Part shown: positions 1 through 64,000 of the stretch, in pieces
Position numbering within the stretch: position 1 is the stretch's first letter
Layout of the letters: every line of letters starts with the position of its first letter
Source: Larkinella soli
Lineage (GTDB): Bacteria; Bacteroidota; Bacteroidia; Cytophagales; Spirosomataceae
Assembly: GCF_003703975.1 (NCBI RefSeq)
Contig: NZ_QTJY01000008.1
Coordinates: 62,001 to 126,000 of the forward strand
Direction of reading: 5' to 3'
DNA length: 64,000 nucleotides
Notes under the pieces: generated by a model
Seen by the model: only the letters and a program-made list of their open reading frames with translations
What the model was told of the DNA's origin: nothing
The model's database searches: none
Program-made: the position numbers and the translations under genes

Positions 1-1413
1 CCGGCGGGCCACGGCGGCCGGGAGGTCCTCCGGAACCGGCTCGAACGAATAGGTTTTCCCGATGGGCGTAAAGCCGCCGAACGCCAGGGGTTCCTGCGTC
101 GGGTCGGACTGGTAATAATCGAAATAGACGAACTCACCCGGCGTCATGATCGCGTCGTGCCCCTGCCGGGCCGCCGTAATACCGCCTTTGGTCCCGCGCC
201 AGCTCATGACGGTAGCGCCGGCCGAGAGGCCGCCCTCCAGAATTTCGTCCCACCCAATGATCTTCCGTCCTTTCGACTGCACCCAGCGGTCGATGCGGCC
301 GATGAAGTAACTCTGTAGCTGCTGCTCGTTCTTCAGTTTCAACCGGCGCATCAGGGCCTGACAATAGGGGCTGGCCTTCCAGCTCGCTTTCGGGCATTCG
401 TCTCCGCCGATATGGATGTAGGGGCCGGGAAACAGGTCCATCACCTCCGTCAGCACCTCCTGCAAAAAGGTGAACGTCTTCTCGTAGGGGCAGAATACGT
501 CGCTGAAGATGCCCCATTTGGTCGCGACTTCATACGGGCCGCCGGAGCAGCCGAGTTCGGGATAAGCCGCCAGGGCCGCCACCGCATGACCCGGCATCTC
601 GATTTCCGGAACGACGGTGATGTACCGTTCCCGGGCATACCGGACCACCTCCCGGATTTCCTCCTGCGTATAAAAGCCGCCGTAAGGCCGGCCGTCGAAC
701 TGCTGCGGGTCGGATTCGTAATAGTGACCGATGATCGTTTCCTTCCGTCGGGAACCGATTTCGGTTAATTTCGGATACCTTTTTATCTCGATCCGCCAGC
801 CCTGGTCGTCGGTCAGGTGCCAGTGGAAGGTGTTCAGCTTATGAAACGCCATCAGGTCGAGATATTTTTTTACGAACGATACCGAAAAAAAATGCCGGCT
901 GACGTCCAGATGCAGACCCCGGTAGGCAAAGCGGGGCCGGTCCTCGATCCGGCAGGCCGGAACCGCCCAGGAAGAAACCGCAGAAGGCTGATTACCAAAG
1001 ATTTCCGGCGGCATTAACTGATACAAAGTCTGAAGGGCATAAAAAAAACCGGCGGGTCGGGCGGCTTCGATCGTTATAGAATCGGGTTGCACATCCAGCC
1101 GGTAACCCTCTGCTCCCAGGGCGGGATCGGATACAAGAACGAACGTGATCGTATGGGCGGGCGTCAGGGTCTGGTTCCTGTTTTGTACTTTCAGGGCCGG
1201 TCCGCCCGCGGCCCGCAGGCGGTCGGCCAGCGTGCCGGCGAGGGCGATCACCTCTTCCGAACCCGACGGCACCCGGAGGATCGTGTTCGGACGCAGGACG
1301 AACTGTCCGGGCCGGACCTGAAAGGAGGCTGGTTTCGGAATCAGGTTTCCGGTGTTCTGACCGAAACCGGTTCCGGCAAGCAGGACCAGGAGGAAACAAA
1401 AAAACCGCTTCAT
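1..1413 (-). CDS. Beta-N-acetylhexosaminidase, GH20 (partial, C-terminus outside window)
   Basis: Secreted or periplasmic exo-hydrolase that removes terminal N-acetylhexosamine from glycans. The 471 visible residues open with a signal peptide (MKRFFCFLLVLLAGTGFGQ). A GH20b N-terminal domain (about 20-145) is followed by the (beta/alpha)8 catalytic domain, which begins near AYRGLHLDVSRHF. The catalytic pair is D338-E339 in HIGGDECPK; the polarising Asp and the acid/base Glu are the family hallmark. HWHLTDDQGWR and PEIEMPGH are also typical. The reading frame is open through base 1, so the gene continues left of the window. It is divergent from the DUF6134 gene. Family assignment is very sure; the exact substrate (chitobiose or host-type glycan) cannot be read. 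Confidence 0.95.
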   Translation of the reverse strand, partial: MKRFFCFLLVLLAGTGFGQNTGNLIPKPASFQVRPGQFVLRPNTILRVPSGSEEVIALAGTLADRLRAAGGPALKVQNRNQTLTPAHTITFVLVSDPALGAEGYRLDVQPDSITIEAARPAGFFYALQTLYQLMPPEIFGNQPSAVSSWAVPACRIEDRPRFAYRGLHLDVSRHFFSVSFVKKYLDLMAFHKLNTFHWHLTDDQGWRIEIKRYPKLTEIGSRRKETIIGHYYESDPQQFDGRPYGGFYTQEEIREVVRYARERYITVVPEIEMPGHAVAALAAYPELGCSGGPYEVATKWGIFSDVFCPYEKTFTFLQEVLTEVMDLFPGPYIHIGGDECPKASWKASPYCQALMRRLKLKNEQQLQSYFIGRIDRWVQSKGRKIIGWDEILEGGLSAGATVMSWRGTKGGITAARQGHDAIMTPGEFVYFDYYQSDPTQEPLAFGGFTPIGKTYSFEPVPEDLPAAVARR

Positions 1414-1468
1414 GAATGGGGGTAGCACCGGATTCAATTGTCCAAATGTAGAAAAAACAGTAACGACC

Positions 1469-2077
1469 TTGTTTCGATTCATCACCACCGCCCTTCTGTC
1501 CGGCTGCCTGGCTCTGAATGCCCCGGCCCAGACGCCCGGTCCGGCCACCACGGTTAAACACGCCATCGAGATTGCCGGCCTTCGGATCGGCACGCAGGTG
1601 TCCACCCACACCGTCAGCGGAGCGACCCATCATTACACCCAAACCAGCAACGTCGAGTTCTGGTTTTTCGGAAAAATCCGGATCAATTACAAAACGTCGA
1701 CCCGCACCGACGCCCGGCAGCTGCTTCGGTCCGAGGTGGAGGCTCACACCAATCGGGGCGACTTCCTGACCACCACCGCCTGGCAGGACGACCACTACGA
1801 CATCCGGGCCGACCAGTATAAATACACCTACAAATCCACGGAAACGCAGCCCATCGATTTCTCGCTGACCCGGATGTATTTTGAAGAGCCGGTCGGGCGG
1901 AAGCGGGTCTACGCAGAATATTTCGGAAAGTTCGCAACCATCGAGCCGACCAGAAAGGGCAGTTACATCGTCCGGATCGAAGACCGGGAAGATGAGTATT
2001 TCTACGAAAAGGGGCAGTTGGTGAAAATTGTGAAGGAAAACTCGGTTAAGAATTTCATTCTGAAGCGGGTAGATTAA
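1469..2077 (+). CDS. DUF6134 family secreted protein
   Basis: Unknown function. The body matches the Bacteroidota DUF6134 pattern: a single beta-rich domain with WFFGKIRINYKT, a central RMYFEEP motif and a YYEKGQLVK-like end. I prefer the TTG start at 1469. It gives a clean signal peptide ending LSGCLALNAPAQ, which could be a lipobox (LSGC) or a type I site after APA. The in-frame ATG at 1412 would overlap the start codon of the divergent GH20 gene and add 19 non-signal-like residues. No enzyme motif is visible. Family call from memory of the pattern; start moderately sure. Confidence 0.75.
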   Translation: MFRFITTALLSGCLALNAPAQTPGPATTVKHAIEIAGLRIGTQVSTHTVSGATHHYTQTSNVEFWFFGKIRINYKTSTRTDARQLLRSEVEAHTNRGDFLTTTAWQDDHYDIRADQYKYTYKSTETQPIDFSLTRMYFEEPVGRKRVYAEYFGKFATIEPTRKGSYIVRIEDREDEYFYEKGQLVKIVKENSVKNFILKRVD

Positions 2078-2095
2078 ATTTTAATCATCCTTTCG

Positions 2096-2128
2096 TTTGG
2101 CAGGTAAGGTCGTTTTCGCCTATATTTT
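2096..2128 (+). promoter_or_regulatory. Candidate Bacteroidota promoter for the peptide-ligase-transglutaminase genes
   Basis: A TTTGG at 2096-2100 (-33-like) lies 20 bases before TATATTTT at 2121-2128, one mismatch from the TAnnTTTG -7 consensus of Bacteroidota. Transcription would start roughly 30 bases before the small-peptide ATG at 2164. Pattern match only. Confidence 0.35.
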
Positions 2129-2163
2129 CGGGGTTTTCCCACTTCTGTCCACCCCTGCCTGCT

Positions 2164-2340
2164 ATGCAAAAACCGTTTACCGGCTCCGGAATCCGACTTT
2201 TTCTTAAATTTCTTCTGATCGCCCTCCTGATCACGGCCTCGGTCCTGAATGCCCGGATCAGCCGTCATTCCGGTATTTCGTCGTCCAGCCAGTTAAAACT
2301 GTCAACGCTCGGTTTCCAGTCCGAATATGTCGACTTTTAA
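2164..2340 (+). CDS. Small single-span membrane peptide, unrecognised (58 aa)
   Basis: A 58-codon frame, ATG at 2164 and TAA at 2338. The peptide has a short basic N-terminus (MQKPFTGSGIR), one strongly hydrophobic helix at about residues 12-28 (LFLKFLLIALLITASVL), and a Ser/Thr-rich external-looking tail (SRHSGISSSSQLKLST) ending in EYVDF. Its 3' end overlaps the ligase gene start by 14 bases, which implies translational coupling, and a promoter-like element lies just upstream. I do not recognise a family. The arrangement recalls pilin genes beside their dedicated O-oligosaccharyltransferase, or a peptide precursor beside its modifying enzymes; both are inference. It could also be a leader peptide that only couples translation. 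Confidence 0.6.
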   Translation: MQKPFTGSGIRLFLKFLLIALLITASVLNARISRHSGISSSSQLKLSTLGFQSEYVDF

Positions 2341-4234
2341 GACAGAACCGGGCACGCAGGCCAGTCGACCGATCTCCAGAAAATTAACTTCCGGGAGAGC
2401 GCTTTCCGGAAGCCGGCGCTATGCGGTACTTCTCCTTCCGCTGCTGCTTTTTTTTCTCGGCAGCCTGGCGGGCATTCCGCCGTTTGAAAACATCCGGCTG
2501 AAAGTCCACTTCCCGGGGCTGGCCCCGGCCTTTTTCGTGATGGGCTTTGTCCTTTACGCGGCTCTCCACCGCATCCGGATTCGTCTGGGGAGCATCGATC
2601 TGGCTTTCCTGCTCTATGGCGTCTATGTGCTGCTGAACCGGGCGGTTTTCGGGGTCGGCTTCAGTGAGGGGGTGATCCTGTCGATTCTGCCCATCCTGGC
2701 CTTCCTGCTGCTGAAACAGTTATTTCTGGAGGAGCCGTATGGAAACCGCCTGATGATGGCCTGCGCCTGCGGGCTGCTGCTGGTCGGCATCTACCAGTGC
2801 GTGAGTGGTGAACTTCAGCTGCTGGGCCTGCGCAAGAGTCATAACAAATTGTTTCCGATGACGGGCTTGTTTCATAATCCGGGACCGTTCGGCATTTTCC
2901 TGGCACCGATTTTTACGTTTGCACTGGCCGGTCTGCTGTTCCCGGCGCCCGGTCTTCCCCTCTACCGGGGGTGGGTCGGGTTATGCCGGGTGGCGGTGTG
3001 GGCGATCCCGGTCATTCTTCCGGCCACGCAGTCGCGCTCGGCCTGGCTGGGCGGTCTGACGGGCACCGGGTTCCTGCTTTTTCTGAGATACAAATCCCCC
3101 CTGCTCCAAATCTTCCGGGAAACGACGTCCTGGCTGAAGCTGACGGTCATTCCGGTTCTGATCGGGTTCGCTGTCGTGAGTCCGTACCTGCTGTACCAGT
3201 TCAAACCCAACTCCGTGAAGGGCCGGGCGCTGGTCTGGCGGGTCGGCTGGGAATCCATCCGGACGCACCCGGTCTTCGGAATCGGGTTCGGGCGGTTCGG
3301 CACCCACTTCGGGGAGTTGCAGAGCCGCTATGTGGAGAAGTACGCCGACGACCCGGCCGCCCTGATCCGGGCCGACTACGTGGCTTACGCCTTCAATGAC
3401 TTTCTCCAGATTCTGGTCGAGACGGGGCTGGTCGGCTTCGGACTGTTCGGACTGGTCATCTTCCGGCTTTTCCGGTCGGGCCGCCGGGGGATTGCCGGCC
3501 GGAACCCGCTCCTGATCGGCTCGCTGGGCGGTATTCTGGCCGTGCTGGTGGCCGCCTGCTTTTCCTATCCCTTCGAACTGCCTTTCATCTGGTTCCTGTT
3601 TCTGTTCTTCGCCTTTCTGGTTTCCGCCAAAACCGGACCCGCGGTGGTATCAGCCTCGTCGGGGACACCCCTCGCGCGCCTTGCCCTGCTGCTGACCCTC
3701 GGCCTGATGGTCGGAGCCGTCCGTGAAGAACTTCGGTTCATCCGGGCCCAGGAAAATATGGGCCGGGCCCGGGGGTACCTGTCCGCCCGGGAGTTCGGAA
3801 AAGCCGTCGGGAGCTACCGGACTCATGCCTCCGATCTGGCGTATGTTCCGAATGCCTGGCTCGGCTTCGGGAAGGCCCTGTTGCTGAACGGAGAGTATGC
3901 GGAGAGTGCCGCCGTCCTGGAAAAGGCCTCCGCCCGCATCTACGACCCGTTTCTTTTCATCAACCTGGGCAATGCCTACCAGAAACTGAAAAAATTCGAT
4001 CAGGCCGGAAAAGCTTACCGGACCTCCATTCTGATCCTGCCCAACAAAATGTATCCGCGTTATCTGCTGGCCAAACTGTATGCCGAAACCGGCGACACCC
4101 TGAAAGCCGTGGAAACCGCGCGGGAAGTACTCCGGATGCCCTACGAAATTCACTCGCCGGCGACCCGGGATATTTTGAAGGAAATGCAGACCCTGTCCCA
4201 TCGTTTCCCATCCAAACCTGAACGACTCCCATGA
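2327..4234 (+). CDS. O-antigen ligase / Wzy_C superfamily membrane protein with C-terminal TPRs
   Basis: Integral membrane glycosyl- or oligosaccharyl-transferase-like protein of 635 residues. About a dozen hydrophobic segments fill residues 28-465. A large periplasmic loop (about 285-365) carries RVGWESIRTHPVFGIGFGRF, the signature of the Wzy_C/WaaL/PglL superfamily. The C-terminal part (about 475-630) is soluble and TPR-like (NAWLGFGKALLLNGEYAES, FINLGNAYQKLKKFDQAG). Members ligate O-antigen to lipid A, polymerise repeat units, or O-glycosylate proteins; sequence alone rarely separates these. No glycan-assembly genes adjoin it. The start overlaps the 58-aa peptide gene by 14 bases and the stop overlaps the transglutaminase start by 4 (ATGA), so all three are probably co-translated. 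Confidence 0.85.
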   Translation: MSTFKTEPGTQASRPISRKLTSGRALSGSRRYAVLLLPLLLFFLGSLAGIPPFENIRLKVHFPGLAPAFFVMGFVLYAALHRIRIRLGSIDLAFLLYGVYVLLNRAVFGVGFSEGVILSILPILAFLLLKQLFLEEPYGNRLMMACACGLLLVGIYQCVSGELQLLGLRKSHNKLFPMTGLFHNPGPFGIFLAPIFTFALAGLLFPAPGLPLYRGWVGLCRVAVWAIPVILPATQSRSAWLGGLTGTGFLLFLRYKSPLLQIFRETTSWLKLTVIPVLIGFAVVSPYLLYQFKPNSVKGRALVWRVGWESIRTHPVFGIGFGRFGTHFGELQSRYVEKYADDPAALIRADYVAYAFNDFLQILVETGLVGFGLFGLVIFRLFRSGRRGIAGRNPLLIGSLGGILAVLVAACFSYPFELPFIWFLFLFFAFLVSAKTGPAVVSASSGTPLARLALLLTLGLMVGAVREELRFIRAQENMGRARGYLSAREFGKAVGSYRTHASDLAYVPNAWLGFGKALLLNGEYAESAAVLEKASARIYDPFLFINLGNAYQKLKKFDQAGKAYRTSILILPNKMYPRYLLAKLYAETGDTLKAVETAREVLRMPYEIHSPATRDILKEMQTLSHRFPSKPERLP

Positions 4235-5757
4235 AAAAGCCGGTCTTTCCGACCCTCCTCCTGTTCGTTTCTCTGTTGCCTGGTTTTCAGGCCTGCCGCC
4301 CCTCCGAACTGAAGGAGCAGGTCAAGGACGTAATCCGCTCGCATTACAAGGAAAACCTGCTGGAAGAATTGCAGGCGCATTATCGGGCTCCGCAGGACAG
4401 CCTCAAGCGCAAATCCGCGGAGTTTCTGGTCGGGCAGATGGATGAACTCCGGACCGGCGACACCCGGGCCGAGGATCTGGGCAGCGTGGAGGCCGATTAC
4501 CTGATCCGTAACATCGACCTGGCCTTTCAGACGGCGGGCGAGCGCCTGAGAACCGGCCGCCTGCGGTTCGACGACTTCTGCGAATACGTGCTCCCGTACC
4601 GGATGGCGAGCGAACCGCTGACCGACTGGCGCGGGCAGGGCCTGAGCCGCTACGCCACCCTGCTGACGACCTACGAAAACTCCGAAAAACGCAACGTCGA
4701 TATTTCCGACTCGGTCAACAACGACATCCGGCGGGATTTCAAGTACGGAACGGCGACCAAACCGGCCCAGCTCCTGGCCTGGGAAGAGCTGATGAAACAG
4801 AAAACGGGCAACTGCTGGGCCATGACGATGCTCGTCAATTACCCCCTGCGGTCGCTGGGCATTCCGGTAACGACGGACTTTGTTTCCCGGTGGAGCAACA
4901 ACAACGGCGTCGGCCATGCCTGGAACGCCCTCCAGACCGGCCCCGGCCGCTGGATTCCCTTCATGGGCTGTGAAATCGACGTAACCGACCCGCTCAGCTT
5001 CGACCCGTTCGGCATCTACCACGAACAGCGGCTGCCGGCCAAAATCTACCGGTCCACCTTCTCCCGCAACCCGGAAGCGCTGGTCCGCCAGGTCGAAGAC
5101 CACGCCCTGATTCCGGACGATCTGACCTTTGAACGCTACATCGACGTGACGGACCAGTACCTGCCGACCAGTACGGTGGCGGTGCCGCTGCCCGGAACCG
5201 GGCAGCCGGAAATCGCGTATCTGGCTACGTTCTCCAGCGGCTCCTGGGAGCCGGTCTACTGGGCCAAACCCGCCGGTAACCGGCTGACTTTCCCGAAGAT
5301 GGCGCGCAGCATCCTGTACCTGCCCTGCACGTATCAACGGGACAAAGGAGTATCTCCGATCGGAAACCCGCTTTATGTGGAAAAAGAAACCGGAAAAACC
5401 GTTACGCTGAAAGCCGACCGGACGCGCCGGGGCACGATTACCGTCGAAACCCTCCAGTCGAAAGGCATGGAGGAAATTGCGGTATTCTCGCTCGGCCGGG
5501 AGTTCATCCCGTTCATTCAGACGATGGACAGCATCTGCCTGGATCAGAAACGCAGCCGGCCCCTGGACCACCGGCGGTACCGTCTGTTTTACTGGGACAA
5601 CGGCTGGCAGGCGGCCGGAGAAGCCGTCAAACGGCCCGACCGACCGCTGCGCTTCGACAACGTCCCGTCGGGAACCGTCTACCGCCTGCTGCCCGACGAT
5701 CCGAAGCAGAAGGAACGGCTGTTTACGTATTCGGATCACCGGCAGCTCTGGTGGTAA
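4231..5757 (+). CDS. Transglutaminase-like lipoprotein
   Basis: Predicted envelope lipoprotein (508 aa; N-terminus MKKPVFPTLLLFVSLLPGFQAC with Cys22 as the likely lipidation site). The central domain is a transglutaminase/peptide-N-glycanase-like fold with catalytic C195 (TGNCWAM) and H229 (GVGHAWN); the third Asp/Glu probably lies in the following MGCEIDVTD stretch. The C-terminal half (about 290-500) looks like beta-sandwich domains. Such bacterial proteins may cleave or cross-link peptides or glycopeptides; the substrate is unknown. ATGA overlap with the ligase gene upstream and only 14 bases to the sialidase-like gene downstream suggest one transcript. Confidence 0.8.
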   Translation: MKKPVFPTLLLFVSLLPGFQACRPSELKEQVKDVIRSHYKENLLEELQAHYRAPQDSLKRKSAEFLVGQMDELRTGDTRAEDLGSVEADYLIRNIDLAFQTAGERLRTGRLRFDDFCEYVLPYRMASEPLTDWRGQGLSRYATLLTTYENSEKRNVDISDSVNNDIRRDFKYGTATKPAQLLAWEELMKQKTGNCWAMTMLVNYPLRSLGIPVTTDFVSRWSNNNGVGHAWNALQTGPGRWIPFMGCEIDVTDPLSFDPFGIYHEQRLPAKIYRSTFSRNPEALVRQVEDHALIPDDLTFERYIDVTDQYLPTSTVAVPLPGTGQPEIAYLATFSSGSWEPVYWAKPAGNRLTFPKMARSILYLPCTYQRDKGVSPIGNPLYVEKETGKTVTLKADRTRRGTITVETLQSKGMEEIAVFSLGREFIPFIQTMDSICLDQKRSRPLDHRRYRLFYWDNGWQAAGEAVKRPDRPLRFDNVPSGTVYRLLPDDPKQKERLFTYSDHRQLWW

Positions 5758-5771
5758 GCCCATCCCAAACC

Positions 5772-6827
5772 ATGAAACGATTCCTCCTCTCCCTCCTGAC
5801 CCTCGGCCTGTTGTCAGGCATGGCCTCCGCCCAGACGGCGAAAGGCGTTCTTAAATCCGAATTCATCTACGAGCAGGCACCGTTCCCCTCCTGCCATGCC
5901 TCCACCCTGGCCGAAACGCCCGGCGGGCTGGTGGCGGCCTGGTTCGGCGGCACCCACGAACGGCACCCCGACGTCGGCATCTGGTTCAGCCGGTATCAGA
6001 ACAATGCCTGGACCACCCCCGTCGAACTGGCGAACGGCGTGCAGGCCGACGGCACCCGGCATCCGACCTGGAACCCGGTGCTGTTTCAGATGCCCAACGG
6101 GCCGCTGCTGCTGTTCTACAAGGTCGGCCCCAGCCCCTCGACCTGGTGGGGGATGCTGATCACCTCCACAGACGGCGGCAAGACCTGGTCGAAACCGACG
6201 AAACTCCCGGACGGTATTCTCGGCCCGATCAAGAACAAACCCGTGCTGCTGGCCTCCGGCAAACTGCTCTGCCCCGCCAGCACTGAACACGACGGCTGGC
6301 GGCTGCACATGGAAAGCACCACCGACGGCGGCAAGACCTGGAAAAAAACCGCCCCGCTGAACGACGGAAAGGAGTTCAGCGCCATTCAGGCCAGTATCCT
6401 GTTCCACCCGAATAACCGCCTGCAACTGCTCTGCCGCAGCAAAAACGGCAAGGTGCTGGAAGCCTGGTCGGACGACGAAGGCGAACACTGGACCGCCCTG
6501 AAAGCCACCGAACTGCCCAACCCCAACTCCGGCACCGACGCCGTTACCCTCAAAGACGGCCGCCAGCTGCTGGTCTATAATCATACCGAAAAAGGACGCT
6601 CTCCGCTGAATGTCGCCCTCTCGCCCGATGGAAAGCACTGGCAGGCGGCCGCCGTGCTCGAAAACGATCCTGGCAAGGAGTTCTCCTACCCCTCGGTGAT
6701 CCAGACCCGCGACGGGCTGGTGCATATCATGTATACGTTCCACCGGAAAAAGATCCGGCATGTGGTGCTCGACCCGGCTCAGGTAGCGCTGACCGACATC
6801 CGCGACGGCCGGTGGGCAGGAAATTAA
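5772..6827 (+). CDS. Asp-box (BNR) sialidase-like exoglycosidase
   Basis: Secreted six-bladed beta-propeller of 351 residues. The ATG at 5772 gives a clear signal peptide (MKRFLLSLLTLGLLSGMASAQ). Several Asp-boxes are visible: STDGGKTWSKP, TTDGGKTWKKT, SDDEGEHWTAL and SPDGKHWQAA. The N-terminal CHASTLAETPGGLVAAWFGG region is typical of the BNR_2 family found in Bacteroidota and plants. The classical sialidase FRIP motif is not obvious, so sialic acid specificity is not assured; the enzyme may act on another sugar. It is the last gene of the set starting at 2164. Confidence 0.8.
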   Translation: MKRFLLSLLTLGLLSGMASAQTAKGVLKSEFIYEQAPFPSCHASTLAETPGGLVAAWFGGTHERHPDVGIWFSRYQNNAWTTPVELANGVQADGTRHPTWNPVLFQMPNGPLLLFYKVGPSPSTWWGMLITSTDGGKTWSKPTKLPDGILGPIKNKPVLLASGKLLCPASTEHDGWRLHMESTTDGGKTWKKTAPLNDGKEFSAIQASILFHPNNRLQLLCRSKNGKVLEAWSDDEGEHWTALKATELPNPNSGTDAVTLKDGRQLLVYNHTEKGRSPLNVALSPDGKHWQAAAVLENDPGKEFSYPSVIQTRDGLVHIMYTFHRKKIRHVVLDPAQVALTDIRDGRWAGN

Positions 6828-6855
6828 TTCGGGATGCGGGTTGTTACCCGGTTGG

Positions 6856-6898
6856 GATACGGAATTTGGAGATGGGTCTTCCCTGCAAATTCCGTATC
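6856..6898. repeat. 13-bp perfect inverted repeat upstream of ileS
   Basis: GATACGGAATTTG (6856-6868) and CAAATTCCGTATC (6886-6898) are exact reverse complements with a 17-base spacer. The right arm overlaps the -7 element of ileS. There is no U-tract beyond a short TTT, so it is not a standard terminator. It could be an operator dyad or an RNA stem at the end of the sialidase transcript. Confidence 0.75.
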
Positions 6899-6902
6899 TT
6901 TG
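6895..6902 (+). promoter_or_regulatory. ileS -7 promoter element
   Basis: TATCTTTG matches the TAnnTTTG consensus exactly and sits 27 bases before the GTG start of ileS. A convincing -33 TTTG at the usual distance is absent; TTTGG at 6865 is about 25 bases away. Confidence 0.5.
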
Positions 6903-6929
6903 CAGCCTGATTAATCTCCCAGCAACACC

Positions 6930-9900
6930 GTGAGTTACAAAGAATACAAAAACCTGAATTACGCTCAGGTCGCCGACGACGTACTACAGTTCTGGAAGGC
7001 GAACCGCGTGTTCGAGAAATCGGTCGAAACGCGCGACGGTCAGCCCACGTTTACCTTTTACGAAGGCCCCCCCTCGGCCAACGGCAAACCGGGTATTCAC
7101 CACGTGATGGCCCGGGCGATCAAGGATATTTTCTGCCGGTACAAAACGCTTCAGGGCTTTCAGGTGAAGCGCAAGGGCGGCTGGGATACGCACGGCCTCC
7201 CCATCGAACTCCAGGTCGAGAAAGAACTGGGAATCACCAAGGATCATATCGGAAAACCGGCTTCGGAAGGCGGTATTTCCGTCGAGGAATACAACCGCAG
7301 GTGCCGCGAGGCCGTGATGAAATTTACGGACCTCTGGAACGACCTGACCGAAAAGATGGGGTACTGGGTCGATCTGGAAAACCCGTACGTCACCTACCAC
7401 AACGAATACATCGAATCGCTCTGGTACCTGCTCAAAAAGCTGTATGATCAGGGTCTGCTGTATAAAGGCTATACCATCCAACCGTATTCGCCCAAAGCCG
7501 GTACCGGGCTGTCCTCGCACGAGCTGAACATGCCGGGCACGTATAAGGACGTGAAGGACACGACTATCGTGGCGATGTTCAGGGTAAAACCGTCGGAAAA
7601 GGCGCAGCTGCTGGCGTCGGCCGACGGGACACCGAGCTACATCCTGGCCTGGACGACCACCCCCTGGACCCTTCCCGCCAACTCGGCCCTGACCGTCGGC
7701 AAAGACATCGACTACGTGCTGGTGAAGACCTTCAACCCTTACACCCACGAGCCGGTGCAGGTGGTGCTGGCCCAAGCGCTGGTCGGCCGCTGGTTTAACG
7801 AAAAAGGGCAGGACGGCGACTTCGAGGGCTACGCGGCCAGCGATAAGAAACTAACCCCCTGGACCATACTCAAGACGTTCAAAGGCGCCGACCTGGAAGG
7901 CATCGAATATGAACAGCTGCTGCCCTACGTTCAGCCCGAAAAACCCGCGTTCCGCGTCATCCTCGGCGACTTCGTGACGACCGAAGACGGTACGGGCGTC
8001 GTGCATACCTCCCCCACCTTCGGGGCCGACGACTTCCGGGTCGCGCAGGCCAACGGCATCCCGCCGATCATGGTCCGCGATGAAAACGGGAAGGAAGTGC
8101 CCATCGTCGACCGGCAGGGCCGCTTCGTGCAGGAGATCGGCGAGTTCGGCGGGCGGTATGTGAAAGAGCAGTATTACTCCGACGAGGAGCAGGCCGACCC
8201 GGAGTTCCGGCCTACGGACGTGCTGATCGCCATCAAACTGAAGGAGGAAGGCAAGGCGTTCCGCGTCGAGAAATACGAACACCCCTACCCCCACTGCTGG
8301 CGGACCGACAAACCCGTCCTGTATTACCCGCTCGACAGCTGGTTCATCCGCACCACGGCGAAAAAAGACCGGCTGGTCGAACTGAACAAGACCATCAACT
8401 GGATACCCGAAAGCACCGGCACCGGCCGCTTCGGCAACTGGCTCGAAAACCTCGTCGACTGGAACCTCAGCCGCAGCCGCTACTGGGGCACCCCACTGCC
8501 GATCTGGCGCAGCGAAACCGGCGAGGAAGTCTGCATCGGCTCCGTCGCGGAGCTGAAAGAAATGGTTGAATTGTCGAATCGAAGAATGATAGAATTAATT
8601 AAGGCGGAAAACCGTACGGAATGGAATGCCTATCTCGAAAAAAATAATTCAATCATTCAGCAACTCAACAACTCAACAATTGACCTGCACCGCCCTTATG
8701 TCGATGAGGTATACCTCCTCTCCGAGTCCGGGAAGCTCATGCAGCGCGAACCGGACCTGATCGACGTGTGGTTCGATTCGGGGGCCATGCCGTATGCGCA
8801 GTGGCACTATCCGTTCGAGAATAAGGAGATTTTCGATAAGGCCTATCCGGCCGATTTCATCTCGGAGGGCGTCGATCAGACGCGCGGCTGGTTCTTCACG
8901 CTCCACGCCATCGCCGGGATGCTGAACGACTCGGTAGCCTTCAAAAACGTGGTTTCGACGGGTCTGGTGCTGGACAAGAACGGCAATAAGATGTCGAAAC
9001 GGCTGGGCAACGCCGTCGATCCGTTCGATACGCTGGCGACCTACGGGGCCGACGCGACGCGCTGGTACCTGATCACCAACGCCGAGCCCTGGGATAACCT
9101 GAAATTCAATATCGACGGCATCGGGGAAGTGCAACGACGGTTCTTCGGGACGCTGTACAACACCTACTCGTTTTTCGCCCTCTACGCCAACCTCGACGGC
9201 TTCGACTTCGACGGCCGCCGGACCATCCCGGTTTCGGAACGCCCGGAACTGGACCGCTGGATTCTGTCGAAACTTCAGTCGCTGATTCTGGAAGTGGAGC
9301 AGCAGTTCGAAGACTACAACCCAACCAAAGCCGGGCGGGCCATCCAGGATTTCGTCAACGATCACCTGTCGAACTGGTACGTGCGGCTTTCTCGCCGGCG
9401 GTTCTGGAATACGGCCGAAGCCCCCGACAAACGGGCGGCTTACGAAACGCTGCACGAATGCCTGACGACGGTATCGAAACTGATGTCGCCCATTGCGCCC
9501 TTCTTCGCCGACTGGCTGTACCGCAACCTGACGAAGGAAACCGACCTGTCGGTGCACCTGACCGAATTCCCGCCGGCCGAACGCGACCTGATCGACACCG
9601 ATCTGGAAACGTCGATGCAGCTGGGACAGGATATTTCGTCGCTGGTGCATTCGCTGCGGAAAGGCCACAAGATCAAGGTGCGCCAGCCGCTGACGAAGGT
9701 GCTGATCCCGGTACTGAACGAAACCACCCGCCGTCAGATCGAACACGTCGCGCCCATCATCCAGTCGGAGGTCAACGTGAAGGCCGTCGAATTCATCGAC
9801 GACGCGTCGGGCATCCTGAAGAAGAAGATCAAGCCCAACTTCAAGACCCTCGGACCCAAGTTCGGGCCGAAGATGAAGGATGTGGCCGCTACCATCAACG

Positions 9901-10334
9901 CCATGACCGAAGACGACATCCGGAAGCTCGAAGCCGCCGGAAGTCTGTCCTTGGCCATTGGTGAGATTACGATGCAGGACGTGGAAATCCGGACCGAGGA
10001 CGTGCCGGGCTGGCTGGTGGCGAGCGAAGGCAGCCTGACCGTGGCCCTGGACGTAACGATCACGGAAGAACTCCGCCGGGAGGGCATCGCCCGCGATTTC
10101 GTCAACCGGATCCAGAACCTGCGGAAAGACCGTGATTTCGACGTGACCGACAAGATCACCATCACGCTGGAAAACAATAACGCGGTGCTGTCCAACGCCA
10201 TCGAGGCCAACCGGCCCTATATCTGCCGCGAAGTGCAGGCCCAGTCGCTCGACCTGGTGACGGACCTGAACGGCAACGCGACGGAGATCGAAATGGACGA
10301 ATTTCTTCTGCGGGTGAAAATTGAGGTAGTCTGA
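6930..10334 (+). CDS. ileS: Isoleucine--tRNA ligase
   Basis: Class I aminoacyl-tRNA synthetase that charges tRNA-Ile and edits valine, in the cytoplasm; 1134 aa, full length. The GTG start at 6930 gives MSYKEYKNLNYAQ, usual for Bacteroidota. The HIGH signature appears as GKPGIHH (about 52-58) and KMSKR is at about 687-691. The CP1 editing domain (TTTPWTLPAN) and anticodon-binding domain are present. The order and type (eukaryote-like, long) fit the phylum. Odd feature: residues about 545-588, between ELKEMV and DLHRPYVDE, are encoded by an imperfect palindrome of the same family as intergenic repeats elsewhere in this window. The frame stays open, so the enzyme is presumably active. Confidence 0.98.
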   Translation: MSYKEYKNLNYAQVADDVLQFWKANRVFEKSVETRDGQPTFTFYEGPPSANGKPGIHHVMARAIKDIFCRYKTLQGFQVKRKGGWDTHGLPIELQVEKELGITKDHIGKPASEGGISVEEYNRRCREAVMKFTDLWNDLTEKMGYWVDLENPYVTYHNEYIESLWYLLKKLYDQGLLYKGYTIQPYSPKAGTGLSSHELNMPGTYKDVKDTTIVAMFRVKPSEKAQLLASADGTPSYILAWTTTPWTLPANSALTVGKDIDYVLVKTFNPYTHEPVQVVLAQALVGRWFNEKGQDGDFEGYAASDKKLTPWTILKTFKGADLEGIEYEQLLPYVQPEKPAFRVILGDFVTTEDGTGVVHTSPTFGADDFRVAQANGIPPIMVRDENGKEVPIVDRQGRFVQEIGEFGGRYVKEQYYSDEEQADPEFRPTDVLIAIKLKEEGKAFRVEKYEHPYPHCWRTDKPVLYYPLDSWFIRTTAKKDRLVELNKTINWIPESTGTGRFGNWLENLVDWNLSRSRYWGTPLPIWRSETGEEVCIGSVAELKEMVELSNRRMIELIKAENRTEWNAYLEKNNSIIQQLNNSTIDLHRPYVDEVYLLSESGKLMQREPDLIDVWFDSGAMPYAQWHYPFENKEIFDKAYPADFISEGVDQTRGWFFTLHAIAGMLNDSVAFKNVVSTGLVLDKNGNKMSKRLGNAVDPFDTLATYGADATRWYLITNAEPWDNLKFNIDGIGEVQRRFFGTLYNTYSFFALYANLDGFDFDGRRTIPVSERPELDRWILSKLQSLILEVEQQFEDYNPTKAGRAIQDFVNDHLSNWYVRLSRRRFWNTAEAPDKRAAYETLHECLTTVSKLMSPIAPFFADWLYRNLTKETDLSVHLTEFPPAERDLIDTDLETSMQLGQDISSLVHSLRKGHKIKVRQPLTKVLIPVLNETTRRQIEHVAPIIQSEVNVKAVEFIDDASGILKKKIKPNFKTLGPKFGPKMKDVAATINAMTEDDIRKLEAAGSLSLAIGEITMQDVEIRTEDVPGWLVASEGSLTVALDVTITEELRREGIARDFVNRIQNLRKDRDFDVTDKITITLENNNAVLSNAIEANRPYICREVQAQSLDLVTDLNGNATEIEMDEFLLRVKIEVV
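8564..8691 (+). repeat. Palindromic TTGAATGA-type repeat embedded in ileS
   Basis: The right arm at 8645-8685 (TAATTCAATCATTCAGCAAC followed by CTCAACA units) closely matches the right arm of the intergenic repeat at 39157-39190. The left arm (8564-8600) is its degenerate reverse complement. The arms lie within the ileS reading frame and code for MVELSNRRMIELIK and NNSIIQQLNNST. Confidence 0.7.
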
Positions 10335-10348
10335 TCCCGGACTACCTC
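10323..10348. terminator. Hairpin spanning the converging ileS and GH9 stop codons
   Basis: GAGGTAGTC (10323-10331) pairs with GACTACCTC (10340-10348) across an 8-base loop. It includes the last codons of both convergent genes, whose stops are only 7 bases apart. No long U-tract follows on the plus strand, so termination is plausible but weak. Confidence 0.4.
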
Positions 10349-13300
10349 ACCAGCAGTTTTTTCACCTGCTGACTGGTTTCCCCGTCTACTTTGAGGTAAT
10401 ACAGGCCCGGAGACAGCTTAGGTACGGAAAGCTGCTTCTCCGGGCTATTTAGTTTGAAGTTCTGCCGCAGGAGGGACCGCCCCTGTCCGTCGGTCAGCGT
10501 CGTCTGGACGGCCTCATCCGCCCCGAAGCCGCTGAACTTCAGCGTCACCTGCGAGCGGCCGTTGTCGACCGGGTTCGGATATACCGACACCTCCGGCTGA
10601 AAAGCCGCCACCTCCGCCGAAACGCCCTCCCGGGCCGTGGCCGAATTAGCCAGATAAATCCTGTCGAAATAACAGACCGGCCGGGCGCTTCCCGTCGCTT
10701 CCTGGAAGAAAATGTCGGTCAGGGTGGCCGGATTACCGAAGGTAGACAGCGGCACCGTAATCAGCTTCCACTGGTTGGCGGTGGTTGTGAAGCGGTACGA
10801 CGGCCCGCCCCCGTTCAGGATGACCTGAATCTGCTGGCCGGTATTGGTGCCGCCGTGTACCCAGAATTTCAGATGCGTAAATCCGCTCAGGCCCACGGCC
10901 GTATTGGCGTGCAGGTAAAGCCCCGCCCAGCCCGCATCGTATTTTGCCGAAAGGCTTTTGGTCCCGCTGTACACCGGCGTGGAGTTGGCCAAATTCCGGG
11001 TCGTATTCCACGACCAGTCTACCCAGTTCGCGTTGAGCGCGTCGTCGTAGATCATGGCGGTCGCCGGGGCCGTACCGTTGACGGTGACGGCGGTGGTGGC
11101 GGTTTTCGTACAGCCGTTCAGCCCGACCGTCAGCGTATAGGTACCGGCGGCTGCCGGGGTGACGCCCGCGAGGGACGGATTCTGAACACTGGAGGTAAAG
11201 CTGTTCGGACCGGACCAGCTGTAGGTTGCTCCGGCACCGGCATTGGCGGCCGTCAGATTCAGCGTCTGCCCGGCAGGAATCGGACTGTTGCTCGAAGCGG
11301 TGGCCGTCGGAACCGGGTTGATCGTTACGCTCGTGGTGGCCGTCTGGGCGGTGCCGCCGGCCGGTGTGATGGTGACGGTATAGGAGCCGGCCGCCGTCGC
11401 GCCGGCATTGGCGATGGCCGGGTTCTGCTGGGTGGAGGTAAAGCCGTTCGGTCCTTTCCAGGCATAGGCAGCTCCCGTTCCCCCGCCCGAAGCCGTCAGG
11501 TTCAGCGTCTGGCCGGTGCAGACCGGGCTGTTGCTCGATGCGGTAACATTCGGCTGGCTGCCGCCGTTCTCCGTAAAATAGGCTACGACGAACGTATAAC
11601 CCGCCTGGTAATAGATGGCCGGTTCGGTCACTTCCCAGGAAGCATCCGGCCAGGAAGTATTCCAGTCGCGGTAGACTTTCATGGGCGGTTCGCCTTTCGG
11701 CGGGGCGGTCGTTCCCGAATAATACTGGTTCGGCCCTCCGGCCAGAAAACCGGGTGCCGGTCCGAACTGAGAGTTGGCCCCGTCGTACCGGGCCGAGCCG
11801 TCGCGGTACCAGCTGTGGTAAATCTCCATCACGGAATTTTCCGCCCCGGCATTCGCTCCTTTGGCGCCCATGTTGCTGAGGTAGACCCAGTTCAGCGGGT
11901 TGCGGCCGTGGATGTAATGCAGGTATTCTTCGGCAATTTCCTTATACAGAGCGGTTTTGGCGGTATTGACCCCCAGTTCGGCCGAGAGGATCGATAGCTG
12001 GGCCCACTTCATTTTCTGAAGATTGGACCCCCAGGAATAATGACCGTTCCACATAAACCCCAGATACGGGTCGTTGCGGGAGGTAAAATAGGGTTCGATG
12101 AACCAGTCCATGACGTTCAGGAAGCGGCTTTTAAGCTCACCGACGATGGAGGCCGTGGCGTTGGGCGTCTGGCTATAGACGAAGTAGGCCCGGTTGAGGT
12201 CCCAGCAGAGCGACGCATCGAGGTGGCCGTTCGAGAAGGGATGGAACCCGTTCTCACTGGTGCCGCCGACGTCCTTGTAGTTGGCCTCGAAGTAGGTTTT
12301 GTATTTGGCGGTTCCGGTAGTCCGAAAGAGTTCGGCGGCTGCGTAGATGCGAAGCCGTTTGTCGGCATTGCCGTTGGAACCGGCGTCGGCGGCCGCCAGC
12401 GAGGCTCCGTCGGTACCGGAGGCCGGGTTCATGGCCGGGGTCGATTCCAGGTAGGCCCAGGCCCGTTCGGAGGCTGTCCGCAGCGTGGTGGCATAGGCCG
12501 GGTTGGTGTTCTGATACAGGCGGGCGGCATGGGCGGTCAGGGCGGCAAAGGTAGCCGTGGCCCAGGTGGTGATGTTGGTGTAATACCGGGGCTGGGTGTC
12601 GGTGGCGGGGTTGTCCGTGCCATTGTCGTAGCTGGTGACGGCCACCCGGTTATGCACACCCCCGCTTCCGGCCTGCATCTTCAGCAGCCAGTCGAATTCC
12701 CACTTCAGTTCGTCGAGCAGGTCGGGAATGCTGTTACCGGATTCGGGAATGTTCGTGTTGTCGGGAAAGGCGGTGGGGCGGAGTTCGTAGGCCACCATCA
12801 GGTCCCAGAGCGTCCCGGACAGAAACGGCACGTACTTGTTGTAATCGCCGGCATCATACCAGCCTCCCCGTACGTCGAGGTTCGTGCCGCCCTGGGCGGA
12901 GGTGGTATACAACTGAGCGTTGGCGTCCTGACCATGGGCGGCCGGGTGCGTCCAGTTGCCGCCGAAGGTGGCCGGGATGTCGGTTCCGCTGCGCTGGTAG
13001 TAGAAAGTGCGGACGGAGGTCCGGAGAACCGGCGCGTAAACGTCGGCTTTGATGTCGAAGTCGTAGGAACGAAGGCTGTTCGACGGGTCGACGATGTAAT
13101 AGGTTCCGGGGGTGGTCAGACCGGAAAAGTCACCGTGCCAGACCTTGTCGCCCGAGTCGCCGTGGGTGTTGCCGGCATTCCAGGCCGTAACATTTCCCGA
13201 AAAGACGACGGTATTATCAGATTTACGACGCACCTGGAACTGGCCGCCGGGGGTGTAACTGATGCTGCCGTTCTGGCCGCTGACGGGATCGGCGAAGATC

Positions 13301-13473
13301 ACGTGCTTCCGTGCAGCGGCCCGCCACCCGAATTGATCGACAATAATCTGCTTGCTGACGGTCTGGGCCTGAAGGGTGATGGAGGTACCGGAAAGCAAAA
13401 ACAAGACACCGGTAATATAGCGACGCCCGAGGCATTGAACCCGTTGTTGAATACCAGTAAAGTAGTGTATCAT
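10342..13473 (-). CDS. Secreted GH9 endoglucanase with Ig-like, CBM and T9SS sorting domains
   Basis: Modular cellulase/beta-glucanase of 1043 residues. Order: signal peptide (cleaved near LQAQ, residue 37), CelD_N Ig-like domain (about 40-125), (alpha/alpha)6 GH9 catalytic domain (about 130-630), two Ig-like repeats beginning NVTASSNSPVCTGQTLNL and TATASSNSPIPAGQTLNL (about 640-800), a carbohydrate-binding-like beta-sandwich (about 805-945), and a C-terminal type IX sorting domain (about 965-1043, ending LYYLKVDGETSQQVKKLLVR). GH9 hallmarks are GGWYDAGDYNKYVPF with the catalytic Asp pair, HGRNPLNWVYLS, and the acid Glu in EVTEPAIYYQAGY. The product should be surface-attached or released via T9SS. 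Standalone gene, convergent with ileS. Confidence 0.95.
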   Translation of the reverse strand: MIHYFTGIQQRVQCLGRRYITGVLFLLSGTSITLQAQTVSKQIIVDQFGWRAAARKHVIFADPVSGQNGSISYTPGGQFQVRRKSDNTVVFSGNVTAWNAGNTHGDSGDKVWHGDFSGLTTPGTYYIVDPSNSLRSYDFDIKADVYAPVLRTSVRTFYYQRSGTDIPATFGGNWTHPAAHGQDANAQLYTTSAQGGTNLDVRGGWYDAGDYNKYVPFLSGTLWDLMVAYELRPTAFPDNTNIPESGNSIPDLLDELKWEFDWLLKMQAGSGGVHNRVAVTSYDNGTDNPATDTQPRYYTNITTWATATFAALTAHAARLYQNTNPAYATTLRTASERAWAYLESTPAMNPASGTDGASLAAADAGSNGNADKRLRIYAAAELFRTTGTAKYKTYFEANYKDVGGTSENGFHPFSNGHLDASLCWDLNRAYFVYSQTPNATASIVGELKSRFLNVMDWFIEPYFTSRNDPYLGFMWNGHYSWGSNLQKMKWAQLSILSAELGVNTAKTALYKEIAEEYLHYIHGRNPLNWVYLSNMGAKGANAGAENSVMEIYHSWYRDGSARYDGANSQFGPAPGFLAGGPNQYYSGTTAPPKGEPPMKVYRDWNTSWPDASWEVTEPAIYYQAGYTFVVAYFTENGGSQPNVTASSNSPVCTGQTLNLTASGGGTGAAYAWKGPNGFTSTQQNPAIANAGATAAGSYTVTITPAGGTAQTATTSVTINPVPTATASSNSPIPAGQTLNLTAANAGAGATYSWSGPNSFTSSVQNPSLAGVTPAAAGTYTLTVGLNGCTKTATTAVTVNGTAPATAMIYDDALNANWVDWSWNTTRNLANSTPVYSGTKSLSAKYDAGWAGLYLHANTAVGLSGFTHLKFWVHGGTNTGQQIQVILNGGGPSYRFTTTANQWKLITVPLSTFGNPATLTDIFFQEATGSARPVCYFDRIYLANSATAREGVSAEVAAFQPEVSVYPNPVDNGRSQVTLKFSGFGADEAVQTTLTDGQGRSLLRQNFKLNSPEKQLSVPKLSPGLYYLKVDGETSQQVKKLLVR

Positions 13474-13788
13474 AACGTTTTGCCGTGAGTAAGGGTAGGT
13501 TCAAACCACCAAGCAAAATAAATGCCATCGTCTGACAATACCGGAAGGAAGTTTGCTTTACTCAGAGATTCGGCTTACCAGTTGCCGAACAAGGCAGGAA
13601 GAGAGGTATTCGAAGAAAAAAAAGGTGGTGAACTGTTCTTGCCGCACTTTTCCGATCTTCACAGGAGTTCACCACCTGAAAAAATAACGCAATCGGAAAA
13701 TGATTGTTTTATTAAATGGTAAATGATTACATAAAATTTCGATCAACTGATCGAACGGGACAACTGCCGGTCCATTTCCGGCCGGATT
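13474..13788. other. Intergenic region between GH9 and racemase genes
   Basis: About 315 bases, AT-richer than its flanks. It holds the minus-strand terminator for the racemase (13616-13677) and an 8-bp palindrome TTCGATCA-AC-TGATCGAA at 13738-13755, possibly a protein site. A 66-codon plus-strand frame runs through the terminator and shows no coding character. Confidence 0.6.
13616..13677 (-). terminator. Intrinsic terminator downstream of the racemase gene
   Basis: AGGTGGTGAACT (13623-13634) pairs perfectly with AGTTCACCACCT (13666-13677). Read on the minus strand the stem is followed by eight T residues (13623-13616). The 31-base loop is longer than usual. Confidence 0.65.
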
Positions 13789-14481
13789 TCAGGACAGGCA
13801 GAAGTCTACGGCCGCCATGGCGTGCAGGGTCGTGGTATCGAACAGCGGCACCTCCGTATGCTCCGGCCGGACCAGCAGCGGGATCTCCGTACAGCCCAGA
13901 ACGACGCCTTCCGCGCCCCGATCCGCCAGCCGGCCGATCATCTCCAGATACCGCCCGCGGGTGGTATCGCTGAAAATGCCCCGCCCGAATTCTTCATAGA
14001 TGGTCCGGTGAATGAAGTCCTTATCGGGTTCATGGGGCAGAATCACCTCGATTCCGAAACGCTCCTTCAGCCTCCGGCGGAAAAAAGCCCGTTCCATCGT
14101 GAACCGGGTGCCCATCAGGCCAACCCGATTCAGGCCGGCTTTCCGGATGGCCTCCCCGGCCGCGTCGGCAATGTGCAGCAACGGGACGGAAAGCCGGTCG
14201 GCGACGGCATCGGCTACCTCATGCTGGGTGTTGCAGGCAATCACCACACACTCCGCTCCGGCCAGAACCAGCCCCTGAGCCATTCCGTCGACGGCCCGTT
14301 CGACGGCGGCCCAGTCGTCGGCCTTCTGCCACTGGACGAATTCCTCAAAATCGGCATTGGAGAGAATCAGTTTGGCCGAGTGGTTGCCGCCCAGCCGGCA
14401 GCCCACCTCCTGATTGATGATCCGGTAATAGGCCGCGGAGCTTTCCCAGGACATTCCGCCGATGATTCCGAGTGTTTTCAT
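13789..14481 (-). CDS. Aspartate/glutamate racemase family protein
   Basis: Cofactor-independent amino-acid racemase, cytoplasmic, 230 aa. Begins MKTLGIIGGMSWESSAAYY, the typical start of the aspartate racemase branch. Both catalytic cysteines are visible: VVIACNTQHEVAD (about residue 85) and VVLGCTEIPLLV (about 196). It probably interconverts L- and D-aspartate, perhaps for cell-wall peptide supply, though broader substrate range is common. It follows menA by 4 bases on the same strand, so the two are likely co-transcribed. Confidence 0.9.
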   Translation of the reverse strand: MKTLGIIGGMSWESSAAYYRIINQEVGCRLGGNHSAKLILSNADFEEFVQWQKADDWAAVERAVDGMAQGLVLAGAECVVIACNTQHEVADAVADRLSVPLLHIADAAGEAIRKAGLNRVGLMGTRFTMERAFFRRRLKERFGIEVILPHEPDKDFIHRTIYEEFGRGIFSDTTRGRYLEMIGRLADRGAEGVVLGCTEIPLLVRPEHTEVPLFDTTTLHAMAAVDFCLS

Positions 14482-14485
14482 GGGA

Positions 14486-15382
14486 TCAGGAAAGCAGCTG
14501 GCCGAGGCCGAAGAGGATCACGAATACGAGAGTCGAAAGGGCCAGCTGGCCCAGGCGCGGGTTCAGCTCGGCCGACTTTTTATGGTGCGCCACGGCCCGG
14601 CCGTTGATCAGAAACAGCGGAAACGCCAGGACATAGAGCCAGCTCAGCCACGAATGGCCCGTCAGCAACGTATAAAGGATGGCGCAGAACATTCCGCCCA
14701 GGAGCAGGAGCCAGTGGTAGCGGATGGCCCGCTCCAGGCCCAGCCGCACGGGAACCGAGTATTTGCCGGTTTTGGCGTCCGTCTCGATGTCGCGGATGTT
14801 GTTGATGTTCAGCACGCCGGTGGCAAAGAGTCCCACGCTGGTGGCCGGCAGCAGCAGGATCGCGTCGAAGGTGAGCGTATGCAGGAAATAGGTGCCCAGA
14901 ACCCCCACCCAGCCGAAAAAGATCAGCACGGCAATGTCGCCGAAGCCGCTGTACCCGTAGGGCCGCCGGCCGTTGGTGTAGGCGATGGCCGCGCCGATGC
15001 AGAGAAAACCGAGGATCAGAAAGCCCCAGAAAGTTTGGGCCGGGGCATCATGCAGCGCTTCATACAGCAGCCCGATGCCCGAAACCAGCGCCAGCGCCGA
15101 AGTGACGATGATTCCGCGCAGCATCGCTTCCCGGGTAATCAGGCCGGTGGCGACGGCCCGCCGGGGGCCGACCCGCTCGGCGGTGTCCTTGCCCGAGACG
15201 GCATCGCCGTAATCGTTGGCGAAGTTGGAAAGAATCTGAAGGAAAATGGTGGTCAGGGCCGCCAGGACGGCAATCGTCCAGCTGAACCGACCGGAAGCCG
15301 AAGCCAGAAAACTACCCAGGATGATGCTGGCCAGAGCCAGAGGCAACGTACGCGGCCGGGCGGCCGCAAGCCAGGAGCGCAT
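14486..15382 (-). CDS. menA: 1,4-dihydroxy-2-naphthoate polyprenyltransferase
   Basis: UbiA-superfamily inner-membrane enzyme that prenylates dihydroxynaphthoate to make demethylmenaquinone. 298 aa with about eight or nine membrane helices. The two Asp-rich motifs are present: NFANDYGDAVSGKD (about 52-65) and NNIRDIETDAKTGK (about 193-206). The motif wording fits MenA rather than UbiA or a chlorophyll synthase. No other men genes adjoin it in this window. Confidence 0.93.
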   Translation of the reverse strand: MRSWLAAARPRTLPLALASIILGSFLASASGRFSWTIAVLAALTTIFLQILSNFANDYGDAVSGKDTAERVGPRRAVATGLITREAMLRGIIVTSALALVSGIGLLYEALHDAPAQTFWGFLILGFLCIGAAIAYTNGRRPYGYSGFGDIAVLIFFGWVGVLGTYFLHTLTFDAILLLPATSVGLFATGVLNINNIRDIETDAKTGKYSVPVRLGLERAIRYHWLLLLGGMFCAILYTLLTGHSWLSWLYVLAFPLFLINGRAVAHHKKSAELNPRLGQLALSTLVFVILFGLGQLLS

Positions 15383-15393
15383 GGGATCTAAAA

Positions 15394-15460
15394 TTAAAAT
15401 GCCGGGTGTAAAAGTAGTTCCGCGAATGGAGCAGCGCTACTTTTTCACCCGACATTTTAA
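15394..15460. terminator. Long imperfect inverted repeat between glutathione peroxidase and menA
   Basis: Arms of 24 bases (15394-15417 and 15437-15460) pair with only two mismatches around a 19-base loop. The core is CGGGTG/CACCCG with AT-rich outer and inner parts. On the minus strand it lies downstream of the peroxidase gene and is followed by T-rich bases, so it may terminate that transcript or form a processing stem. Confidence 0.5.
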
Positions 15461-15481
15461 GGGATCAATCTAAGTAACCGA

Positions 15482-16099
15482 TTAAATGCCGACGGCGGCC
15501 TTGAACTCGTCGTCGTTCGGTTTTACTTTCGAGCCGAAGAAATGAGTCAGTTCCCCTTTTTCATTGATGACGTATTTGCAGAAGTTCCAGGTCGGAACCT
15601 TGTCGTTCCAGCCGTTCAGCGACTTGTCCGACAGCCACTTGTACAGCGGGTGCTGGTTTTCACCGAGGACTTCGACTTTTTCGAACATCGGGAAGGTCAC
15701 CCCGTAATTCTTCTTGCAGAACTCGGCGATTTCTTCGTTGGAGCCGGGGTCCTGGTTCTTGAAGTTGTTCGACGGGAAACCCAGCACGATGATTTTGTCA
15801 CCGTGCTTCTTGTAGAAAGCTTCCCAGTCTTCGAACTGCGGAGTATAGCCGCATTTGGAAGCCGTGTTCAGCACGACGACTTTTTTGCCTTTGAACTGCT
15901 TGAGGGATACGGATTTGCCCTCGATCGAGTTGACCGTAAAGTCAAACAGGGTTTTCGTCGGAGCTATTGCCGATTCGGGCCGCTCCGCCACTTCGTTCCG
16001 ATCTTTCAAAACGTGAGTAAGAATACTTTTGACTGACATAAAGCTGGATAAGGTTACAGCTAATACAATAACGCTGACTACAAGAAGTGACTTTTTCAT
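15482..16099 (-). CDS. Glutathione peroxidase-like thiol peroxidase, membrane-anchored or exported
   Basis: Thioredoxin-fold peroxidase that reduces hydroperoxides; bacterial cysteine forms often use thioredoxin rather than glutathione. 205 aa with an N-terminal signal or anchor helix (MKKSLLVVSVIVLAVTLSSF), so it probably acts in the periplasm. Peroxidatic C83 lies in NTASKCGYT. GFPSNNFKNQDPGSNEEI and WNFCKYVI carry the conserved Gln-position and Trp/Asn motifs, and FCKKNYGV holds a possible resolving Cys. It lies 15 bases after argS on the same strand. Confidence 0.93.
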   Translation of the reverse strand: MKKSLLVVSVIVLAVTLSSFMSVKSILTHVLKDRNEVAERPESAIAPTKTLFDFTVNSIEGKSVSLKQFKGKKVVVLNTASKCGYTPQFEDWEAFYKKHGDKIIVLGFPSNNFKNQDPGSNEEIAEFCKKNYGVTFPMFEKVEVLGENQHPLYKWLSDKSLNGWNDKVPTWNFCKYVINEKGELTHFFGSKVKPNDDEFKAAVGI

Positions 16100-16114
16100 T
16101 GGAATAGTACGGGT

Positions 16115-17893
16115 TTACATTTTAGTTGGCACTTCAATTCCTAATAACTCCATTGCTTTACAGATGGTTTCAGCCACGGCTCCGGACAGGGCCACCCTAA
16201 ACAACTGGCGGTCCGGATTGGATTCGGACAGGATCGAAAGCTCTCCGTAGAACTGGTTGTAGGCCTTGGCCAGTTCAAACGCAAACTGCGCCAGGTACGA
16301 GGGAGCAAAGTCGGCAGCGGCCTCGGCGATCCGCTGGGGATACTGACTCAGCAAAAATACGATTTGCTGCTCAATTTCGGATAGTTCGACCGGTTTTAAT
16401 GAGGGCCTGACCTCCAGCCCCATCTGCTCGGCTTTGCGCAGCACGGAACAGATGCGGGCGTGGGTATACTGGATGAACGGCCCTGTATGTCCCTGAAAGT
16501 CGATGGACTCCTGCGGGTTGAACAGCATCCGCTTTTTCGGGTCCACCTTAAGCAGAAAATACTTCAGGGCGCCCATGGCCAGGGTATGGTACAGGTGGCG
16601 GGCCTCCTCGCCGGCGAAATCGTCGATTTTTCCCAGTTCCCGGGTGCGGGCTTCGGCAGTTTCGCGCATTTCCTCCATGAGGTCGTCGGCATCCACGACG
16701 GTACCTTCGCGGGATTTCATCTTGCCGCTGGGCAGGTCGACCATCCCGTATGAGAGGTGGTACAGTCCTTCGGCATACGGGCGGCCCAGCCGGCGCAGGA
16801 TGGCGAACAGCACCTCGAAATGATAGTTCTGCTCGTTGCCGACCACCCAGATGGACCGTTCGATGGCGAAATCACGGAATTTCAGGTCGGTAGTTCCCAG
16901 GTCCTGGGTGATGTAAACGGAGGTGCCGTCGGAGCGGAGAACGAGTTTCTGGTCCAGCCCATCGTCGGTCAGGTCGATCCAGACCGAGCCGTCTTCTTTC
17001 CGGAAAAAAACCCCCTTTTCCAGCCCTTCCTCGATGATGTCTTTGCCGAGCAGGTAGGTCTCGGATTCGTAATACGTCCGGTCGAAGCTGACGCCGATCC
17101 TGTGGTAGGTTTCGTTGAAGCCGTCGTAGACCCACTGGTTCAGTTTTTTCCATAAGGCCACGGTGTCCGGATCGCCCTGCTCCCATTTCCGGAGCATTTC
17201 CTGCACTTTGAGCAGCAGGGGCGCTTTTTTCTCGGCTTCCTCCTCGCTCATGCCTTCCTCCACCAGTTCCTCGATCTGCTGTTTGTAGGCCCGGTCGAAC
17301 CAGACGTAGTATTTGCCGATGAGGTGGTCGCCCTTCATGCCTGTAGATTCCGGGGTCTCGCCGTTTCCGAACTCCTCATAGGCCAGCATCGACTTGCAGA
17401 TGTGGATGCCGCGGTCGTTGACGAGGCAGGTTTTGACCACGTCATAGCCGCCGGCCTTCAGGATCCGGGTGATCGAATCGCCGAGGAAGTTATTGCGCAG
17501 GTGGCCGAGGTGCAGCGGTTTGTTGGTGTTGGGCGACGAAAATTCGACCATTACCGTCTGGCCTTTGGCGGGCAGCCGGCCGAAATCGGCGTCGGACAGG
17601 ATACCGTTCAGCGAATCGACCCAGACCCCGTCGTCGATGCTGATATTCAGGAAGCCCTGTACGACGTTGAAGTCGCTGACGAAAGCCGTGTTCTCTTTCA
17701 GGTAATTGCCGATGGCCTGACCGATTTCGACGGGCGGCTTTCGGGTGGTTTTCGTCAACGGAAAGGTAACGAAGGTATATAAGCCTTTGAACTCTTTTTT
17801 GGTAGGTTGTAATGCCACGTTTTCCACCGGCTGGTCGAACAGGGAGCCGGTGGCACTGGTAATGGCCTCTTTAAGTCGTGTCTGAATGTCCAT
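16115..17893 (-). CDS. argS: Arginine--tRNA ligase
   Basis: Class I synthetase charging tRNA-Arg; 592 aa, full length. An N-terminal Add-1 domain (about 1-100) precedes HLGH at residues 128-131 (NKPLHLGHLRNNFLGDS). The KMSKS loop has the ArgS-type variant GKMKSREGTVVDADDLM. The DALR anticodon-binding domain ends the protein (residues about 470-592, ending LLGIEVPTKM). Housekeeping gene; start at MDIQTRLKEAI is typical for the phylum. Confidence 0.98.
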   Translation of the reverse strand: MDIQTRLKEAITSATGSLFDQPVENVALQPTKKEFKGLYTFVTFPLTKTTRKPPVEIGQAIGNYLKENTAFVSDFNVVQGFLNISIDDGVWVDSLNGILSDADFGRLPAKGQTVMVEFSSPNTNKPLHLGHLRNNFLGDSITRILKAGGYDVVKTCLVNDRGIHICKSMLAYEEFGNGETPESTGMKGDHLIGKYYVWFDRAYKQQIEELVEEGMSEEEAEKKAPLLLKVQEMLRKWEQGDPDTVALWKKLNQWVYDGFNETYHRIGVSFDRTYYESETYLLGKDIIEEGLEKGVFFRKEDGSVWIDLTDDGLDQKLVLRSDGTSVYITQDLGTTDLKFRDFAIERSIWVVGNEQNYHFEVLFAILRRLGRPYAEGLYHLSYGMVDLPSGKMKSREGTVVDADDLMEEMRETAEARTRELGKIDDFAGEEARHLYHTLAMGALKYFLLKVDPKKRMLFNPQESIDFQGHTGPFIQYTHARICSVLRKAEQMGLEVRPSLKPVELSEIEQQIVFLLSQYPQRIAEAAADFAPSYLAQFAFELAKAYNQFYGELSILSESNPDRQLFRVALSGAVAETICKAMELLGIEVPTKM

Positions 17894-18011
17894 TCTGGAA
17901 AGCGGATTGAACGGGTCGCCGATGCGCGTACAAAACTACGGCAAAAAACACAGGTTTCAGCCCGTCCTCCCGGACTTGTTTTGCCGCCCGGTTGTCTCAG
18001 GAGGTAAAATC

Positions 18012-18033
18012 AAAAACCGGCCTTTTGAGCCGG
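18012..18033 (-). terminator. Short intrinsic terminator after the barrel-like protein gene
   Basis: On the minus strand CCGGC (18033-18029) pairs with GCCGG (18021-18017) around a 7-base loop and is followed by TTTTTGATTTT. The stem is only 5 bp but all G:C. Confidence 0.45.
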
Positions 18034-18082
18034 AATGCGATTACCGAAAAAAATGGTGGTCAGGAAGGCGTCTGAACGGTTC

Positions 18083-18889
18083 TCACTCAGCAGGACGTTC
18101 GACTCTTTTTCCTAACCGGATCGGGTAAGATAAGGTAAGCCGAAAAGCCGAACCTCTGGCCGCGGTCTGTAGAGCGGAAGCGCTTCCATTCACTTTAAAA
18201 TCGACATCCATTAGAACCATTTTCTGCAAGCCCTTCGAATACACGATCTGAATATCGATCCGGTCTTTATCCCGATTTTTGAACTGAAACCCAAATCCGG
18301 CCTGAACCGAGGCCCCGAGCCGCCTGACGACATTCGGAAGCCGCTCACTAACTTCGACCCGATCCAGCCGGGGGTCATTGATTCCTGCGGACAAAACGGC
18401 TCCTTCGAAGTTATCAAATCGGAACCAGTCAAGGGAAACTCCGGCGGTTGCGTACCAATTGAAAATCATGGCGAAGTGGTTTCCTATCGGGTCTAGTCGT
18501 CCAACCCGGATGTTTTCCTTCAAAAGCAGATCGGCTTTCAAAGGAAACTGAAGCAGAGGTGCCAAGGTAACCTGCCGTACGGCGGAGGTTGGGGTCGTTA
18601 TTCGGTACCCTAAACTCAGGTCGCTTTCGCTGATACCGGCGGCTAGCCTGACCTTTGGGTTAACTTCATACTGAATCAGACAACTCCAGAAGTCACTGGA
18701 ACCGTCGAAGGCCCTTCCCAGCCGGCTTTGAGTTGAATAGAGAGGCCGGATTGTAAAATCGGAAAAAACCGCCTGCATACCCACTGTCGGCTTTATAGAC
18801 AGTCGTTTCTGCGCGGAAGCCGGGTTGCCCGGAAAACCTATCAGGAGAAGTATGGACAAAACCCTCAAAAGGTTAAGGGTTTTGTCCAT
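18083..18889 (-). CDS. Putative outer-membrane beta-barrel protein, unrecognised
   Basis: 268 aa from the ATG at 18889, which gives the signal peptide MDKTLNLLRVLSILLLIGF...NPASAQ; upstream in-frame ATGs would add about 50 residues that do not look like a protein N-terminus. The mature part alternates polar and hydrophobic residues in short strands and ends in a strand followed by a basic tail (SYPIRLGKRVERPAE), which suggests a small barrel or PorT-like fold. No family recognised. The start codon lies in a 14-bp hairpin. It follows the broken lipoprotein gene by 22 bases on the same strand. Confidence 0.65.
   Translation of the reverse strand: MDKTLNLLRVLSILLLIGFPGNPASAQKRLSIKPTVGMQAVFSDFTIRPLYSTQSRLGRAFDGSSDFWSCLIQYEVNPKVRLAAGISESDLSLGYRITTPTSAVRQVTLAPLLQFPLKADLLLKENIRVGRLDPIGNHFAMIFNWYATAGVSLDWFRFDNFEGAVLSAGINDPRLDRVEVSERLPNVVRRLGASVQAGFGFQFKNRDKDRIDIQIVYSKGLQKMVLMDVDFKVNGSASALQTAARGSAFRLTLSYPIRLGKRVERPAE
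18852..18889 (-). repeat. 14-bp perfect hairpin over the start codon of the barrel-like gene
   Basis: ATGGACAAAACCCT (18852-18865) and AGGGTTTTGTCCAT (18876-18889) are exact reverse complements with a 10-base loop. In the minus-strand mRNA the stem covers codons 1-13 including the ATG. Confidence 0.85.
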
Positions 18890-18911
18890 TGCCGGAATTC
18901 CGCGCTTTGTT

Positions 18912-19196
18912 CTAATAACCATGGTTGATTTCAAGGGTCTGGGTTCTGAAATTCCAGGTATAATTATAAAAGGTAGTCCGAAGTTTGAATCGGCGCAAGG
19001 CGGTGGTCGACTCATACGGCCGATAAACCCAGTCATTATGGCTGACAAAATTGCTATTCGCCGATTGCTGGCGGACTACCTCGCCTTTGCATTTAGGTTC
19101 ATACATGGCATACCAGTCACCTCCCATAGTCGTACTGGTTGCCCACCAGATACCAGCGGATCGATGCTGAGACTGGGCTTTTGCAACTAAAGCAAA
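18912..19196 (-). pseudogene. C-terminal remnant of the lipoprotein gene, cut off by an in-frame TGA
   Basis: Immediately after the TGA at 19197-19199 the same frame stays open for 94 codons, ending TAG at 18912. Its product (FALVAKAQSQHRSAGIWWAT, then GGDWYAMYEPKCKGEVV, VYRPYESTTALRRF, TWNFRTQTLEINHGY) has normal protein character. It matches what I recall of the C-terminal part of a Bacteroidota family in which YQKAGIYFSL is followed by a region with C-K-G and Y-RPY-STRAL motifs. The TGA therefore falls in the middle of one ancestral gene. Nonsense mutation, sequencing error or stop-codon readthrough are all possible. Confidence 0.65.
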
Positions 19197-19874
19197 TCAT
19201 ATACCTGCTTTTTGATACCGCAGCTTGCAATCCATTCGCGTATCACCTGTAAAAAACCCGGTGGCATCTGCTCCTTTTTCAGGGGCTCCGCTTTCACTGA
19301 AGCAGATTCTTGCCGTCCGATTACCGGGTACTCCGGCTTCTAAAAGGTCCAGTACTTCCTGATCGGTAGAGTAGAATCGAATTTTTTCATGCTGCGGAAC
19401 TCTCTGAGCCATTCGATCCAACAATTCCGGCGTTGCTTCATTCTGGTTAAGCACGAACACTTTTTGTTCGCATAGATTAACCTTCATGATCCAGGAACCG
19501 ATTTGAATGACGCCATCCGGATTCAGAACCGACGCCAGATGCTCATCCTCAATAAGGCAGTCCTGGCCATTCCGACGAGCGCCGGGCTGTTTATTAGAAG
19601 TTCGGTAAGACTGAAAGCCAAGGGCTTCCTCCTTTAAATGAAGAAAACGCTCTTCCGGAATGCCGGCAGGACGCTGATTAAGGCCAAGCATATACGCTTC
19701 GAACCCTTCTCGGTCCGAAAAATGAAGCCGTCCATCCACCTTCCGGACTTGCTCTACACCAGTTTCGGGTTTGAAGCCGGAGGAGTGTAAAGGGTCAATA
19801 CTCCCATTTTCTTTCCGGCAGGATAGGAAAATGGTAATAAAAAGAGGTACACCAAATCGTAAAATAGTCTTCAT
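19197..19874 (-). CDS. Lipoprotein of unknown function (front part of an interrupted gene)
   Basis: 225 aa from the ATG at 19874. The N-terminus MKTILRFGVPLFITIFLSCR has a plausible lipobox (FLSC). No enzyme domain is visible. There are several Cys residues (QDCLIEDE, KVNLCEQKV, ARICFSE, MDCKLRYQ). The ORF stops at LRYQKAGI, exactly where the family normally continues, and the downstream frame is open. The gene is thus probably truncated by a nonsense codon. It lies between a Crp-like regulator and a barrel-like gene, all on the minus strand and AT-richer than the surroundings. Confidence 0.7.
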   Translation of the reverse strand: MKTILRFGVPLFITIFLSCRKENGSIDPLHSSGFKPETGVEQVRKVDGRLHFSDREGFEAYMLGLNQRPAGIPEERFLHLKEEALGFQSYRTSNKQPGARRNGQDCLIEDEHLASVLNPDGVIQIGSWIMKVNLCEQKVFVLNQNEATPELLDRMAQRVPQHEKIRFYSTDQEVLDLLEAGVPGNRTARICFSESGAPEKGADATGFFTGDTRMDCKLRYQKAGI

Positions 19875-19916
19875 TCCCAAAGGCAGTTAAAATTAAAGGA
19901 CAAAAAAGTTAAATAG

Positions 19917-20642
19917 TCAGTCTTTTAATTGTATGCACAAAGGAACGACGGTTTTTATTTTTCTTACTTGACAATTGTCAAAAAAGGAAAACACTGAAAT
20001 CAAAAATCCAGGAAGAATGGAAAAGCCTCCTTTCCTGAAAATAAGGAAGCCTGAAAGCAGGTTGATTATTTTTTGGCCTGTTTTTTTCAGAATTCTGCTC
20101 AAGGTTGCCGGGTTAATGCCGAGGTAGGAAGCGATATATTGATTCTGAGTCCTTTTCCACAATTCCGGATTTGATTTCCTGAATTCTTCTACTCTTTCTT
20201 CAGCGGAAGCATGTCTTAACAGTCCTTTCAGGTTTTCTCTTGCAAATAGATGCCTTTGCAACACAACCCGGGCAATGGCATTAATTTCCGGAAAGCGTTC
20301 ATAAAGCATTTCCAGTTCGACAACCGAGAGTGAGTATATTTCGGATGGCTCCAGAAGTTCAATCCTGACCAGCGATTCCCTCTTCAGGAACAGGCAATCT
20401 GTCGTAAACGCCAAATCATTTTCATGGGCCAGCCAGAGAGTCACCTCTTTTTCCTTTTTCCAGGAATAAACACGCACTAAACCGCAACCAATGAAGTAAA
20501 CCCTCGGAGTCCTTTCTTCCTGTGCCGGAAGTTTTGTACCCGCAGGCAGTTTTTGGAAAAGGATACGATTGTTAAGTTCAAGAACGGCATCAGGGGTCAG
20601 GGGATGAATTGCGGAGAGTTGATCAAGCAGAATTTGTCCCAT
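19917..20642 (-). CDS. Crp/Fnr family transcriptional regulator with C-terminal extension
   Basis: Cyclic-nucleotide-binding-fold regulator, 241 aa from the ATG at 20642 (MGQILLDQLSAIHPLTP). The cNMP-like beta-roll spans about 10-125 (KLPAGTKLPAQEE, YFIGCGLVRVYSW). A winged-helix region contains QNQYIASYLGINPATLSRIL (about 175-195), a normal recognition helix. Most Bacteroidota relatives stop soon after this; here about 45 more residues follow, partly hydrophobic (GFLISVFSFFDN). This may be an added tail or a lost stop. It is divergent from the gene at 20839 and upstream of the lipoprotein gene. Confidence 0.85.
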   Translation of the reverse strand: MGQILLDQLSAIHPLTPDAVLELNNRILFQKLPAGTKLPAQEERTPRVYFIGCGLVRVYSWKKEKEVTLWLAHENDLAFTTDCLFLKRESLVRIELLEPSEIYSLSVVELEMLYERFPEINAIARVVLQRHLFARENLKGLLRHASAEERVEEFRKSNPELWKRTQNQYIASYLGINPATLSRILKKTGQKIINLLSGFLIFRKGGFSILPGFLISVFSFFDNCQVRKIKTVVPLCIQLKD

Positions 20643-20763
20643 TGAAGTAACACAAATAACGGAAAGATCATTGTCCGTTATTTGACGGATTACCATACAA
20701 TAAGTAACAGGATTTCTACTTCGAAACCAATTTTCCCAAACTTGTAGCTCTCCGTCGAAAGCC

Positions 20764-20790
20764 TGTCAAAATTTCGCCTTCCGTTTGACA
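20764..20790. promoter_or_regulatory. Candidate operator between the Crp-like gene and the gene at 20839
   Basis: TGTCAAA (20764-20770) and TTTGACA (20784-20790) are exact inverted repeats with a 13-base spacer in the divergent intergenic region. The spacing is wider than a standard Crp/Fnr site. Pattern only. Confidence 0.3.
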
Positions 20791-20838
20791 AGACTCGCAG
20801 AATGTGTAACTTTCCCCATAAGTAAATGGGTTTTCTTC

Positions 20839-22419
20839 ATGTTGAAACGTCTCGCGATAGGGTTGTGGTGTTGGCTGTTGATGGCCGGCCCGGTTCTGGC
20901 CCAACTGGAACCGTCCGTCCGGCTCGAATTTCCTGTCAATCAGAATACGGATGAATCATTCGATGTGACGCCCCTCGGCCAACGCGGGGTGCTGCTGACC
21001 GTCCGGCAGGGGGATTACTATACCTCCGAGCCGACCAAATTCTCCTTCAAACGGTACGATATCGACCTGAAACCCCTCTGGTCGAACGACTATAAAATCG
21101 ATAATTATTACGACGCCGTCCGCTCCTGCCGCACCGAACATTATCTGTACTGGCTCTTCAAAGAACACGACAACAGCAAAATCTCGGTGCTGCGCGTCAA
21201 CCTCCACGACGGCGCCATGGAAACCTTCAGGGGCGATCTGGTTACGCCCATGGACATCTTTCACTTCAAGGTGCTGGACAACATCGCCTACCTCGGCGGG
21301 TATTACCGGAACCGGCCCGTGGTGGTTTCATTCTCCTTCTTCGACCTGACTTCCAAGGTATTACCCGGCATCTATACCAATCACATCCAGCTCAACAACA
21401 TCGAGGTGGACGAGGAACGGCGGCTGGTGCACGTCATGACCGATGCCACCCACCAGCGCAACTGCGAGTTCACAATCCGGACCTTCTCCTACGACGGCAA
21501 GCTGGTCCGGACGGTCAACCTCGACGGCAACACCCACAGCCTGATTTCCGGTAAACTGCTGCCTCTCAACGACGAGGAATCGCTGCTGGTCGGAAACTAC
21601 TCCACCGACTGTACCCCCTACTCCCAGGGCGTCTACATCTCCCGCATCCGCAACCACGAAACACCCGGCGTGTCGCCCATCGAGGACATCCGGTACATCG
21701 ACTTCTCGGAGCTGAAGAACTTCTTCAACTACATGAAACCCAGGCGCCAGCAGAAAATGCTGGATAAGCTGGCCCGCCGGAAGGATCAGGGAAAGGATAC
21801 GAAATTCCGGTACCGGCTGCTGGTGCATGACCTGGTTCCGACCGACGAGGGGCTGATGCTGATCGCGGAGGTCTATTACCCGCAATACCGGGGCACGCTT
21901 TACCCCTACATGGGCAGTGTCCGCTCCTTCGACCGGTATCAGGAGGGGTACCGGTATACCCACGCCTTCCTCTGCGGTTTCGACAAGAAAGGCCGGCTGC
22001 TCTGGGATAATTCCCTGCCCATTTCCGACCTCACCAGCTACGATCTCCATCCCATGGTGCAGGTCACGCGGGAAGGCAGTGCCACCATTCTGGCCTATCC
22101 GAAGGAAGGCGAAATCAATGCGGAAGTGATTCAGGGCGGAAAGGTTTTGCGGGAACGGGAGAACTTCTCGATGAAGAAACTGTCCGAAACCGAAAAGGTG
22201 GTCTATTCGGAAAGCGATCAGCTGGAAGCCTGGTACGACGGCCATTTTCTGGCCTGTGGGTTTCAGAAGATTTCCAATGACAAATCGTCGGCGCCCCCGC
22301 GGGAGGTCTTTTACATGAACAAGCTGAAATTCAGCATTAAAAGCCTGAGTGAAAATCCCTCGAGCCGCTCGGCTGAAGACGTGGAAAGTCCTAAAAAAAC
22401 TTCCGGATCAAAACAATGA
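20839..22419 (+). CDS. Secreted protein of unknown function, possible beta-propeller
   Basis: 526 aa from the ATG at 20839, which gives a signal peptide (MLKRLAIGLWCWLLMAGPVLAQ). The mature part is rich in short repeating strands with D/N-rich turns (YDIDLKPLWSNDYKIDNYY, FDKKGRLLWDNSLPISDL), as in propellers. The end is polar (SLSENPSSRSAEDVESPKKT). No catalytic motif is visible. Upstream lies a TAACTTTC sequence close to a -7 element. Its 3' end overlaps the convergent DUF2905 gene by 29 bases. Confidence 0.75.
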   Translation: MLKRLAIGLWCWLLMAGPVLAQLEPSVRLEFPVNQNTDESFDVTPLGQRGVLLTVRQGDYYTSEPTKFSFKRYDIDLKPLWSNDYKIDNYYDAVRSCRTEHYLYWLFKEHDNSKISVLRVNLHDGAMETFRGDLVTPMDIFHFKVLDNIAYLGGYYRNRPVVVSFSFFDLTSKVLPGIYTNHIQLNNIEVDEERRLVHVMTDATHQRNCEFTIRTFSYDGKLVRTVNLDGNTHSLISGKLLPLNDEESLLVGNYSTDCTPYSQGVYISRIRNHETPGVSPIEDIRYIDFSELKNFFNYMKPRRQQKMLDKLARRKDQGKDTKFRYRLLVHDLVPTDEGLMLIAEVYYPQYRGTLYPYMGSVRSFDRYQEGYRYTHAFLCGFDKKGRLLWDNSLPISDLTSYDLHPMVQVTREGSATILAYPKEGEINAEVIQGGKVLRERENFSMKKLSETEKVVYSESDQLEAWYDGHFLACGFQKISNDKSSAPPREVFYMNKLKFSIKSLSENPSSRSAEDVESPKKTSGSKQ

Positions 22420-22609
22420 TCAGGTTGAGCAGCAGGCTGATGACCAAACAGGTGACGATCGGGAAATAAAACCCGCCGTTTTTACCTTCGATGCGGATGT
22501 CGCCCGGAAGGCGGCCCAGCCAGGTCAGTTTGTCGCCGAAAAAATAGACGACGACCCCGACCAGAATCAGTACGAGTCCGATTGCGATTATATATTTCCC
22601 GGCGTTCAT
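22391..22609 (-). CDS. DUF2905 family small membrane protein
   Basis: 72 aa from the ATG at 22609. Two membrane helices (IIAIGLVLILVGVVVYFF and IVTCLVISLLLNLIIVLI) flank the loop LTWLGRLPGDIRIEGKNGGF, the family signature (GRLPGDI). Function unknown. Longer upstream starts would overlap the neighbouring gene and lack coding character. It ends inside the last codons of the convergent gene. Confidence 0.88.
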   Translation of the reverse strand: MNAGKYIIAIGLVLILVGVVVYFFGDKLTWLGRLPGDIRIEGKNGGFYFPIVTCLVISLLLNLIIVLIRKFF

Positions 22610-22695
22610 CTCTGCCACTTCTGAATAGTTCGAAGGAAGGTTTTCCTTTCCGTAGTAACGCCCGAAAGATCGCAAAGTTTTACCATCGAGCCTCC

Positions 22696-23655
22696 ATGCG
22701 CCACCGTTTCCTGATTCCGGTCTGGCTGATCTGCCATGCCGTTTCGGCCCAGATCCCTGACCTGCTGACCGCCGACCCGCCGACCGACGTTCCCGGACTG
22801 TTCGCACCCGGTTTCATTTCCGGCCCTTACATGGAACGGGACATGGCGATTTCCAGGCGGCTGGACGAACTCTTTTTCACCGTTCAGGGACCGGCCGGCG
22901 ACCTCAGCGTCATCCTGTTCACCCAAAAGCGCAACGGCCGCTGGACGGCCCCGGAAGTGGCGCCCTTTTCGGGCCGTTACCGCGACATCGAGCCCTTTCT
23001 GACCCCGGATGGAAGCCGGCTGTATTTTTCCTCCAACCGGCCTAAAACCGCCGGAGCCGGGGCCAGAGACTTCGACATCTGGTACGTCGACCGGCAAAAC
23101 GGCATCTGGCAGGAACCCGTCCGGCTCGACGGCCCCGTCAATACCGACAGGGATGAATATTACCCGAGCCTGGCCACCAGCGGCAACCTTTACTTCACGG
23201 CCGCCTACGAGGGCGGAACCGGTCAGGAGGACCTCTACGTCAGCCGGCCGGAGAACGGCCGGTACGGCAAACCGCAGATTCTGCCCGAAACCGTCAACTC
23301 GAAAGGCTACGAGTTCAACGCCTTCGTCGACCCGGCCGAACGGTTCCTGATTTACACGGCCTACGGTCGGCCGGAGGGCCTCGGGCGCGGTGATCTCTAC
23401 ATCAGTTTCCGGGACCCCGACGGCCGCTGGCAACCGGCCAGATTGCTCCCCGAACCGCTCAACTCCAGCCAGATCGACTACTGCCCTTATGTGTCTCCCG
23501 ACGGCAAATGGTTCTTCTTCGCCAGCAAACGGTCGGCCCCTGCGCCCCCGCAGCGATGGACGGCCGAAACGCTCCACCGCCGACTGAACGGGGTGCAGAA
23601 CGGGCTGGAAGACATTTACTGGGTGAGCGCCGAAGTGCTCTGGAAACTCAAATAA
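22696..23655 (+). CDS. PD40 / WD40-like beta-propeller exported protein
   Basis: 319 aa from the ATG at 22696 with a signal peptide (MRHRFLIPVWLICHAVSAQ). Repeated PD40 (TolB-like) blades are visible: EPFLTPDGSRLYFSSNRP, YYPSLATSGNLYFTAAYE, FNAFVDPAERFLIYTAYG and YCPYVSPDGKWFFFASKR. Such proteins usually bind partners or polysaccharide in the envelope; no enzyme motif is present. The divergent neighbour is DUF2905 and the convergent one is the GH140-like gene, 3 bases away. Confidence 0.88.
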   Translation: MRHRFLIPVWLICHAVSAQIPDLLTADPPTDVPGLFAPGFISGPYMERDMAISRRLDELFFTVQGPAGDLSVILFTQKRNGRWTAPEVAPFSGRYRDIEPFLTPDGSRLYFSSNRPKTAGAGARDFDIWYVDRQNGIWQEPVRLDGPVNTDRDEYYPSLATSGNLYFTAAYEGGTGQEDLYVSRPENGRYGKPQILPETVNSKGYEFNAFVDPAERFLIYTAYGRPEGLGRGDLYISFRDPDGRWQPARLLPEPLNSSQIDYCPYVSPDGKWFFFASKRSAPAPPQRWTAETLHRRLNGVQNGLEDIYWVSAEVLWKLK

Positions 23656-23658
23656 TCC

Positions 23659-25068
23659 TTATTTCTTCAGGCCGAATCCCGCCCAGGGAGCTTTCGCGTC
23701 GTCCACGACCAGTACCCAGTCGGTGGTCGGGCCGGCGATGGCGGGTTTGAACTCCTGCTGGCCGGTATTCGGAAACTCCCCAATCCGGAGCGACCGGCCG
23801 TCGCGCGGGTTATACCAGTAGGCCAGCAACTGCGGGGCGGCCCGAAGCCGACTCAGGTCGATGGTCAGCGGGCGGCCGTTGGGCGTATAGGCCATCAGAA
23901 AGTTGTCGTCCTCCGAAATGGCGGCAACCTGGTGGGTTCCGTCGTCGGGGTTCGGGTTCAGGATCAGCCGTTCGTCGGGCATCAGGCGGGTCCAGGGATG
24001 CGATTCGTACAGCCGGCGGACGTAGCCCATCTGAAACGCGCCGGGATGGTCGAGGGCCCGCTTCCAGGAGGTTCGGGCGGAGGAGATCGGCGGGTTGCGG
24101 TCGGGATCGTAGAACTGCCAGATGTTGTGGTCGCCGTAGGTATGGCCGCAGCCGCCGGACAGGACCGCCCACCAGGCCGCCTGCCGGACGTCGAAATCGT
24201 CGAAATAGCCCTGTGCGGGTTTGTGCGCTACCGGATGGTCTTCGTACCGGGGTTCGCCGTCGAGGGTCGGTTTGGGCGGAAACATGCTGTAGTTCTGCCG
24301 CTGGAGGACGTAATTCTTTTTGTCCTTCGCCGAGTGCCCCGACTGAAACATATTGATGTTCAACCACTTGTCGCTATGAAAGAAACCCGACGAGTTGCTG
24401 TCCCCCTGCGGGTGGTAGGTCATCAGCTTGGTGCCGCCGTCGCCCTTATGAATACCCTCGGCCATGCCCCGGATGGTGGCCATCCGCTGTTCGCCCTCGG
24501 GATTGCGGTCGCCCCCCAGAATCCAGATAACGGGTTTGCTCCGATACCGCCTGCCGACATACTCCCCGAACGTCCGGGCGTTGGCGGTATTGAAAATTTC
24601 CGGCCCCTGTCCCCATTTCTTATTGAACTTATCCCCCCAGGTCGGCAGCAGCCCGACCACCAGCCCCAGTTCGGCGGCCCGGTTGATGACCCAGTCGACG
24701 TGCTGGAAATAAGCTTCGTTGGGCTGGGCGGGATCGTTGTTTTTTAACGGCAGGGCGCCATAGGCGTTGGGTTTGGTCAGGCCGTCGTGTTCGGCCAGGA
24801 TGACCGCCTGAATGATGGTGAAGCCTTTGGCGGCCCGGTTTTTCAGGTAGAGGTCGGCTTCTTCCCGTGTCAGCCGGTGAAACAGTTCCCAGGCCGTATC
24901 CCCCAGCCAGAAGAACGGTTTGCCGTCGCCCCGCATGATGTACCGTTTATCGGGAATGATATACAGTTTGGAAAGCGCCACGCTCTCTTTCGACGCGGCC
25001 GCCGGCTTTTGAGCAAAGGAGGAATACGTTAAAAGAAGGCCGAGCGCAATCAGGAATCGTTTTTGCAT
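23659..25068 (-). CDS. DUF4038 / GH140-like glycosidase
   Basis: Secreted TIM-barrel hydrolase of 469 residues with a signal peptide (MQKRFLIALGLLLTYSSFAQ). The DUF4038 barrel begins near KPFFWLGDTAWELFHRLTRE, and the strand motifs GLLPTWGDKFNK and PVIWILGGDRNPEG fit the family. The C-terminal about 90 residues form the collagen-binding-like beta domain usual in this family (MAYTPNGRPLTIDL, AYWYNPRDGRSL). Characterised GH140 members are apiosidases acting on rhamnogalacturonan II; specificity here is inferred only from family. Divergent from the Sua5-like gene. Confidence 0.88.
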   Translation of the reverse strand: MQKRFLIALGLLLTYSSFAQKPAAASKESVALSKLYIIPDKRYIMRGDGKPFFWLGDTAWELFHRLTREEADLYLKNRAAKGFTIIQAVILAEHDGLTKPNAYGALPLKNNDPAQPNEAYFQHVDWVINRAAELGLVVGLLPTWGDKFNKKWGQGPEIFNTANARTFGEYVGRRYRSKPVIWILGGDRNPEGEQRMATIRGMAEGIHKGDGGTKLMTYHPQGDSNSSGFFHSDKWLNINMFQSGHSAKDKKNYVLQRQNYSMFPPKPTLDGEPRYEDHPVAHKPAQGYFDDFDVRQAAWWAVLSGGCGHTYGDHNIWQFYDPDRNPPISSARTSWKRALDHPGAFQMGYVRRLYESHPWTRLMPDERLILNPNPDDGTHQVAAISEDDNFLMAYTPNGRPLTIDLSRLRAAPQLLAYWYNPRDGRSLRIGEFPNTGQQEFKPAIAGPTTDWVLVVDDAKAPWAGFGLKK

Positions 25069-25111
25069 GGGAACAGGCGTTTTGCAAAAGCAAACTTATC
25101 AAAACTTGCCG

Positions 25112-25119
25112 TACCTTTG
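25112..25119 (+). promoter_or_regulatory. -7 promoter element for the Sua5-like/cca genes
   Basis: TACCTTTG matches TAnnTTTG exactly and lies 15 bases before the ATG at 25135, implying a very short leader. Confidence 0.45.
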
Positions 25120-25134
25120 CCGGTTATTAAAGCT

Positions 25135-25653
25135 ATGACACCTACCCCCCGCGATATTGTGGCCGAACTACGGCTCGGCCGTTTCGTCCAGCTCTACGAT
25201 GAAACCGGCGTTTCCCTGGCCTGCGACCCGGGTCATGCCGAGGCCGTTCAGCAGCTGCTGGATGTCCGGAAAGACCTGGTTCCCGCCCCGTTGCCGACCC
25301 TGCTGATCACCGATAGCGGCCAGTTGAACCTGTACGTCCGCCCGGTGCCGGAGGTGGCCTGGAATTTAATCGATTTCGCCGAAACGCCGGTCACCATCCT
25401 GTTTTCCAACGGCGTCAACCTGCCGGAGGCTTTCCGGAGCCAGGTGCCGGTCCGGAAAGCCCTGAGCGAACCGGTCCGGAAACTCATCGGCGCCTTCGGC
25501 CGGGGTATTTTGGCGCTGCCTTTCGAAGACAGCGAGTGGCCGGTCGGGCTGGCCAAACCGCCGGTCGGCTGGGGCGAACTGCCGCAGAAAATTCAGTTGC
25601 CCCGCATCCTGGAACTGGGACCCAAGGGGGAAGTGGCGTTTTTACGAAAATGA
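25135..25653 (+). CDS. Degenerate Sua5/YrdC-like protein
   Basis: 172 aa. The layout follows threonylcarbamoyl-AMP synthase (Sua5/YrdC): DIVAELRLGRFVQLYDETG aligns with the YPTDT strand, VQQLLDVRKD with the KKRP helix, TLLITDSGQLNLYVRPVPEV with the next conserved block, and VTILFSNGVNLP follows. But the catalytic YPTDT, KxR and S-A-N motifs are replaced (YDETG, RKD, LPFED). The fold is probably kept while the activity is lost or changed. The gene overlaps the CCA-adding enzyme start (ATGA), so a tRNA-related role or a scaffold role is possible. Call by motif comparison from memory; fairly sure of kinship. Confidence 0.7.
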   Translation: MTPTPRDIVAELRLGRFVQLYDETGVSLACDPGHAEAVQQLLDVRKDLVPAPLPTLLITDSGQLNLYVRPVPEVAWNLIDFAETPVTILFSNGVNLPEAFRSQVPVRKALSEPVRKLIGAFGRGILALPFEDSEWPVGLAKPPVGWGELPQKIQLPRILELGPKGEVAFLRK

Positions 25654-27077
25654 ATTTCACGGAAATTTTACATAGCAACCCCGTTTTTGAAACCATCGCC
25701 CGACAGGCGGCCGTACTGAACGTGCGGGCTTTCGTCATCGGCGGTTTTGTGCGGGACCTGATTCTGCGACGCTCCTCGAAGGACATCGACGTGGTCTGCA
25801 TCGGCAGCGGCATCGACCTGGCTGAAGCCGTCGGTCGGGAACTGGAAACGCCGGTGACGGTTTTCCGGAACTTCGGAACCGCCATGCTGCGGTCGGGAGA
25901 CTGGGAAGTGGAGTTCGTCGGGGCGCGCCGGGAGTCGTACCGGGCGGAATCCCGCAAACCCATTGTGGAGGACGGTACGCTGGAAGACGATCAGAACCGC
26001 AGGGATTTTACGATCAACGCCATGGGCATCAGCCTGAACGCCGACGATTTCGGGGCGCTGATCGACCCGTTCGGCGGGAAGGAAGACCTCCGGAAGATGA
26101 TCCTTCGGACTCCCCTCGACCCGGCCATTACCTTCTCCGACGACCCGCTCCGGATGATGCGCGCCATCCGGTTTGCCTCGCAGCTTTTCTTCGACATCGA
26201 ACCGGACACGTTCGACGCCATCGTCCGGATGAAAGACCGCATCGGCATCGTTTCGCGGGAACGTATCACCGACGAGCTGAACAAGATCATCCTGTCGCCC
26301 AAGCCCTCCTACGGCTTTAAACTGCTTTATCACGCGGGGTTGCTGGAGATCATTTTTCCCGAACTGGTGGTGCTGAAGGGGGTGGAGATGATCGAAGGGA
26401 AAGGGCACAAGGATAACTTTTACCATACGCTCCAGGTGCTGGACAACGTAGCCGACCGTTCCGACGACCTGTGGCTCCGCTGGGCCGCCATCCTGCACGA
26501 TATCGCCAAACCGGCGACCAAACGCTTCGACCCGAAGGTCGGCTGGACCTTCCACGGCCACGAAGACCTCGGGGCGCGAATGGTGCCCGGTATTTTCCGG
26601 ACCATGAAGCTGCCGCTCAACGAAAAGATGCGGTTTGTGAAAAAGCTCGTCCGGCTTCACCTCCGCCCCATTGCGCTGGTGAAGGAGCAGATCACCGACT
26701 CGGCCCTGCGACGGCTGCTGGTCGAAGCCGGTGAGGATTTGGAGGCCCTGCTGATGCTCTGCCGGGCCGACATAACATCCAAGAACTACGACCGGGTCAA
26801 GAAACACCTGGCCAATTTCGACCGGGTGGAGCGCAAGCTGCACGATCTGGAGGAACGCGATAAACTGCGAAACTTTCAGCCCGTCATCACCGGAGAAATG
26901 ATCATGGAAACCTTCGGCCTGAAGCCATCCAAAGAGGTAGGGCAGATCAAAATCGTCATCCGGGAGGCCATTCTGGAAGGAACGGTGGCCAATACGCTGG
27001 AAGCCGCCTACCCTTTCATGGTGGAGGAAGGCCGTAAAATGGGATTGGAACCCGTTAAGGAACTCGATAAAAAATGA
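25650..27077 (+). CDS. CCA tRNA nucleotidyltransferase with HD domain
   Basis: Adds or repairs the 3' CCA end of tRNAs. 475 aa. The class II nucleotidyltransferase head has FVIGGFVRDLIL, the metal-binding SKDIDVVCIG and the RRDFTINAMG motif. The poly(A) polymerase RNA-binding neck follows. An HD-type domain (about 255-370) contains WAAILHDIAKPATK and FHGHEDLGARM, suggesting phosphohydrolase activity. The start overlaps the Sua5-like gene by 4 bases. A bacterial poly(A) polymerase role is less likely given the motif pattern. Confidence 0.93.
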   Translation: MNFTEILHSNPVFETIARQAAVLNVRAFVIGGFVRDLILRRSSKDIDVVCIGSGIDLAEAVGRELETPVTVFRNFGTAMLRSGDWEVEFVGARRESYRAESRKPIVEDGTLEDDQNRRDFTINAMGISLNADDFGALIDPFGGKEDLRKMILRTPLDPAITFSDDPLRMMRAIRFASQLFFDIEPDTFDAIVRMKDRIGIVSRERITDELNKIILSPKPSYGFKLLYHAGLLEIIFPELVVLKGVEMIEGKGHKDNFYHTLQVLDNVADRSDDLWLRWAAILHDIAKPATKRFDPKVGWTFHGHEDLGARMVPGIFRTMKLPLNEKMRFVKKLVRLHLRPIALVKEQITDSALRRLLVEAGEDLEALLMLCRADITSKNYDRVKKHLANFDRVERKLHDLEERDKLRNFQPVITGEMIMETFGLKPSKEVGQIKIVIREAILEGTVANTLEAAYPFMVEEGRKMGLEPVKELDKK

Positions 27078-27088
27078 AGTAAGCTTCT

Positions 27089-27292
27089 ATGGACAACAAT
27101 AACTTTCGTCGTTTTTTCGGCGCCACCCTCACCATTCTCGGAACGATCGTCGTCCTGTTCGCCTGTGTGGCTTTTCTGTCGGACGCCAAACCGCTACTGG
27201 GCATGAGCATCAACAAGTGGGAATCGCTGGCTCCGTTTCTGGTCGGCCTCGTCTTTTTCGGAGCGGGGGTCGGTCTGATCCGGAACTCCTGA
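27089..27292 (+). CDS. Small two-helix membrane protein, unrecognised
   Basis: 67 aa. Helices at about 9-30 (FGATLTILGTIVVLFACVAF) and 44-63 (LAPFLVGLVFFGAGVGLI) surround a short loop. It starts 11 bases after the cca stop on the same strand, so it is probably co-transcribed. Good codon usage and compact fit support a real gene; function unknown. Confidence 0.75.
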   Translation: MDNNNFRRFFGATLTILGTIVVLFACVAFLSDAKPLLGMSINKWESLAPFLVGLVFFGAGVGLIRNS

Positions 27293-27389
27293 TTGCGCCA
27301 GATTCCGCATCCTGTCGGATAATCTCACACCGACGCTCGCTAAAAAAGTGTAGCTTTACTTACGTCAGGGGATTGATATTTGCAGGGAT

Positions 27390-29324
27390 ATGTCTAAAGC
27401 TTCACCATCTGCTTTGCCGCTGGGCCTGTTGCAGGGCGTTCTGGACTGTTCCCAGAATGGAGTCATGGTATATCAGAGCCTCCGCAACGAGCAGGGTGAG
27501 GTGTATGATTTCCGTCTGATGGCCCTCAATAAATCCGCCGAGAAGGACCTGGGCATTCCGTCGAAGGAGTTGTTGGGCCGCCGGCTCACCGAATTGTTTT
27601 CCAACCTGCCGAGGGATGCGGTTTTCGATCAGTACCGACAGGTGGTCGAATCGGGCGAAGCCATCCGGTTCGAGGTCACCCACCTGCTGCCGGGCCGTCG
27701 GCGGGCCACCTGGCTCGATATTTCGGCCGTGAAGCTGGAAGACGGACTGGTGATGTCCTACAACGATATTACGGAGCGCAAGCACGCAGCCCAGACGCTT
27801 CAGGAACAGGCCGACCTTTTCAACCTGGCCCTGAACAGCTCGGCCAACGGCATTACCCTCATGCAGGCCATCCGGGACCCGGACGGACGAGCCGTCGATC
27901 TGCAGACGGTGCTGGTCAACAACCGGGGGGTCGTGCTTTCGGGCCTGACCCGCGAGGAACTGCTGGGCAAATCGATGCTGAGCATCTACCGCAGCGAACC
28001 CTCCCTCTCCTTCTGCCGCCGGCTGCTGGACGTGATGAATACCGGGAAACCCCTTCATATGGAACAGTATTTCCAGGGCGAAAATCTCTGGCTGAGTGTG
28101 CTGGTCACCCGCTACAGCGATGAAGGTATCGCCCTGACTTACAGCGATATCACCCATACGAAGACCGTCGAAATCGCCCGGCAGGAACAGGCCGCCCTGG
28201 TCAATAAGGTAATGGATACGGTCCATAGCGGAATTCTGCTCTGCCAGGCCATCCGGGATGAAGAAAACGAGATCACCGACTTCCAGACCATCCTCTGCAA
28301 CGAAGAGTCGGGCCGGCTCACGGGTTTCAGCCGGGATGAACTCCTGACCACGGCGATCCGGGATCTGGACCCCTACGGTTTTCTGGGACAACTGTATCCG
28401 GAGTTCAGGGAGGTGGTGCTGTCGGGCCAGTCCCTCAGGAAGGAATACCACATGGCCCGGAAAGACGTCTGGATCGACTGTTCGATCAGCCAGTTCGGCG
28501 ACGGGGTCGTGGTCACCTGCACGGATGTTTCGAACCTGCGGCATTCGCAGGAGGAACTCGAACACCGCAACCAGGAATTGAAGAGTTCCAATGAAAACCT
28601 TCAGCAGTTTGCCTACGTGGCCTCTCACGACCTGCAGGAGCCGCTCCGGAAAATTCAGTCGTTCGCCGACATTCTGCAGAACCACTACGGCCAGACCCTC
28701 GACGAACGGGCTCTCGATATTTTAAGCCGGATGCAGCAGGCTTCCGGGCGGATGTCCGGGCTGATCAAAGACCTGCTGACCTATTCCCGGATTTCGACCC
28801 ACCGCGAACCGCTCCGGCGATTGTCGCTCAACAAGCTACTGGACGAAGTGCTGAACGACCTGGAAATGACCGTTCGGGAGAAATCGGCCGTCATCGAAAG
28901 ACCCTCCCTGCCCGAAGTCAACGGCGATCCGACCCAACTGCGCCAGTTGTTCCAGAACCTGCTGAGCAACGCCCTCAAATTTCAGCACGGCGATACGATC
29001 CCCCGTATTAAAATCGACTGCCGGGCCGTTACGGGGAAAGACATTCCGGAAGTAGCTCATTCCGACCTGAGCCGCCCGTTCTACGAAATCAGTATATCGG
29101 ACAACGGCATCGGCTTCGACGCGAAGCATATGGACCGGATTTTCCAGTTGTTCCAGCGCCTGCATGGCCGCAGTCAGTACAGCGGTACCGGCATCGGGCT
29201 GGCCATCTGTAAAAAGGTGATGGAGAACCACAAAGGCTATATCTGGGCAGAAAGCAGCCCCGGTCGGGGTGCTACTTTCCAGGTGTATCTGCCCTCCTCC
29301 CAGCCCGCTGAATCAGTTAATTGA
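27390..29324 (+). CDS. PAS-domain sensor histidine kinase
   Basis: 644 aa with no membrane segment, so a cytoplasmic sensor. Three PAS domains lie in tandem (about 10-125, 130-250, 255-385; GLLQGVLDCSQNGVMVYQ, LFNLALNSSANGITLMQA, LVNKVMDTVHSGILLCQA). A short coiled coil (about 385-408) leads to HisKA with phospho-acceptor H413 (YVASHDLQEPLRK). The HATPase_c domain shows the N box (LFQNLLSNALKF), G1 (ISDNGIGFD) and G2 (GTGIGLAICKKV). No response regulator adjoins it, so it is an orphan kinase. The signal is unknown. Confidence 0.93.
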   Translation: MSKASPSALPLGLLQGVLDCSQNGVMVYQSLRNEQGEVYDFRLMALNKSAEKDLGIPSKELLGRRLTELFSNLPRDAVFDQYRQVVESGEAIRFEVTHLLPGRRRATWLDISAVKLEDGLVMSYNDITERKHAAQTLQEQADLFNLALNSSANGITLMQAIRDPDGRAVDLQTVLVNNRGVVLSGLTREELLGKSMLSIYRSEPSLSFCRRLLDVMNTGKPLHMEQYFQGENLWLSVLVTRYSDEGIALTYSDITHTKTVEIARQEQAALVNKVMDTVHSGILLCQAIRDEENEITDFQTILCNEESGRLTGFSRDELLTTAIRDLDPYGFLGQLYPEFREVVLSGQSLRKEYHMARKDVWIDCSISQFGDGVVVTCTDVSNLRHSQEELEHRNQELKSSNENLQQFAYVASHDLQEPLRKIQSFADILQNHYGQTLDERALDILSRMQQASGRMSGLIKDLLTYSRISTHREPLRRLSLNKLLDEVLNDLEMTVREKSAVIERPSLPEVNGDPTQLRQLFQNLLSNALKFQHGDTIPRIKIDCRAVTGKDIPEVAHSDLSRPFYEISISDNGIGFDAKHMDRIFQLFQRLHGRSQYSGTGIGLAICKKVMENHKGYIWAESSPGRGATFQVYLPSSQPAESVN

Positions 29325-29585
29325 AGCTGCCCCGAAACCGGGCAAACGCGTCCGCGAGGAATCGGCTTCCCGGACTGAGGATGAATATACACACTCCCTT
29401 TCCACCAGGCGGCATTCGCTTCGAGGCTCTCCCTTTTTCTTATTAAGTAACCTTCTGGTATACAACATTTTAAATAATTTCCTGTGTATTTCCCGGCCGG
29501 CCATTCAAGTTCGGTTCAGCCTGGTATGGCATTTGGGAAAGGGTGGATGCAAAACCAATCATCAACCCATTAATCTCACACTGTT

Positions 29586-30503
29586 ATGGCTTCGTTCACG
29601 GATCAATTAGCAAAATTCTTCGGAATGAATGAAACGGACACCTCACTCCGTGAGCTGTTCCTCAGCGAGTTAAGAGGCATTTACTACGCCGAAAAACAAA
29701 TCGCCGATAATTTGCCGGACATGGCCGAAGCGGCCACCACCGATGTGGTGCGCAATGCCTTCGAGATGCACCGTGCCCAAACCCAGGACCAGATTCGCCG
29801 GATCGAGCAGATCTTCAGCCAGCTGGGTGTGGATGCGGACGAAAAAACCTGCAACGCGGCCGACGGCCTGATCGACGACGGTGATGTGGTGATTGCCGAA
29901 ACCGATTCCGGTTCGCTTACCCGCGACGCGGCTCTGATCATCGCCGGCCAGAAAGTGGAACACCATGAGATAGCCGCCTACGGATCATTGCATTCGCTGG
30001 CCCGGCTGCTGGGATACCACGAGGCCGCGCAACTGATCGAGCAGAGTCTGCAGGAAGAAAAGGACACCGACAAAAAGCTGACCGAAATTGCGGAGTCCTT
30101 CATCAACGAACGCGCCAAAATGGAATCGGACACCGACAGCGACAACAACACCATGCGCAACCGCATGCGTGATACCGTCGGCGAGGGTGACTACGGCAAC
30201 GATATGGGCAACATGGGCAGCAGCCGCTCGGGTGTAACCGGCTCAGGAACGGAAGAGTACTCGGAATCGACCCGACGGACCAGTGGCGACACCAGCTACT
30301 CCGGCCAGTACGGAAACCCTTCCGATGACCCGGCTAACCTCCGCGACGACGTAGGCTCGACGGGCAACACCGGCTACGGCACGGGTTCCGGCTCTTCCTC
30401 CTCGTCGACCAACTGGTCTGACGACCGCGACAGCGATGCCGGCAATGACTACACCCGTCGCACCGGCTCCGGCTCGACCGGCGGCTCCAGCAGTGGAATC
30501 TAA
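29586..30503 (+). CDS. DUF892 (YciE-like) ferritin-fold protein with long polar tail
   Basis: 305 aa. Residues about 18-175 form the YciE/DUF892 four-helix domain (LRELFLSELRGIYYAEKQI, GQKVEHHEIAAYGSL), which carries a di-metal site and is linked to stress. The last about 125 residues are low complexity: rich in Gly, Ser, Asp, Asn, Thr and Tyr (GNDMGNMGSSRSGVTGSG, TGYGTGSGSSSSSTNW), surely disordered. Relatives normally stop soon after the fold. A 36-bp palindrome follows the stop. Confidence 0.88.
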   Translation: MASFTDQLAKFFGMNETDTSLRELFLSELRGIYYAEKQIADNLPDMAEAATTDVVRNAFEMHRAQTQDQIRRIEQIFSQLGVDADEKTCNAADGLIDDGDVVIAETDSGSLTRDAALIIAGQKVEHHEIAAYGSLHSLARLLGYHEAAQLIEQSLQEEKDTDKKLTEIAESFINERAKMESDTDSDNNTMRNRMRDTVGEGDYGNDMGNMGSSRSGVTGSGTEEYSESTRRTSGDTSYSGQYGNPSDDPANLRDDVGSTGNTGYGTGSGSSSSSTNWSDDRDSDAGNDYTRRTGSGSTGGSSSGI

Positions 30504-30506
30504 GTA

Positions 30507-30607
30507 AATTGTTGAATGACGGAATGGTTGAATGATTGAATGTGCGCTGCCATTTTTAGTATTGCGGAGCGCATTCAATCATTCAACCATTCCGTCATTC
30601 AACAATT
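30507..30607. repeat. 36-bp perfect inverted repeat of TTGAATGA type
   Basis: Arms 30507-30542 and 30572-30607 are exact reverse complements around a 29-base loop. The arms are made of short units such as TTGTTGAATGA, GGAATGG and TTGAATGATTGAATG. It fills the gap between two convergent genes and ends 3 bases from the DUF2851 stop. A sister copy is at 39093-39190. Confidence 0.95.
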
Positions 30608-30610
30608 CCA

Positions 30611-31912
30611 TCATTTCACCATCTCCAGCCCGATCTGGCAGGAGAGGCATTTTTTAGGACAGCAGTAGGAGGTGTAGAGTTCAAGGGCGGCCTGGGAGTC
30701 GAAGGCGCTGGCGAGGGGAACGTGCAGGGCGGACCAGAGGGCGGTGATCCGATTTTGTTCGGCCGGAAGTTCTTCGAGAAGCGCGACGGCACGGTCCCGG
30801 TAGGCGGGCAGGCCCTTCTGACAGGAATAGGCGATCAGCAGGGGAATGACGGCATTGATGATCAGGCTCCGGGCCGCCGTCTCACCCAGGGTGGAAGACA
30901 CCCGGGCCGATGGGGGGCCGAAGCGGTAATGGGTCTGCCAGTACGCCGAAGGCGCTGCCTGAAGATGCCGGAGCAGGGTCGGAGCATCGGTTTCCATCAG
31001 CAGAGAGAAAAAGCTGCCTCTCCCGGCCAGTAAGGCAACGAACTGGGCCAAACGAAGCGTTGGAAAATTGGCCGGACGCAGCCTCGACCACTTCCAGAGA
31101 TGACCCGGAAGCCGTTTTTCAGTCAGCCGGTATTTGGCGGCCAGAAAGCGGTATTCCCGGAGCAGCGTGATTTCGTAATCGTCGGTCGGCTCCCCGCTCA
31201 GCAAACCCGCCGTCCCGAACAGCAGCGCTTCCATCTGAAACGGCTGATCCCGGTGTTTCAGCAGAAATTTGAGCGGCACCAGGCGCGTCAGCTGGGCAAA
31301 CGGCTCGGCATTGATCTGAAAGCCGAATGCCTGCGCCATCAGGCGGTAGGCGGTTTCTTCCCAGTCAGAGTCGGAGGATCGGTAAACGGCTTCCGCTTCG
31401 GCTGCTTTTCGGGCGAGCCGTTCAAACAGAACCTTGTCAAACATGGACATACGACGCAGCGGCTCGACCTGCGAAAGCCGCCCGGCACAGGGAATCAGGC
31501 CGGTGCCGTCGATCAGGCTTCGGTACCGGAGCAGCAGCGACGGGTCCGTATAGTCGCTCAGGCAAAGCGTCGGAATCACCGAACCGTCCCGGCGCCGGAT
31601 CGGCAGGGTCGCGTTTTCCCAGACGATGTGCAGAATGACGTTATCGTAGGCCGGATCGTACTGATGCCGGTGAACGAGCCAGTCGGAAGCCCGAATGTGC
31701 GCTTCTACCGTCCCGACCCATTCGACCTCTCCCAGAACGATGCGGGCGTTGGTGAAATCCGGCCCGGAGTCGGGATTTCGAAAGCCGGGATGCACCACCC
31801 GGATGCGCTCTCCCTGCGTCGTCCGAAGACCGATGTGCCGGAAATACCGGAATTGCCAGAGAAAATACAGAAAGTCTTCGGACGTCAGGGCGGGCGACAG
31901 CAGATTGCTCAC
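30611..31912 (-). CDS. DUF2851 family protein
   Basis: 433 aa, cytoplasmic by lack of signal. The N-terminus MSNLLSPALTSEDFLYFLWQ and the motifs GPDFTNARIVLGEVEWVGTVEAHI and LHIVWEN are typical of the Bacteroidota-specific DUF2851 family. The C-terminus has CCPKKCLSCQIG, a Cys cluster that could bind metal. The family resembles nuclease-fold proteins in the acidic VEWVGTVEAHI region, but no function is established that I know of. Confidence 0.92.
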   Translation of the reverse strand: MSNLLSPALTSEDFLYFLWQFRYFRHIGLRTTQGERIRVVHPGFRNPDSGPDFTNARIVLGEVEWVGTVEAHIRASDWLVHRHQYDPAYDNVILHIVWENATLPIRRRDGSVIPTLCLSDYTDPSLLLRYRSLIDGTGLIPCAGRLSQVEPLRRMSMFDKVLFERLARKAAEAEAVYRSSDSDWEETAYRLMAQAFGFQINAEPFAQLTRLVPLKFLLKHRDQPFQMEALLFGTAGLLSGEPTDDYEITLLREYRFLAAKYRLTEKRLPGHLWKWSRLRPANFPTLRLAQFVALLAGRGSFFSLLMETDAPTLLRHLQAAPSAYWQTHYRFGPPSARVSSTLGETAARSLIINAVIPLLIAYSCQKGLPAYRDRAVALLEELPAEQNRITALWSALHVPLASAFDSQAALELYTSYCCPKKCLSCQIGLEMVK

Positions 31913-32036
31913 AAGTGGAGGACGTTATGGGTGGCCGGCTCGCTACGGCGGCAAACCGTTTCCTTTAGATGAAAACACCCTGAAGAAGTCACACCGTTTC
32001 CGCCAGAGCGGCCTTGATTTTTTGCCCCGCTTCCGT

Positions 32037-32849
32037 TTAGAGATACGCAGCCATCTCCTGCTGGAGCGACCGGGCCTCTTCGGCGGCTTTTCGTGCAAAA
32101 TCGGTCCCGTCCGAAGCGTATAGGATACTCCGGGAGGCATTGACGAGCAGACCGCATTGGCGGTTCATCCCGTATTTCGAGACATCAGCCAGGCTGCCGC
32201 CCTGCGCACCGACGCCGGGCACCAGCAGAAAATGATCCGGAACGATGGTGCGGATGTGGGCCAGCTGGTCGGCCTGCGTCGCCCCGACCACATACATGAG
32301 CTGATCCGGGCTGCCCCAGGTCTGCGACGTCCGCAGGACCGTTTCGTACAACTCCCCCTCTCCGGCCGGAAGGCGCTGGAAGTCGGCGCTGCCGGGGTTG
32401 GAGGTCAGCGCCAGCAGGATGACCCATTTTCCGGGAAATTCAAGGAAGGGGGTCACCGAATCATGCCCCATGTAGGGAGCCACCGTCACGGCGTCGAAAT
32501 CCAGTCCCGACGAAGCCGGGTCGAAGAACGTGCGGGCATACAGCCCGGAGGTGTTGCCGATGTCGCCCCGCTTGGCGTCGGCAATAGTGAAGCAGTCTTT
32601 GGGGATATATTCCAGCGTTTTCTGGAGGCTTTCCCATCCTTTCGCACCCCGGGCCTCGTAGAAGGCGATATTGGGCTTATAGGCCACGGCGTATTCGGCC
32701 GTGGCTTCGATGATCTGCCGGTTGAAGGCGGCCACGGGGTCCGGTTCGTTCAGAAGGTGAGACGGCACCCGGCGGAAATCCGTATCCAGACCGACGCAGA
32801 GGTAAGATTTTTTTCGGAGAATGGCAGTGTATAACTCGTTAGCCGTCAT
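32037..32849 (-). CDS. pyrF: Orotidine-5'-phosphate decarboxylase (type 2)
   Basis: Final step of UMP synthesis, cytoplasmic TIM barrel. 270 aa from the ATG at 32849 ([20 protein letters not shown]); an earlier in-frame ATG would add 16 unlikely residues. The catalytic motif [14 protein letters not shown] carries the Lys-Asp pair. [11 protein letters not shown] and [11 protein letters not shown] fit the longer type 2 subfamily common in Bacteroidota. Divergent from rfbC. Confidence 0.95.
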
Positions 32850-32925
32850 GATCAGGACGCAGGCGATATTGGAACGCAGTTCAAAAAGGTGGGCCACAAA
32901 ATTACGGGAAGTAACCAGAGTTTCC

Positions 32926-32933
32926 TAAATTTG
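32926..32933 (+). promoter_or_regulatory. -7 promoter element upstream of rfbC
   Basis: TAAATTTG fits TAnnTTTG exactly, 46 bases before the ATG at 32979. No clear -33 element. Confidence 0.4.
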
Positions 32934-32978
32934 CCGAAGGAGGTCGGAGAAGCCGGCCGCTCTTTTCCATTTTTGTTC

Positions 32979-33524
32979 ATGCAGGTAATCAAGACGTCGA
33001 TTGAAGGGCTGGTCGAGTTACGCCCTCAGGTGTTTAAAGATGTCCGCGGGAGTTTCCTCGAGACGTTCAATCAGCAGGTTTTTGCGGATCTTGGTCTTCC
33101 TACCCAGTTCCTGCAGGACAATCAGTCTTTTTCGGTGAAAGGCGTTCTTCGCGGCCTGCATTTTCAGAACCCTCCCTTTGTCCAGGGAAAACTGGTCCGG
33201 GTCATCTCCGGCAAGGTGCTGGACATAGCCGTCGACATCCGGCAGGGCTCTCCTACCTTCGGAAAGTATGAATCGTTCGTGCTCGACGCCGAGCTTAACA
33301 ATATGGCGTATATCCCGGAGGGCTTCGCCCACGGGTTCGTAGCGCTGGAAGACAGCGTCTTCAGCTACAAGTGTACCAACCTATACAGCAAAGCCTGCGA
33401 ATCCGGCATCATCTGGAACGACCCCGATCTGAACATCGACTGGGGCATCGAGAATCCGATCGTGTCCGATAAAGACCAGTTGCTTTCCGGCTTCCGGGAG
33501 TTATTCCCGCATCAGGTTGCCTGA
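32979..33524 (+). CDS. rfbC: dTDP-4-dehydrorhamnose 3,5-epimerase
   Basis: Cupin-fold enzyme of dTDP-L-rhamnose synthesis for surface polysaccharide. 181 aa from ATG 32979 (MQVIKTSIEGLVELRPQVF). The conserved blocks are DVRGSFLETFNQ, QDNQSFSVKGVLRGLHFQ with the catalytic His, KVLDIAVDIRQGSPTFGKY, and YIPEGFAHGFVAL. The other rml genes are not in this window. A strong terminator follows, so it is likely transcribed alone. Confidence 0.95.
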   Translation: MQVIKTSIEGLVELRPQVFKDVRGSFLETFNQQVFADLGLPTQFLQDNQSFSVKGVLRGLHFQNPPFVQGKLVRVISGKVLDIAVDIRQGSPTFGKYESFVLDAELNNMAYIPEGFAHGFVALEDSVFSYKCTNLYSKACESGIIWNDPDLNIDWGIENPIVSDKDQLLSGFRELFPHQVA

Positions 33525-33551
33525 AACTAACATTTCGACCTCTTTTCGTCC

Positions 33552-33578
33552 GCCCGGCCTGCCAGCCGGGCTTTTTTT
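33552..33578 (+). terminator. Rho-independent terminator of rfbC
   Basis: GCCCGGC (33552-33558) and GCCGGGC (33565-33571) form a 7-bp G:C stem with a 6-base loop, followed by seven T residues (33572-33578). It lies 28 bases after the rfbC stop. Confidence 0.9.
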
Positions 33579-33719
33579 GCCCCTGAATAGCGGGAAACTC
33601 CAATATACACCATTTATTCTGGCACGATTCATGCGTTTGTTCAGCCAACATGCAAAGAAGCCGTGCCAAATTTTATTGGGCGGCCGAACCACCTCCGTAA
33701 CATATTGGGTAACAAACAG

Positions 33720-34487
33720 ATGCCGTTCGGTTTTCTATCCCGCCACCGCAAAAAAACGATCCCGGAAGATCGGCCCAAACCGGATCCATCGCTCCGGGTC
33801 GACGTTCATGCCCAGTTACTGCCGGGCCGGCAGGACGGCACCGATTCGGTTGAACACAGCATCACCCTGCTTCGGGAAATGGCCGCCCTCGGCTTCCGAA
33901 AGGTGATCACTACCCTCCACGTCATGGACGGTTTCTACCAGAATACCTGCGACAGCATTACGGCAGCGGCCACGCTGCTGAAATACGAACTCCATAAGGC
34001 TCAGGTAGAAATAGAGGTGGAAGCGGCCGCCGAATACTTCCTGGACATCAACCTGTTACGGATGCTGTATTCGAAAACCGACATGCTGACGTTCGGCAAC
34101 GCATCCGGGCAGCGTTACCTCCTGTTCGATACCAGCCTCGTCAAACGACCGTATGAGCTGGACAAGGTCATTGCCGCCATTCAGCACCGGAACCTCGTGC
34201 CGGTCATGGCCCACCCGGAACAGTATATCTACCTCCAGAAGAACCCTGAAGCGGTGCAGCTGCTGCATTATCAGGGAGTCAGGCTTCAGGTCAACCTGCT
34301 GTCGCTGACCGGCAACCCGTCGCGGGAAGCCCGGCACCTGGCCGAGTGGATGATCGACCGGCGGCTGGTTTCCTTCATCGGAACGGACATCTGCCACGAA
34401 TCCCAGCTTCCGGTGGTGCGGCAGGCCCAGAGGCTACCCTATTACCGGAAAGCCCTCGAAATGGGTCTGCTGAACGACTCCCTCTGA
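33720..34487 (+). CDS. CpsB/CapC-type PHP phosphatase homologue, metal site degenerate
   Basis: 255 aa from ATG 33720 (MPFGFLSRHRKK); a GTG at 33663 is less likely. Relatives are tyrosine-protein phosphatases that control capsule export kinases. The overall path is kept: DVHAQLLPGRQDGTDS, VITTLHVMDGFY, EAAAEYFLD, VPVMAHPEQY and FIGTDICHES. Compared with the usual D-x-H-x-H-LLPGIDDG, the second His is Gln and the second loop Asp is Gln; TPH has become TLH and the HPER-type motif HPEQ. Loss of metal ligands suggests a pseudo-phosphatase. No tyrosine kinase gene adjoins it. Confidence 0.82.
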   Translation: MPFGFLSRHRKKTIPEDRPKPDPSLRVDVHAQLLPGRQDGTDSVEHSITLLREMAALGFRKVITTLHVMDGFYQNTCDSITAAATLLKYELHKAQVEIEVEAAAEYFLDINLLRMLYSKTDMLTFGNASGQRYLLFDTSLVKRPYELDKVIAAIQHRNLVPVMAHPEQYIYLQKNPEAVQLLHYQGVRLQVNLLSLTGNPSREARHLAEWMIDRRLVSFIGTDICHESQLPVVRQAQRLPYYRKALEMGLLNDSL

Positions 34488-34503
34488 CCGCCCGGAGCGA
34501 AGG

Positions 34504-35196
34504 CTATTTTTCAAACATCTCCTCCATCACCTTTTTGCCCACTTTTCGGGCAGACAGCGGATTCTGTCCGGTCACCAGCCGTTCGTCGACTTCGATATAG
34601 GGCATGAAGGGGATAATGGCCCGGCTATAGAGGGCCTTCCGGTTCCGCAGTTCGTCTTCGAGCAGGAACGGAACTTCATCGGACAGCCGCAGCAGCCGTT
34701 CCTCCATGTTGGAAAAGCCGGTAACCTGCCGGTTTTCGATTAACAGCGACCCGTCCGACAGCCGAACATCGAGCAGGGCGCTTACGCCGTGGCAGACGGC
34801 CGCCACCATCCCTCCCCGCTCGTAAATGTCCCTCGTCATCTGCTGAAGGCGTTCATTGGCCGGAAAGTCCCACATCGTTCCATGACCGCCGGTAAAGTAA
34901 ATCAGCTGGTACCGCTGCGGGTCGACGTCCTCCGGTTTCAAGGAATTTTCCAGTTTCTGCCGGAAGTCCGGGTGATGATACCACTTGTCGTTGGTATTGT
35001 CTTTCTGGTCCAGGCTGCGCTCGTCCAGCGGCACCTTCCCGCCCAGCGGACTAACAATATCAAAAGGGATATCTTTGTCCGACAACTCATCATAAAAATG
35101 AGTGGCCTCGCTAAGCCACAAGCCGGTTTTTCGGGCACGGGATTTGTAGTCGGTATGATTGGTGCAGACCAGCAGGGCGCGGATGGACGGGTTCAT
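34504..35196 (-). CDS. DJ-1/PfpI superfamily protein (HchA-like)
   Basis: 230 aa from ATG 35196 (MNPSIRALLVCTNHTDY). Class I glutamine-amidotransferase fold with the nucleophile elbow MVAAVCHGVSALLDV and the oxyanion region YFTGGHGTMWDFP. Relatives act as glyoxalase III-type chaperones or deglycases for methylglyoxal damage; the exact reaction here is not proven. Convergent with the CpsB-like gene. Confidence 0.88.
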   Translation of the reverse strand: MNPSIRALLVCTNHTDYKSRARKTGLWLSEATHFYDELSDKDIPFDIVSPLGGKVPLDERSLDQKDNTNDKWYHHPDFRQKLENSLKPEDVDPQRYQLIYFTGGHGTMWDFPANERLQQMTRDIYERGGMVAAVCHGVSALLDVRLSDGSLLIENRQVTGFSNMEERLLRLSDEVPFLLEDELRNRKALYSRAIIPFMPYIEVDERLVTGQNPLSARKVGKKVMEEMFEK

Positions 35197-35313
35197 GAGG
35201 GCCAATATAATTTTTTTCACCGCCTTACCCAAGCCACGGAACAGGCAGGTTTTTCATCCAATTTTAATTTGTCGGATCAGTTAACATACATTAATAATAT
35301 TCTGGGATTTCGT

Positions 35314-35321
35314 TATTTTTG
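35314..35321 (+). promoter_or_regulatory. -7 promoter element for the small gene at 35359
   Basis: TATTTTTG matches TAnnTTTG exactly, 37 bases before the ATG, in an AT-rich stretch. Confidence 0.45.
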
Positions 35322-35358
35322 AAGAAACCGTATCGTAACCTGTAACTTATCCAATCGC

Positions 35359-35760
35359 ATGAGAACCGTGTCCTACGACTCGATCAAGGCCGATCAGGCC
35401 TGGGTGGCCGTCACGCAGCATCTTCAGCGCCGAAACCAGCTTCTGGCCGACGGCGTTTCCTTCCTCGAACTGCATCCTTCGGATCACGCGCTGGCGGGCC
35501 GGCTCGTTGTTCTGCAATACCATCTCCGCGCCACGGTACGGCGGCTCGTGACGGAAACGTCCCAGGCCAGGCCCATGCCCTCCCTGCCTCAGCTGGTCCG
35601 TCGACAGTGGCTCGTAGTGCATCAACTGACGTTCCTCCTTCGTCAGATCGACGATGAACTTCGGAAAACTGGCGCCAAAAGCCCTGCCTTCCGGTCGTGG
35701 ATGGACCAGCGGAATCAGCGTTTTACCTGCAAACCATCTCCCCGCGTCTATCTCAACTAA
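35359..35760 (+). CDS. Small protein of unknown function
   Basis: 133 aa (MRTVSYDSIKADQAWVAV). Mostly helical and basic, with leucine-rich amphipathic stretches (LVVLQYHLRATVRRLV, LVVHQLTFLLRQIDDEL) suggesting a helical bundle. No signal peptide or known domain seen. A matching -7 element upstream and a strong terminator 25 bases downstream support a real single-gene unit. Confidence 0.6.
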   Translation: MRTVSYDSIKADQAWVAVTQHLQRRNQLLADGVSFLELHPSDHALAGRLVVLQYHLRATVRRLVTETSQARPMPSLPQLVRRQWLVVHQLTFLLRQIDDELRKTGAKSPAFRSWMDQRNQRFTCKPSPRVYLN

Positions 35761-35785
35761 GCGAGAATACTAATTCCGGTAACTA

Positions 35786-35814
35786 AAAAGCCCTCCGGTC
35801 GGCGGAGGGCTTTT
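35786..35814. terminator. Bidirectional intrinsic terminator
   Basis: AAAAGCCCTCCG (35786-35797) pairs perfectly with CGGAGGGCTTTT (35803-35814) around a 5-base loop. It sits between convergent genes and can serve both strands. Confidence 0.9.
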
Positions 35815-35840
35815 CTATTGCGTTCAGGACGGCAGCCGAA

Positions 35841-36872
35841 TCACAGCCGCGTAAACTGGTTCACTTTCTGGTTCAGCGCGTCGTCCGCCACCGGGCCGGA
35901 GGTGATCAGCACCCGGTACTGAAACGTCACCGACTTGCCGGCGGGCAGCACGTAATTCATGGGCTTGTCTTTTCCTTCGCTCATGACGCTTGGGGCCAGC
36001 GGGTTGGCGGCATACAGGCCGTATCCGCGCGAGTGCCAGTAGGTCGGGTACCCGACGTTCTTCGGATGGTCCAGTATGGCGACCGAAACCGGTTCGCCGT
36101 TGATCGTGCCGGTGAGGTTCATCCATTTGGCGCGTTTGCCCCAGACGGATTCGCCCTCCACGCCTTCGCTGCTCTTATAATGCCCGGTAACGCCGGTATT
36201 GTCCATCTGAGCCACCTTGGTCGCCACCCCGCCGGCGTCGGTAAACACCTCGGGTTTGTTCGACGGGTGTTCGAGCTGCCGCGCCACCCGGATCGCCACC
36301 ATTCCCTCCTTGTTGTCCTTGAAGGTCACGTCCTTGTCGAGGGCCTTCAGGGTGGTGGTGCGGTCGATGCTGCGTTCGTTGCCCTGGCCCCGGAAAATGA
36401 AGGTGGTGGTTTCCTGCAGCATGGGCTTGCCGTCCTTATCGAGCCAGTCGGCTGTGACGGTCAGTTCGCCCTGGTCCTTCCCGCTCTTCATCGATTTGAC
36501 GCCGGTGTGGACGATGGTTCCGAACGGGCCGCCGTGGCCTTTGACGTCGTTGGAGTTATTCCAGAAATCATGGCCGTTGACGTCGCCGTAGTTGAACCAC
36601 ATCCCGACGTGGTGCGGGTGGTCGACACGTTCCCCCGGACGCGGGTCCATGGGCCAGCCCCGGGTGATGAAGTTCCCGCCGGCGGTGCGGATCGGGTACA
36701 GCACCGGCTTTTTCAGCACTTCGGGGCCGGGGTAGATATAGGCCGTAAACGGTTTCCCGTCGACGGTCACTTCCACCCGCTTCTGCGCTTCCTGATGCGT
36801 CAGCACGACGCCCTGTTTCTGAGCCGTCGCCACCGAGGCCAGTAATGTGAAAGAAAGAACGAGGTTCTTCAT
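35841..36872 (-). CDS. DUF6807 (PmoA-like) exported protein
   Basis: 343 aa with a signal peptide (MKNLVLSFTLLASVATAQ). Conserved parts are YPGPEVLKKPVLYPIRTAGG, GERVDHPHHVGMWFNYGDVN and the later HPKNVGYPTYWHSRGYGL. The family is common in Bacteroidota and Planctomycetota glycan loci next to Gfo/Idh and sugar isomerase genes; the clustered His residues suggest a metal or sugar site. Despite the PmoA name it is not a methane monooxygenase subunit. It ends a run of minus-strand carbohydrate genes, 2 bases after the oxidoreductase. Confidence 0.88.
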   Translation of the reverse strand: MKNLVLSFTLLASVATAQKQGVVLTHQEAQKRVEVTVDGKPFTAYIYPGPEVLKKPVLYPIRTAGGNFITRGWPMDPRPGERVDHPHHVGMWFNYGDVNGHDFWNNSNDVKGHGGPFGTIVHTGVKSMKSGKDQGELTVTADWLDKDGKPMLQETTTFIFRGQGNERSIDRTTTLKALDKDVTFKDNKEGMVAIRVARQLEHPSNKPEVFTDAGGVATKVAQMDNTGVTGHYKSSEGVEGESVWGKRAKWMNLTGTINGEPVSVAILDHPKNVGYPTYWHSRGYGLYAANPLAPSVMSEGKDKPMNYVLPAGKSVTFQYRVLITSGPVADDALNQKVNQFTRL

Positions 36873-36874
36873 GG

Positions 36875-38221
36875 CTACACTTTCACCACTTTACCACTCG
36901 CCAGCACTTCCTGTTTCGTGTTATCGTAAGTAACACGTTCGCCGGTGTGCAGGGCAATGGTGGCCATGATGTTGGCGACGGAGTGGTTATAACCGGCTCT
37001 GGCGGGGGCGTTCGGCTCCTTGCGGCTGCGGACGCACTCCATCCAGTTGCGCATGTGCGCGGTGGTCATCGGGTCGGCACCGGTATTGGCCGAAGTAACC
37101 ATCTTGTCACCGGTAGTAGCCAGGGTCTGCTCCTTCAGCAGGTTGGCCTGCTTGCCCATTTCCTGCGCATATCTCGCTTCCAGACCGCCTTCGGGGCTGA
37201 TCTTGTTGGTATCGAGGTTGATCATCCCGCCGTTGGAGTAATACAGTTCCTTGGTGCCGCCGGCTTCGTTGGTCATGCGGGAGTGGTAGGCCACCTGGAA
37301 GCCTTTCGACTTGTCGTCGTCCGGGCCGTAATCAAACACGGCGGTGAACGTATCGACGTTGGTGCGGCCGTCTTTCCAGAGGTAGATGCCCCCGTTGGCG
37401 ACGACGCTGCGCGGGTGGTCATACCCGCTGAACCAGTGTACGGTATCGATCTGGTGCGACATCCACTGGCCCGGGATACCGGACGAATAGGGATAGAACA
37501 AACGGAATTCCAAATATTTACGCGGATCCCACTCCACCATGGGGCGGTTCATCAGGTAACGCTTCCAGTCGGTATCTTCCTTCCGGATCTCGGAGACGAG
37601 TTTCGGACGACGCCAGCGGCCGGGCTGGTTGACGTTCCAGGTCATTTCCACCATGACGATGTCGCCGAACTTGCCGGACCGGATGAAATCGTTGGCGGCA
37701 AAGTAATTGGGGGCGCTCCGGCGCTGCGAACCGATCTGAACGATTTTTTTAGACTTTTCAACGGCCTTCAGGGCCTTGCGGGCATCGTCGAGCGACTCAG
37801 CGAAGGGCTTCTCGACGTAGGCGTCGCGTCCGGCTTCCACGGCCTCGGCGCAGTGCAGAGCATGCTGGAAGTCGGCCGTCGAGACGATGACCGCGTCGAC
37901 GTCCTTCCGGTCGTAGAGTTCATCGTTGTTGCGGCACTGCACGAAGTTATCGCCGGCCCAGCCTTTCGACTGAAGATACGCCTTGGCTTCTTCACGCCGA
38001 CGGCTCCAGATGTCGGAAACGGCCACAAACTCAAAGTTCAGGTCTTTGGCGTGCGTGGCGAAACTCGGCGCCAGGGCACCCCGGAACCGGTCCGAAAAAC
38101 CGACGATACCGACCCGAACGCGGTCGGCCGAGCCCAGAATGCGGGCGTAGCTGGCAGCCGAGAAGCTCATTCCCAGACCGGCCAGGGCGGATTTCTTTAT
38201 AAAATCGCGACGATTTTCCAT
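36875..38221 (-). CDS. Gfo/Idh/MocA oxidoreductase, Tat-exported
   Basis: NAD(P)-dependent sugar oxidoreductase of 448 residues. The N-terminus MENRRDFIKKSALAGLGMS is a twin-arginine signal, so the folded enzyme with bound cofactor is exported. The Rossmann domain starts VRVGIVGFSDRFRG, and VDAVIVSTADFQHALHCAEA and YVEKPFAESLDDA are the classical MocA motifs with the catalytic EKP lysine. In Bacteroidota, such exported enzymes oxidise glycosides at C3. Neighbouring DUF1080, isomerase-like and DUF6807 genes support this. Confidence 0.92.
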   Translation of the reverse strand: MENRRDFIKKSALAGLGMSFSAASYARILGSADRVRVGIVGFSDRFRGALAPSFATHAKDLNFEFVAVSDIWSRRREEAKAYLQSKGWAGDNFVQCRNNDELYDRKDVDAVIVSTADFQHALHCAEAVEAGRDAYVEKPFAESLDDARKALKAVEKSKKIVQIGSQRRSAPNYFAANDFIRSGKFGDIVMVEMTWNVNQPGRWRRPKLVSEIRKEDTDWKRYLMNRPMVEWDPRKYLEFRLFYPYSSGIPGQWMSHQIDTVHWFSGYDHPRSVVANGGIYLWKDGRTNVDTFTAVFDYGPDDDKSKGFQVAYHSRMTNEAGGTKELYYSNGGMINLDTNKISPEGGLEARYAQEMGKQANLLKEQTLATTGDKMVTSANTGADPMTTAHMRNWMECVRSRKEPNAPARAGYNHSVANIMATIALHTGERVTYDNTKQEVLASGKVVKV

Positions 38222-38333
38222 AAGATTGTCAAGTTGGTTTATACCCGTTTTAATCGCAAAGACGCGGACAGGGCAAGTTTACTTATGAGTAAGCAACAAC
38301 TTTGGCTCCCTCGCCGATGCCGAAGGAGTTGAT

Positions 38334-39074
38334 TTACAAAGTTTTGATCTTGATATTCCGAAAAGAAACGCGGTCGCCGTGGTCCTGCAGCAGGAGGTGT
38401 CCTTTGGGAGCCTCGCCGAACCGGCCGTTAGCGTTATACGAAGCCGCCGAGTACTTGCTCATCCCCACCAGTTTGCGAAACTCCTCACTGCCGCGCTCAT
38501 ACGCCACGACTTTCCGGCCGTTGAGCCAGTGCTCGACATGCGATCCTTTGGAAAAGACCCTCGCCTGGTTCCATTCACCGATGGGGTTGACCACCTTGTT
38601 CTGAGCCGGAATCAGGTCATACAGCGAACCGGCGGTGCGGTTCCCATTTCGGCCCATTTTGGCGTCGGGATGGCGGGCATCGTCCAGAACCTGGTATTCC
38701 AGCCCGTAAGCCGAGCCGGCCGGTTTAGGCTGGTGTTCAACAACATAATACTTCAACCCGCTGTTGGCGCCCTCGGTAAGCCGGAACTCGAAAGTGAGGT
38801 CGAAATCTCCGAACTCCTCCTCCGTGACAATGTCGCCGGCATTCCGCGACTCCCGGCCGTCGGTTTTGGCAATGGTGAGGGTGCCGTCCTCCACGGACCA
38901 TCCTCCCTCCGGAAAGCGGTCCTTGTAAGCGCCCCGCCAGCCTTTGGCAGTCTTCCCGTCGAAGAGCAGCTTCCAGCCCTCCTTTTTTTCTTTATTCGTC
39001 AGCGTATTCGGAGACTGCGGCTTTTCGGCCGCCAGCAGCATGACCAGCCCGGCCGAGAGGAGAAACTTGAGCAT
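38334..39074 (-). CDS. DUF1080 (3-keto-disaccharide hydrolase-like) exported protein
   Basis: 246 aa, signal peptide MLKFLLSAGLVMLLAA. One concanavalin-like DUF1080 domain: EGWKLLFDGKTAKGWRG, GDIVTEEEFGDFDLTFEFR, NSGLKYYVVEH, GLEYQVLDDARHPD and the final HLLLQDHGDRVSFRNIKIK. Family members have been linked to cleavage of 3-keto-glycosides. It lies between the Tat oxidoreductase and sugar isomerase genes, on the same strand. A 34-bp palindrome separates it from the latter. Confidence 0.93.
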   Translation of the reverse strand: MLKFLLSAGLVMLLAAEKPQSPNTLTNKEKKEGWKLLFDGKTAKGWRGAYKDRFPEGGWSVEDGTLTIAKTDGRESRNAGDIVTEEEFGDFDLTFEFRLTEGANSGLKYYVVEHQPKPAGSAYGLEYQVLDDARHPDAKMGRNGNRTAGSLYDLIPAQNKVVNPIGEWNQARVFSKGSHVEHWLNGRKVVAYERGSEEFRKLVGMSKYSAASYNANGRFGEAPKGHLLLQDHGDRVSFRNIKIKTL

Positions 39075-39092
39075 AATGATAGAATTGTTGAG

Positions 39093-39190
39093 TTGTTGAA
39101 TTGTTGAATAACTGAATGATTGAATGTAGCTCCGCTATGCTGAATTGGCAGCGCAACATTCAATCATTCAGTTATTCAACAATTCAACAA
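39093..39190. repeat. 34-bp perfect inverted repeat of TTGAATGA type
   Basis: Arms 39093-39126 and 39157-39190 are exact reverse complements with a 30-base loop. Units are TTGTTGAA, TTGAATAACTGAATGA and TTGAATG. The right arm abuts the stop codon of the downstream-listed minus-strand gene at 39193. It is a clear relative of the repeat at 30507. Confidence 0.95.
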
Positions 39191-39192
39191 TT

Positions 39193-40116
39193 TCACAGCG
39201 CTGTGTTCAGCGTTTTGGTGATGTAATCCTTGTTGATCTGGGCGCACTGGAGGGCGGTTTTTCCGGGGTCGGGCACCCGGTCGAGTTCGACGACGCCCCA
39301 GCCGTTGAATTTGATGTCCCGCAGGGCCGCAAATACCGCCGGCACGTCGACGTTGCCCTGCCCCAGCTCGACGAACTTGTAGGCTTTCGGATCGTTGGGT
39401 TTCTCGGGCAGCGGGCTTTTGGTGTCTTTCAGGTGCAGGGCATACAGGATGTCCTTATACTGCCGGACGGCTTTCGCCGGGTCGCCCCCGCCCTGTTTGT
39501 AATGGGCGATGTCGAGCAGCAGCCTCACGTGTTTGGGATTCATTGCCTGCACCAGCACGTCCACCTCCTCCGGGGTTTCGCCCCACTGGTTCATGTGGTT
39601 GTGGTAGGTGGCCTGGATGCCCAGGTCGGCGGTCTGTCTGCCGATTTCGTTCATGACCTCGGCCAGCTTCTTCAGTTCCTCCGTGGTCGGGGCCTGGTTG
39701 TTTTTGCGGAGGCTGTTGGTCAGCTGGATTGCCGACCCGCCGAGCGCCTTCACGAAACTGGCATGGGCCACGTGCACGTCGATGGTGCTCTGCCGTTTGG
39801 CCGGGTCGACCTCGACGTTTCCGCTCGAAAACATGGCCAGGGTCAGCCCGTTCTGTTCGAGCAGGGCCTTCAGTTCGGACGGTTTGGCCTTATAGGGACT
39901 AAAGGTGTTGGCGCGAAGCTGAATGCCTTTGTAACCGAGCGAAGCGAGGTCTTTGATGGCCTGCTCGTCCTTGTTCTCCCAGGTGATGGAAGAGTAACCG
40001 ATTTTCAGGCCGGATTTTTTGAGGGTCCCGGCCAGAAGGTCGGCCCCGGCCGTAAGGGCCAGAGCCGACAGACCGGCGGAAGTGAGAAACTGTCGTCTGT
40101 TTACAGTCTCCTGCAT
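39193..40116 (-). CDS. Sugar phosphate isomerase/epimerase family protein, Tat-exported
   Basis: AP endonuclease 2-type TIM barrel of 307 residues. The N-terminus MQETVNRRQFLTSAGLSALA is a Tat signal. Metal-site motifs: GIQLRANTFS, NLGIQATYHNHMNQW-like region (LGIQATYHNHMNQWGE), VRLLLDIAHYKQGG, and YALHLKDTKSP. Substrates of exported members include keto-sugars; in this locus it may isomerise or cleave a 3-keto glycoside. It follows SusD by about 170 bases. Confidence 0.92.
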   Translation of the reverse strand: MQETVNRRQFLTSAGLSALALTAGADLLAGTLKKSGLKIGYSSITWENKDEQAIKDLASLGYKGIQLRANTFSPYKAKPSELKALLEQNGLTLAMFSSGNVEVDPAKRQSTIDVHVAHASFVKALGGSAIQLTNSLRKNNQAPTTEELKKLAEVMNEIGRQTADLGIQATYHNHMNQWGETPEEVDVLVQAMNPKHVRLLLDIAHYKQGGGDPAKAVRQYKDILYALHLKDTKSPLPEKPNDPKAYKFVELGQGNVDVPAVFAALRDIKFNGWGVVELDRVPDPGKTALQCAQINKDYITKTLNTAL

Positions 40117-40209
40117 ATCGGGTAAGGGAATAGTCAGCGAACTGACGTGAATACTGGATCGTCGGATATAAAAGCCTCCCGGTTTGGAAATCTACCGGGA
40201 AAAGTGGGG

Positions 40210-40290
40210 AGTTTAGGAGTTTAGGGATTGACGTTAACTCCTAAACTCCTAAACTCAATCATTCAATCACTCCCCCATTCAATCATTCCA
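40210..40290. repeat. 17-bp inverted repeat plus TTCAATCATT tract
   Basis: GAGTTTAGGAGTTTAGG (40210-40226) and its reverse complement (40241-40257) form a stem with a 14-base loop. Next to it (40257-40290) are repeats of CAATCATTCAATCA and ATTCAATCATTCCATC, matching one arm of the palindromes at 30507 and 39093. It ends at the SusD stop codon. Confidence 0.8.
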
Positions 40291-42036
40291 TCAATAGCCC
40301 GGGTTCTGCGGGAATTTGGAAGGCCCGCCGGCGGAGCGGTCGATCTGATCCTGGGGAATGGGCCGCAGGTTGTGGAACTCTTTTACGTTGGGAGCACCAT
40401 CGGGGTTGTATTTCTTGACCCGGTCGACCAGCACGCCCCAGCGCTTGAGGTCGAACCAGCGGTGCATTTCACCGGCCAGTTCGCGTTCGCGTTCTTCCAT
40501 GATGAACTCCATCGTGGCCTGGGCCGCCGTGATCTCCATGTCTTTTTCCTTGCCCGGCCAGGCGGCCCGGCGACGAACTGCGTTGATGAACGGCACCGCA
40601 TCGGCGGCCTTGCCCTGCTTGATCAGAGCCTCGGCGGCCAGAAGGTGGGTTTCGGCCAGACGGAACATGATGAAGTCACGGCTGCCCGGCTCGTAGGTAC
40701 GGTCCGGACGCAAAGGGTCGAGGAATTTCTGAAGAACCGGGAAGAGGTTGGCCCGGTAGAGGCTCGGCACCAGCACCTGGTACTTCTTGGCGGCCCGCTG
40801 TTCACGCGTCCATTCGACCCCCGGAATGTAGATGGTCGTATCGCCGGAGGCAAACGTCAGGGTCTTCTTCGTATCGTCGAAGATCGGCGTCGTGTAGGTT
40901 CCGGGCCGGTTGCTCAGCCAGGTATCCTTGTAGGTTTTCTTGTAACGGGAATCCTTCGCCCGGTCGGCCGGATTGAAGACCACGTTCAACATGTAGTCGG
41001 TCGGCCGGAAGCGTTTGAAGGGGCGGCCGTTGAGCACGTCGCGCTGCATACCGGCCTGGGTGTCGTATTCCATCCCGAAATACAGGTGGGTCTGGTTCCC
41101 GTTGATCGTCACCGTGCTGGTCGTCGTGCTGTTAAAACCGGTTCCGATGTTGGTGATCGGCTCGGAGGTGTACTGGGTGGCGAAGATCAGCTCGTTGTTC
41201 ACCTCCCCTGCGCCCTGCGAGAACACACTGGCGAAATCGGGCAGCAGGCTGAAGCTGTAATTTTTGATGACGTTCTGCGCGTAGGTGGCGGCTTTGGCGA
41301 AATCGTCGGCCGCAGCGGCATCCTTATCCGTTCCTTTGGTCAGATACACTTTGGCCAGCAGGTGTTCGGCTGCGGCCTTGTGGACCCGGCCCTGGTCACC
41401 GCCGGTCGGAACGGCCGTCGGCAGGTCGGTCAGGGAGCCTTCCAGGTCGGCGATGATCTGGGCGTAGATGTCCTTCACCGGCGCCCGGCTGAACTCCTTG
41501 GTCGGTGTGAGGTTGCCTTTGGTCAGCAACGCCACCGGCCCGAACATCTGCACCAGGATGAAATAGTGGTGTCCGCGCAGGAATTTCAGTTCGGCCACCC
41601 GACGCTTCTTGAGGGCGGGGTCCAGTCCGGTGATGGATTCGGAGGCATCCAGCGCCACGTTGATCGTGTTGATTGCAATGTAGAAGGCGTTCCAGATGTT
41701 GTTGGTGATCGACAGGCGACCGTCGATCTGCGAAGTATACTGGTTAACAAACTTGAAGCTTCCGTCTGCGCCCATCGTGTAGGTGTCCGTACCGAAAACG
41801 GTCAGCGTCATGGCGTCTTCCCGGCCGTAATATTCGCGCAGGGAAGCGTAGGCGGCTTTCACGACGGCTTCAAACCCGTTGGGGGTAGAAGCATACTGGC
41901 TACCGACCTGCGAAACGGGAACCTCCTGGAGCAGGTCCTTACAGCTGCTGGTGCCGATCAGCAAAGCGCCTAAAACGAGGCAGGATTTGGTGATCTTGCG
42001 GGAAAATGAATGATATCGTTTCATATTCGAATTCAT
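40291..42036 (-). CDS. SusD/RagB family surface glycan-binding lipoprotein
   Basis: 581 aa. N-terminus with a lipobox (LGALLIGTSSCKDLLQ). The N-terminal SusD-like and C-terminal RagB/SusD domains are present: ASTPNGFEAVVKAAYASLRE, AELKFLRGHHYFILVQMFGPV, RDFIMFRLAETHLLAAEALIK, FIMEERERELAGEMHRWFDL. It forms the lid of the SusC transporter and captures glycan. An ATG 12 bases further in (42024, MKRYHSF) is equally plausible. It directly follows SusC by 20 bases. Confidence 0.96.
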   Translation of the reverse strand: MNSNMKRYHSFSRKITKSCLVLGALLIGTSSCKDLLQEVPVSQVGSQYASTPNGFEAVVKAAYASLREYYGREDAMTLTVFGTDTYTMGADGSFKFVNQYTSQIDGRLSITNNIWNAFYIAINTINVALDASESITGLDPALKKRRVAELKFLRGHHYFILVQMFGPVALLTKGNLTPTKEFSRAPVKDIYAQIIADLEGSLTDLPTAVPTGGDQGRVHKAAAEHLLAKVYLTKGTDKDAAAADDFAKAATYAQNVIKNYSFSLLPDFASVFSQGAGEVNNELIFATQYTSEPITNIGTGFNSTTTSTVTINGNQTHLYFGMEYDTQAGMQRDVLNGRPFKRFRPTDYMLNVVFNPADRAKDSRYKKTYKDTWLSNRPGTYTTPIFDDTKKTLTFASGDTTIYIPGVEWTREQRAAKKYQVLVPSLYRANLFPVLQKFLDPLRPDRTYEPGSRDFIMFRLAETHLLAAEALIKQGKAADAVPFINAVRRRAAWPGKEKDMEITAAQATMEFIMEERERELAGEMHRWFDLKRWGVLVDRVKKYNPDGAPNVKEFHNLRPIPQDQIDRSAGGPSKFPQNPGY

Positions 42037-42056
42037 CTTTGTCGGTCTGATTTCAC

Positions 42057-45000
42057 TTAAAATTTCAGGTTGATCCCAAAGGTAGTCTGCCGAACGGCGG
42101 GCGACTGGTCGGCGTTGACGTCACCGTCCGTTTCGCTGTCGATCCCCTTGTATTTCGTCCGGTATTCGGAGAAGATAAAGGGCTGCTGGATACTGGCGAA
42201 AACCCGCAGGCCACCCAGTTTCAGGCGATCGGAAATCTTGGAAGGCAGGTTATACCCGACGTTGATGTTCCGGATTTTCACAAACGTACCGTCGAAATAC
42301 AGCAGCGTCGAGCGGAACGGCGGGAACTCCTGGTTCTTGTTGGGCCGCGGGAATTCGTTGGTCGGGTTGTTCGCCGACCAGTAGTCGACATCGAGGCTGT
42401 TGTACCGGCCGGCCAGCGTCAGGAAGTCCTGGTGGAAAATACTCCGGAACATGTATCCGACACGGGCGAAGACGAAGAACGAAAGGTCGAAGCCCTTGAA
42501 TTCGAAGCGGTTGGTGATACCGGCGCTCCATTTCGGCACCTGCGATCCGAGGATGACGCGGTCGGCCGGGTCGATTTTCCCGTCACCGTTGGTATCCTGG
42601 ATTTTGATCTGGCCTACGGCGCTCTGGTAGCGTTTGGCCTCGTCGGCTTCGTTGGTCTGCCAGATGCCGATCTTCTTGTAGTCGAAATAAGCCGTCAGCG
42701 GCTGGCCGATGAAGCGGGAGTTCCCGACGTCGTCCACCTTGCCGTTGAACAGTTCGAGGATGGATTCCCGGTTGCGGGTAAACTGGAGGTCGGTCGTCCA
42801 GCGGAAACCGCCGGGGGCATCCACGTTCACCGTCGACAGCGTCAGTTCGATCCCCTGGTTGCGGGTCTTCCCGACGTTGCGCAGTACGCGGTCGAACCCG
42901 CTCGTCAGCGGCAGCTGGTCGAACAGCAGCAGGTCGCGGGTGTCGGCGCGGTAGTATTCCAGCGAACCGGATACCCGTCCACGGAACAGGCTGAAATCCA
43001 GACCGATGTTGCCTGTGGTGGTGGTTTCCCACTTCAGGTCCGGGTTGCTGATGGTGAACGGCCGGTACCCGAAGGCGCCGGTGCTGCCGAAGGCGTAGGT
43101 CGTCCGCGCCAGCTGGGCCTGCGTCTGATAGGGGTCGATGGCCGTGCTTCCGATGGTGCCGTAGCTGGCCCGCAGTTTCAGGTTGTCGATCCAGGTAACC
43201 GGTTTCAGGAACGATTCGTTGCTGATGTTCCAGCCGATGGCCGCCGAGGGAAAGAAACCGTATTTGGTGTTTTCACCGAACCGCGACGATCCGTCGTAGC
43301 GGGCCGTCAGCGTCAGCAGGTACTTGTCGTTGTAATCGTAGTTGACGCGGCCCATGTAGGAGTTCAGCACCCAACGGCGGACGTTACTGCCGACGCTGTT
43401 GATCAGCGACGCCTGGCCCAGGTTATAAAACTGCTGGGATTCGGCCGGAATGCCGGTCACGTCGATCTGGTTGGTTTCGTAATCGTCTTTCTGCACGGAC
43501 TGGAGCGCCGTAAAATTCAGGTTGTGGACCTGCTTGAACGTTTTGGAATAGGTCAGGATGTTCTCCAGCGTCCAGTTGAACTGGTATTCGTTGAAGGAGA
43601 AGGCGGTCGGGTCGGCACCCCGGCGGGCGTTGGTCTGGCTGCCCACGAACCGGCCTACCCGGCGGTTGGTCAGGTCCGGGCCGAAGTTGACGCGGTATTT
43701 CAGACCGTCGATGATGTTCCACTCGCCGTAGAGGCTGTTGAAGATCCGCATCCGCTTGGTCAGGTCGATCTGCGCCCCCGGAATGATCTCGGCGATGGGG
43801 TTCGTCCGCAGCCCGTCCTGGGTGGGCAGGAAGATCAGGTTGCCCTGGTCGTCATACGGTTTTCCGAGCGGGTTTTCGGCGTAGGAGCCGCCCAGCGGGT
43901 TGAAGTTCTCGCCGTTGCGGAGGCTGTATACCCCGAGCGTGGAGGTCCCGATTTTGATCTTCGGGCTAATCTGGTGGTCGAGGTTGACGCGGAAGGTATA
44001 GCGCGTAAAGTCCTGATTCTTGACGATCCCTACGTCCTTGAAGTAGTTGCCGGAAATGGCGAACTGCGTTTTTTCACTGCCGCCCTGCACCCCGATCTGG
44101 TGGCTCTGGATGTTGCCCTGGCGAAGCAGGTACGACTGATAGTCGGTGGTCCGGTTCTTGGCGATCCCGTCCAGTTCGACGGCCTCGAACAGTTTGGCGT
44201 CCGCAGCCGCATCGACCCCGGCCGGGTATTCATTGACGGCCCGGCGCGACTCCCGTTTGTATTCGGCAAACTCCGGCCCGTTCATGACGTCGATCTGCCC
44301 CAGGCGGTCCGAGATCCCGTAATAACCGTCATAGCTGACGACGGTCTTGCCCGGCTTGCCCCGCTTGGTGGTGATCAGCACGACCCCGTTCGACCCCCGC
44401 GACCCGTAGATGGCCGTGGCCGAAGCGTCTTTCAGGACTTCCATGGAGGCAATGTCGTTCGGGTTGATGTCGTCGATGCTGCCCGCCAGCGGAATTCCGT
44501 CCACGACGTACAGCGGGTCGTTGGAGGCATTGATCGACCGGCGGCCGCGAATCCGCACCGTCGGACCGGCGCCCGGCTTGCTGCTGTTCTGGACCACGTC
44601 CACCCCGGCGGCCCGGCCCTGCAGTGCCTGGCGGGCGTTCGTGATGGGCAGTTCGGCGATTTCCTTCGAGCCGACCGAGGAGATGGCCCCCGTCAGCTGG
44701 CTCTTCTTCTGCGTACCGTAACCGACCACCACGACTTCCGTCAGCGAACGGGTATCCACCGCCAGTTTGAGGTCGATGGTGCTGCGGTTTCCGACCGTCA
44801 CTTCCTGAGGCAGAAAGCCGACCGAGGAGAACACCAGCACCGCCTGGTCGTTGGGCACCGCCAGCCGGTATTGGCCTTCGGCGTCGGTCGTGGTGCCGCG
44901 GGTCGTTCCCTTGACGGCGATGTTGACGCCGGGCAGGGCGTTGTTATCTTCGGAAGAAACGACCCGGCCCGATACCGTGCGCTCCTGGACGGCCGGCGCG

Positions 45001-45452
45001 GAAGCTGCCGTGCCGGTCGATACGAAGGGCTGGGGCGCCACCGAGGCTACCGCCGAACCGGTCGAGGCCAGGGGTTCCGAAACGGCCTGTTTCGGGGCTG
45101 AGACCACAAAAACGCCCTCCTTAATTTTTTCAACTTTCAGATTCAGAGGAACCAGCAATTTGCTCAGTGTGCTTTCTACGTCCTGTCCGGGCGCAAACTG
45201 GGCGGGGACTTCCAGGCCGCCGATGAGACGGGCGTTGTAGAGGATGTGAACCCCATGACGCGATTCCAGATCGCGGAGGTACTGTTTCAGCGTCTGGGCG
45301 CCTTTCGGGTTTTCGGCCCGCTTTTGAAGGCTTGTTGCGGCCTGCGCCTGCGGACCTCCCGTAAGAAGCCCCGCCAGACCGCACGCTGCCAGCCGAACTA
45401 ACATAGTAGTTCTATTGGGCATAGCGAATGAATAGGTAGTAAGGTTACTCAT
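42057..45452 (-). CDS. SusC/RagA TonB-linked outer-membrane transporter with STN domain
   Basis: 1131 aa. Signal region to about residue 38, then an STN domain (about 45-110; LKQYLRDLESRHGVHILYN) used to signal to FecR-type anti-sigma factors. A carboxypeptidase-D-like plug extension follows (RTVSGRVVSSEDNNALPGVN), then TEVVVVGYGTQKKSQLTGAI, the plug (LQGRAAGVDVVQ, DPLYVVDGIPLAGS) and the 22-strand barrel. The STN domain and the adjacent FecR gene indicate substrate-sensing trans-envelope control. An internal ATG at 45422 is an alternative start. Confidence 0.96.
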   Translation of the reverse strand: MSNLTTYSFAMPNRTTMLVRLAACGLAGLLTGGPQAQAATSLQKRAENPKGAQTLKQYLRDLESRHGVHILYNARLIGGLEVPAQFAPGQDVESTLSKLLVPLNLKVEKIKEGVFVVSAPKQAVSEPLASTGSAVASVAPQPFVSTGTAASAPAVQERTVSGRVVSSEDNNALPGVNIAVKGTTRGTTTDAEGQYRLAVPNDQAVLVFSSVGFLPQEVTVGNRSTIDLKLAVDTRSLTEVVVVGYGTQKKSQLTGAISSVGSKEIAELPITNARQALQGRAAGVDVVQNSSKPGAGPTVRIRGRRSINASNDPLYVVDGIPLAGSIDDINPNDIASMEVLKDASATAIYGSRGSNGVVLITTKRGKPGKTVVSYDGYYGISDRLGQIDVMNGPEFAEYKRESRRAVNEYPAGVDAAADAKLFEAVELDGIAKNRTTDYQSYLLRQGNIQSHQIGVQGGSEKTQFAISGNYFKDVGIVKNQDFTRYTFRVNLDHQISPKIKIGTSTLGVYSLRNGENFNPLGGSYAENPLGKPYDDQGNLIFLPTQDGLRTNPIAEIIPGAQIDLTKRMRIFNSLYGEWNIIDGLKYRVNFGPDLTNRRVGRFVGSQTNARRGADPTAFSFNEYQFNWTLENILTYSKTFKQVHNLNFTALQSVQKDDYETNQIDVTGIPAESQQFYNLGQASLINSVGSNVRRWVLNSYMGRVNYDYNDKYLLTLTARYDGSSRFGENTKYGFFPSAAIGWNISNESFLKPVTWIDNLKLRASYGTIGSTAIDPYQTQAQLARTTYAFGSTGAFGYRPFTISNPDLKWETTTTGNIGLDFSLFRGRVSGSLEYYRADTRDLLLFDQLPLTSGFDRVLRNVGKTRNQGIELTLSTVNVDAPGGFRWTTDLQFTRNRESILELFNGKVDDVGNSRFIGQPLTAYFDYKKIGIWQTNEADEAKRYQSAVGQIKIQDTNGDGKIDPADRVILGSQVPKWSAGITNRFEFKGFDLSFFVFARVGYMFRSIFHQDFLTLAGRYNSLDVDYWSANNPTNEFPRPNKNQEFPPFRSTLLYFDGTFVKIRNINVGYNLPSKISDRLKLGGLRVFASIQQPFIFSEYRTKYKGIDSETDGDVNADQSPAVRQTTFGINLKF

Positions 45453-45484
45453 AAGGGTTATAGAGATTGGTTGGTTAAAGCGTA

Positions 45485-46552
45485 TTACTTATCAGAAAGA
45501 AATCTGGAAGAAATAGAAACCTGAGACCCCTGGCGGGAAATCTGCAAATCGGACGAAAGGGCCAGGGCTTTCAGTAATACGTTCACGTCGTCGCTGGGCA
45601 AAGTGCCGGTCACCCGGATGGCGGCAAGCGCCGGTTTCTCGAACTTCACCGTCAAACCATACGTATTCTGAATCAATGCCGCCACCTCACTCAGGGCGGT
45701 TTCGTCAAACACCAGCTGACGCTCGGTCCAGGAGGTAAACCGGAACGGATCGACGTGTCTGCGAATCAGAGACGTCTTTTGTTCCGCCGGCTTGCGGGCC
45801 GGAATTTCGACAGCCTCTCCGGGCTTCATTTCAATGATCTGGGGACGATCATTGAACATCAGCTTGATTTTTCCGGCCGAGAGAACTACCCTCGTCCCTT
45901 CTTTCCGTTGGGAAACATTGAACCGCGTACCCTGAACCTCGACGGTCAGATTGCTGGTATGGACGCGGAACTTACTGTCCTCCCCGGAACCGTCGCGGTG
46001 GGCCACCGTAAAGTAGGCCTCCCCTTCCAGCCAGACCGCCCGCGGCACCTCTTCGGACCACACGCGGGCAAACCGGAGCCGGCTGTTGCCGTTCAGCGTG
46101 ACGAGGGTTCCGTCGGGGAGCTTTACATTTCTGGCCACGCCGAACGGGGTATGCACCGTTTCCATGGCCTGCGAACTCTGCATCCATAACACCCATCCGA
46201 TAAACAGGACGATTCCGGCAGCAGCGCTGACCCAGCGGAAGATGTACCAGTTGGTCACCCAGCTCTGCACATCCGGCTGGAGGGGCTGCAACTCGGGCAT
46301 CTCCTGAATCGACGAACGAATGCGCCCCCAGAGCGACACCACTTCATCCCCTTCCAGGCCCCGGGTAGCCGGCCGTGACGCCGTCATCACCAGTTCCCGG
46401 GCCTCTTCCACCTCCTCGGTCTTATAGGGATGGTGAGTCAGCCAACCTTCCCAGAACGCCGAAACTTCGGCGTCGTCGGGATGCTGGACCCACCGGGTGA
46501 ACAGTTCATCAGCGGCTAACTCCTCAGCAGTATAGGCGGAGAAGTGTTTCAT
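45485..46552 (-). CDS. FecR family anti-sigma factor
   Basis: 355 aa. Cytoplasmic N-terminal region (1-105) for sigma binding, one membrane helix (about 106-128; WVSAAAGIVLFIGWVLWM), periplasmic FecR domain (TPFGVARNVKLPDGTLVTLN, GEAYFTVAHRD, VEVQGTRFNVS) and a C-terminal DUF4974 STN-like domain (LVFDETALSEVAALIQNTYG). It should bind the STN domain of SusC. Normally an ECF sigma gene lies just upstream; here none is present, and the next gene is a CAP-domain protein on the same strand. Confidence 0.95.
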   Translation of the reverse strand: MKHFSAYTAEELAADELFTRWVQHPDDAEVSAFWEGWLTHHPYKTEEVEEARELVMTASRPATRGLEGDEVVSLWGRIRSSIQEMPELQPLQPDVQSWVTNWYIFRWVSAAAGIVLFIGWVLWMQSSQAMETVHTPFGVARNVKLPDGTLVTLNGNSRLRFARVWSEEVPRAVWLEGEAYFTVAHRDGSGEDSKFRVHTSNLTVEVQGTRFNVSQRKEGTRVVLSAGKIKLMFNDRPQIIEMKPGEAVEIPARKPAEQKTSLIRRHVDPFRFTSWTERQLVFDETALSEVAALIQNTYGLTVKFEKPALAAIRVTGTLPSDDVNVLLKALALSSDLQISRQGSQVSISSRFLSDK

Positions 46553-46747
46553 TTAGTATTATTTGCAGATAAAGTTTACCGTAAAAGCGGGGTCGGTTTC
46601 GGTTCTACTTGCCGTGCTTTGAATTTCCCGCATAAGTATCTTTTGAATTTTTTTCATGCAACCCATGCAACAAATGCCGGGTCAGAAGGGCCAAAAAGAG
46701 CCTTTTTCAAAAATCTACTTAAGTAAAACCGCTGTATCCCGATTTTT

Positions 46748-47662
46748 TTATTTACGGCTTCCGGTAACCGGTGACGGCAGCGTCGGGACCGGAACGGTAT
46801 AGGGGCAGTCGGGCGCCGGGTCGGCAATATTCATCACCACCACATGGCCCGCTTTCCGGTAGCCGGGCAGGTTGGAGCAGGGCCGGTAGCCGGCCACGGA
46901 GGAAATGCCGATCCCCAGGAAACCCTCCGAACCGGGGGTGCCGCGGTCATTGCGGAAGCCCTGCCCGCCCGACGCATCCCGGTTCTGAATCAGAATGGTT
47001 TCCCGATGCCCCCAGGCCGAGGAAGCGTCCTGATACAGCCACGAAAACAGGGCCTGCTCGATCAGAAAGGCGGGGGGCCGGAGAACCGGCAGGTCCGACG
47101 AATAGAAGCAGAACATGTAGATGTTTTCGGCCCGGGCCATGAATTGGTAGCAGTTGCCGCCGTAGACCGACTGGGCGGTGATGCGTTTGAGAGCGTCGCG
47201 GCCGTTGTGGCTCGTATGGCCGAAAAACTGGTGGCGGGTCATGTCGCCGGCATGGGCTTCGGCCACCGCGTTGAGGTGGGTTTCGAGCCCTTCGAGCGGC
47301 AGGGTGCGGAGGGAACCGGTGCCGTAATCGGCGCCGTTCCGAATGGTCCGCTCCTGATTGATCAGGAAAAGGGCCCGTTCTGACTCGGAAGCCTTTGCGT
47401 ATCCCTCCGGTAACGTAAGCTGTCCGAGGCTGTTGGGCGGCAGCTTCATCTGTTTCTCCTCCTGACGGCGAGCGAAATTGAAGGCGCTGATCACCTGTTC
47501 GGCCGTTTCAAAGACCGGGTAACCCGTCGGAGAACTGGTGTATTCCGGCGTACCGGGCAGCCGGACGTCGGAGCGAAGATTTTTCGGTGCCTGGGCTGTT
47601 ACCTTCCCGTTCGTGAAAAGCAGCAGCGCCCAAAGCACATGCATGAAACCAGACCTTAACAT
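46748..47662 (-). CDS. CAP-domain (SCP-like) secreted protein
   Basis: 304 aa with a signal peptide (FMHVLWALLLFTNGKVTAQ); an internal ATG at 47644 could also start it. The CAP domain (about 95-290) has AEAHAGDMTRHQFFGHTSHN with the paired His/Glu pattern, EENI-like RAENIYMFC, and a late AGHVVVMNIADP strand. An inserted segment (FLIEQALFSWLYQDASSAWGH) carries the WGHRETIL motif. Bacterial CAP proteins are secreted with mostly unknown roles. Between it and FecR lie 195 bases with no recognisable feature. Confidence 0.85.
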   Translation of the reverse strand: MLRSGFMHVLWALLLFTNGKVTAQAPKNLRSDVRLPGTPEYTSSPTGYPVFETAEQVISAFNFARRQEEKQMKLPPNSLGQLTLPEGYAKASESERALFLINQERTIRNGADYGTGSLRTLPLEGLETHLNAVAEAHAGDMTRHQFFGHTSHNGRDALKRITAQSVYGGNCYQFMARAENIYMFCFYSSDLPVLRPPAFLIEQALFSWLYQDASSAWGHRETILIQNRDASGGQGFRNDRGTPGSEGFLGIGISSVAGYRPCSNLPGYRKAGHVVVMNIADPAPDCPYTVPVPTLPSPVTGSRK

Positions 47663-47799
47663 CCTCTAAAAATAGACAAAGGGCCGAAAGATCACAACGA
47701 CCCCGTGGAAAAGTCGCTTCCTAAACTTTCTGACATTTTTTCAATTTTTTCAGAAAGAAATACTATTTTTAAACTTCAACTCCCCTAACCGGTCATTTC

Positions 47800-49500
47800 A
47801 TGAAGACACTACGTTCTGACCTTCAGACTGGGCGTACTCTCATCGATTACTTTTTCTACTGGGAGAAACAGCAGCCCGATAAAGTCTATCTGCGCCAGCC
47901 GATCGGCGATCATTATCAGGACTTTACCTGGAGCGAGGTCGGCCGGCTGGCCCGGACGCTGGCCACGTATCTGAATTCACTGGGCCTACCGCCCCGAAGC
48001 CATATCGGTCTTCTGTCCCGGAACTGCGCCCATTGGATCATCGCCGATCTGGCGATCCTCCTCAGCGGCCACGTTTCCGTTCCCTTTTATCCGACACTGA
48101 ACCCGGACCAGCTTCGGACGCTGCTCGACCACAGCGACTGCCGGCTGCTGTTTGTCGGGAAGCTCGATCACTGGCCCGTGATCCGGGCCGGAATCCCGGA
48201 CGGCCTGCCCTGCGTGGCCTTCCCGGAGTCCGTCGCACCGGGCCTTGCTCCGGAGGAAGGGCTTACGCGCTGGGAAGAAATCCTGGGGCGATTCGAACCC
48301 ATGACCGACAATCCGCTGCCGCATCCCGAAGACCTGTTTACGATCATCTATACATCCGGCACCTCCGGCAACCCGAAAGGGGTCATGATGGATTACAAAG
48401 CCATGGTCAGCGCCATCGATCATACCATTCCGATGATGCGCCACGACCTGCCGGACCCACGCTTTTTTTCCTACCTGCCGCTCTGTCACATCGCCGAACG
48501 CAGCCTGACCGAGGCCAACAGCATGATTACGGGCGGAACGGTCTATTTCTCCGAGTCGCTCGAACGGTTTCCTGCCAACCTGGTGGCCGCCCGCCCGACC
48601 CACTTTCTGGCCGTGCCGCGGATCTGGTCGAAATTTCAGCAGAATATTCTGGCCCGGGTTTCCCAGCAGAAACTCGATCAGCTGCTTCAGATTCCGATCG
48701 TTTCGGGGCTGGTGAAGCGGAGCATCCGCCAGTCGCTGGGTCTGAACGACGCCCGGCTGATCCTGACCGGGGCTGCACCCATGCCCGTGTCGCTGATCCG
48801 ATGGTTCCGTAAACTCGGCATCGTGATCCAGGAAGCTTACGGAATGACCGAAAACCTCGGGGCCATTTCGATGATGCCGCCCGACGAAATCCGCGACGGC
48901 ACCGTCGGAAAACCGTATGGGGGTGTGGAAGTGAAGATCGACCCGGCTACGGGCGAGGTGCTGACCCGCTGTGAATGGACTATGCGCGGCTATTACCGGG
49001 AACCGGAAATGACGGCGGCCGTGCTGGACCGGGACGGCTGGCTGCACACCGGCGATGCGGGCGAACTGGATGCCGACGGGTATCTGGCGATTACCGGTCG
49101 GGTAAAAGATCAGTTCAAAACCACCAAGGGCCAATATGTGGCCCCCGCCCCCATCGAACACCGGTTTGCCGACAACAATTACGTCGAACAGATCTGCATC
49201 GCGGGGCAGGAACTGCCGCAGCCGATCGCTCTCATCGTTCTTTCGGAAACCGGCCTCCGGACCGACAAGTCACTGGTGACGCAGAGTCTGGAGGAAACGC
49301 TCAACCGCCTGAACCCCCGGCTGCACACCTACGAGCGGGTGAAAAAGGCCGTCATCGTCAAGGAACCCTGGACCACCGACAACAATCTGATGACGCCGAG
49401 CCTGAAAATCCGCCGGAAGAGCATCGAATCCCGGTACCGGCCCCACCTGCAGCCCTGGTTCGAGAAGGAGGAAACCGTGATCTGGGAATCGGACCTTTAG
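47800..49500 (+). CDS. AMP-dependent acyl-CoA synthetase
   Basis: Adenylate-forming enzyme (566 aa) that activates probably long-chain fatty acids to acyl-CoA. The P-loop-like motif is TIIYTSGTSGNPKGVMMDY (about 180-198). VIQEAYGMTENLGAISM is motif A5 and GWLHTGDAGELDADGYLAI the A7 hinge region. The C-terminal lysine region is GRVKDQFKTTKGQYVAPAP, the form seen in FadD15-like long-chain ligases. Transcribed alone, with a terminator just downstream. Confidence 0.93.
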   Translation: MKTLRSDLQTGRTLIDYFFYWEKQQPDKVYLRQPIGDHYQDFTWSEVGRLARTLATYLNSLGLPPRSHIGLLSRNCAHWIIADLAILLSGHVSVPFYPTLNPDQLRTLLDHSDCRLLFVGKLDHWPVIRAGIPDGLPCVAFPESVAPGLAPEEGLTRWEEILGRFEPMTDNPLPHPEDLFTIIYTSGTSGNPKGVMMDYKAMVSAIDHTIPMMRHDLPDPRFFSYLPLCHIAERSLTEANSMITGGTVYFSESLERFPANLVAARPTHFLAVPRIWSKFQQNILARVSQQKLDQLLQIPIVSGLVKRSIRQSLGLNDARLILTGAAPMPVSLIRWFRKLGIVIQEAYGMTENLGAISMMPPDEIRDGTVGKPYGGVEVKIDPATGEVLTRCEWTMRGYYREPEMTAAVLDRDGWLHTGDAGELDADGYLAITGRVKDQFKTTKGQYVAPAPIEHRFADNNYVEQICIAGQELPQPIALIVLSETGLRTDKSLVTQSLEETLNRLNPRLHTYERVKKAVIVKEPWTTDNNLMTPSLKIRRKSIESRYRPHLQPWFEKEETVIWESDL

Positions 49501-49506
49501 AAAAAC

Positions 49507-49538
49507 AAAGACCTGCAAGCCATGCTTGCAGGTCTTTT
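49507..49538. terminator. Intrinsic terminator between convergent genes
   Basis: AAAGACCTGCAAGC (49507-49520) pairs perfectly with GCTTGCAGGTCTTT (49524-49537), loop CAT, followed by T. It lies 6 bases after the acyl-CoA synthetase stop and can also serve the minus-strand gene at 49590. Confidence 0.9.
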
Positions 49539-49589
49539 ACAAAGGACAGGAAAGGCGGTTAGTAAGGAAGCGCAGAGAGCCTCAGGGGC

Positions 49590-49997
49590 TTAGTTCCGCG
49601 CCAGGACCACACGACTTACCTGCGTTTGAATGGCGAACGACTGAGCCACCCGTTCCTTGCCGTAGGCAACTTCGATCACATATTTGCCGTCGGCCAGGTT
49701 CGACAGGTCGAATACGCGACCCAGCTGGTCTTTTTTAGACAGGGTGCCGACATACAGACGGGTGTTGGATTCGTCGGTGATCAGAACCTGGACTTTATCT
49801 TCGACCGGCTGTGCAACCGATACCTTGAACTTCAGATTACCTACTTCGCGGATGGAAACCGAGTTGGTTTTCGTTTCCGCTTTGGGACCGTCTTCTACCC
49901 GGGCAGATGCCGTTGAGGGTGCGATGGTCAGCAGACCGGCAGCGGCCAGCAGGGCCAGACCAAACCGTACGTTATTGTTGACAAAATTCGTTTTCAT
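49590..49997 (-). CDS. Small secreted protein, unrecognised
   Basis: 135 aa with a signal peptide (FGLALLAAAGLLTIAPSTASA). The mature part is a single beta-sandwich-like domain (LKFKVSVAQPVEDKVQVLI, RLYVGTLSKKDQLGRVFDL, DGKYVIEVAYGKER), similar in style to T9SS C-terminal or Fn3-like folds but lacking their motif. Function unknown. Similar short proteins are, to my knowledge, common in Spirosoma-type genomes. Confidence 0.8.
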   Translation of the reverse strand: MKTNFVNNNVRFGLALLAAAGLLTIAPSTASARVEDGPKAETKTNSVSIREVGNLKFKVSVAQPVEDKVQVLITDESNTRLYVGTLSKKDQLGRVFDLSNLADGKYVIEVAYGKERVAQSFAIQTQVSRVVLARN

Positions 49998-50343
49998 GAC
50001 TTTTCTTTACAGGTTGTATTCAGACTTGATATAGTACAATAAACAAAATGCTTACTCTACTTACCTCCATCCGAGCCTTTGTTGCTTGCAAATTTATACA
50101 ACATTGAAATCAAGTCAATTACCCCAATATTACCCACCCGAAAGTTGTTTGTATTTTCAAGCTTAACCTTAGAAAAAGTCAATATTTTTAGGTATCTTAC
50201 TATAAGTACTTTAAAAAGTGAAATCACCTTTTTACCGGTTTGCCTTACGCCCTTATCGGAAAAGGCTAACTATTTCTTCGGTAATGAAAAAAGCCCCGGT
50301 TGTGCAACCGGGGCTTTTTCGTTTTTCGGCTTCTGAAAGGCCA
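49998..50343. other. AT-rich intergenic region
   Basis: About 345 bases, clearly richer in A and T than the surroundings. It holds the likely promoter area of the small secreted gene on the left and the terminator at 50288-50319 on the right. An 85-codon plus-strand frame has no coding character. Nothing else recognised. Confidence 0.6.
50288..50319 (-). terminator. Intrinsic terminator of the nucleotidyltransferase gene
   Basis: AAAAAGCCCCGGTT (50288-50301) pairs perfectly with AACCGGGGCTTTTT (50306-50319) with a GTGC loop. On the minus strand it lies 24 bases after the stop and ends in a T-run. Confidence 0.9.
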
Positions 50344-51240
50344 TCACCAGAGTTTGTCCGGGTACTTTCCGGCCGCGTGCAGCCGCCGAAAAGAAGCCTG
50401 CACCAGCGGTTTGTCTTCGGGATAGGTGACGCCGAACCATTCCGAGCGGCTCCGGAACACCCGGCAGGCGCCCTGCCCGCGCTGAATCAGGTTGGTCATG
50501 ATGGTCGGGATGTAAAATTCCGCTTTCGGCGAGTCCATGTTGGCCCGGGCGTAATCGGCGAACTGTTCCTGCACCAGCGGGAATACCGCCGGCTTGAAGC
50601 CCCAGAAGTTCATCGAAACGGGCGTGTCGGGCGTCAGGGGCGTCAGTCCGTCGGCTTCCTCGAATACGATCTGGTCGTCTTTGCGGTAGATTTTCGTCCG
50701 CTCGATCACCGACGCCAGGGTGCCGTCGCCGTTCAGGGCGCAGACGCCCCGCGATACCGAGCCGTAGTCCGAAAGCGTATTCTGAATCTCGTAGCCGACC
50801 ATGGCGTGCATGGTGTCGTCGGTATCGGTGGTCAGAAAGTCGTTCAGAAGCTGAAACGCTTCCAGGCCGTAAAAATCGTCGGCGTTGATGACGGCGAAAG
50901 GGGTGCTGGTGTGGTCTTTGGCGCAGAGCATGGCGTGCCCGGTGCCCCAGGGCTTCGTCCGCTGAACCGGTCCCAGTTCCTCAGGGACATACGATTCCAG
51001 CGCCTGGATGGCGAAATCCGTTTCCAGCCTGCCTTTGAGTTTGGGCAGGAAAATCTCTTCAAAGTCGTCGCGCAGTTCCTCCCGGATGATGAAGACGACC
51101 TTCCCGAACCCCGCACGGATGGCGTCGAACAGGGAGTAGTCGATGATGGTTTCGCCGTTGGGACCGAACGGGTCGATCTGTTTGACGCCACCGTAACGGC
51201 TGCCCATACCGGCGGCCAGAATTAGCAGTGTGGGTTGCAT
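50344..51240 (-). CDS. Sugar-phosphate nucleotidyltransferase-like protein
   Basis: 298 aa, cytoplasmic. The nucleotidyltransferase motif LILAAGMGSRYGGVKQIDPF with KQ and GPNGETIIDYSLFDAI defines the NTP-transferase fold; AVINADDFYGLEAFQLLNDF provides the metal-binding Asp. The C-terminus (VTYPEDKPLVQASFRRLH) suggests sugar-1-P or similar substrate activation, as in the Bacteroidota family often annotated simply as nucleotidyltransferase. The precise sugar is unknown. Confidence 0.88.
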   Translation of the reverse strand: MQPTLLILAAGMGSRYGGVKQIDPFGPNGETIIDYSLFDAIRAGFGKVVFIIREELRDDFEEIFLPKLKGRLETDFAIQALESYVPEELGPVQRTKPWGTGHAMLCAKDHTSTPFAVINADDFYGLEAFQLLNDFLTTDTDDTMHAMVGYEIQNTLSDYGSVSRGVCALNGDGTLASVIERTKIYRKDDQIVFEEADGLTPLTPDTPVSMNFWGFKPAVFPLVQEQFADYARANMDSPKAEFYIPTIMTNLIQRGQGACRVFRSRSEWFGVTYPEDKPLVQASFRRLHAAGKYPDKLW

Positions 51241-51447
51241 CCGATTCGTTTATCTGTTTTGGGTTGAAAATTCCCGGAACTCCGAAACCGGCTGCCCTGA
51301 GGAGCGGCCCCGCCCGGAACGAGTCCGGCAAAAATAAGGAAATGGCCGAAGGTCCGGCGCATCCGGCCGAGGAATTGAGCATTTCCCGCTTTTCAGCCGT
51401 TCAATCAAATTTTAAGCAAATAAATTCTCCTAATTGTTCAAGAATCA

Positions 51448-51468
51448 GACAAATTGTCGTTATAATTG
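51448..51468 (+). promoter_or_regulatory. Candidate operator and -7 element upstream of hmgA
   Basis: The palindrome GACAA-A-TTGTC (51448-51458) lies directly before TATAATTG (51461-51468), one mismatch from TAnnTTTG. It would be a plausible site for the MarR-type regulator encoded in the same operon. Pattern only. Confidence 0.3.
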
Positions 51469-51517
51469 TACGTAAAGCAATAGTTAGTAAAACAACTGTT
51501 TCAGAAGACCCATCGTC

Positions 51518-52696
51518 ATGCCGTTCTACCACACCCTCGGCTCCATTCCGCCCAAGCGACACACCCAGTTCGAGAAACCGGCCGACGGGTCGGGTCGGGT
51601 CGGGTTGTACTACGAACAACTATTCGGCACGATCGGCTTCGAGGGGATGTCGTCGCTGATGTACCACGTCCACCGCCCGACGATGGTGAAGGCGGTCGGC
51701 GAAAGCGTCGATCTGAACCCCGCCGTCGCGGTCGGGCAGAACATCATGGCCCGGAAGCTGATCGGCTTCCAGGTCGAACCTGCCGACGATTTTCTGGAAA
51801 GCCGGGTGCCGCTGATGGTTAATAAGGACCTGATTCTGGGGCTGGCGGCTCCCCGCCGGTCCCTGACCGACTACTTCTACAAGAATGCCGACGCCGACGA
51901 GATGCTGTTCGTCCACCACGGCACGGGCCGGCTCCGGACGCTGCTCGGCACCATCCCGTTCGAATACGGCGACTACCTGATCATTCCGCGCGGCATGATC
52001 TACCAGATCGAGTTCGACCCTTCGGACGAGCCGGCCCGGCTGCTGTATGTGGAGTCGCACTCCCCGATTTACACACCCAAACGCTACCGGAACCAGTTCG
52101 GCCAGATGCTGGAACACGCGCCGTTCTGCGAACGCGACATCAAACGCCCGCAGGACCTGGAAACGCACGATGAAACCGGCGATTTTGTAATGAAGATCAA
52201 AAAGCAGGGCGTGCTGCACACCCTGGTTTACGCTACGCATCCCTTCGACGTGGCCGGCTGGGACGGGTACAACTACCCCTACGGCTTTTCGATCTTCAAT
52301 TTCGAGCCGATCACCGGGCGGGTCCACCAGCCGCCCCCGGTGCATCAGACGTTCCAGACGGATGCCTTCGTGGTCTGCTCGTTCTGCCCCCGGCTGTACG
52401 ATTACCACCCGAAAGCCATCCCGGCCCCCTACAATCACTCGAACATCGACTCCGACGAGGTGATCTATTACGTCGACGGCGACTTCATGAGCCGCAATGA
52501 CATCGCCCGCGGACACATCACCCTGCACCCCGGCGGTATTCCGCACGGGCCGCATCCCGGCGCGATGGAACGGAGCATCGGTAAGAAAAGCACGGAGGAA
52601 TACGCCGTGATGGTCGATACGTTCCGGCCGCTCATGCTGACCGAAGCCGCCTTGCGGATCGACGACGGCAAATACTATCAGTCCTGGCTTGAATAA
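51518..52696 (+). CDS. hmgA: Homogentisate 1,2-dioxygenase
   Basis: Fe(II) cupin enzyme that opens the ring of homogentisate to maleylacetoacetate; 392 aa. Typical blocks are MPFYHTLGSIPPKRHTQFEKP, LLYVESHSPIYTPKRYRNQ, HPFDVAGWDGYNYPYGFSI and ITLHPGGIPHGPHPGAME with the C-terminal His/Glu ligands (HPGGIPHGPHPG). First gene of the phenylalanine/tyrosine degradation operon. The short Bacteroidota form is expected. Confidence 0.96.
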   Translation: MPFYHTLGSIPPKRHTQFEKPADGSGRVGLYYEQLFGTIGFEGMSSLMYHVHRPTMVKAVGESVDLNPAVAVGQNIMARKLIGFQVEPADDFLESRVPLMVNKDLILGLAAPRRSLTDYFYKNADADEMLFVHHGTGRLRTLLGTIPFEYGDYLIIPRGMIYQIEFDPSDEPARLLYVESHSPIYTPKRYRNQFGQMLEHAPFCERDIKRPQDLETHDETGDFVMKIKKQGVLHTLVYATHPFDVAGWDGYNYPYGFSIFNFEPITGRVHQPPPVHQTFQTDAFVVCSFCPRLYDYHPKAIPAPYNHSNIDSDEVIYYVDGDFMSRNDIARGHITLHPGGIPHGPHPGAMERSIGKKSTEEYAVMVDTFRPLMLTEAALRIDDGKYYQSWLE

Positions 52697-52724
52697 AACC
52701 ACCTTCAGAAGCAATAAACAAACC

Positions 52725-53846
52725 ATGGAAGCACTGGAAATCGCCCAACCTGAGGTCGCCGACTTTCTGCCGCTGAACGGCACCGACTACCTCGAACTAT
52801 ATGTTTCGAACGCCCGGCAGTCGGCCCATTATTTTCAGACGGCTTTCGGCTTTCAGCCGCTGGCCCACGCCGGTCTGGAAACCGGTCTCCGCGACCGCGA
52901 ATCGTTCGTGCTGGTGCAGGACAAAATCCGGCTGGTGCTGACCTCGCCCCTCCACGGCGACACCGACATCGGCCGACATATCGACAAACACGGCGACGGC
53001 ATCCGGGTCATCGCGCTCTGGGTCGACGATGCGACGCGGGCTTACGAGGAAACCACCCGGCGGGGGGCGGTGCCGTTTCTGGCCCCCACCCGCGAGGAGG
53101 ACGAACACGGCTACGTGATGCGGTCGGGCATTCATACCTACGGCGATACCGTCCATATTTTTGTAGAACGCAGCGCCTATCAGGGCGTCTTTCTGCCCGG
53201 CTTCAAGGCGTGGGAGCCGGTGTACCGACCCGAACCGGTCGGTCTGAAGTACGTCGACCACATGGTGGGCAACGTCGGCTGGAACGAGATGAACCGCTGG
53301 GTGAGCTTTTACGCCGGGGTGATGGGATTCAGTCAGCTGGTGTCGTTCGACGACAAGGACATTTCCACCGACTATACGGCCCTGATGAGCAAGGTGATGA
53401 GCAACGGCAACGGCCGGATCAAGTTTCCGATCAACGAGCCGGCCGAAGGCAAAAAGAAGTCCCAGGTGGAAGAATACCTCGACTTCTACGGCGGCCCGGG
53501 CGTACAGCACATCGCCGTGGCGACCGACGACATCGTGGCGACCGTGGCGGCCCTCCGCGACCGGGGCGTCGAATTCCTGAAAGTGCCGGATGCGTATTAT
53601 TCCGACCTGCTCGACCGCATCGGGCATATCGACGAGGAAATGCAGTCGCTGCGGCAGCTGGGCATCCTGGCCGACCGTGACGACGAGGGCTACCTGCTCC
53701 AGATCTTCACGAAACCGGTTTGCCCGCGACCCACGCTGTTTTTCGAGATCATCCAGCGGAAGGGCGCGCGCTCGTTCGGAAAAGGCAACTTCAAGGCGCT
53801 TTTTGAAGCCATCGAACGCGAGCAGGAACTGCGCGGAACGCTCTGA
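52725..53846 (+). CDS. hppD: 4-hydroxyphenylpyruvate dioxygenase
   Basis: Non-heme iron enzyme converting 4-hydroxyphenylpyruvate to homogentisate; 373 aa from the ATG at 52725 (MEALEIAQPEVADFLPLNGT). Two VOC domains: the first around YLELYVSNARQSAHYFQTAF, the second from YVDHMVGNVGWNEMNRWVSFY (His ligand) through YGGPGVQHIAVATDDIV (His ligand) to the Glu ligand in RPTLFFEIIQRKGARSFGKG. It follows hmgA by 28 bases and supplies its substrate. Confidence 0.97.
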   Translation: MEALEIAQPEVADFLPLNGTDYLELYVSNARQSAHYFQTAFGFQPLAHAGLETGLRDRESFVLVQDKIRLVLTSPLHGDTDIGRHIDKHGDGIRVIALWVDDATRAYEETTRRGAVPFLAPTREEDEHGYVMRSGIHTYGDTVHIFVERSAYQGVFLPGFKAWEPVYRPEPVGLKYVDHMVGNVGWNEMNRWVSFYAGVMGFSQLVSFDDKDISTDYTALMSKVMSNGNGRIKFPINEPAEGKKKSQVEEYLDFYGGPGVQHIAVATDDIVATVAALRDRGVEFLKVPDAYYSDLLDRIGHIDEEMQSLRQLGILADRDDEGYLLQIFTKPVCPRPTLFFEIIQRKGARSFGKGNFKALFEAIEREQELRGTL

Positions 53847-53892
53847 AACCGCCCCGGACGCCCGAAAGGTCCGGGGCCAAACACTTCACGAC

Positions 53893-54618
53893 ATGAACCA
53901 GGCCTATGAAAAATACACCGCCGACGACCAGGCCGTCTGGCGGATTCTGTTCAAACGGCAGATGAAGCAGTTGCCGGGGAAAGCCAGCCAGGATTATCTG
54001 GACGGCATCGGCCAGACCGGTTTCACGGCCGACCACATCCCGGATTTCGAACAGGAACTGAACCCACGGCTGATGCAGCTGACCGGATGGCGGGTGAAGG
54101 CCGTGCCCGGCCTGATTCCCAACCGGGAATTTTTCGAGCTGATGGCGGACCATAACTTCCCGGCCACGACCTGGCTCCGCCGTCGCGACCAGCTCGACTA
54201 TCTTCAGGAGCCGGATATGTTTCACGATACTTTCGGTCATGTGCCGATGCTGTCGAACCAGTCGTTCTGCGACTTTCTGGCGGCTCTGAGCCGGATCGCC
54301 CTGGCGCACGTCGACCACCCGGAAGCCATCGAAATGATCTCCCGGCTGTACTGGTACACGGTAGAGTTCGGACTGATTCAGGAGGCCGACGGCCTGCGGA
54401 TCTACGGCGGGGGCATTCTGTCGTCGGTGGGCGAAACCACTTACAGCCTCACGAGCGAAAAACCGCTGCGGATTCCCTATGAGGTCGGCACGCTGCTGAA
54501 AACACCCTACATCATCGACCGGTATCAGGATCAGTACTTTGTGATCCGGTCGTATGAGCAATTGTATCATTCTGTTTCGGAAATCGAGGAGAAAATCGAA
54601 GAGTTGTTAGTTTTGTAG
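53893..54618 (+). CDS. phhA: Phenylalanine 4-monooxygenase
   Basis: Pterin-dependent hydroxylase converting phenylalanine to tyrosine; 241 aa, the compact bacterial form without a regulatory ACT domain. Iron ligands are H111 and H116 (MFHDTFGHVPML) and E158 (WYTVEFGLI). TGWRVKAVPGLIPNREFFE is the pterin-site region. The ATG at 53893 (MNQAYEKYTADDQAVW) is preferred over an upstream extension into hppD. It starts 46 bases after hppD. No pterin-4a-carbinolamine dehydratase is in the window. Confidence 0.96.
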   Translation: MNQAYEKYTADDQAVWRILFKRQMKQLPGKASQDYLDGIGQTGFTADHIPDFEQELNPRLMQLTGWRVKAVPGLIPNREFFELMADHNFPATTWLRRRDQLDYLQEPDMFHDTFGHVPMLSNQSFCDFLAALSRIALAHVDHPEAIEMISRLYWYTVEFGLIQEADGLRIYGGGILSSVGETTYSLTSEKPLRIPYEVGTLLKTPYIIDRYQDQYFVIRSYEQLYHSVSEIEEKIEELLVL

Positions 54619-54652
54619 GACGGAGACGGTCGCACGCATCCGTTTCACAGCT

Positions 54653-55090
54653 ATGACGCATCCTTCGGACTACCGGGCCTATTTTTTCAAGATCGATACG
54701 ACCATTAAAAAAATCCGGAACGTACTGCAGAAGCAGTTCAACGAAGCCGGCTTCGACCTGACGGTAGACCAGTGGGTGCTGATCGACCATCTGTATCGTA
54801 ACCCCGGCATCAGTCAGAACGTGCTGGCCGACCTCACCACCAAGGATGCGCCCACGGTGACGCGCATGATCGACCTGCTCTGCAAGAAAGGGCTGACCGA
54901 ACGCCGAATGACCGAAAACGACCGGCGGAAATTTCTGGTTTCACTCACGCCCGAAGGAAAAATGAAGTACCACGAAGTGCTGCCCACCGTCGTGGAGATC
55001 CGCCGGAAAGGCTGGGGCGACCTCAACGAGGAGGACTATCAGCACTTTGTCCGGATCATGGATTCCATCTATAAAAATTTCAGCGATTGA
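54653..55090 (+). CDS. MarR family transcriptional regulator
   Basis: 145 aa winged-helix dimeric regulator. The HTH is QNVLADLTTKDAPTVTRMIDL (about 60-80) and the wing is LTERRMTENDRRKFLVSLT (about 85-103). It lies inside the aromatic degradation operon between phhA and fahA, so it probably senses an intermediate of this pathway and controls the operon. The candidate site upstream of hmgA is a palindrome. Ligand unknown. Confidence 0.93.
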   Translation: MTHPSDYRAYFFKIDTTIKKIRNVLQKQFNEAGFDLTVDQWVLIDHLYRNPGISQNVLADLTTKDAPTVTRMIDLLCKKGLTERRMTENDRRKFLVSLTPEGKMKYHEVLPTVVEIRRKGWGDLNEEDYQHFVRIMDSIYKNFSD

Positions 55091-55104
55091 AGGGGACAGA
55101 GCCT

Positions 55105-56316
<1,212 letters not shown>

Positions 56317-56322
56317 ATCCCA

Positions 56323-57207
56323 ATGAGAACGATCGACCCCAAAGACCTGGCCCAGCCCGACTTTCACCGCCTGATGATCGGCTCGGTCGGCCCACGACCG
56401 GTGGCGTTCGCCAGCACGGTGGATCGTCTGGGAAACGTCAACCTGAGTCCGTTCAGCTTTTTCAACGTCTTCACTTCCAACCCGCCGACCCTGGTCTTCG
56501 GCCCCAACCGCAACCGGCATTCCCAGAAAAAACACACCCTGCTGAACCTGGAAGAGGTGCCTGAGGTAGTGATCAACATGGTCAATTACCGCATGGTGGA
56601 GCAGATGTCACTGGCGAGCGCCGAGTATGAACGGGGCGTCAACGAATTCGTCAAGGCGGGATTTACGCAGGTGCCTTCGGAGCGGGTGCGGCCCCCGCGC
56701 GTGGGCGAGTCGCCGGTTTCGTACGAATGTACTGTCCGACAAATTCTGAGTCTGGGCGACGGGCCGGGCGGAGGGACCCTCATCATCTGCGAGGTGGTGC
56801 TGGCCCATTTTCAGGAGGAGATTTTCGACGAGCGGGGCACCATCGACCCATCCCGCATCGACCTTGTCGGACGGATGGGGGGCGACTGGTATTGCCGGGC
56901 GCACGGCGACGCACTGTTCGAGGTGAGCCGGCCGAAACGGGGCATCGGCTTTGACAATCTACCTGAATACGTAAAGAACAGCGCCATCCTGACCGGCAAC
57001 GATCTCGGTCGGCTGGCCAGTCAGGAAATGCTTCCCACGCCCGAGGAAGTGGCCGCCTACCGGCAGTCGGGTATTCTGGACCCTCTCTTTCAGGAAGCCC
57101 GGTACGGCTGTCGGTACCTCCCCGACCTGCTTCAGCTGGAATCCAAACGACTGCTTTCTCAGAACAAAGTGCAGGAAGCCTGGCTGGTGCTGCTCCAACA
57201 GGAATAA
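56323..57207 (+). CDS. Flavin reductase family protein (FMN-binding split barrel)
   Basis: 294 aa. The flavin-binding split barrel spans about 10-200: VGPRPVAFASTVDRLGNVNL, SPFSFFNVFTSNPPTLVFGP and a central VVINMVNYRMVEQM. The C-terminal part (about 215-294) is extra. It begins 6 bases after fahA and closes the aromatic operon. Members reduce FMN or act as flavoprotein enzymes; its association with tyrosine genes in Bacteroidota suggests a link to aromatic metabolism, but the reaction is unknown. Confidence 0.9.
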   Translation: MRTIDPKDLAQPDFHRLMIGSVGPRPVAFASTVDRLGNVNLSPFSFFNVFTSNPPTLVFGPNRNRHSQKKHTLLNLEEVPEVVINMVNYRMVEQMSLASAEYERGVNEFVKAGFTQVPSERVRPPRVGESPVSYECTVRQILSLGDGPGGGTLIICEVVLAHFQEEIFDERGTIDPSRIDLVGRMGGDWYCRAHGDALFEVSRPKRGIGFDNLPEYVKNSAILTGNDLGRLASQEMLPTPEEVAAYRQSGILDPLFQEARYGCRYLPDLLQLESKRLLSQNKVQEAWLVLLQQE

Positions 57208-57309
57208 TCAGGCGGGAAAACGATAATTTACCGGCAACAATAATCTTTTAACGGCTTGCAGTTGAACTTTTTCAGGACAACTGTTACCTTTTGCCAAATT
57301 ATCCACCTT

Positions 57310-57672
57310 ATGAGTCTCACCGTAGAAACCTTCCTGGCCGACTTCAAACCCGAGGTCCGGAATCTGGCGATTCACGTCCGGGAATTAGTAAAAAGTGTTC
57401 TGCCCGACGCCCACGAACAGGTCCGCCCCGGTTATAAAACCATCACGTACGGAACCGGCCCGCGGATGTCGGAGGAAATCTGTTACATCGCCCCCCTGCT
57501 GTCGAGCGTGAACCTCGGCTTCTTATACGGCACCCAGCTGCCCGACCCCCAGGGCGTGCTGAAAGGGACGGGCAAACTGCTGCGTCACATCAAGTTTCAT
57601 TCGCCGGAGGACATCGACAAAACGGCGGTTCTCGGCTTACTGGAAGCCGCCAAAACCCACGGCCATTTCTGA
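57310..57672 (+). CDS. DUF1801 domain-containing protein
   Basis: 120 aa from the ATG at 57310 (MSLTVETFLADFKPEVRNLA). DUF1801 (YdhG-like) fold with VLPDAHEQVRPGYKTITYG, YIAPLLSSVNLGFLYG and LLRHIKFHSPEDID as typical blocks. Small cytoplasmic protein of unknown function. Confidence 0.85.
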   Translation: MSLTVETFLADFKPEVRNLAIHVRELVKSVLPDAHEQVRPGYKTITYGTGPRMSEEICYIAPLLSSVNLGFLYGTQLPDPQGVLKGTGKLLRHIKFHSPEDIDKTAVLGLLEAAKTHGHF

Positions 57673-57679
57673 AGGCTAT

Positions 57680-58291
57680 TTACTGCGGGACGCCCATCCG
57701 CTTCAGGTAGGCACCGAGCGGTTCGAGGTCCATGTCTTTCCGGCGCTGGTCGAGGGTGCCCTCATCCTCCACCGGATACAGTTCTTTTTTACCGGCGTTG
57801 TTGATCCGGATCTGGGTTCCGTAGACCTGCTTTTCCCCTTTCTGGACTTTCACCTGATCGGTGAGAAAGGCCGCACTGGCTTTGTCGAGGTCACCTTTCC
57901 GGGAGGCTTCCATGATCATGGGCAGGTATTTTTCATGCACGGCGCGGTCGGTACTGTGCTGAATGATCAGGAAGGCGATCTGATCCAGCGGCTGCCCGAC
58001 GAGGCTCTTGCCCGGATACCCGCCCACCTGGCTGATGATCTGCTCGACTTCGGTCAGGTGCTGTTTGTCCATGTCCTTGAGTTTCTGGCGGGCGTCCTGC
58101 GCTTCTTTGGCGCCCCAGCCGTACTGGCGCTCGATGGCGTCGTAGGCCGCGCGTTCCTTCTGGTCCTTGTCGTAGATCTGGGTCAGCCGCTTGCGGACGT
58201 CGGCGGACGGAACGCTGCTTTTGGTTGCCTGCGCCCATAAAGCGGTGTTGATCAGGCAGAAGAGGAGTGTGGAAACGAGTTTCGTTTTCAT
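57680..58291 (-). CDS. DUF6624-like exported protein
   Basis: 203 aa with a signal peptide (MKTKLVSTLLFCLINTALWAQ). A helical body with KRLTQIYDKDQKERAAYDAI, QVGGYPGKSLVGQPLDQIAFLIIQHS and a C-terminal QVYGTQIRINNAGKKELYPV strongly resembles DUF6624. Role unknown. Convergent with DUF1801 7 bases away. Confidence 0.82.
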   Translation of the reverse strand: MKTKLVSTLLFCLINTALWAQATKSSVPSADVRKRLTQIYDKDQKERAAYDAIERQYGWGAKEAQDARQKLKDMDKQHLTEVEQIISQVGGYPGKSLVGQPLDQIAFLIIQHSTDRAVHEKYLPMIMEASRKGDLDKASAAFLTDQVKVQKGEKQVYGTQIRINNAGKKELYPVEDEGTLDQRRKDMDLEPLGAYLKRMGVPQ

Positions 58292-58374
58292 AATTTCTGA
58301 ACAGGATGGCGAATTAAATTATTGATAAAAACGGGTTTGCGGCCCGCAAGGTTTAAAAGCCCACCGAACGGCGG

Positions 58375-60171
58375 TCAGTATCCTACGGAGGTATTGTCCG
58401 ATCGGGGGTCCGAGGCCCCTTCGAGCGTTCCGTCCGGCCGAACGCCGATGCAGTCCATCCGGCCGAGCGAATTGGTCAGCTGTTCCAGCACGTAGCCCCG
58501 CTTCCGGAGGTTCCGCACGGTTTCAGGCCGGAACGCTCCGCTTTCAAAGGTGGTTTTATCGGGCAGCCACTGGTGGTGGAATTTCAGCGCATTGACCGCC
58601 TGCGAAATGGACATACCGAACTCCAGCACGTTCAGGATGGTCTGATATACCGAGGTGATGATGGTCGAGCCGCCCGGCGTTCCGACCACCAGCAACAGCT
58701 TTCCGTCCTTTTCGATCACCGTGGGCGCCATCGACGACAGCATCCGTTTATTGGGGGCGATGGCATTGGCCTTACTGCCGACGAGACCGTACATATTCGG
58801 CACCCCCGGTTTGGCGCTGAAATCGTCCATTTCGTTATTCATCAGGAACCCGGCCCCGTCCACGACCACATGGTTTCCGTAACTGCCGTTCAGGGTGGTG
58901 GTGACGGCTACGGCGTTGCCGTTCTTATCCACCACCGAGAAGTGCGTCGTTTCCGAACTTTCATACCCCGGAATCGACCCGGCCCCGACGGCCTTGCTGT
59001 CGGTGGCCCGGGTGAAGGTAAAATCGGTCCAGCGGCTTTGCAGATAGGGGCGGTCCAGCAGTTCCCGGACCGGTATTCTGACGAAGTCCGGGTCGCCCAT
59101 GAATTTGGCCCGGTCGGCATAGACGCGCCGTTCGGCCTCGATCATGACCTGGGCGGCCGAATCGCTGTTCCAGCCCCAGCGGCTCAGCGGATACGGCTCC
59201 GTATACCGCAGCAGCTGAAGCAGGGCCACCCCTCCGCTCGACGGCGGGGGCATGGTGATGATGCGGTATTGCTTATACGATTCGATCAGCGGGTCGCGCC
59301 AGAGCGACCGGTAATTGCGCAGGTCCGAGGCCGTGATGATGCCTTTTCCTCGCTGCATTTCCTCCAGCAGAAGCCGGGCGGTTTCCCCTTCGTAAAAGCC
59401 GGCCCGCCCCTGCTCCTGTATCCGGCGCAGCGTGCGGCCCAGGTCCGGCTGGATCAGCCGCTCCCCGGCCTGCCATGGCTGGCTGGTGTCTGCTTTCATG
59501 AAGTAGGTTTTGCCCGGATTGAGCAGCCGGATGGACTGCCTGACCCGGTTTAGGCCCAGGGCTTCCCGCTCGGTCAGGACCACGCCCTTTTCCGCCAGGT
59601 CGACGGCCGGCTGCAGCACCTGTTTCCAGGGCAGCCGCCCGAAACGCCGGTGGGCCGTCACCATCCCGTCGACCGACCCCGGAACGCCCGAAGCCAGCTG
59701 ACCCAGCACGCTCAGCCGCGCCACGACCTGCCCGGTCGAATCCAGGTACATGTCCCGATGGGCTTTCTCCGGCGCTTTTTCCCGAAAATCAAGCGAATAA
59801 GCCAGCCCGGTTTTATCCCGGTAGACCAAAAAGCCCCCCCCGGCGATATTGCCCGCCGAAGGATACACCACCGCCAGGGCGAACTGTACCGCCACGGCGG
59901 CATCGACGGCATTCCCGCCGGCTTTCAGAATCTCGACCCCAACCCGCGAGGCTTCCGGATGGGCCGAGGCTACCATGCCGCTGCTTCCGGTCACACCGGG
60001 TTTATCGGCGTAATAGGGTCCCTGGCGGGCGCGGTTTTCCCGGCCGGTTTCATTTTCGTACTCATACTGTCCGGAACTCCTGCGCAGGTCGGGAGATTTT
60101 TTTCCCGGACGGCAGGATCCGATCAGAAAAAAAGGGAGGAGGGTAAAGGTGATGAAGTGAACGCGTTTCAT
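58375..60171 (-). CDS. ggt: Gamma-glutamyltransferase
   Basis: N-terminal-nucleophile hydrolase acting on gamma-glutamyl bonds of glutathione and related compounds in the periplasm; 598 aa. Lipoprotein-type N-terminus (FFLIGSCRPG). The precursor self-cleaves before T408 in SSETTHFSVVDKNGNAVAV. GGNAVDAAVAVQFALAVVYP, IAGGGFLVYRDKTG and SSMAPTVIEKDGKLLLVVGT with GGSTII are family blocks. Single gene, divergent from the permease. Confidence 0.96.
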   Translation of the reverse strand: MKRVHFITFTLLPFFLIGSCRPGKKSPDLRRSSGQYEYENETGRENRARQGPYYADKPGVTGSSGMVASAHPEASRVGVEILKAGGNAVDAAVAVQFALAVVYPSAGNIAGGGFLVYRDKTGLAYSLDFREKAPEKAHRDMYLDSTGQVVARLSVLGQLASGVPGSVDGMVTAHRRFGRLPWKQVLQPAVDLAEKGVVLTEREALGLNRVRQSIRLLNPGKTYFMKADTSQPWQAGERLIQPDLGRTLRRIQEQGRAGFYEGETARLLLEEMQRGKGIITASDLRNYRSLWRDPLIESYKQYRIITMPPPSSGGVALLQLLRYTEPYPLSRWGWNSDSAAQVMIEAERRVYADRAKFMGDPDFVRIPVRELLDRPYLQSRWTDFTFTRATDSKAVGAGSIPGYESSETTHFSVVDKNGNAVAVTTTLNGSYGNHVVVDGAGFLMNNEMDDFSAKPGVPNMYGLVGSKANAIAPNKRMLSSMAPTVIEKDGKLLLVVGTPGGSTIITSVYQTILNVLEFGMSISQAVNALKFHHQWLPDKTTFESGAFRPETVRNLRKRGYVLEQLTNSLGRMDCIGVRPDGTLEGASDPRSDNTSVGY

Positions 60172-60313
60172 TTCAGGGTCGTATGCAAAGAACCGCTAAG
60201 CTACAAAAACAAACCAAACATCCGGTGTAACTCCCTTCCCTTTCAAATCGTTTGGCGGTATGCCCCCCGATCGGTATATTTATTCCGTTTAACTTATCCA
60301 AAACCGCCGGCCC

Positions 60314-61555
60314 TTGAAATTTCTTCGTCAAACTTTTGAAAGCTTCCGGTTCGCGTGGCAGGCGCTGCGCTCGAACCTGCTCCGGACGACGCTCTCGCTG
60401 CTCGGCGTGACCATCGGCATTTTTGCCATTATCGCCGTTTTCACCATCGTCGACTCGCTGGAGCGGAACATCAAGGACAGCCTGGCCGGCATCGGCGACA
60501 AGGTGGTTTATGTTCAGAAATGGCCCTGGGGCTTCGGGGGGGAATACCAGTGGTGGAAGTACTTCCAGCGGCCTGAACCCTCGCTGACAGAATTCAAGTT
60601 TCTTGCCGAAAAGCTGGAAAACGCGGAGGCCGTGGTGGCAATGGATTTTCGGGGGGGCGTCACGGTCCGGAACGGCAACAACAGCATTCAGTCGCTCATT
60701 CAGGGCACCACCCACGAATACAACAAGATTTCCGAGGTGCCGGTCGAACAGGGGCGGTATTTCTCTCCGCAGGAGATCGAGGCTTCCCGGAACGTTTCCA
60801 TCATCGGGGCCGACATCGCCGAGACGCTGTTTCCGGGACAGAACCCGGTCGGGAAAGAATTCAAGCTGAACGGTCTCAAGTATGTGGTGATCGGCGTACA
60901 GCAGCGGAAGGGTGCCAGCCTGCTCGATTTCGGCGGCAATCCGGACACGAAATGCCTGATCCCGATCGGTGCGTTCGCCAAGATGTATCATTCCGTTTAC
61001 CCCAGCATCGACATCGCCGTCAAGGGCTTCGAGCAGGACGAGGGCCTGCTGGAGGTGGAGAGCGAAATCCGGGGGCTGCTTCGGGCCCGGCGGGGGTTGA
61101 AACCCATGCAGGACGACAACTTCGCCATCAACCGGCCCGAAGCCGCGGCCAAGGCCATTTCTGGCGTTTTCGGCGTGCTGACGCTGGCCGGGTGGGTGAT
61201 CGGCAGCTTCTCGATTCTGGTGGGCGGTTTCGGGATCGCCAACATTATGTTCGTGTCGGTAAAAGAACGTACAAATTTGATCGGCATTCAGAAATCCCTC
61301 GGCGCCAAGAATTATTTCATCCTGTTCCAGTTTCTGTTCGAGGCCGTGTTTCTGAGCCTGATCGGGGGGCTGGTGGGTATTCTGCTGGTTTACCTGGTGT
61401 CGTTCATGAAGCTCGGCAGCCTGGAAATCATCCTTTCCCCGGGCAACATCATCCTGGGTCTGGGCGTTTCGAGCATCATCGGTATGGTTTCCGGCATCCT
61501 GCCTGCCCTGCTGGCGGCCCGTCTGGACCCCGTCATCGCCATCCGTTCGAAATAG
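60314..61555 (+). CDS. ABC transporter permease, MacB/FtsX type
   Basis: 413 aa starting at a TTG (60314). The first membrane helix (about 20-45, TLSLLGVTIGIFAIIAVFTI) is followed by a MacB-type periplasmic domain (about 60-270; VEQGRYFSPQEIEASRNVSIIG, LFPGQNPVGKEFKLNGLKY). Three FtsX helices lie at the end (about 285-405). No ATPase gene adjoins it, so a partner must be encoded elsewhere. Substrate unknown; members export peptides, lipids or lipoproteins, or transmit mechanical signals. Confidence 0.92.
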   Translation: MKFLRQTFESFRFAWQALRSNLLRTTLSLLGVTIGIFAIIAVFTIVDSLERNIKDSLAGIGDKVVYVQKWPWGFGGEYQWWKYFQRPEPSLTEFKFLAEKLENAEAVVAMDFRGGVTVRNGNNSIQSLIQGTTHEYNKISEVPVEQGRYFSPQEIEASRNVSIIGADIAETLFPGQNPVGKEFKLNGLKYVVIGVQQRKGASLLDFGGNPDTKCLIPIGAFAKMYHSVYPSIDIAVKGFEQDEGLLEVESEIRGLLRARRGLKPMQDDNFAINRPEAAAKAISGVFGVLTLAGWVIGSFSILVGGFGIANIMFVSVKERTNLIGIQKSLGAKNYFILFQFLFEAVFLSLIGGLVGILLVYLVSFMKLGSLEIILSPGNIILGLGVSSIIGMVSGILPALLAARLDPVIAIRSK

Positions 61556-61625
61556 CCGGTTGGTCGGGAAGCCAAAACATTTTCGTTCATTTGTACGTCA
61601 ATAAAATAAACTGACGATCAAACGC

Positions 61626-62093
61626 ATGAGAGGTTTAACGATTCTGTTCATCCTGATTCTGATTGTTGCCGGAATTTTATTCTACCTCACATCCTGGAGT
61701 TACAGCGACGGGGAGCGGGCCGGAACCATCTCCAAATTCAGCCGCCGGGGGTATGTTTTCAAAACCTGGGAAGGCGTCCTGAACGTGGGCGGCTTTTCAG
61801 GTGAAACCGGTTCGCTGACGCCCCAATACTTCGATTTCTCCGTTAAGAATGACTCCGTGGCCCAGCGGATCAATGAGGCCGTCCGGTCGGGGCAGCGCGT
61901 GACGCTGCACTACGAGGAAAAACTGGCCAAACTTCCCTGGAACGGAGAAACCAAGTACTTCGTAACCGGCATAGAGTTCGTCGAAACGCCCAACCGATAC
62001 GGCTTCCCCGGTCAGGCCCCCCTTCCGGCCCAACCGGCCCCCGTGCAGCCCGTTCCGGCGCCGGTGGATTCCGCCACCCTCGACACCCTGTAG
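61626..62093 (+). CDS. Single-span membrane protein of unknown function
   Basis: 155 aa with one N-terminal helix (MRGLTILFILILIVAGILFYL). The following domain has SDGERAGTISKFSRRGYVFKTWEG and LHYEEKLAKLPWNGETKYFV, a pattern widespread in Bacteroidota and sometimes misannotated as 6-phosphogluconate dehydrogenase. The tail is Pro/Ala/Val-rich (PAPVQPVPAPVDSA). No enzyme motif. Confidence 0.8.
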   Translation: MRGLTILFILILIVAGILFYLTSWSYSDGERAGTISKFSRRGYVFKTWEGVLNVGGFSGETGSLTPQYFDFSVKNDSVAQRINEAVRSGQRVTLHYEEKLAKLPWNGETKYFVTGIEFVETPNRYGFPGQAPLPAQPAPVQPVPAPVDSATLDTL

Positions 62094-62176
62094 AAAACCT
62101 CCCGGCCGAACAGGACGTTAAGGAACCGGGAGCGATCATCAGATCGTTCTCCGGGAGCCGAAACCTTGCTTACGCC

Positions 62177-63181
62177 ATGCTGAAAACCGTCAAACCCAGC
62201 CGTACCTTTCCGGACCACCTTCTGCAGCAATACCGCGGGCAGGGCGACCCGGCCGCCGACGCCGTCATCGAAGCCGTGGCCGGCCGGGGCGGGCGGAGTT
62301 CGGTCGGGACCCTGATGCGCTGGCTGGTCGATACCCGCAACCTCGACCCGTCCGACCAGCCGCCGGCGGTTCAGCAATTCATCGCTACTCACAAGCACCT
62401 TCCCGACTGGGCCGACCGGCGCCGGATGGAGCGGGCCATGCGGTTTTTTCGGGAACACGCGGGCGCCGTCGCCCTGGCGCTCGGATGCTATGCCCTCCCC
62501 TACTGCTATGCCGGGGCGGACGGCGCGCAGGTGCTGTGGCTGTCGCAGCGCATTCATAACGACACCCGGAAACGGCTGGAGGAAACCGGGGAATGGATCT
62601 TCGGGGTCATGAAAAAAAGTGACTGGGAAAACGGCAGGGCCGTCCACCGGACGCTGAAAGTCCGCCTGATGCACGCGGCCATCCGGTGGTTTACCCTGAA
62701 CGACGCCCGCTGGAATACCGCCTGGGGCCATCCGGTGAATCAGGAGGACATGGCCGGCACCAATCTGGCCTTTTCGTATATCGTTATCCGGGGTCTGCGC
62801 AAGGCCGGAATCACGGCGAGCGAGGAAGACGAGGAAGCGTTTCTGCACCATATCAACGTAACCGCATATCTTCTAGGCGTACGGGAAGAACTGCTTCCCG
62901 GGAACCTGCGGGAGGCCTATCAACTGGACCGGGCCATCGCCCGGCGGCAGTTCCGGGCTTCGGAGCAGGGTAAAGTGCTGACCCGCTCCCTGCTGGCCGC
63001 CATCGAATCGCTGTCTCCACCGGCTCTGCGGAACCTCCCTGCCGCCCAGATGCGTTTCTTCCTCGGCGATGAAATGGCCGACCTGCTGAGCGTACCGAAA
63101 GTGCCGCTGGAAACCCGCCTGGTCGGGATGACCCGTTCGCTCCCCATTTTTCCGAAATTATTAAATTCTCTCCCCTACTGA
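62177..63181 (+). CDS. Oxygenase MpaB family (DUF2236) protein
   Basis: 334 aa, all-helical. [58 protein letters not shown] and [20 protein letters not shown] are typical of MpaB/latex-clearing-like DUF2236 proteins, which bind heme b. No signal peptide. The physiological substrate in Bacteroidota is unknown. It lies 55 bases before mnmE. Confidence 0.85.
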
Positions 63182-63236
63182 CGGCATCCGGTCCGACAAC
63201 TGGCCGGATTCGGAAAGCCGGGCGGAGGCTCTGAAG

Positions 63237-64000
63237 ATGATTTTACAACAAGAACCGATTGCCGCCCTGGCCACGGCCCCGGGCATCGGCGCCATTGCCG
63301 TGATCCGGGTTTCCGGGGAGAACGCAATTGAGCTGACCGGCCGCCTTTTTCGGGGCAAGGACCTGCGGGAGCAGCCCTCCCATACCATTCACTTCGGCAC
63401 CATCCGGGATCAGGAAAACACCTTGATTGACGAGGTGCTGGTATCGATCTTCCGCAGCCCGGCTTCGTTTACGAAGGAGGACGTGGTGGAAATCTCCTGC
63501 CACGGCTCCGACTACATCATCCGGCAGATCCTGCGGCTCCTGCTGAAGGAAGGCGTGCGGATGGCGCGGCCGGGCGAGTTCACGCAGCGGGCCTTCCTGA
63601 ACGGGCAGTTCGATCTGGTGCAGGCCGAAGCCGTGGCCGACCTGATTTCGGCCGATTCGGAGGCCACCCACCGGGCCGCCCTGACGCAGCTGCGGGGCGG
63701 CTTTTCCCGCCAGTTGAAGGCCCTCCGGCAGCAACTCATCGAGTTTGCCTCCCTGGTAGAGCTGGAACTGGATTTCGGGGAAGAAGATGTGGAGTTTGCC
63801 AAACGGGAGGAACTGAAACGGCTGGTTCTGGAGATCCGGCGCGTCCTGCGGCCGCTGATTGATTCGTTCGAGGTGGGCAACGCCATCAAGAACGGGGTGC
63901 CGACGGTCATCGCCGGGAAGCCCAACGCCGGCAAATCCACCCTCCTGAACGTCCTGCTGAATGAGGAAAAAGCCATCGTATCGGACATTCCGGGAACGAC
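63237..64000 (+). CDS. mnmE: tRNA modification GTPase MnmE (partial, C-terminus outside window)
   Basis: With MnmG it makes the cmnm5 modification at wobble U34 of certain tRNAs. About 254 residues are visible from the ATG at 63237 ([16 protein letters not shown]). The N-terminal formyl-THF-binding domain (about 1-120) has [16 protein letters not shown] and [20 protein letters not shown]. The helical domain follows ([20 protein letters not shown]), then the G1 P-loop [10 protein letters not shown] at 226-235 and the start of G2 at the window edge. Confidence 0.97.

Follow-up and report, generated by a model that had tools for sequence, protein, structure and literature searches.

We report that the ileS gene of Larkinella soli carries, in frame, two inverted arrays of an eight-base repeat that also recurs between genes, and that sister ileS genes differ by the whole of the loop holding these arrays, as a block. 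On balance, the segment is probably an old repeat-derived allele of a variable IleS loop that would have moved between species through recombination of short tracts.

Two octamer arms within the ileS reading frame

In the window, the whole 64-kb stretch of DNA analysed, ileS encodes an intact isoleucine--tRNA ligase of 1134 aa on the plus strand (6930..10334; TIGR00392, 1002.4 bits). Its variable loop segment, 52 aa from GS..EL to DLHR (residues 537-588; 8538..8693, plus strand), differs blockwise among related species. Between the GS..EL and DLHR codons, and in frame, it contains two phased octamer arrays in inverted order: a left arm at 8565..8596, with the minus-strand reading AATTCTAT, CATTCTTC, GATTCGAC, AATTCAAC, and a right arm at 8646..8685 on the plus strand, reading AATTCAAT, CATTCAGC, AACTCAAC, AACTCAAC, AATTGACC within the codons for about NNSIIQQLNNSTID. 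The 49-nt middle that separates them (8597..8645) lacks the GC-rich core of the intergenic elements described below and is similar to that of other long alleles. The loop stretch is also the G+C minimum of ileS, with the lowest 128-nt window at 0.336 versus a gene median of 0.594. An earlier reading made from the sequence alone (hereafter, the sequence-only reading) had placed a palindromic repeat inside the ileS frame as a tolerated part of an essential enzyme, and the intact gene with both arms in frame bears this out. The left arm proves to be a repeat arm as well, and the loop core of the intergenic elements is missing. As read from the sequence, the right-arm strand is free of stops in all frames and gives an (IQQFNNST)-like peptide; the left-arm strand has TGA, and in ileS such triplets are altered or out of frame.

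A structure model of IleS (pLDDT 70.4, pTM 0.48, with a poor core) was used for the loop helices alone, as a hint, and predicts helices at residues 539-560 and 564-580. IleS may tolerate the segment because, in this weak model, it folds as a pair of helices away from the active core. The aligned GS..ELKA and FDPHR blocks of Thermus IleRS (1ILE) are separated by nine residues, so the site varies in length beyond the family of Larkinella.

By score, the two coding arms belong to the octamer-array family of the genome. A threshold scan of the whole window found arrays at four loci, both ileS arms included; these arms score 10.0 and 12.5, whereas the best array in 40 simulated windows with the dinucleotide frequencies of the real one reached 7.0. 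Searched against the genome, the ileS stretch matches at least 39 further places, with 40 of 77 candidates scored (best E 4.8e-8). In synonymous recodings that kept the protein (20,000 draws each, with ileS or uniform codon usage and with an AAY or a looser generic score), the scores of the right arm, the left arm and both arms were reached 0, 0 and 0 times with ileS usage and the AAY score, 2, 1 and 0 times with ileS usage and the generic score, 231, 41 and 1 times with uniform codons and the AAY score, and 139, 107 and 0 times with uniform codons and the generic score. The 231 draws that attain the right arm alone lend something to the view that the arms reflect chance or convergence through amino-acid and codon choice, but the joint counts (none with ileS usage, one with uniform codons under the AAY score) and the lack of any array reaching 10 in the simulated windows make it most improbable. 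Chance by base composition was rejected on the strength of the recoding together with the simulated windows, and the proposed match to the intergenic palindromes (elements 30503-30619 and 39079-39196) is upheld by the same tests as lying beyond chance.

A dispersed octamer family in the Larkinella soli genome

The family consists of NATTCAAY octamers. In the window, one intergenic inverted element lies between convergent genes (30503..30619), another fills the spacer of two tandem genes (39079..39196), and a single array on the plus strand (40252..40291) stands beside another palindrome (40209-40256). The latter, which adjoins the octamer array, has 24-nt arms and is of another octamer type (ACTCCTAA-like units). 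Across the genome searched (6.9 Mb, 82 contigs), a 20-base octamer pattern gave 330 overlapping matches at two or fewer mismatches versus 0 for the reversed control, and a search with the octamer peptide gave 123 matches, clustered into 53 sites. Paired elements are octamer arrays flanking a loop; in 31 of 46, this loop is 28-31 nt long. Motifs chosen by eye place a GC-rich core between the arms in 41 of these 46, and the remaining five, which lack it, include the ileS copy. With orientations taken from a simple gene caller, 36 paired elements comprise 26 between tandem genes, 6 convergent, 2 divergent, 1 in a gene (ileS) and 1 at an edge, against a background of 25 tandem, 9 divergent and 3 convergent among window spacers longer than 20 nt. 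Strict arm-to-arm copying within elements was considered and found unsupported, the own arm ranking first in 7 of 46 with a mean score of 21.5 versus 20.5 for other arms. No Rfam family matched the window, and none of the 8 plasmid records returned for the octamer peptide (best E 0.01) looked related.

Synteny was checked for 14 elements in two congeners, giving 28 loci. Both neighbouring genes are retained at 23 of these, octamer arrays above threshold occur at two, both at one spacer, and a diverged element was recognized by eye at two more. The suggestion that the repeat is mobile stands insofar as the family is dispersed and most of the 14 positions differ from the two congeners, but it does not extend to a recent hop into ileS, against which the shared phase (see below) and the missing core speak. 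When 16 of the 23 syntenic spacers were folded, 13 had z values of -3.4 or lower versus 2-mer-block shuffles, with differing sequences, and 3 did not. In place of the octamer element found here, the orthologous spacers L345, L346, L351, L354 and L364 of congeners contain other long palindromes of unrelated sequence, as if the hairpins of these spacers persist while their sequence turns over. The flavour of the repeat varies from genome to genome: ATTCAAY arrays number 222 in Larkinella soli versus 0-3 in eight congeners, and ATTCRCT arrays 1 versus 16-81.

A shared octamer phase in ileS loops of several genera

The IleS loop has 52 residues here versus 43 in seven of eight congeners, a net excess of 9; the eighth, G004, has an unrelated loop of 104 residues, and members of several other genera, including g5 (presumably Spirosoma), have 51. 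In this comparison, G085 was left out for want of a DLHR motif, and the longer loop of G014 was counted from an earlier GS. The lengths of 43, 51, 52 and 104 residues among relatives agree with the proposal of a length-variable site. They revise the one that these ileS residues are an insert: the repeat is there, but the net excess is 9 residues, not an insert of 43. Separately, IleS of G004 (L039) and of G026, from another family (L040), have in common at this site a quite different loop, which is about 100 aa long and contains a GWYYFE motif.

By hand-assigned class, the tree genomes include 11 with the right arm, nine with left-arm octamers only and three with a long loop without octamers. 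Among 20 loops of the octamer classes, with scoring arms counted, the phase of the right arm relative to DLHR is 4 (mod 8) in 11 of 11 arms scoring at least 4.5, and that of the left arm relative to GS is 3 (mod 8) in 19 of 19 arms. One octamer phase against the flanking codons points to a single origin of the octamer-bearing ileS loop, that of Larkinella soli included. The IleS loop would have received an inverted octamer array a single time, in an ancestor belonging to the family, and have kept it in frame. Orthologues with the same protein but unrelated DNA had been named in advance as a sign that the match is fortuitous, and the relatives go part of the way, in that other genera have a 51-aa loop without right-arm octamers.

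A fresh in-frame insertion of a mobile intergenic palindrome into a short Larkinella loop, as with Rickettsia palindromic elements, would fit the absence of octamers from the ileS loops of the eight congeners searched and the AAY flavour being plentiful here (222 hits) and nearly absent (0-3) there. We nevertheless consider it quite unlikely. An independent hop into Larkinella ileS is disfavoured mainly because the octamer phase is identical to that in ileS of other genera; moreover, the loop core is missing from the ileS copy, its middle is akin to other long alleles, and TTGAAT octamers, if they made up an intact left arm, would put TGA in every frame.

The loop might instead be kept for a hairpin formed by both arms in ileS mRNA or DNA. 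RNA energies of the both-arm alleles of G000 (Larkinella soli), G208, G225 and G204 are somewhat below those of 400 synonymous recodings (z -1.69 to -2.14), but the effect is weak: G197, G211 and G219 give z of -0.42 to -1.21, and among three left-only alleles folded, two lie near 0 and one at -1.52. Such a role appears very unlikely as the reason for the loop.

Blockwise differences and possible loop exchange between species

On a loop-free ileS tree of 58 rows, from which G021 was left out for its short backbone and to which loop classes were assigned by hand, the right-arm class is scattered, requiring 11 changes for 11 genomes versus a shuffled mean of 10.3. Partial clustering is seen in the 43-residue class (14 changes versus 19.4 shuffled; 3 of 500 shuffles as low), the long loop without octamers forms one clade, and all classes together require 22 changes versus 29.2 shuffled (0 of 200 as low). 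Five close pairs were picked from the tree for comparison of their loops, and in four of them the two loops are of different classes. For protein identity, first outside and then inside the loop, the values are 0.983 and 0.353 in G197/G217, 0.985 and 0.353 in G201/G200, 0.935 and 0.327 in G214/G209, and 0.966 and 0.339 in G223/G206. In G207/G226, which have related long loops, the values are 0.939 and 0.706, and their DNA differs mainly in the right arm, with an indel that spoils the comparison of the upstream flank. The alignment with relatives that had been proposed as a check thus does reveal a varying segment, but what differs between close relatives is the whole loop.

In the 60 nt flanking the loop, DNA identity is 0.90-1.00 in G197/G217 and G201/G200, which suggests that the exchanged tract was short, at least in these two pairs; it is 0.77-0.87 in G214/G209 and G223/G206, with 0.77 downstream in G214/G209. 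For the short loop of G200, the closest counterpart (0.814) is that of G202, which belongs to another clade. After the single entry proposed above, loops would have been swapped between species as blocks of about 100-130 nt, with recombination endpoints within or close to the conserved codons for GS..EL and DLHR.

The ancestral long octamer allele may also have been retained vertically in Larkinella soli, with repeated loss or replacement by a short loop elsewhere. The nearest other loop to that of Larkinella soli is 63.5% identical, so that no close donor is seen and vertical retention there is conceivable; G000 is possibly placed early in its clade, and the tree shows partial clustering of short loops. 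Some exchange would still be required, however, given sister genes that are 98% identical and differ by the whole loop and the kinship of the G200 loop with one from another clade, and we regard this account as unlikely, if less so than a fresh insertion. The exchange of an old repeat-derived allele, which we favour, can be carried further, into a rather doubtful proposal. Dispersed palindromic repeats would have given rise to a polymorphic loop of this essential tRNA synthetase, and interchangeable cassettes would cross species borders with little flank, the loop behaving like a surface antigen. Exchange would possibly be favoured by an agent that reads the loop (a toxin, phage protein or inhibitor), with resident repeats supplying new versions.

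Right arms are found chiefly where the genome abounds in the octamer repeat, with exceptions. Among 24 long alleles, right-arm octamers are present in 8 of 11 genomes with at least 20 AAY hits versus 2 of 13 others (Fisher p 0.011). Independent pairs favour the link by 5.5 to 0.1 (median sign p 0.03), or by 5.1 to 0.1 with the traits exchanged (median p 0.06). G207 and G219 have a right arm but 0 AAY hits, and a full arm is absent from G150, G214 and G011, which have 45, 43 and 22 hits. Possibly, the right arm is renewed from resident repeats, or kept like them, where these are abundant.

Comparison with known repeat systems

Rickettsia palindromic elements (RPEs), as outlined in PMC10969869, are dispersed palindromic repeats that lie in frame inside protein genes and are tolerated as an extra protein segment. 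The ileS arms resemble them in being in frame within a protein gene as a tolerated segment. When features rather than sequences are compared, the units here are octamers in inverted arrays, unlike the conserved element of about 150 bp in RPEs. The ileS copy is not a whole intergenic element either, as it has the common arms but not the core found in 41 of 46 elements by motifs chosen by eye; and there is no precise empty site, since relatives hold a different loop of 43-51 aa (one of 104 aa). The analogy with RPEs drawn in the sequence-only reading fits the outcome but not the mechanism.

REP elements are described in PMC3733652 as short palindromes of intergenic DNA, where the neighbouring genes are mostly tandem or convergent; some lie inside ORFs. 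The octamer elements are likewise short, intergenic and mostly between tandem or convergent genes, with one inside an ORF (ileS). Unlike in REPs, no GTAG/CGTC excess was found at element ends (12 of 46 versus a background of 0.447). A link to a RAYT-like transposase was considered and dropped: the Y1 transposase (PF01797) occurs in 13 of 16 genomes with no relation, by eye, to octamer counts, and octamer arrays are absent from all eight Y1 flanks examined. The elements share with MITEs a small inverted-repeat structure and largely species-specific positions, but their arms are variable octamer arrays. PARCEL, as described in PMC2996958, is dyad-symmetric DNA encoding a tolerated protein segment; it differs in having tandem 25-residue motifs, often in membrane-targeted proteins, whereas here an 8-base unit occupies one loop of a tRNA ligase. 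Of the traits of the octamer family itself, the ileS segment has the two inverted phased arrays but not the GC-rich core between them. With REP tags, a Y1 link, a whole RPE element and an empty site all lacking, we class the ileS element as neither RPE nor REP. In the parts of the literature covered by our search, no description of a NATTCAAY octamer repeat or of ileS loop exchange was found.

The case shows how part of an essential enzyme can be encoded by what are elsewhere intergenic palindromes, and how the repeat-derived segment can then vary blockwise between otherwise near-identical genes of related species. Sister species that differ mainly in one loop offer a tractable system for asking whether repeat-derived protein segments are neutral filler or have been selected as variants; for RPEs, the question is likewise open.

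Other coding copies

The search of the genome for further coding genes with the repeat, which the sequence-only reading had advised, did find some. Among 103 distinct arrays, drawn from the fetched loci of the Larkinella soli genome and the window, coding-like frames comprise the two ileS arms, three paralogs of FG-GAP/ASPIC type with one array each (Pfam was run on one of them) and one antisense frame. Of these coding copies, ileS is the only one with both arms. The antisense case, an array at C5:175.1 kb, was rejected as coding, being an open frame over the spacer of two ABC-transporter-type genes. A coding array in G225 was likewise rejected, as 47 arrays yield one open frame of 205 codons that lacks a coding signal.

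In a survey of 60 FG-GAP loci, 25 of which lack the searched motif and 13 of which have an array, the arrays match the genome flavour in Larkinella but not in the AAY-rich g5 genomes G197, G217 and G208. These exceptions suggest that coding copies are not simply in step with the genome. The array-bearing FG-GAP/ASPIC proteins are L311, L320 and L329 in Larkinella soli and L317, L318, L324, L331, L339, L395, L396 and L410 in relatives. Their arrays sit in a loop before GWWN, with a flavour that differs by species, and some of the carriers have the same length as array-free paralogs.
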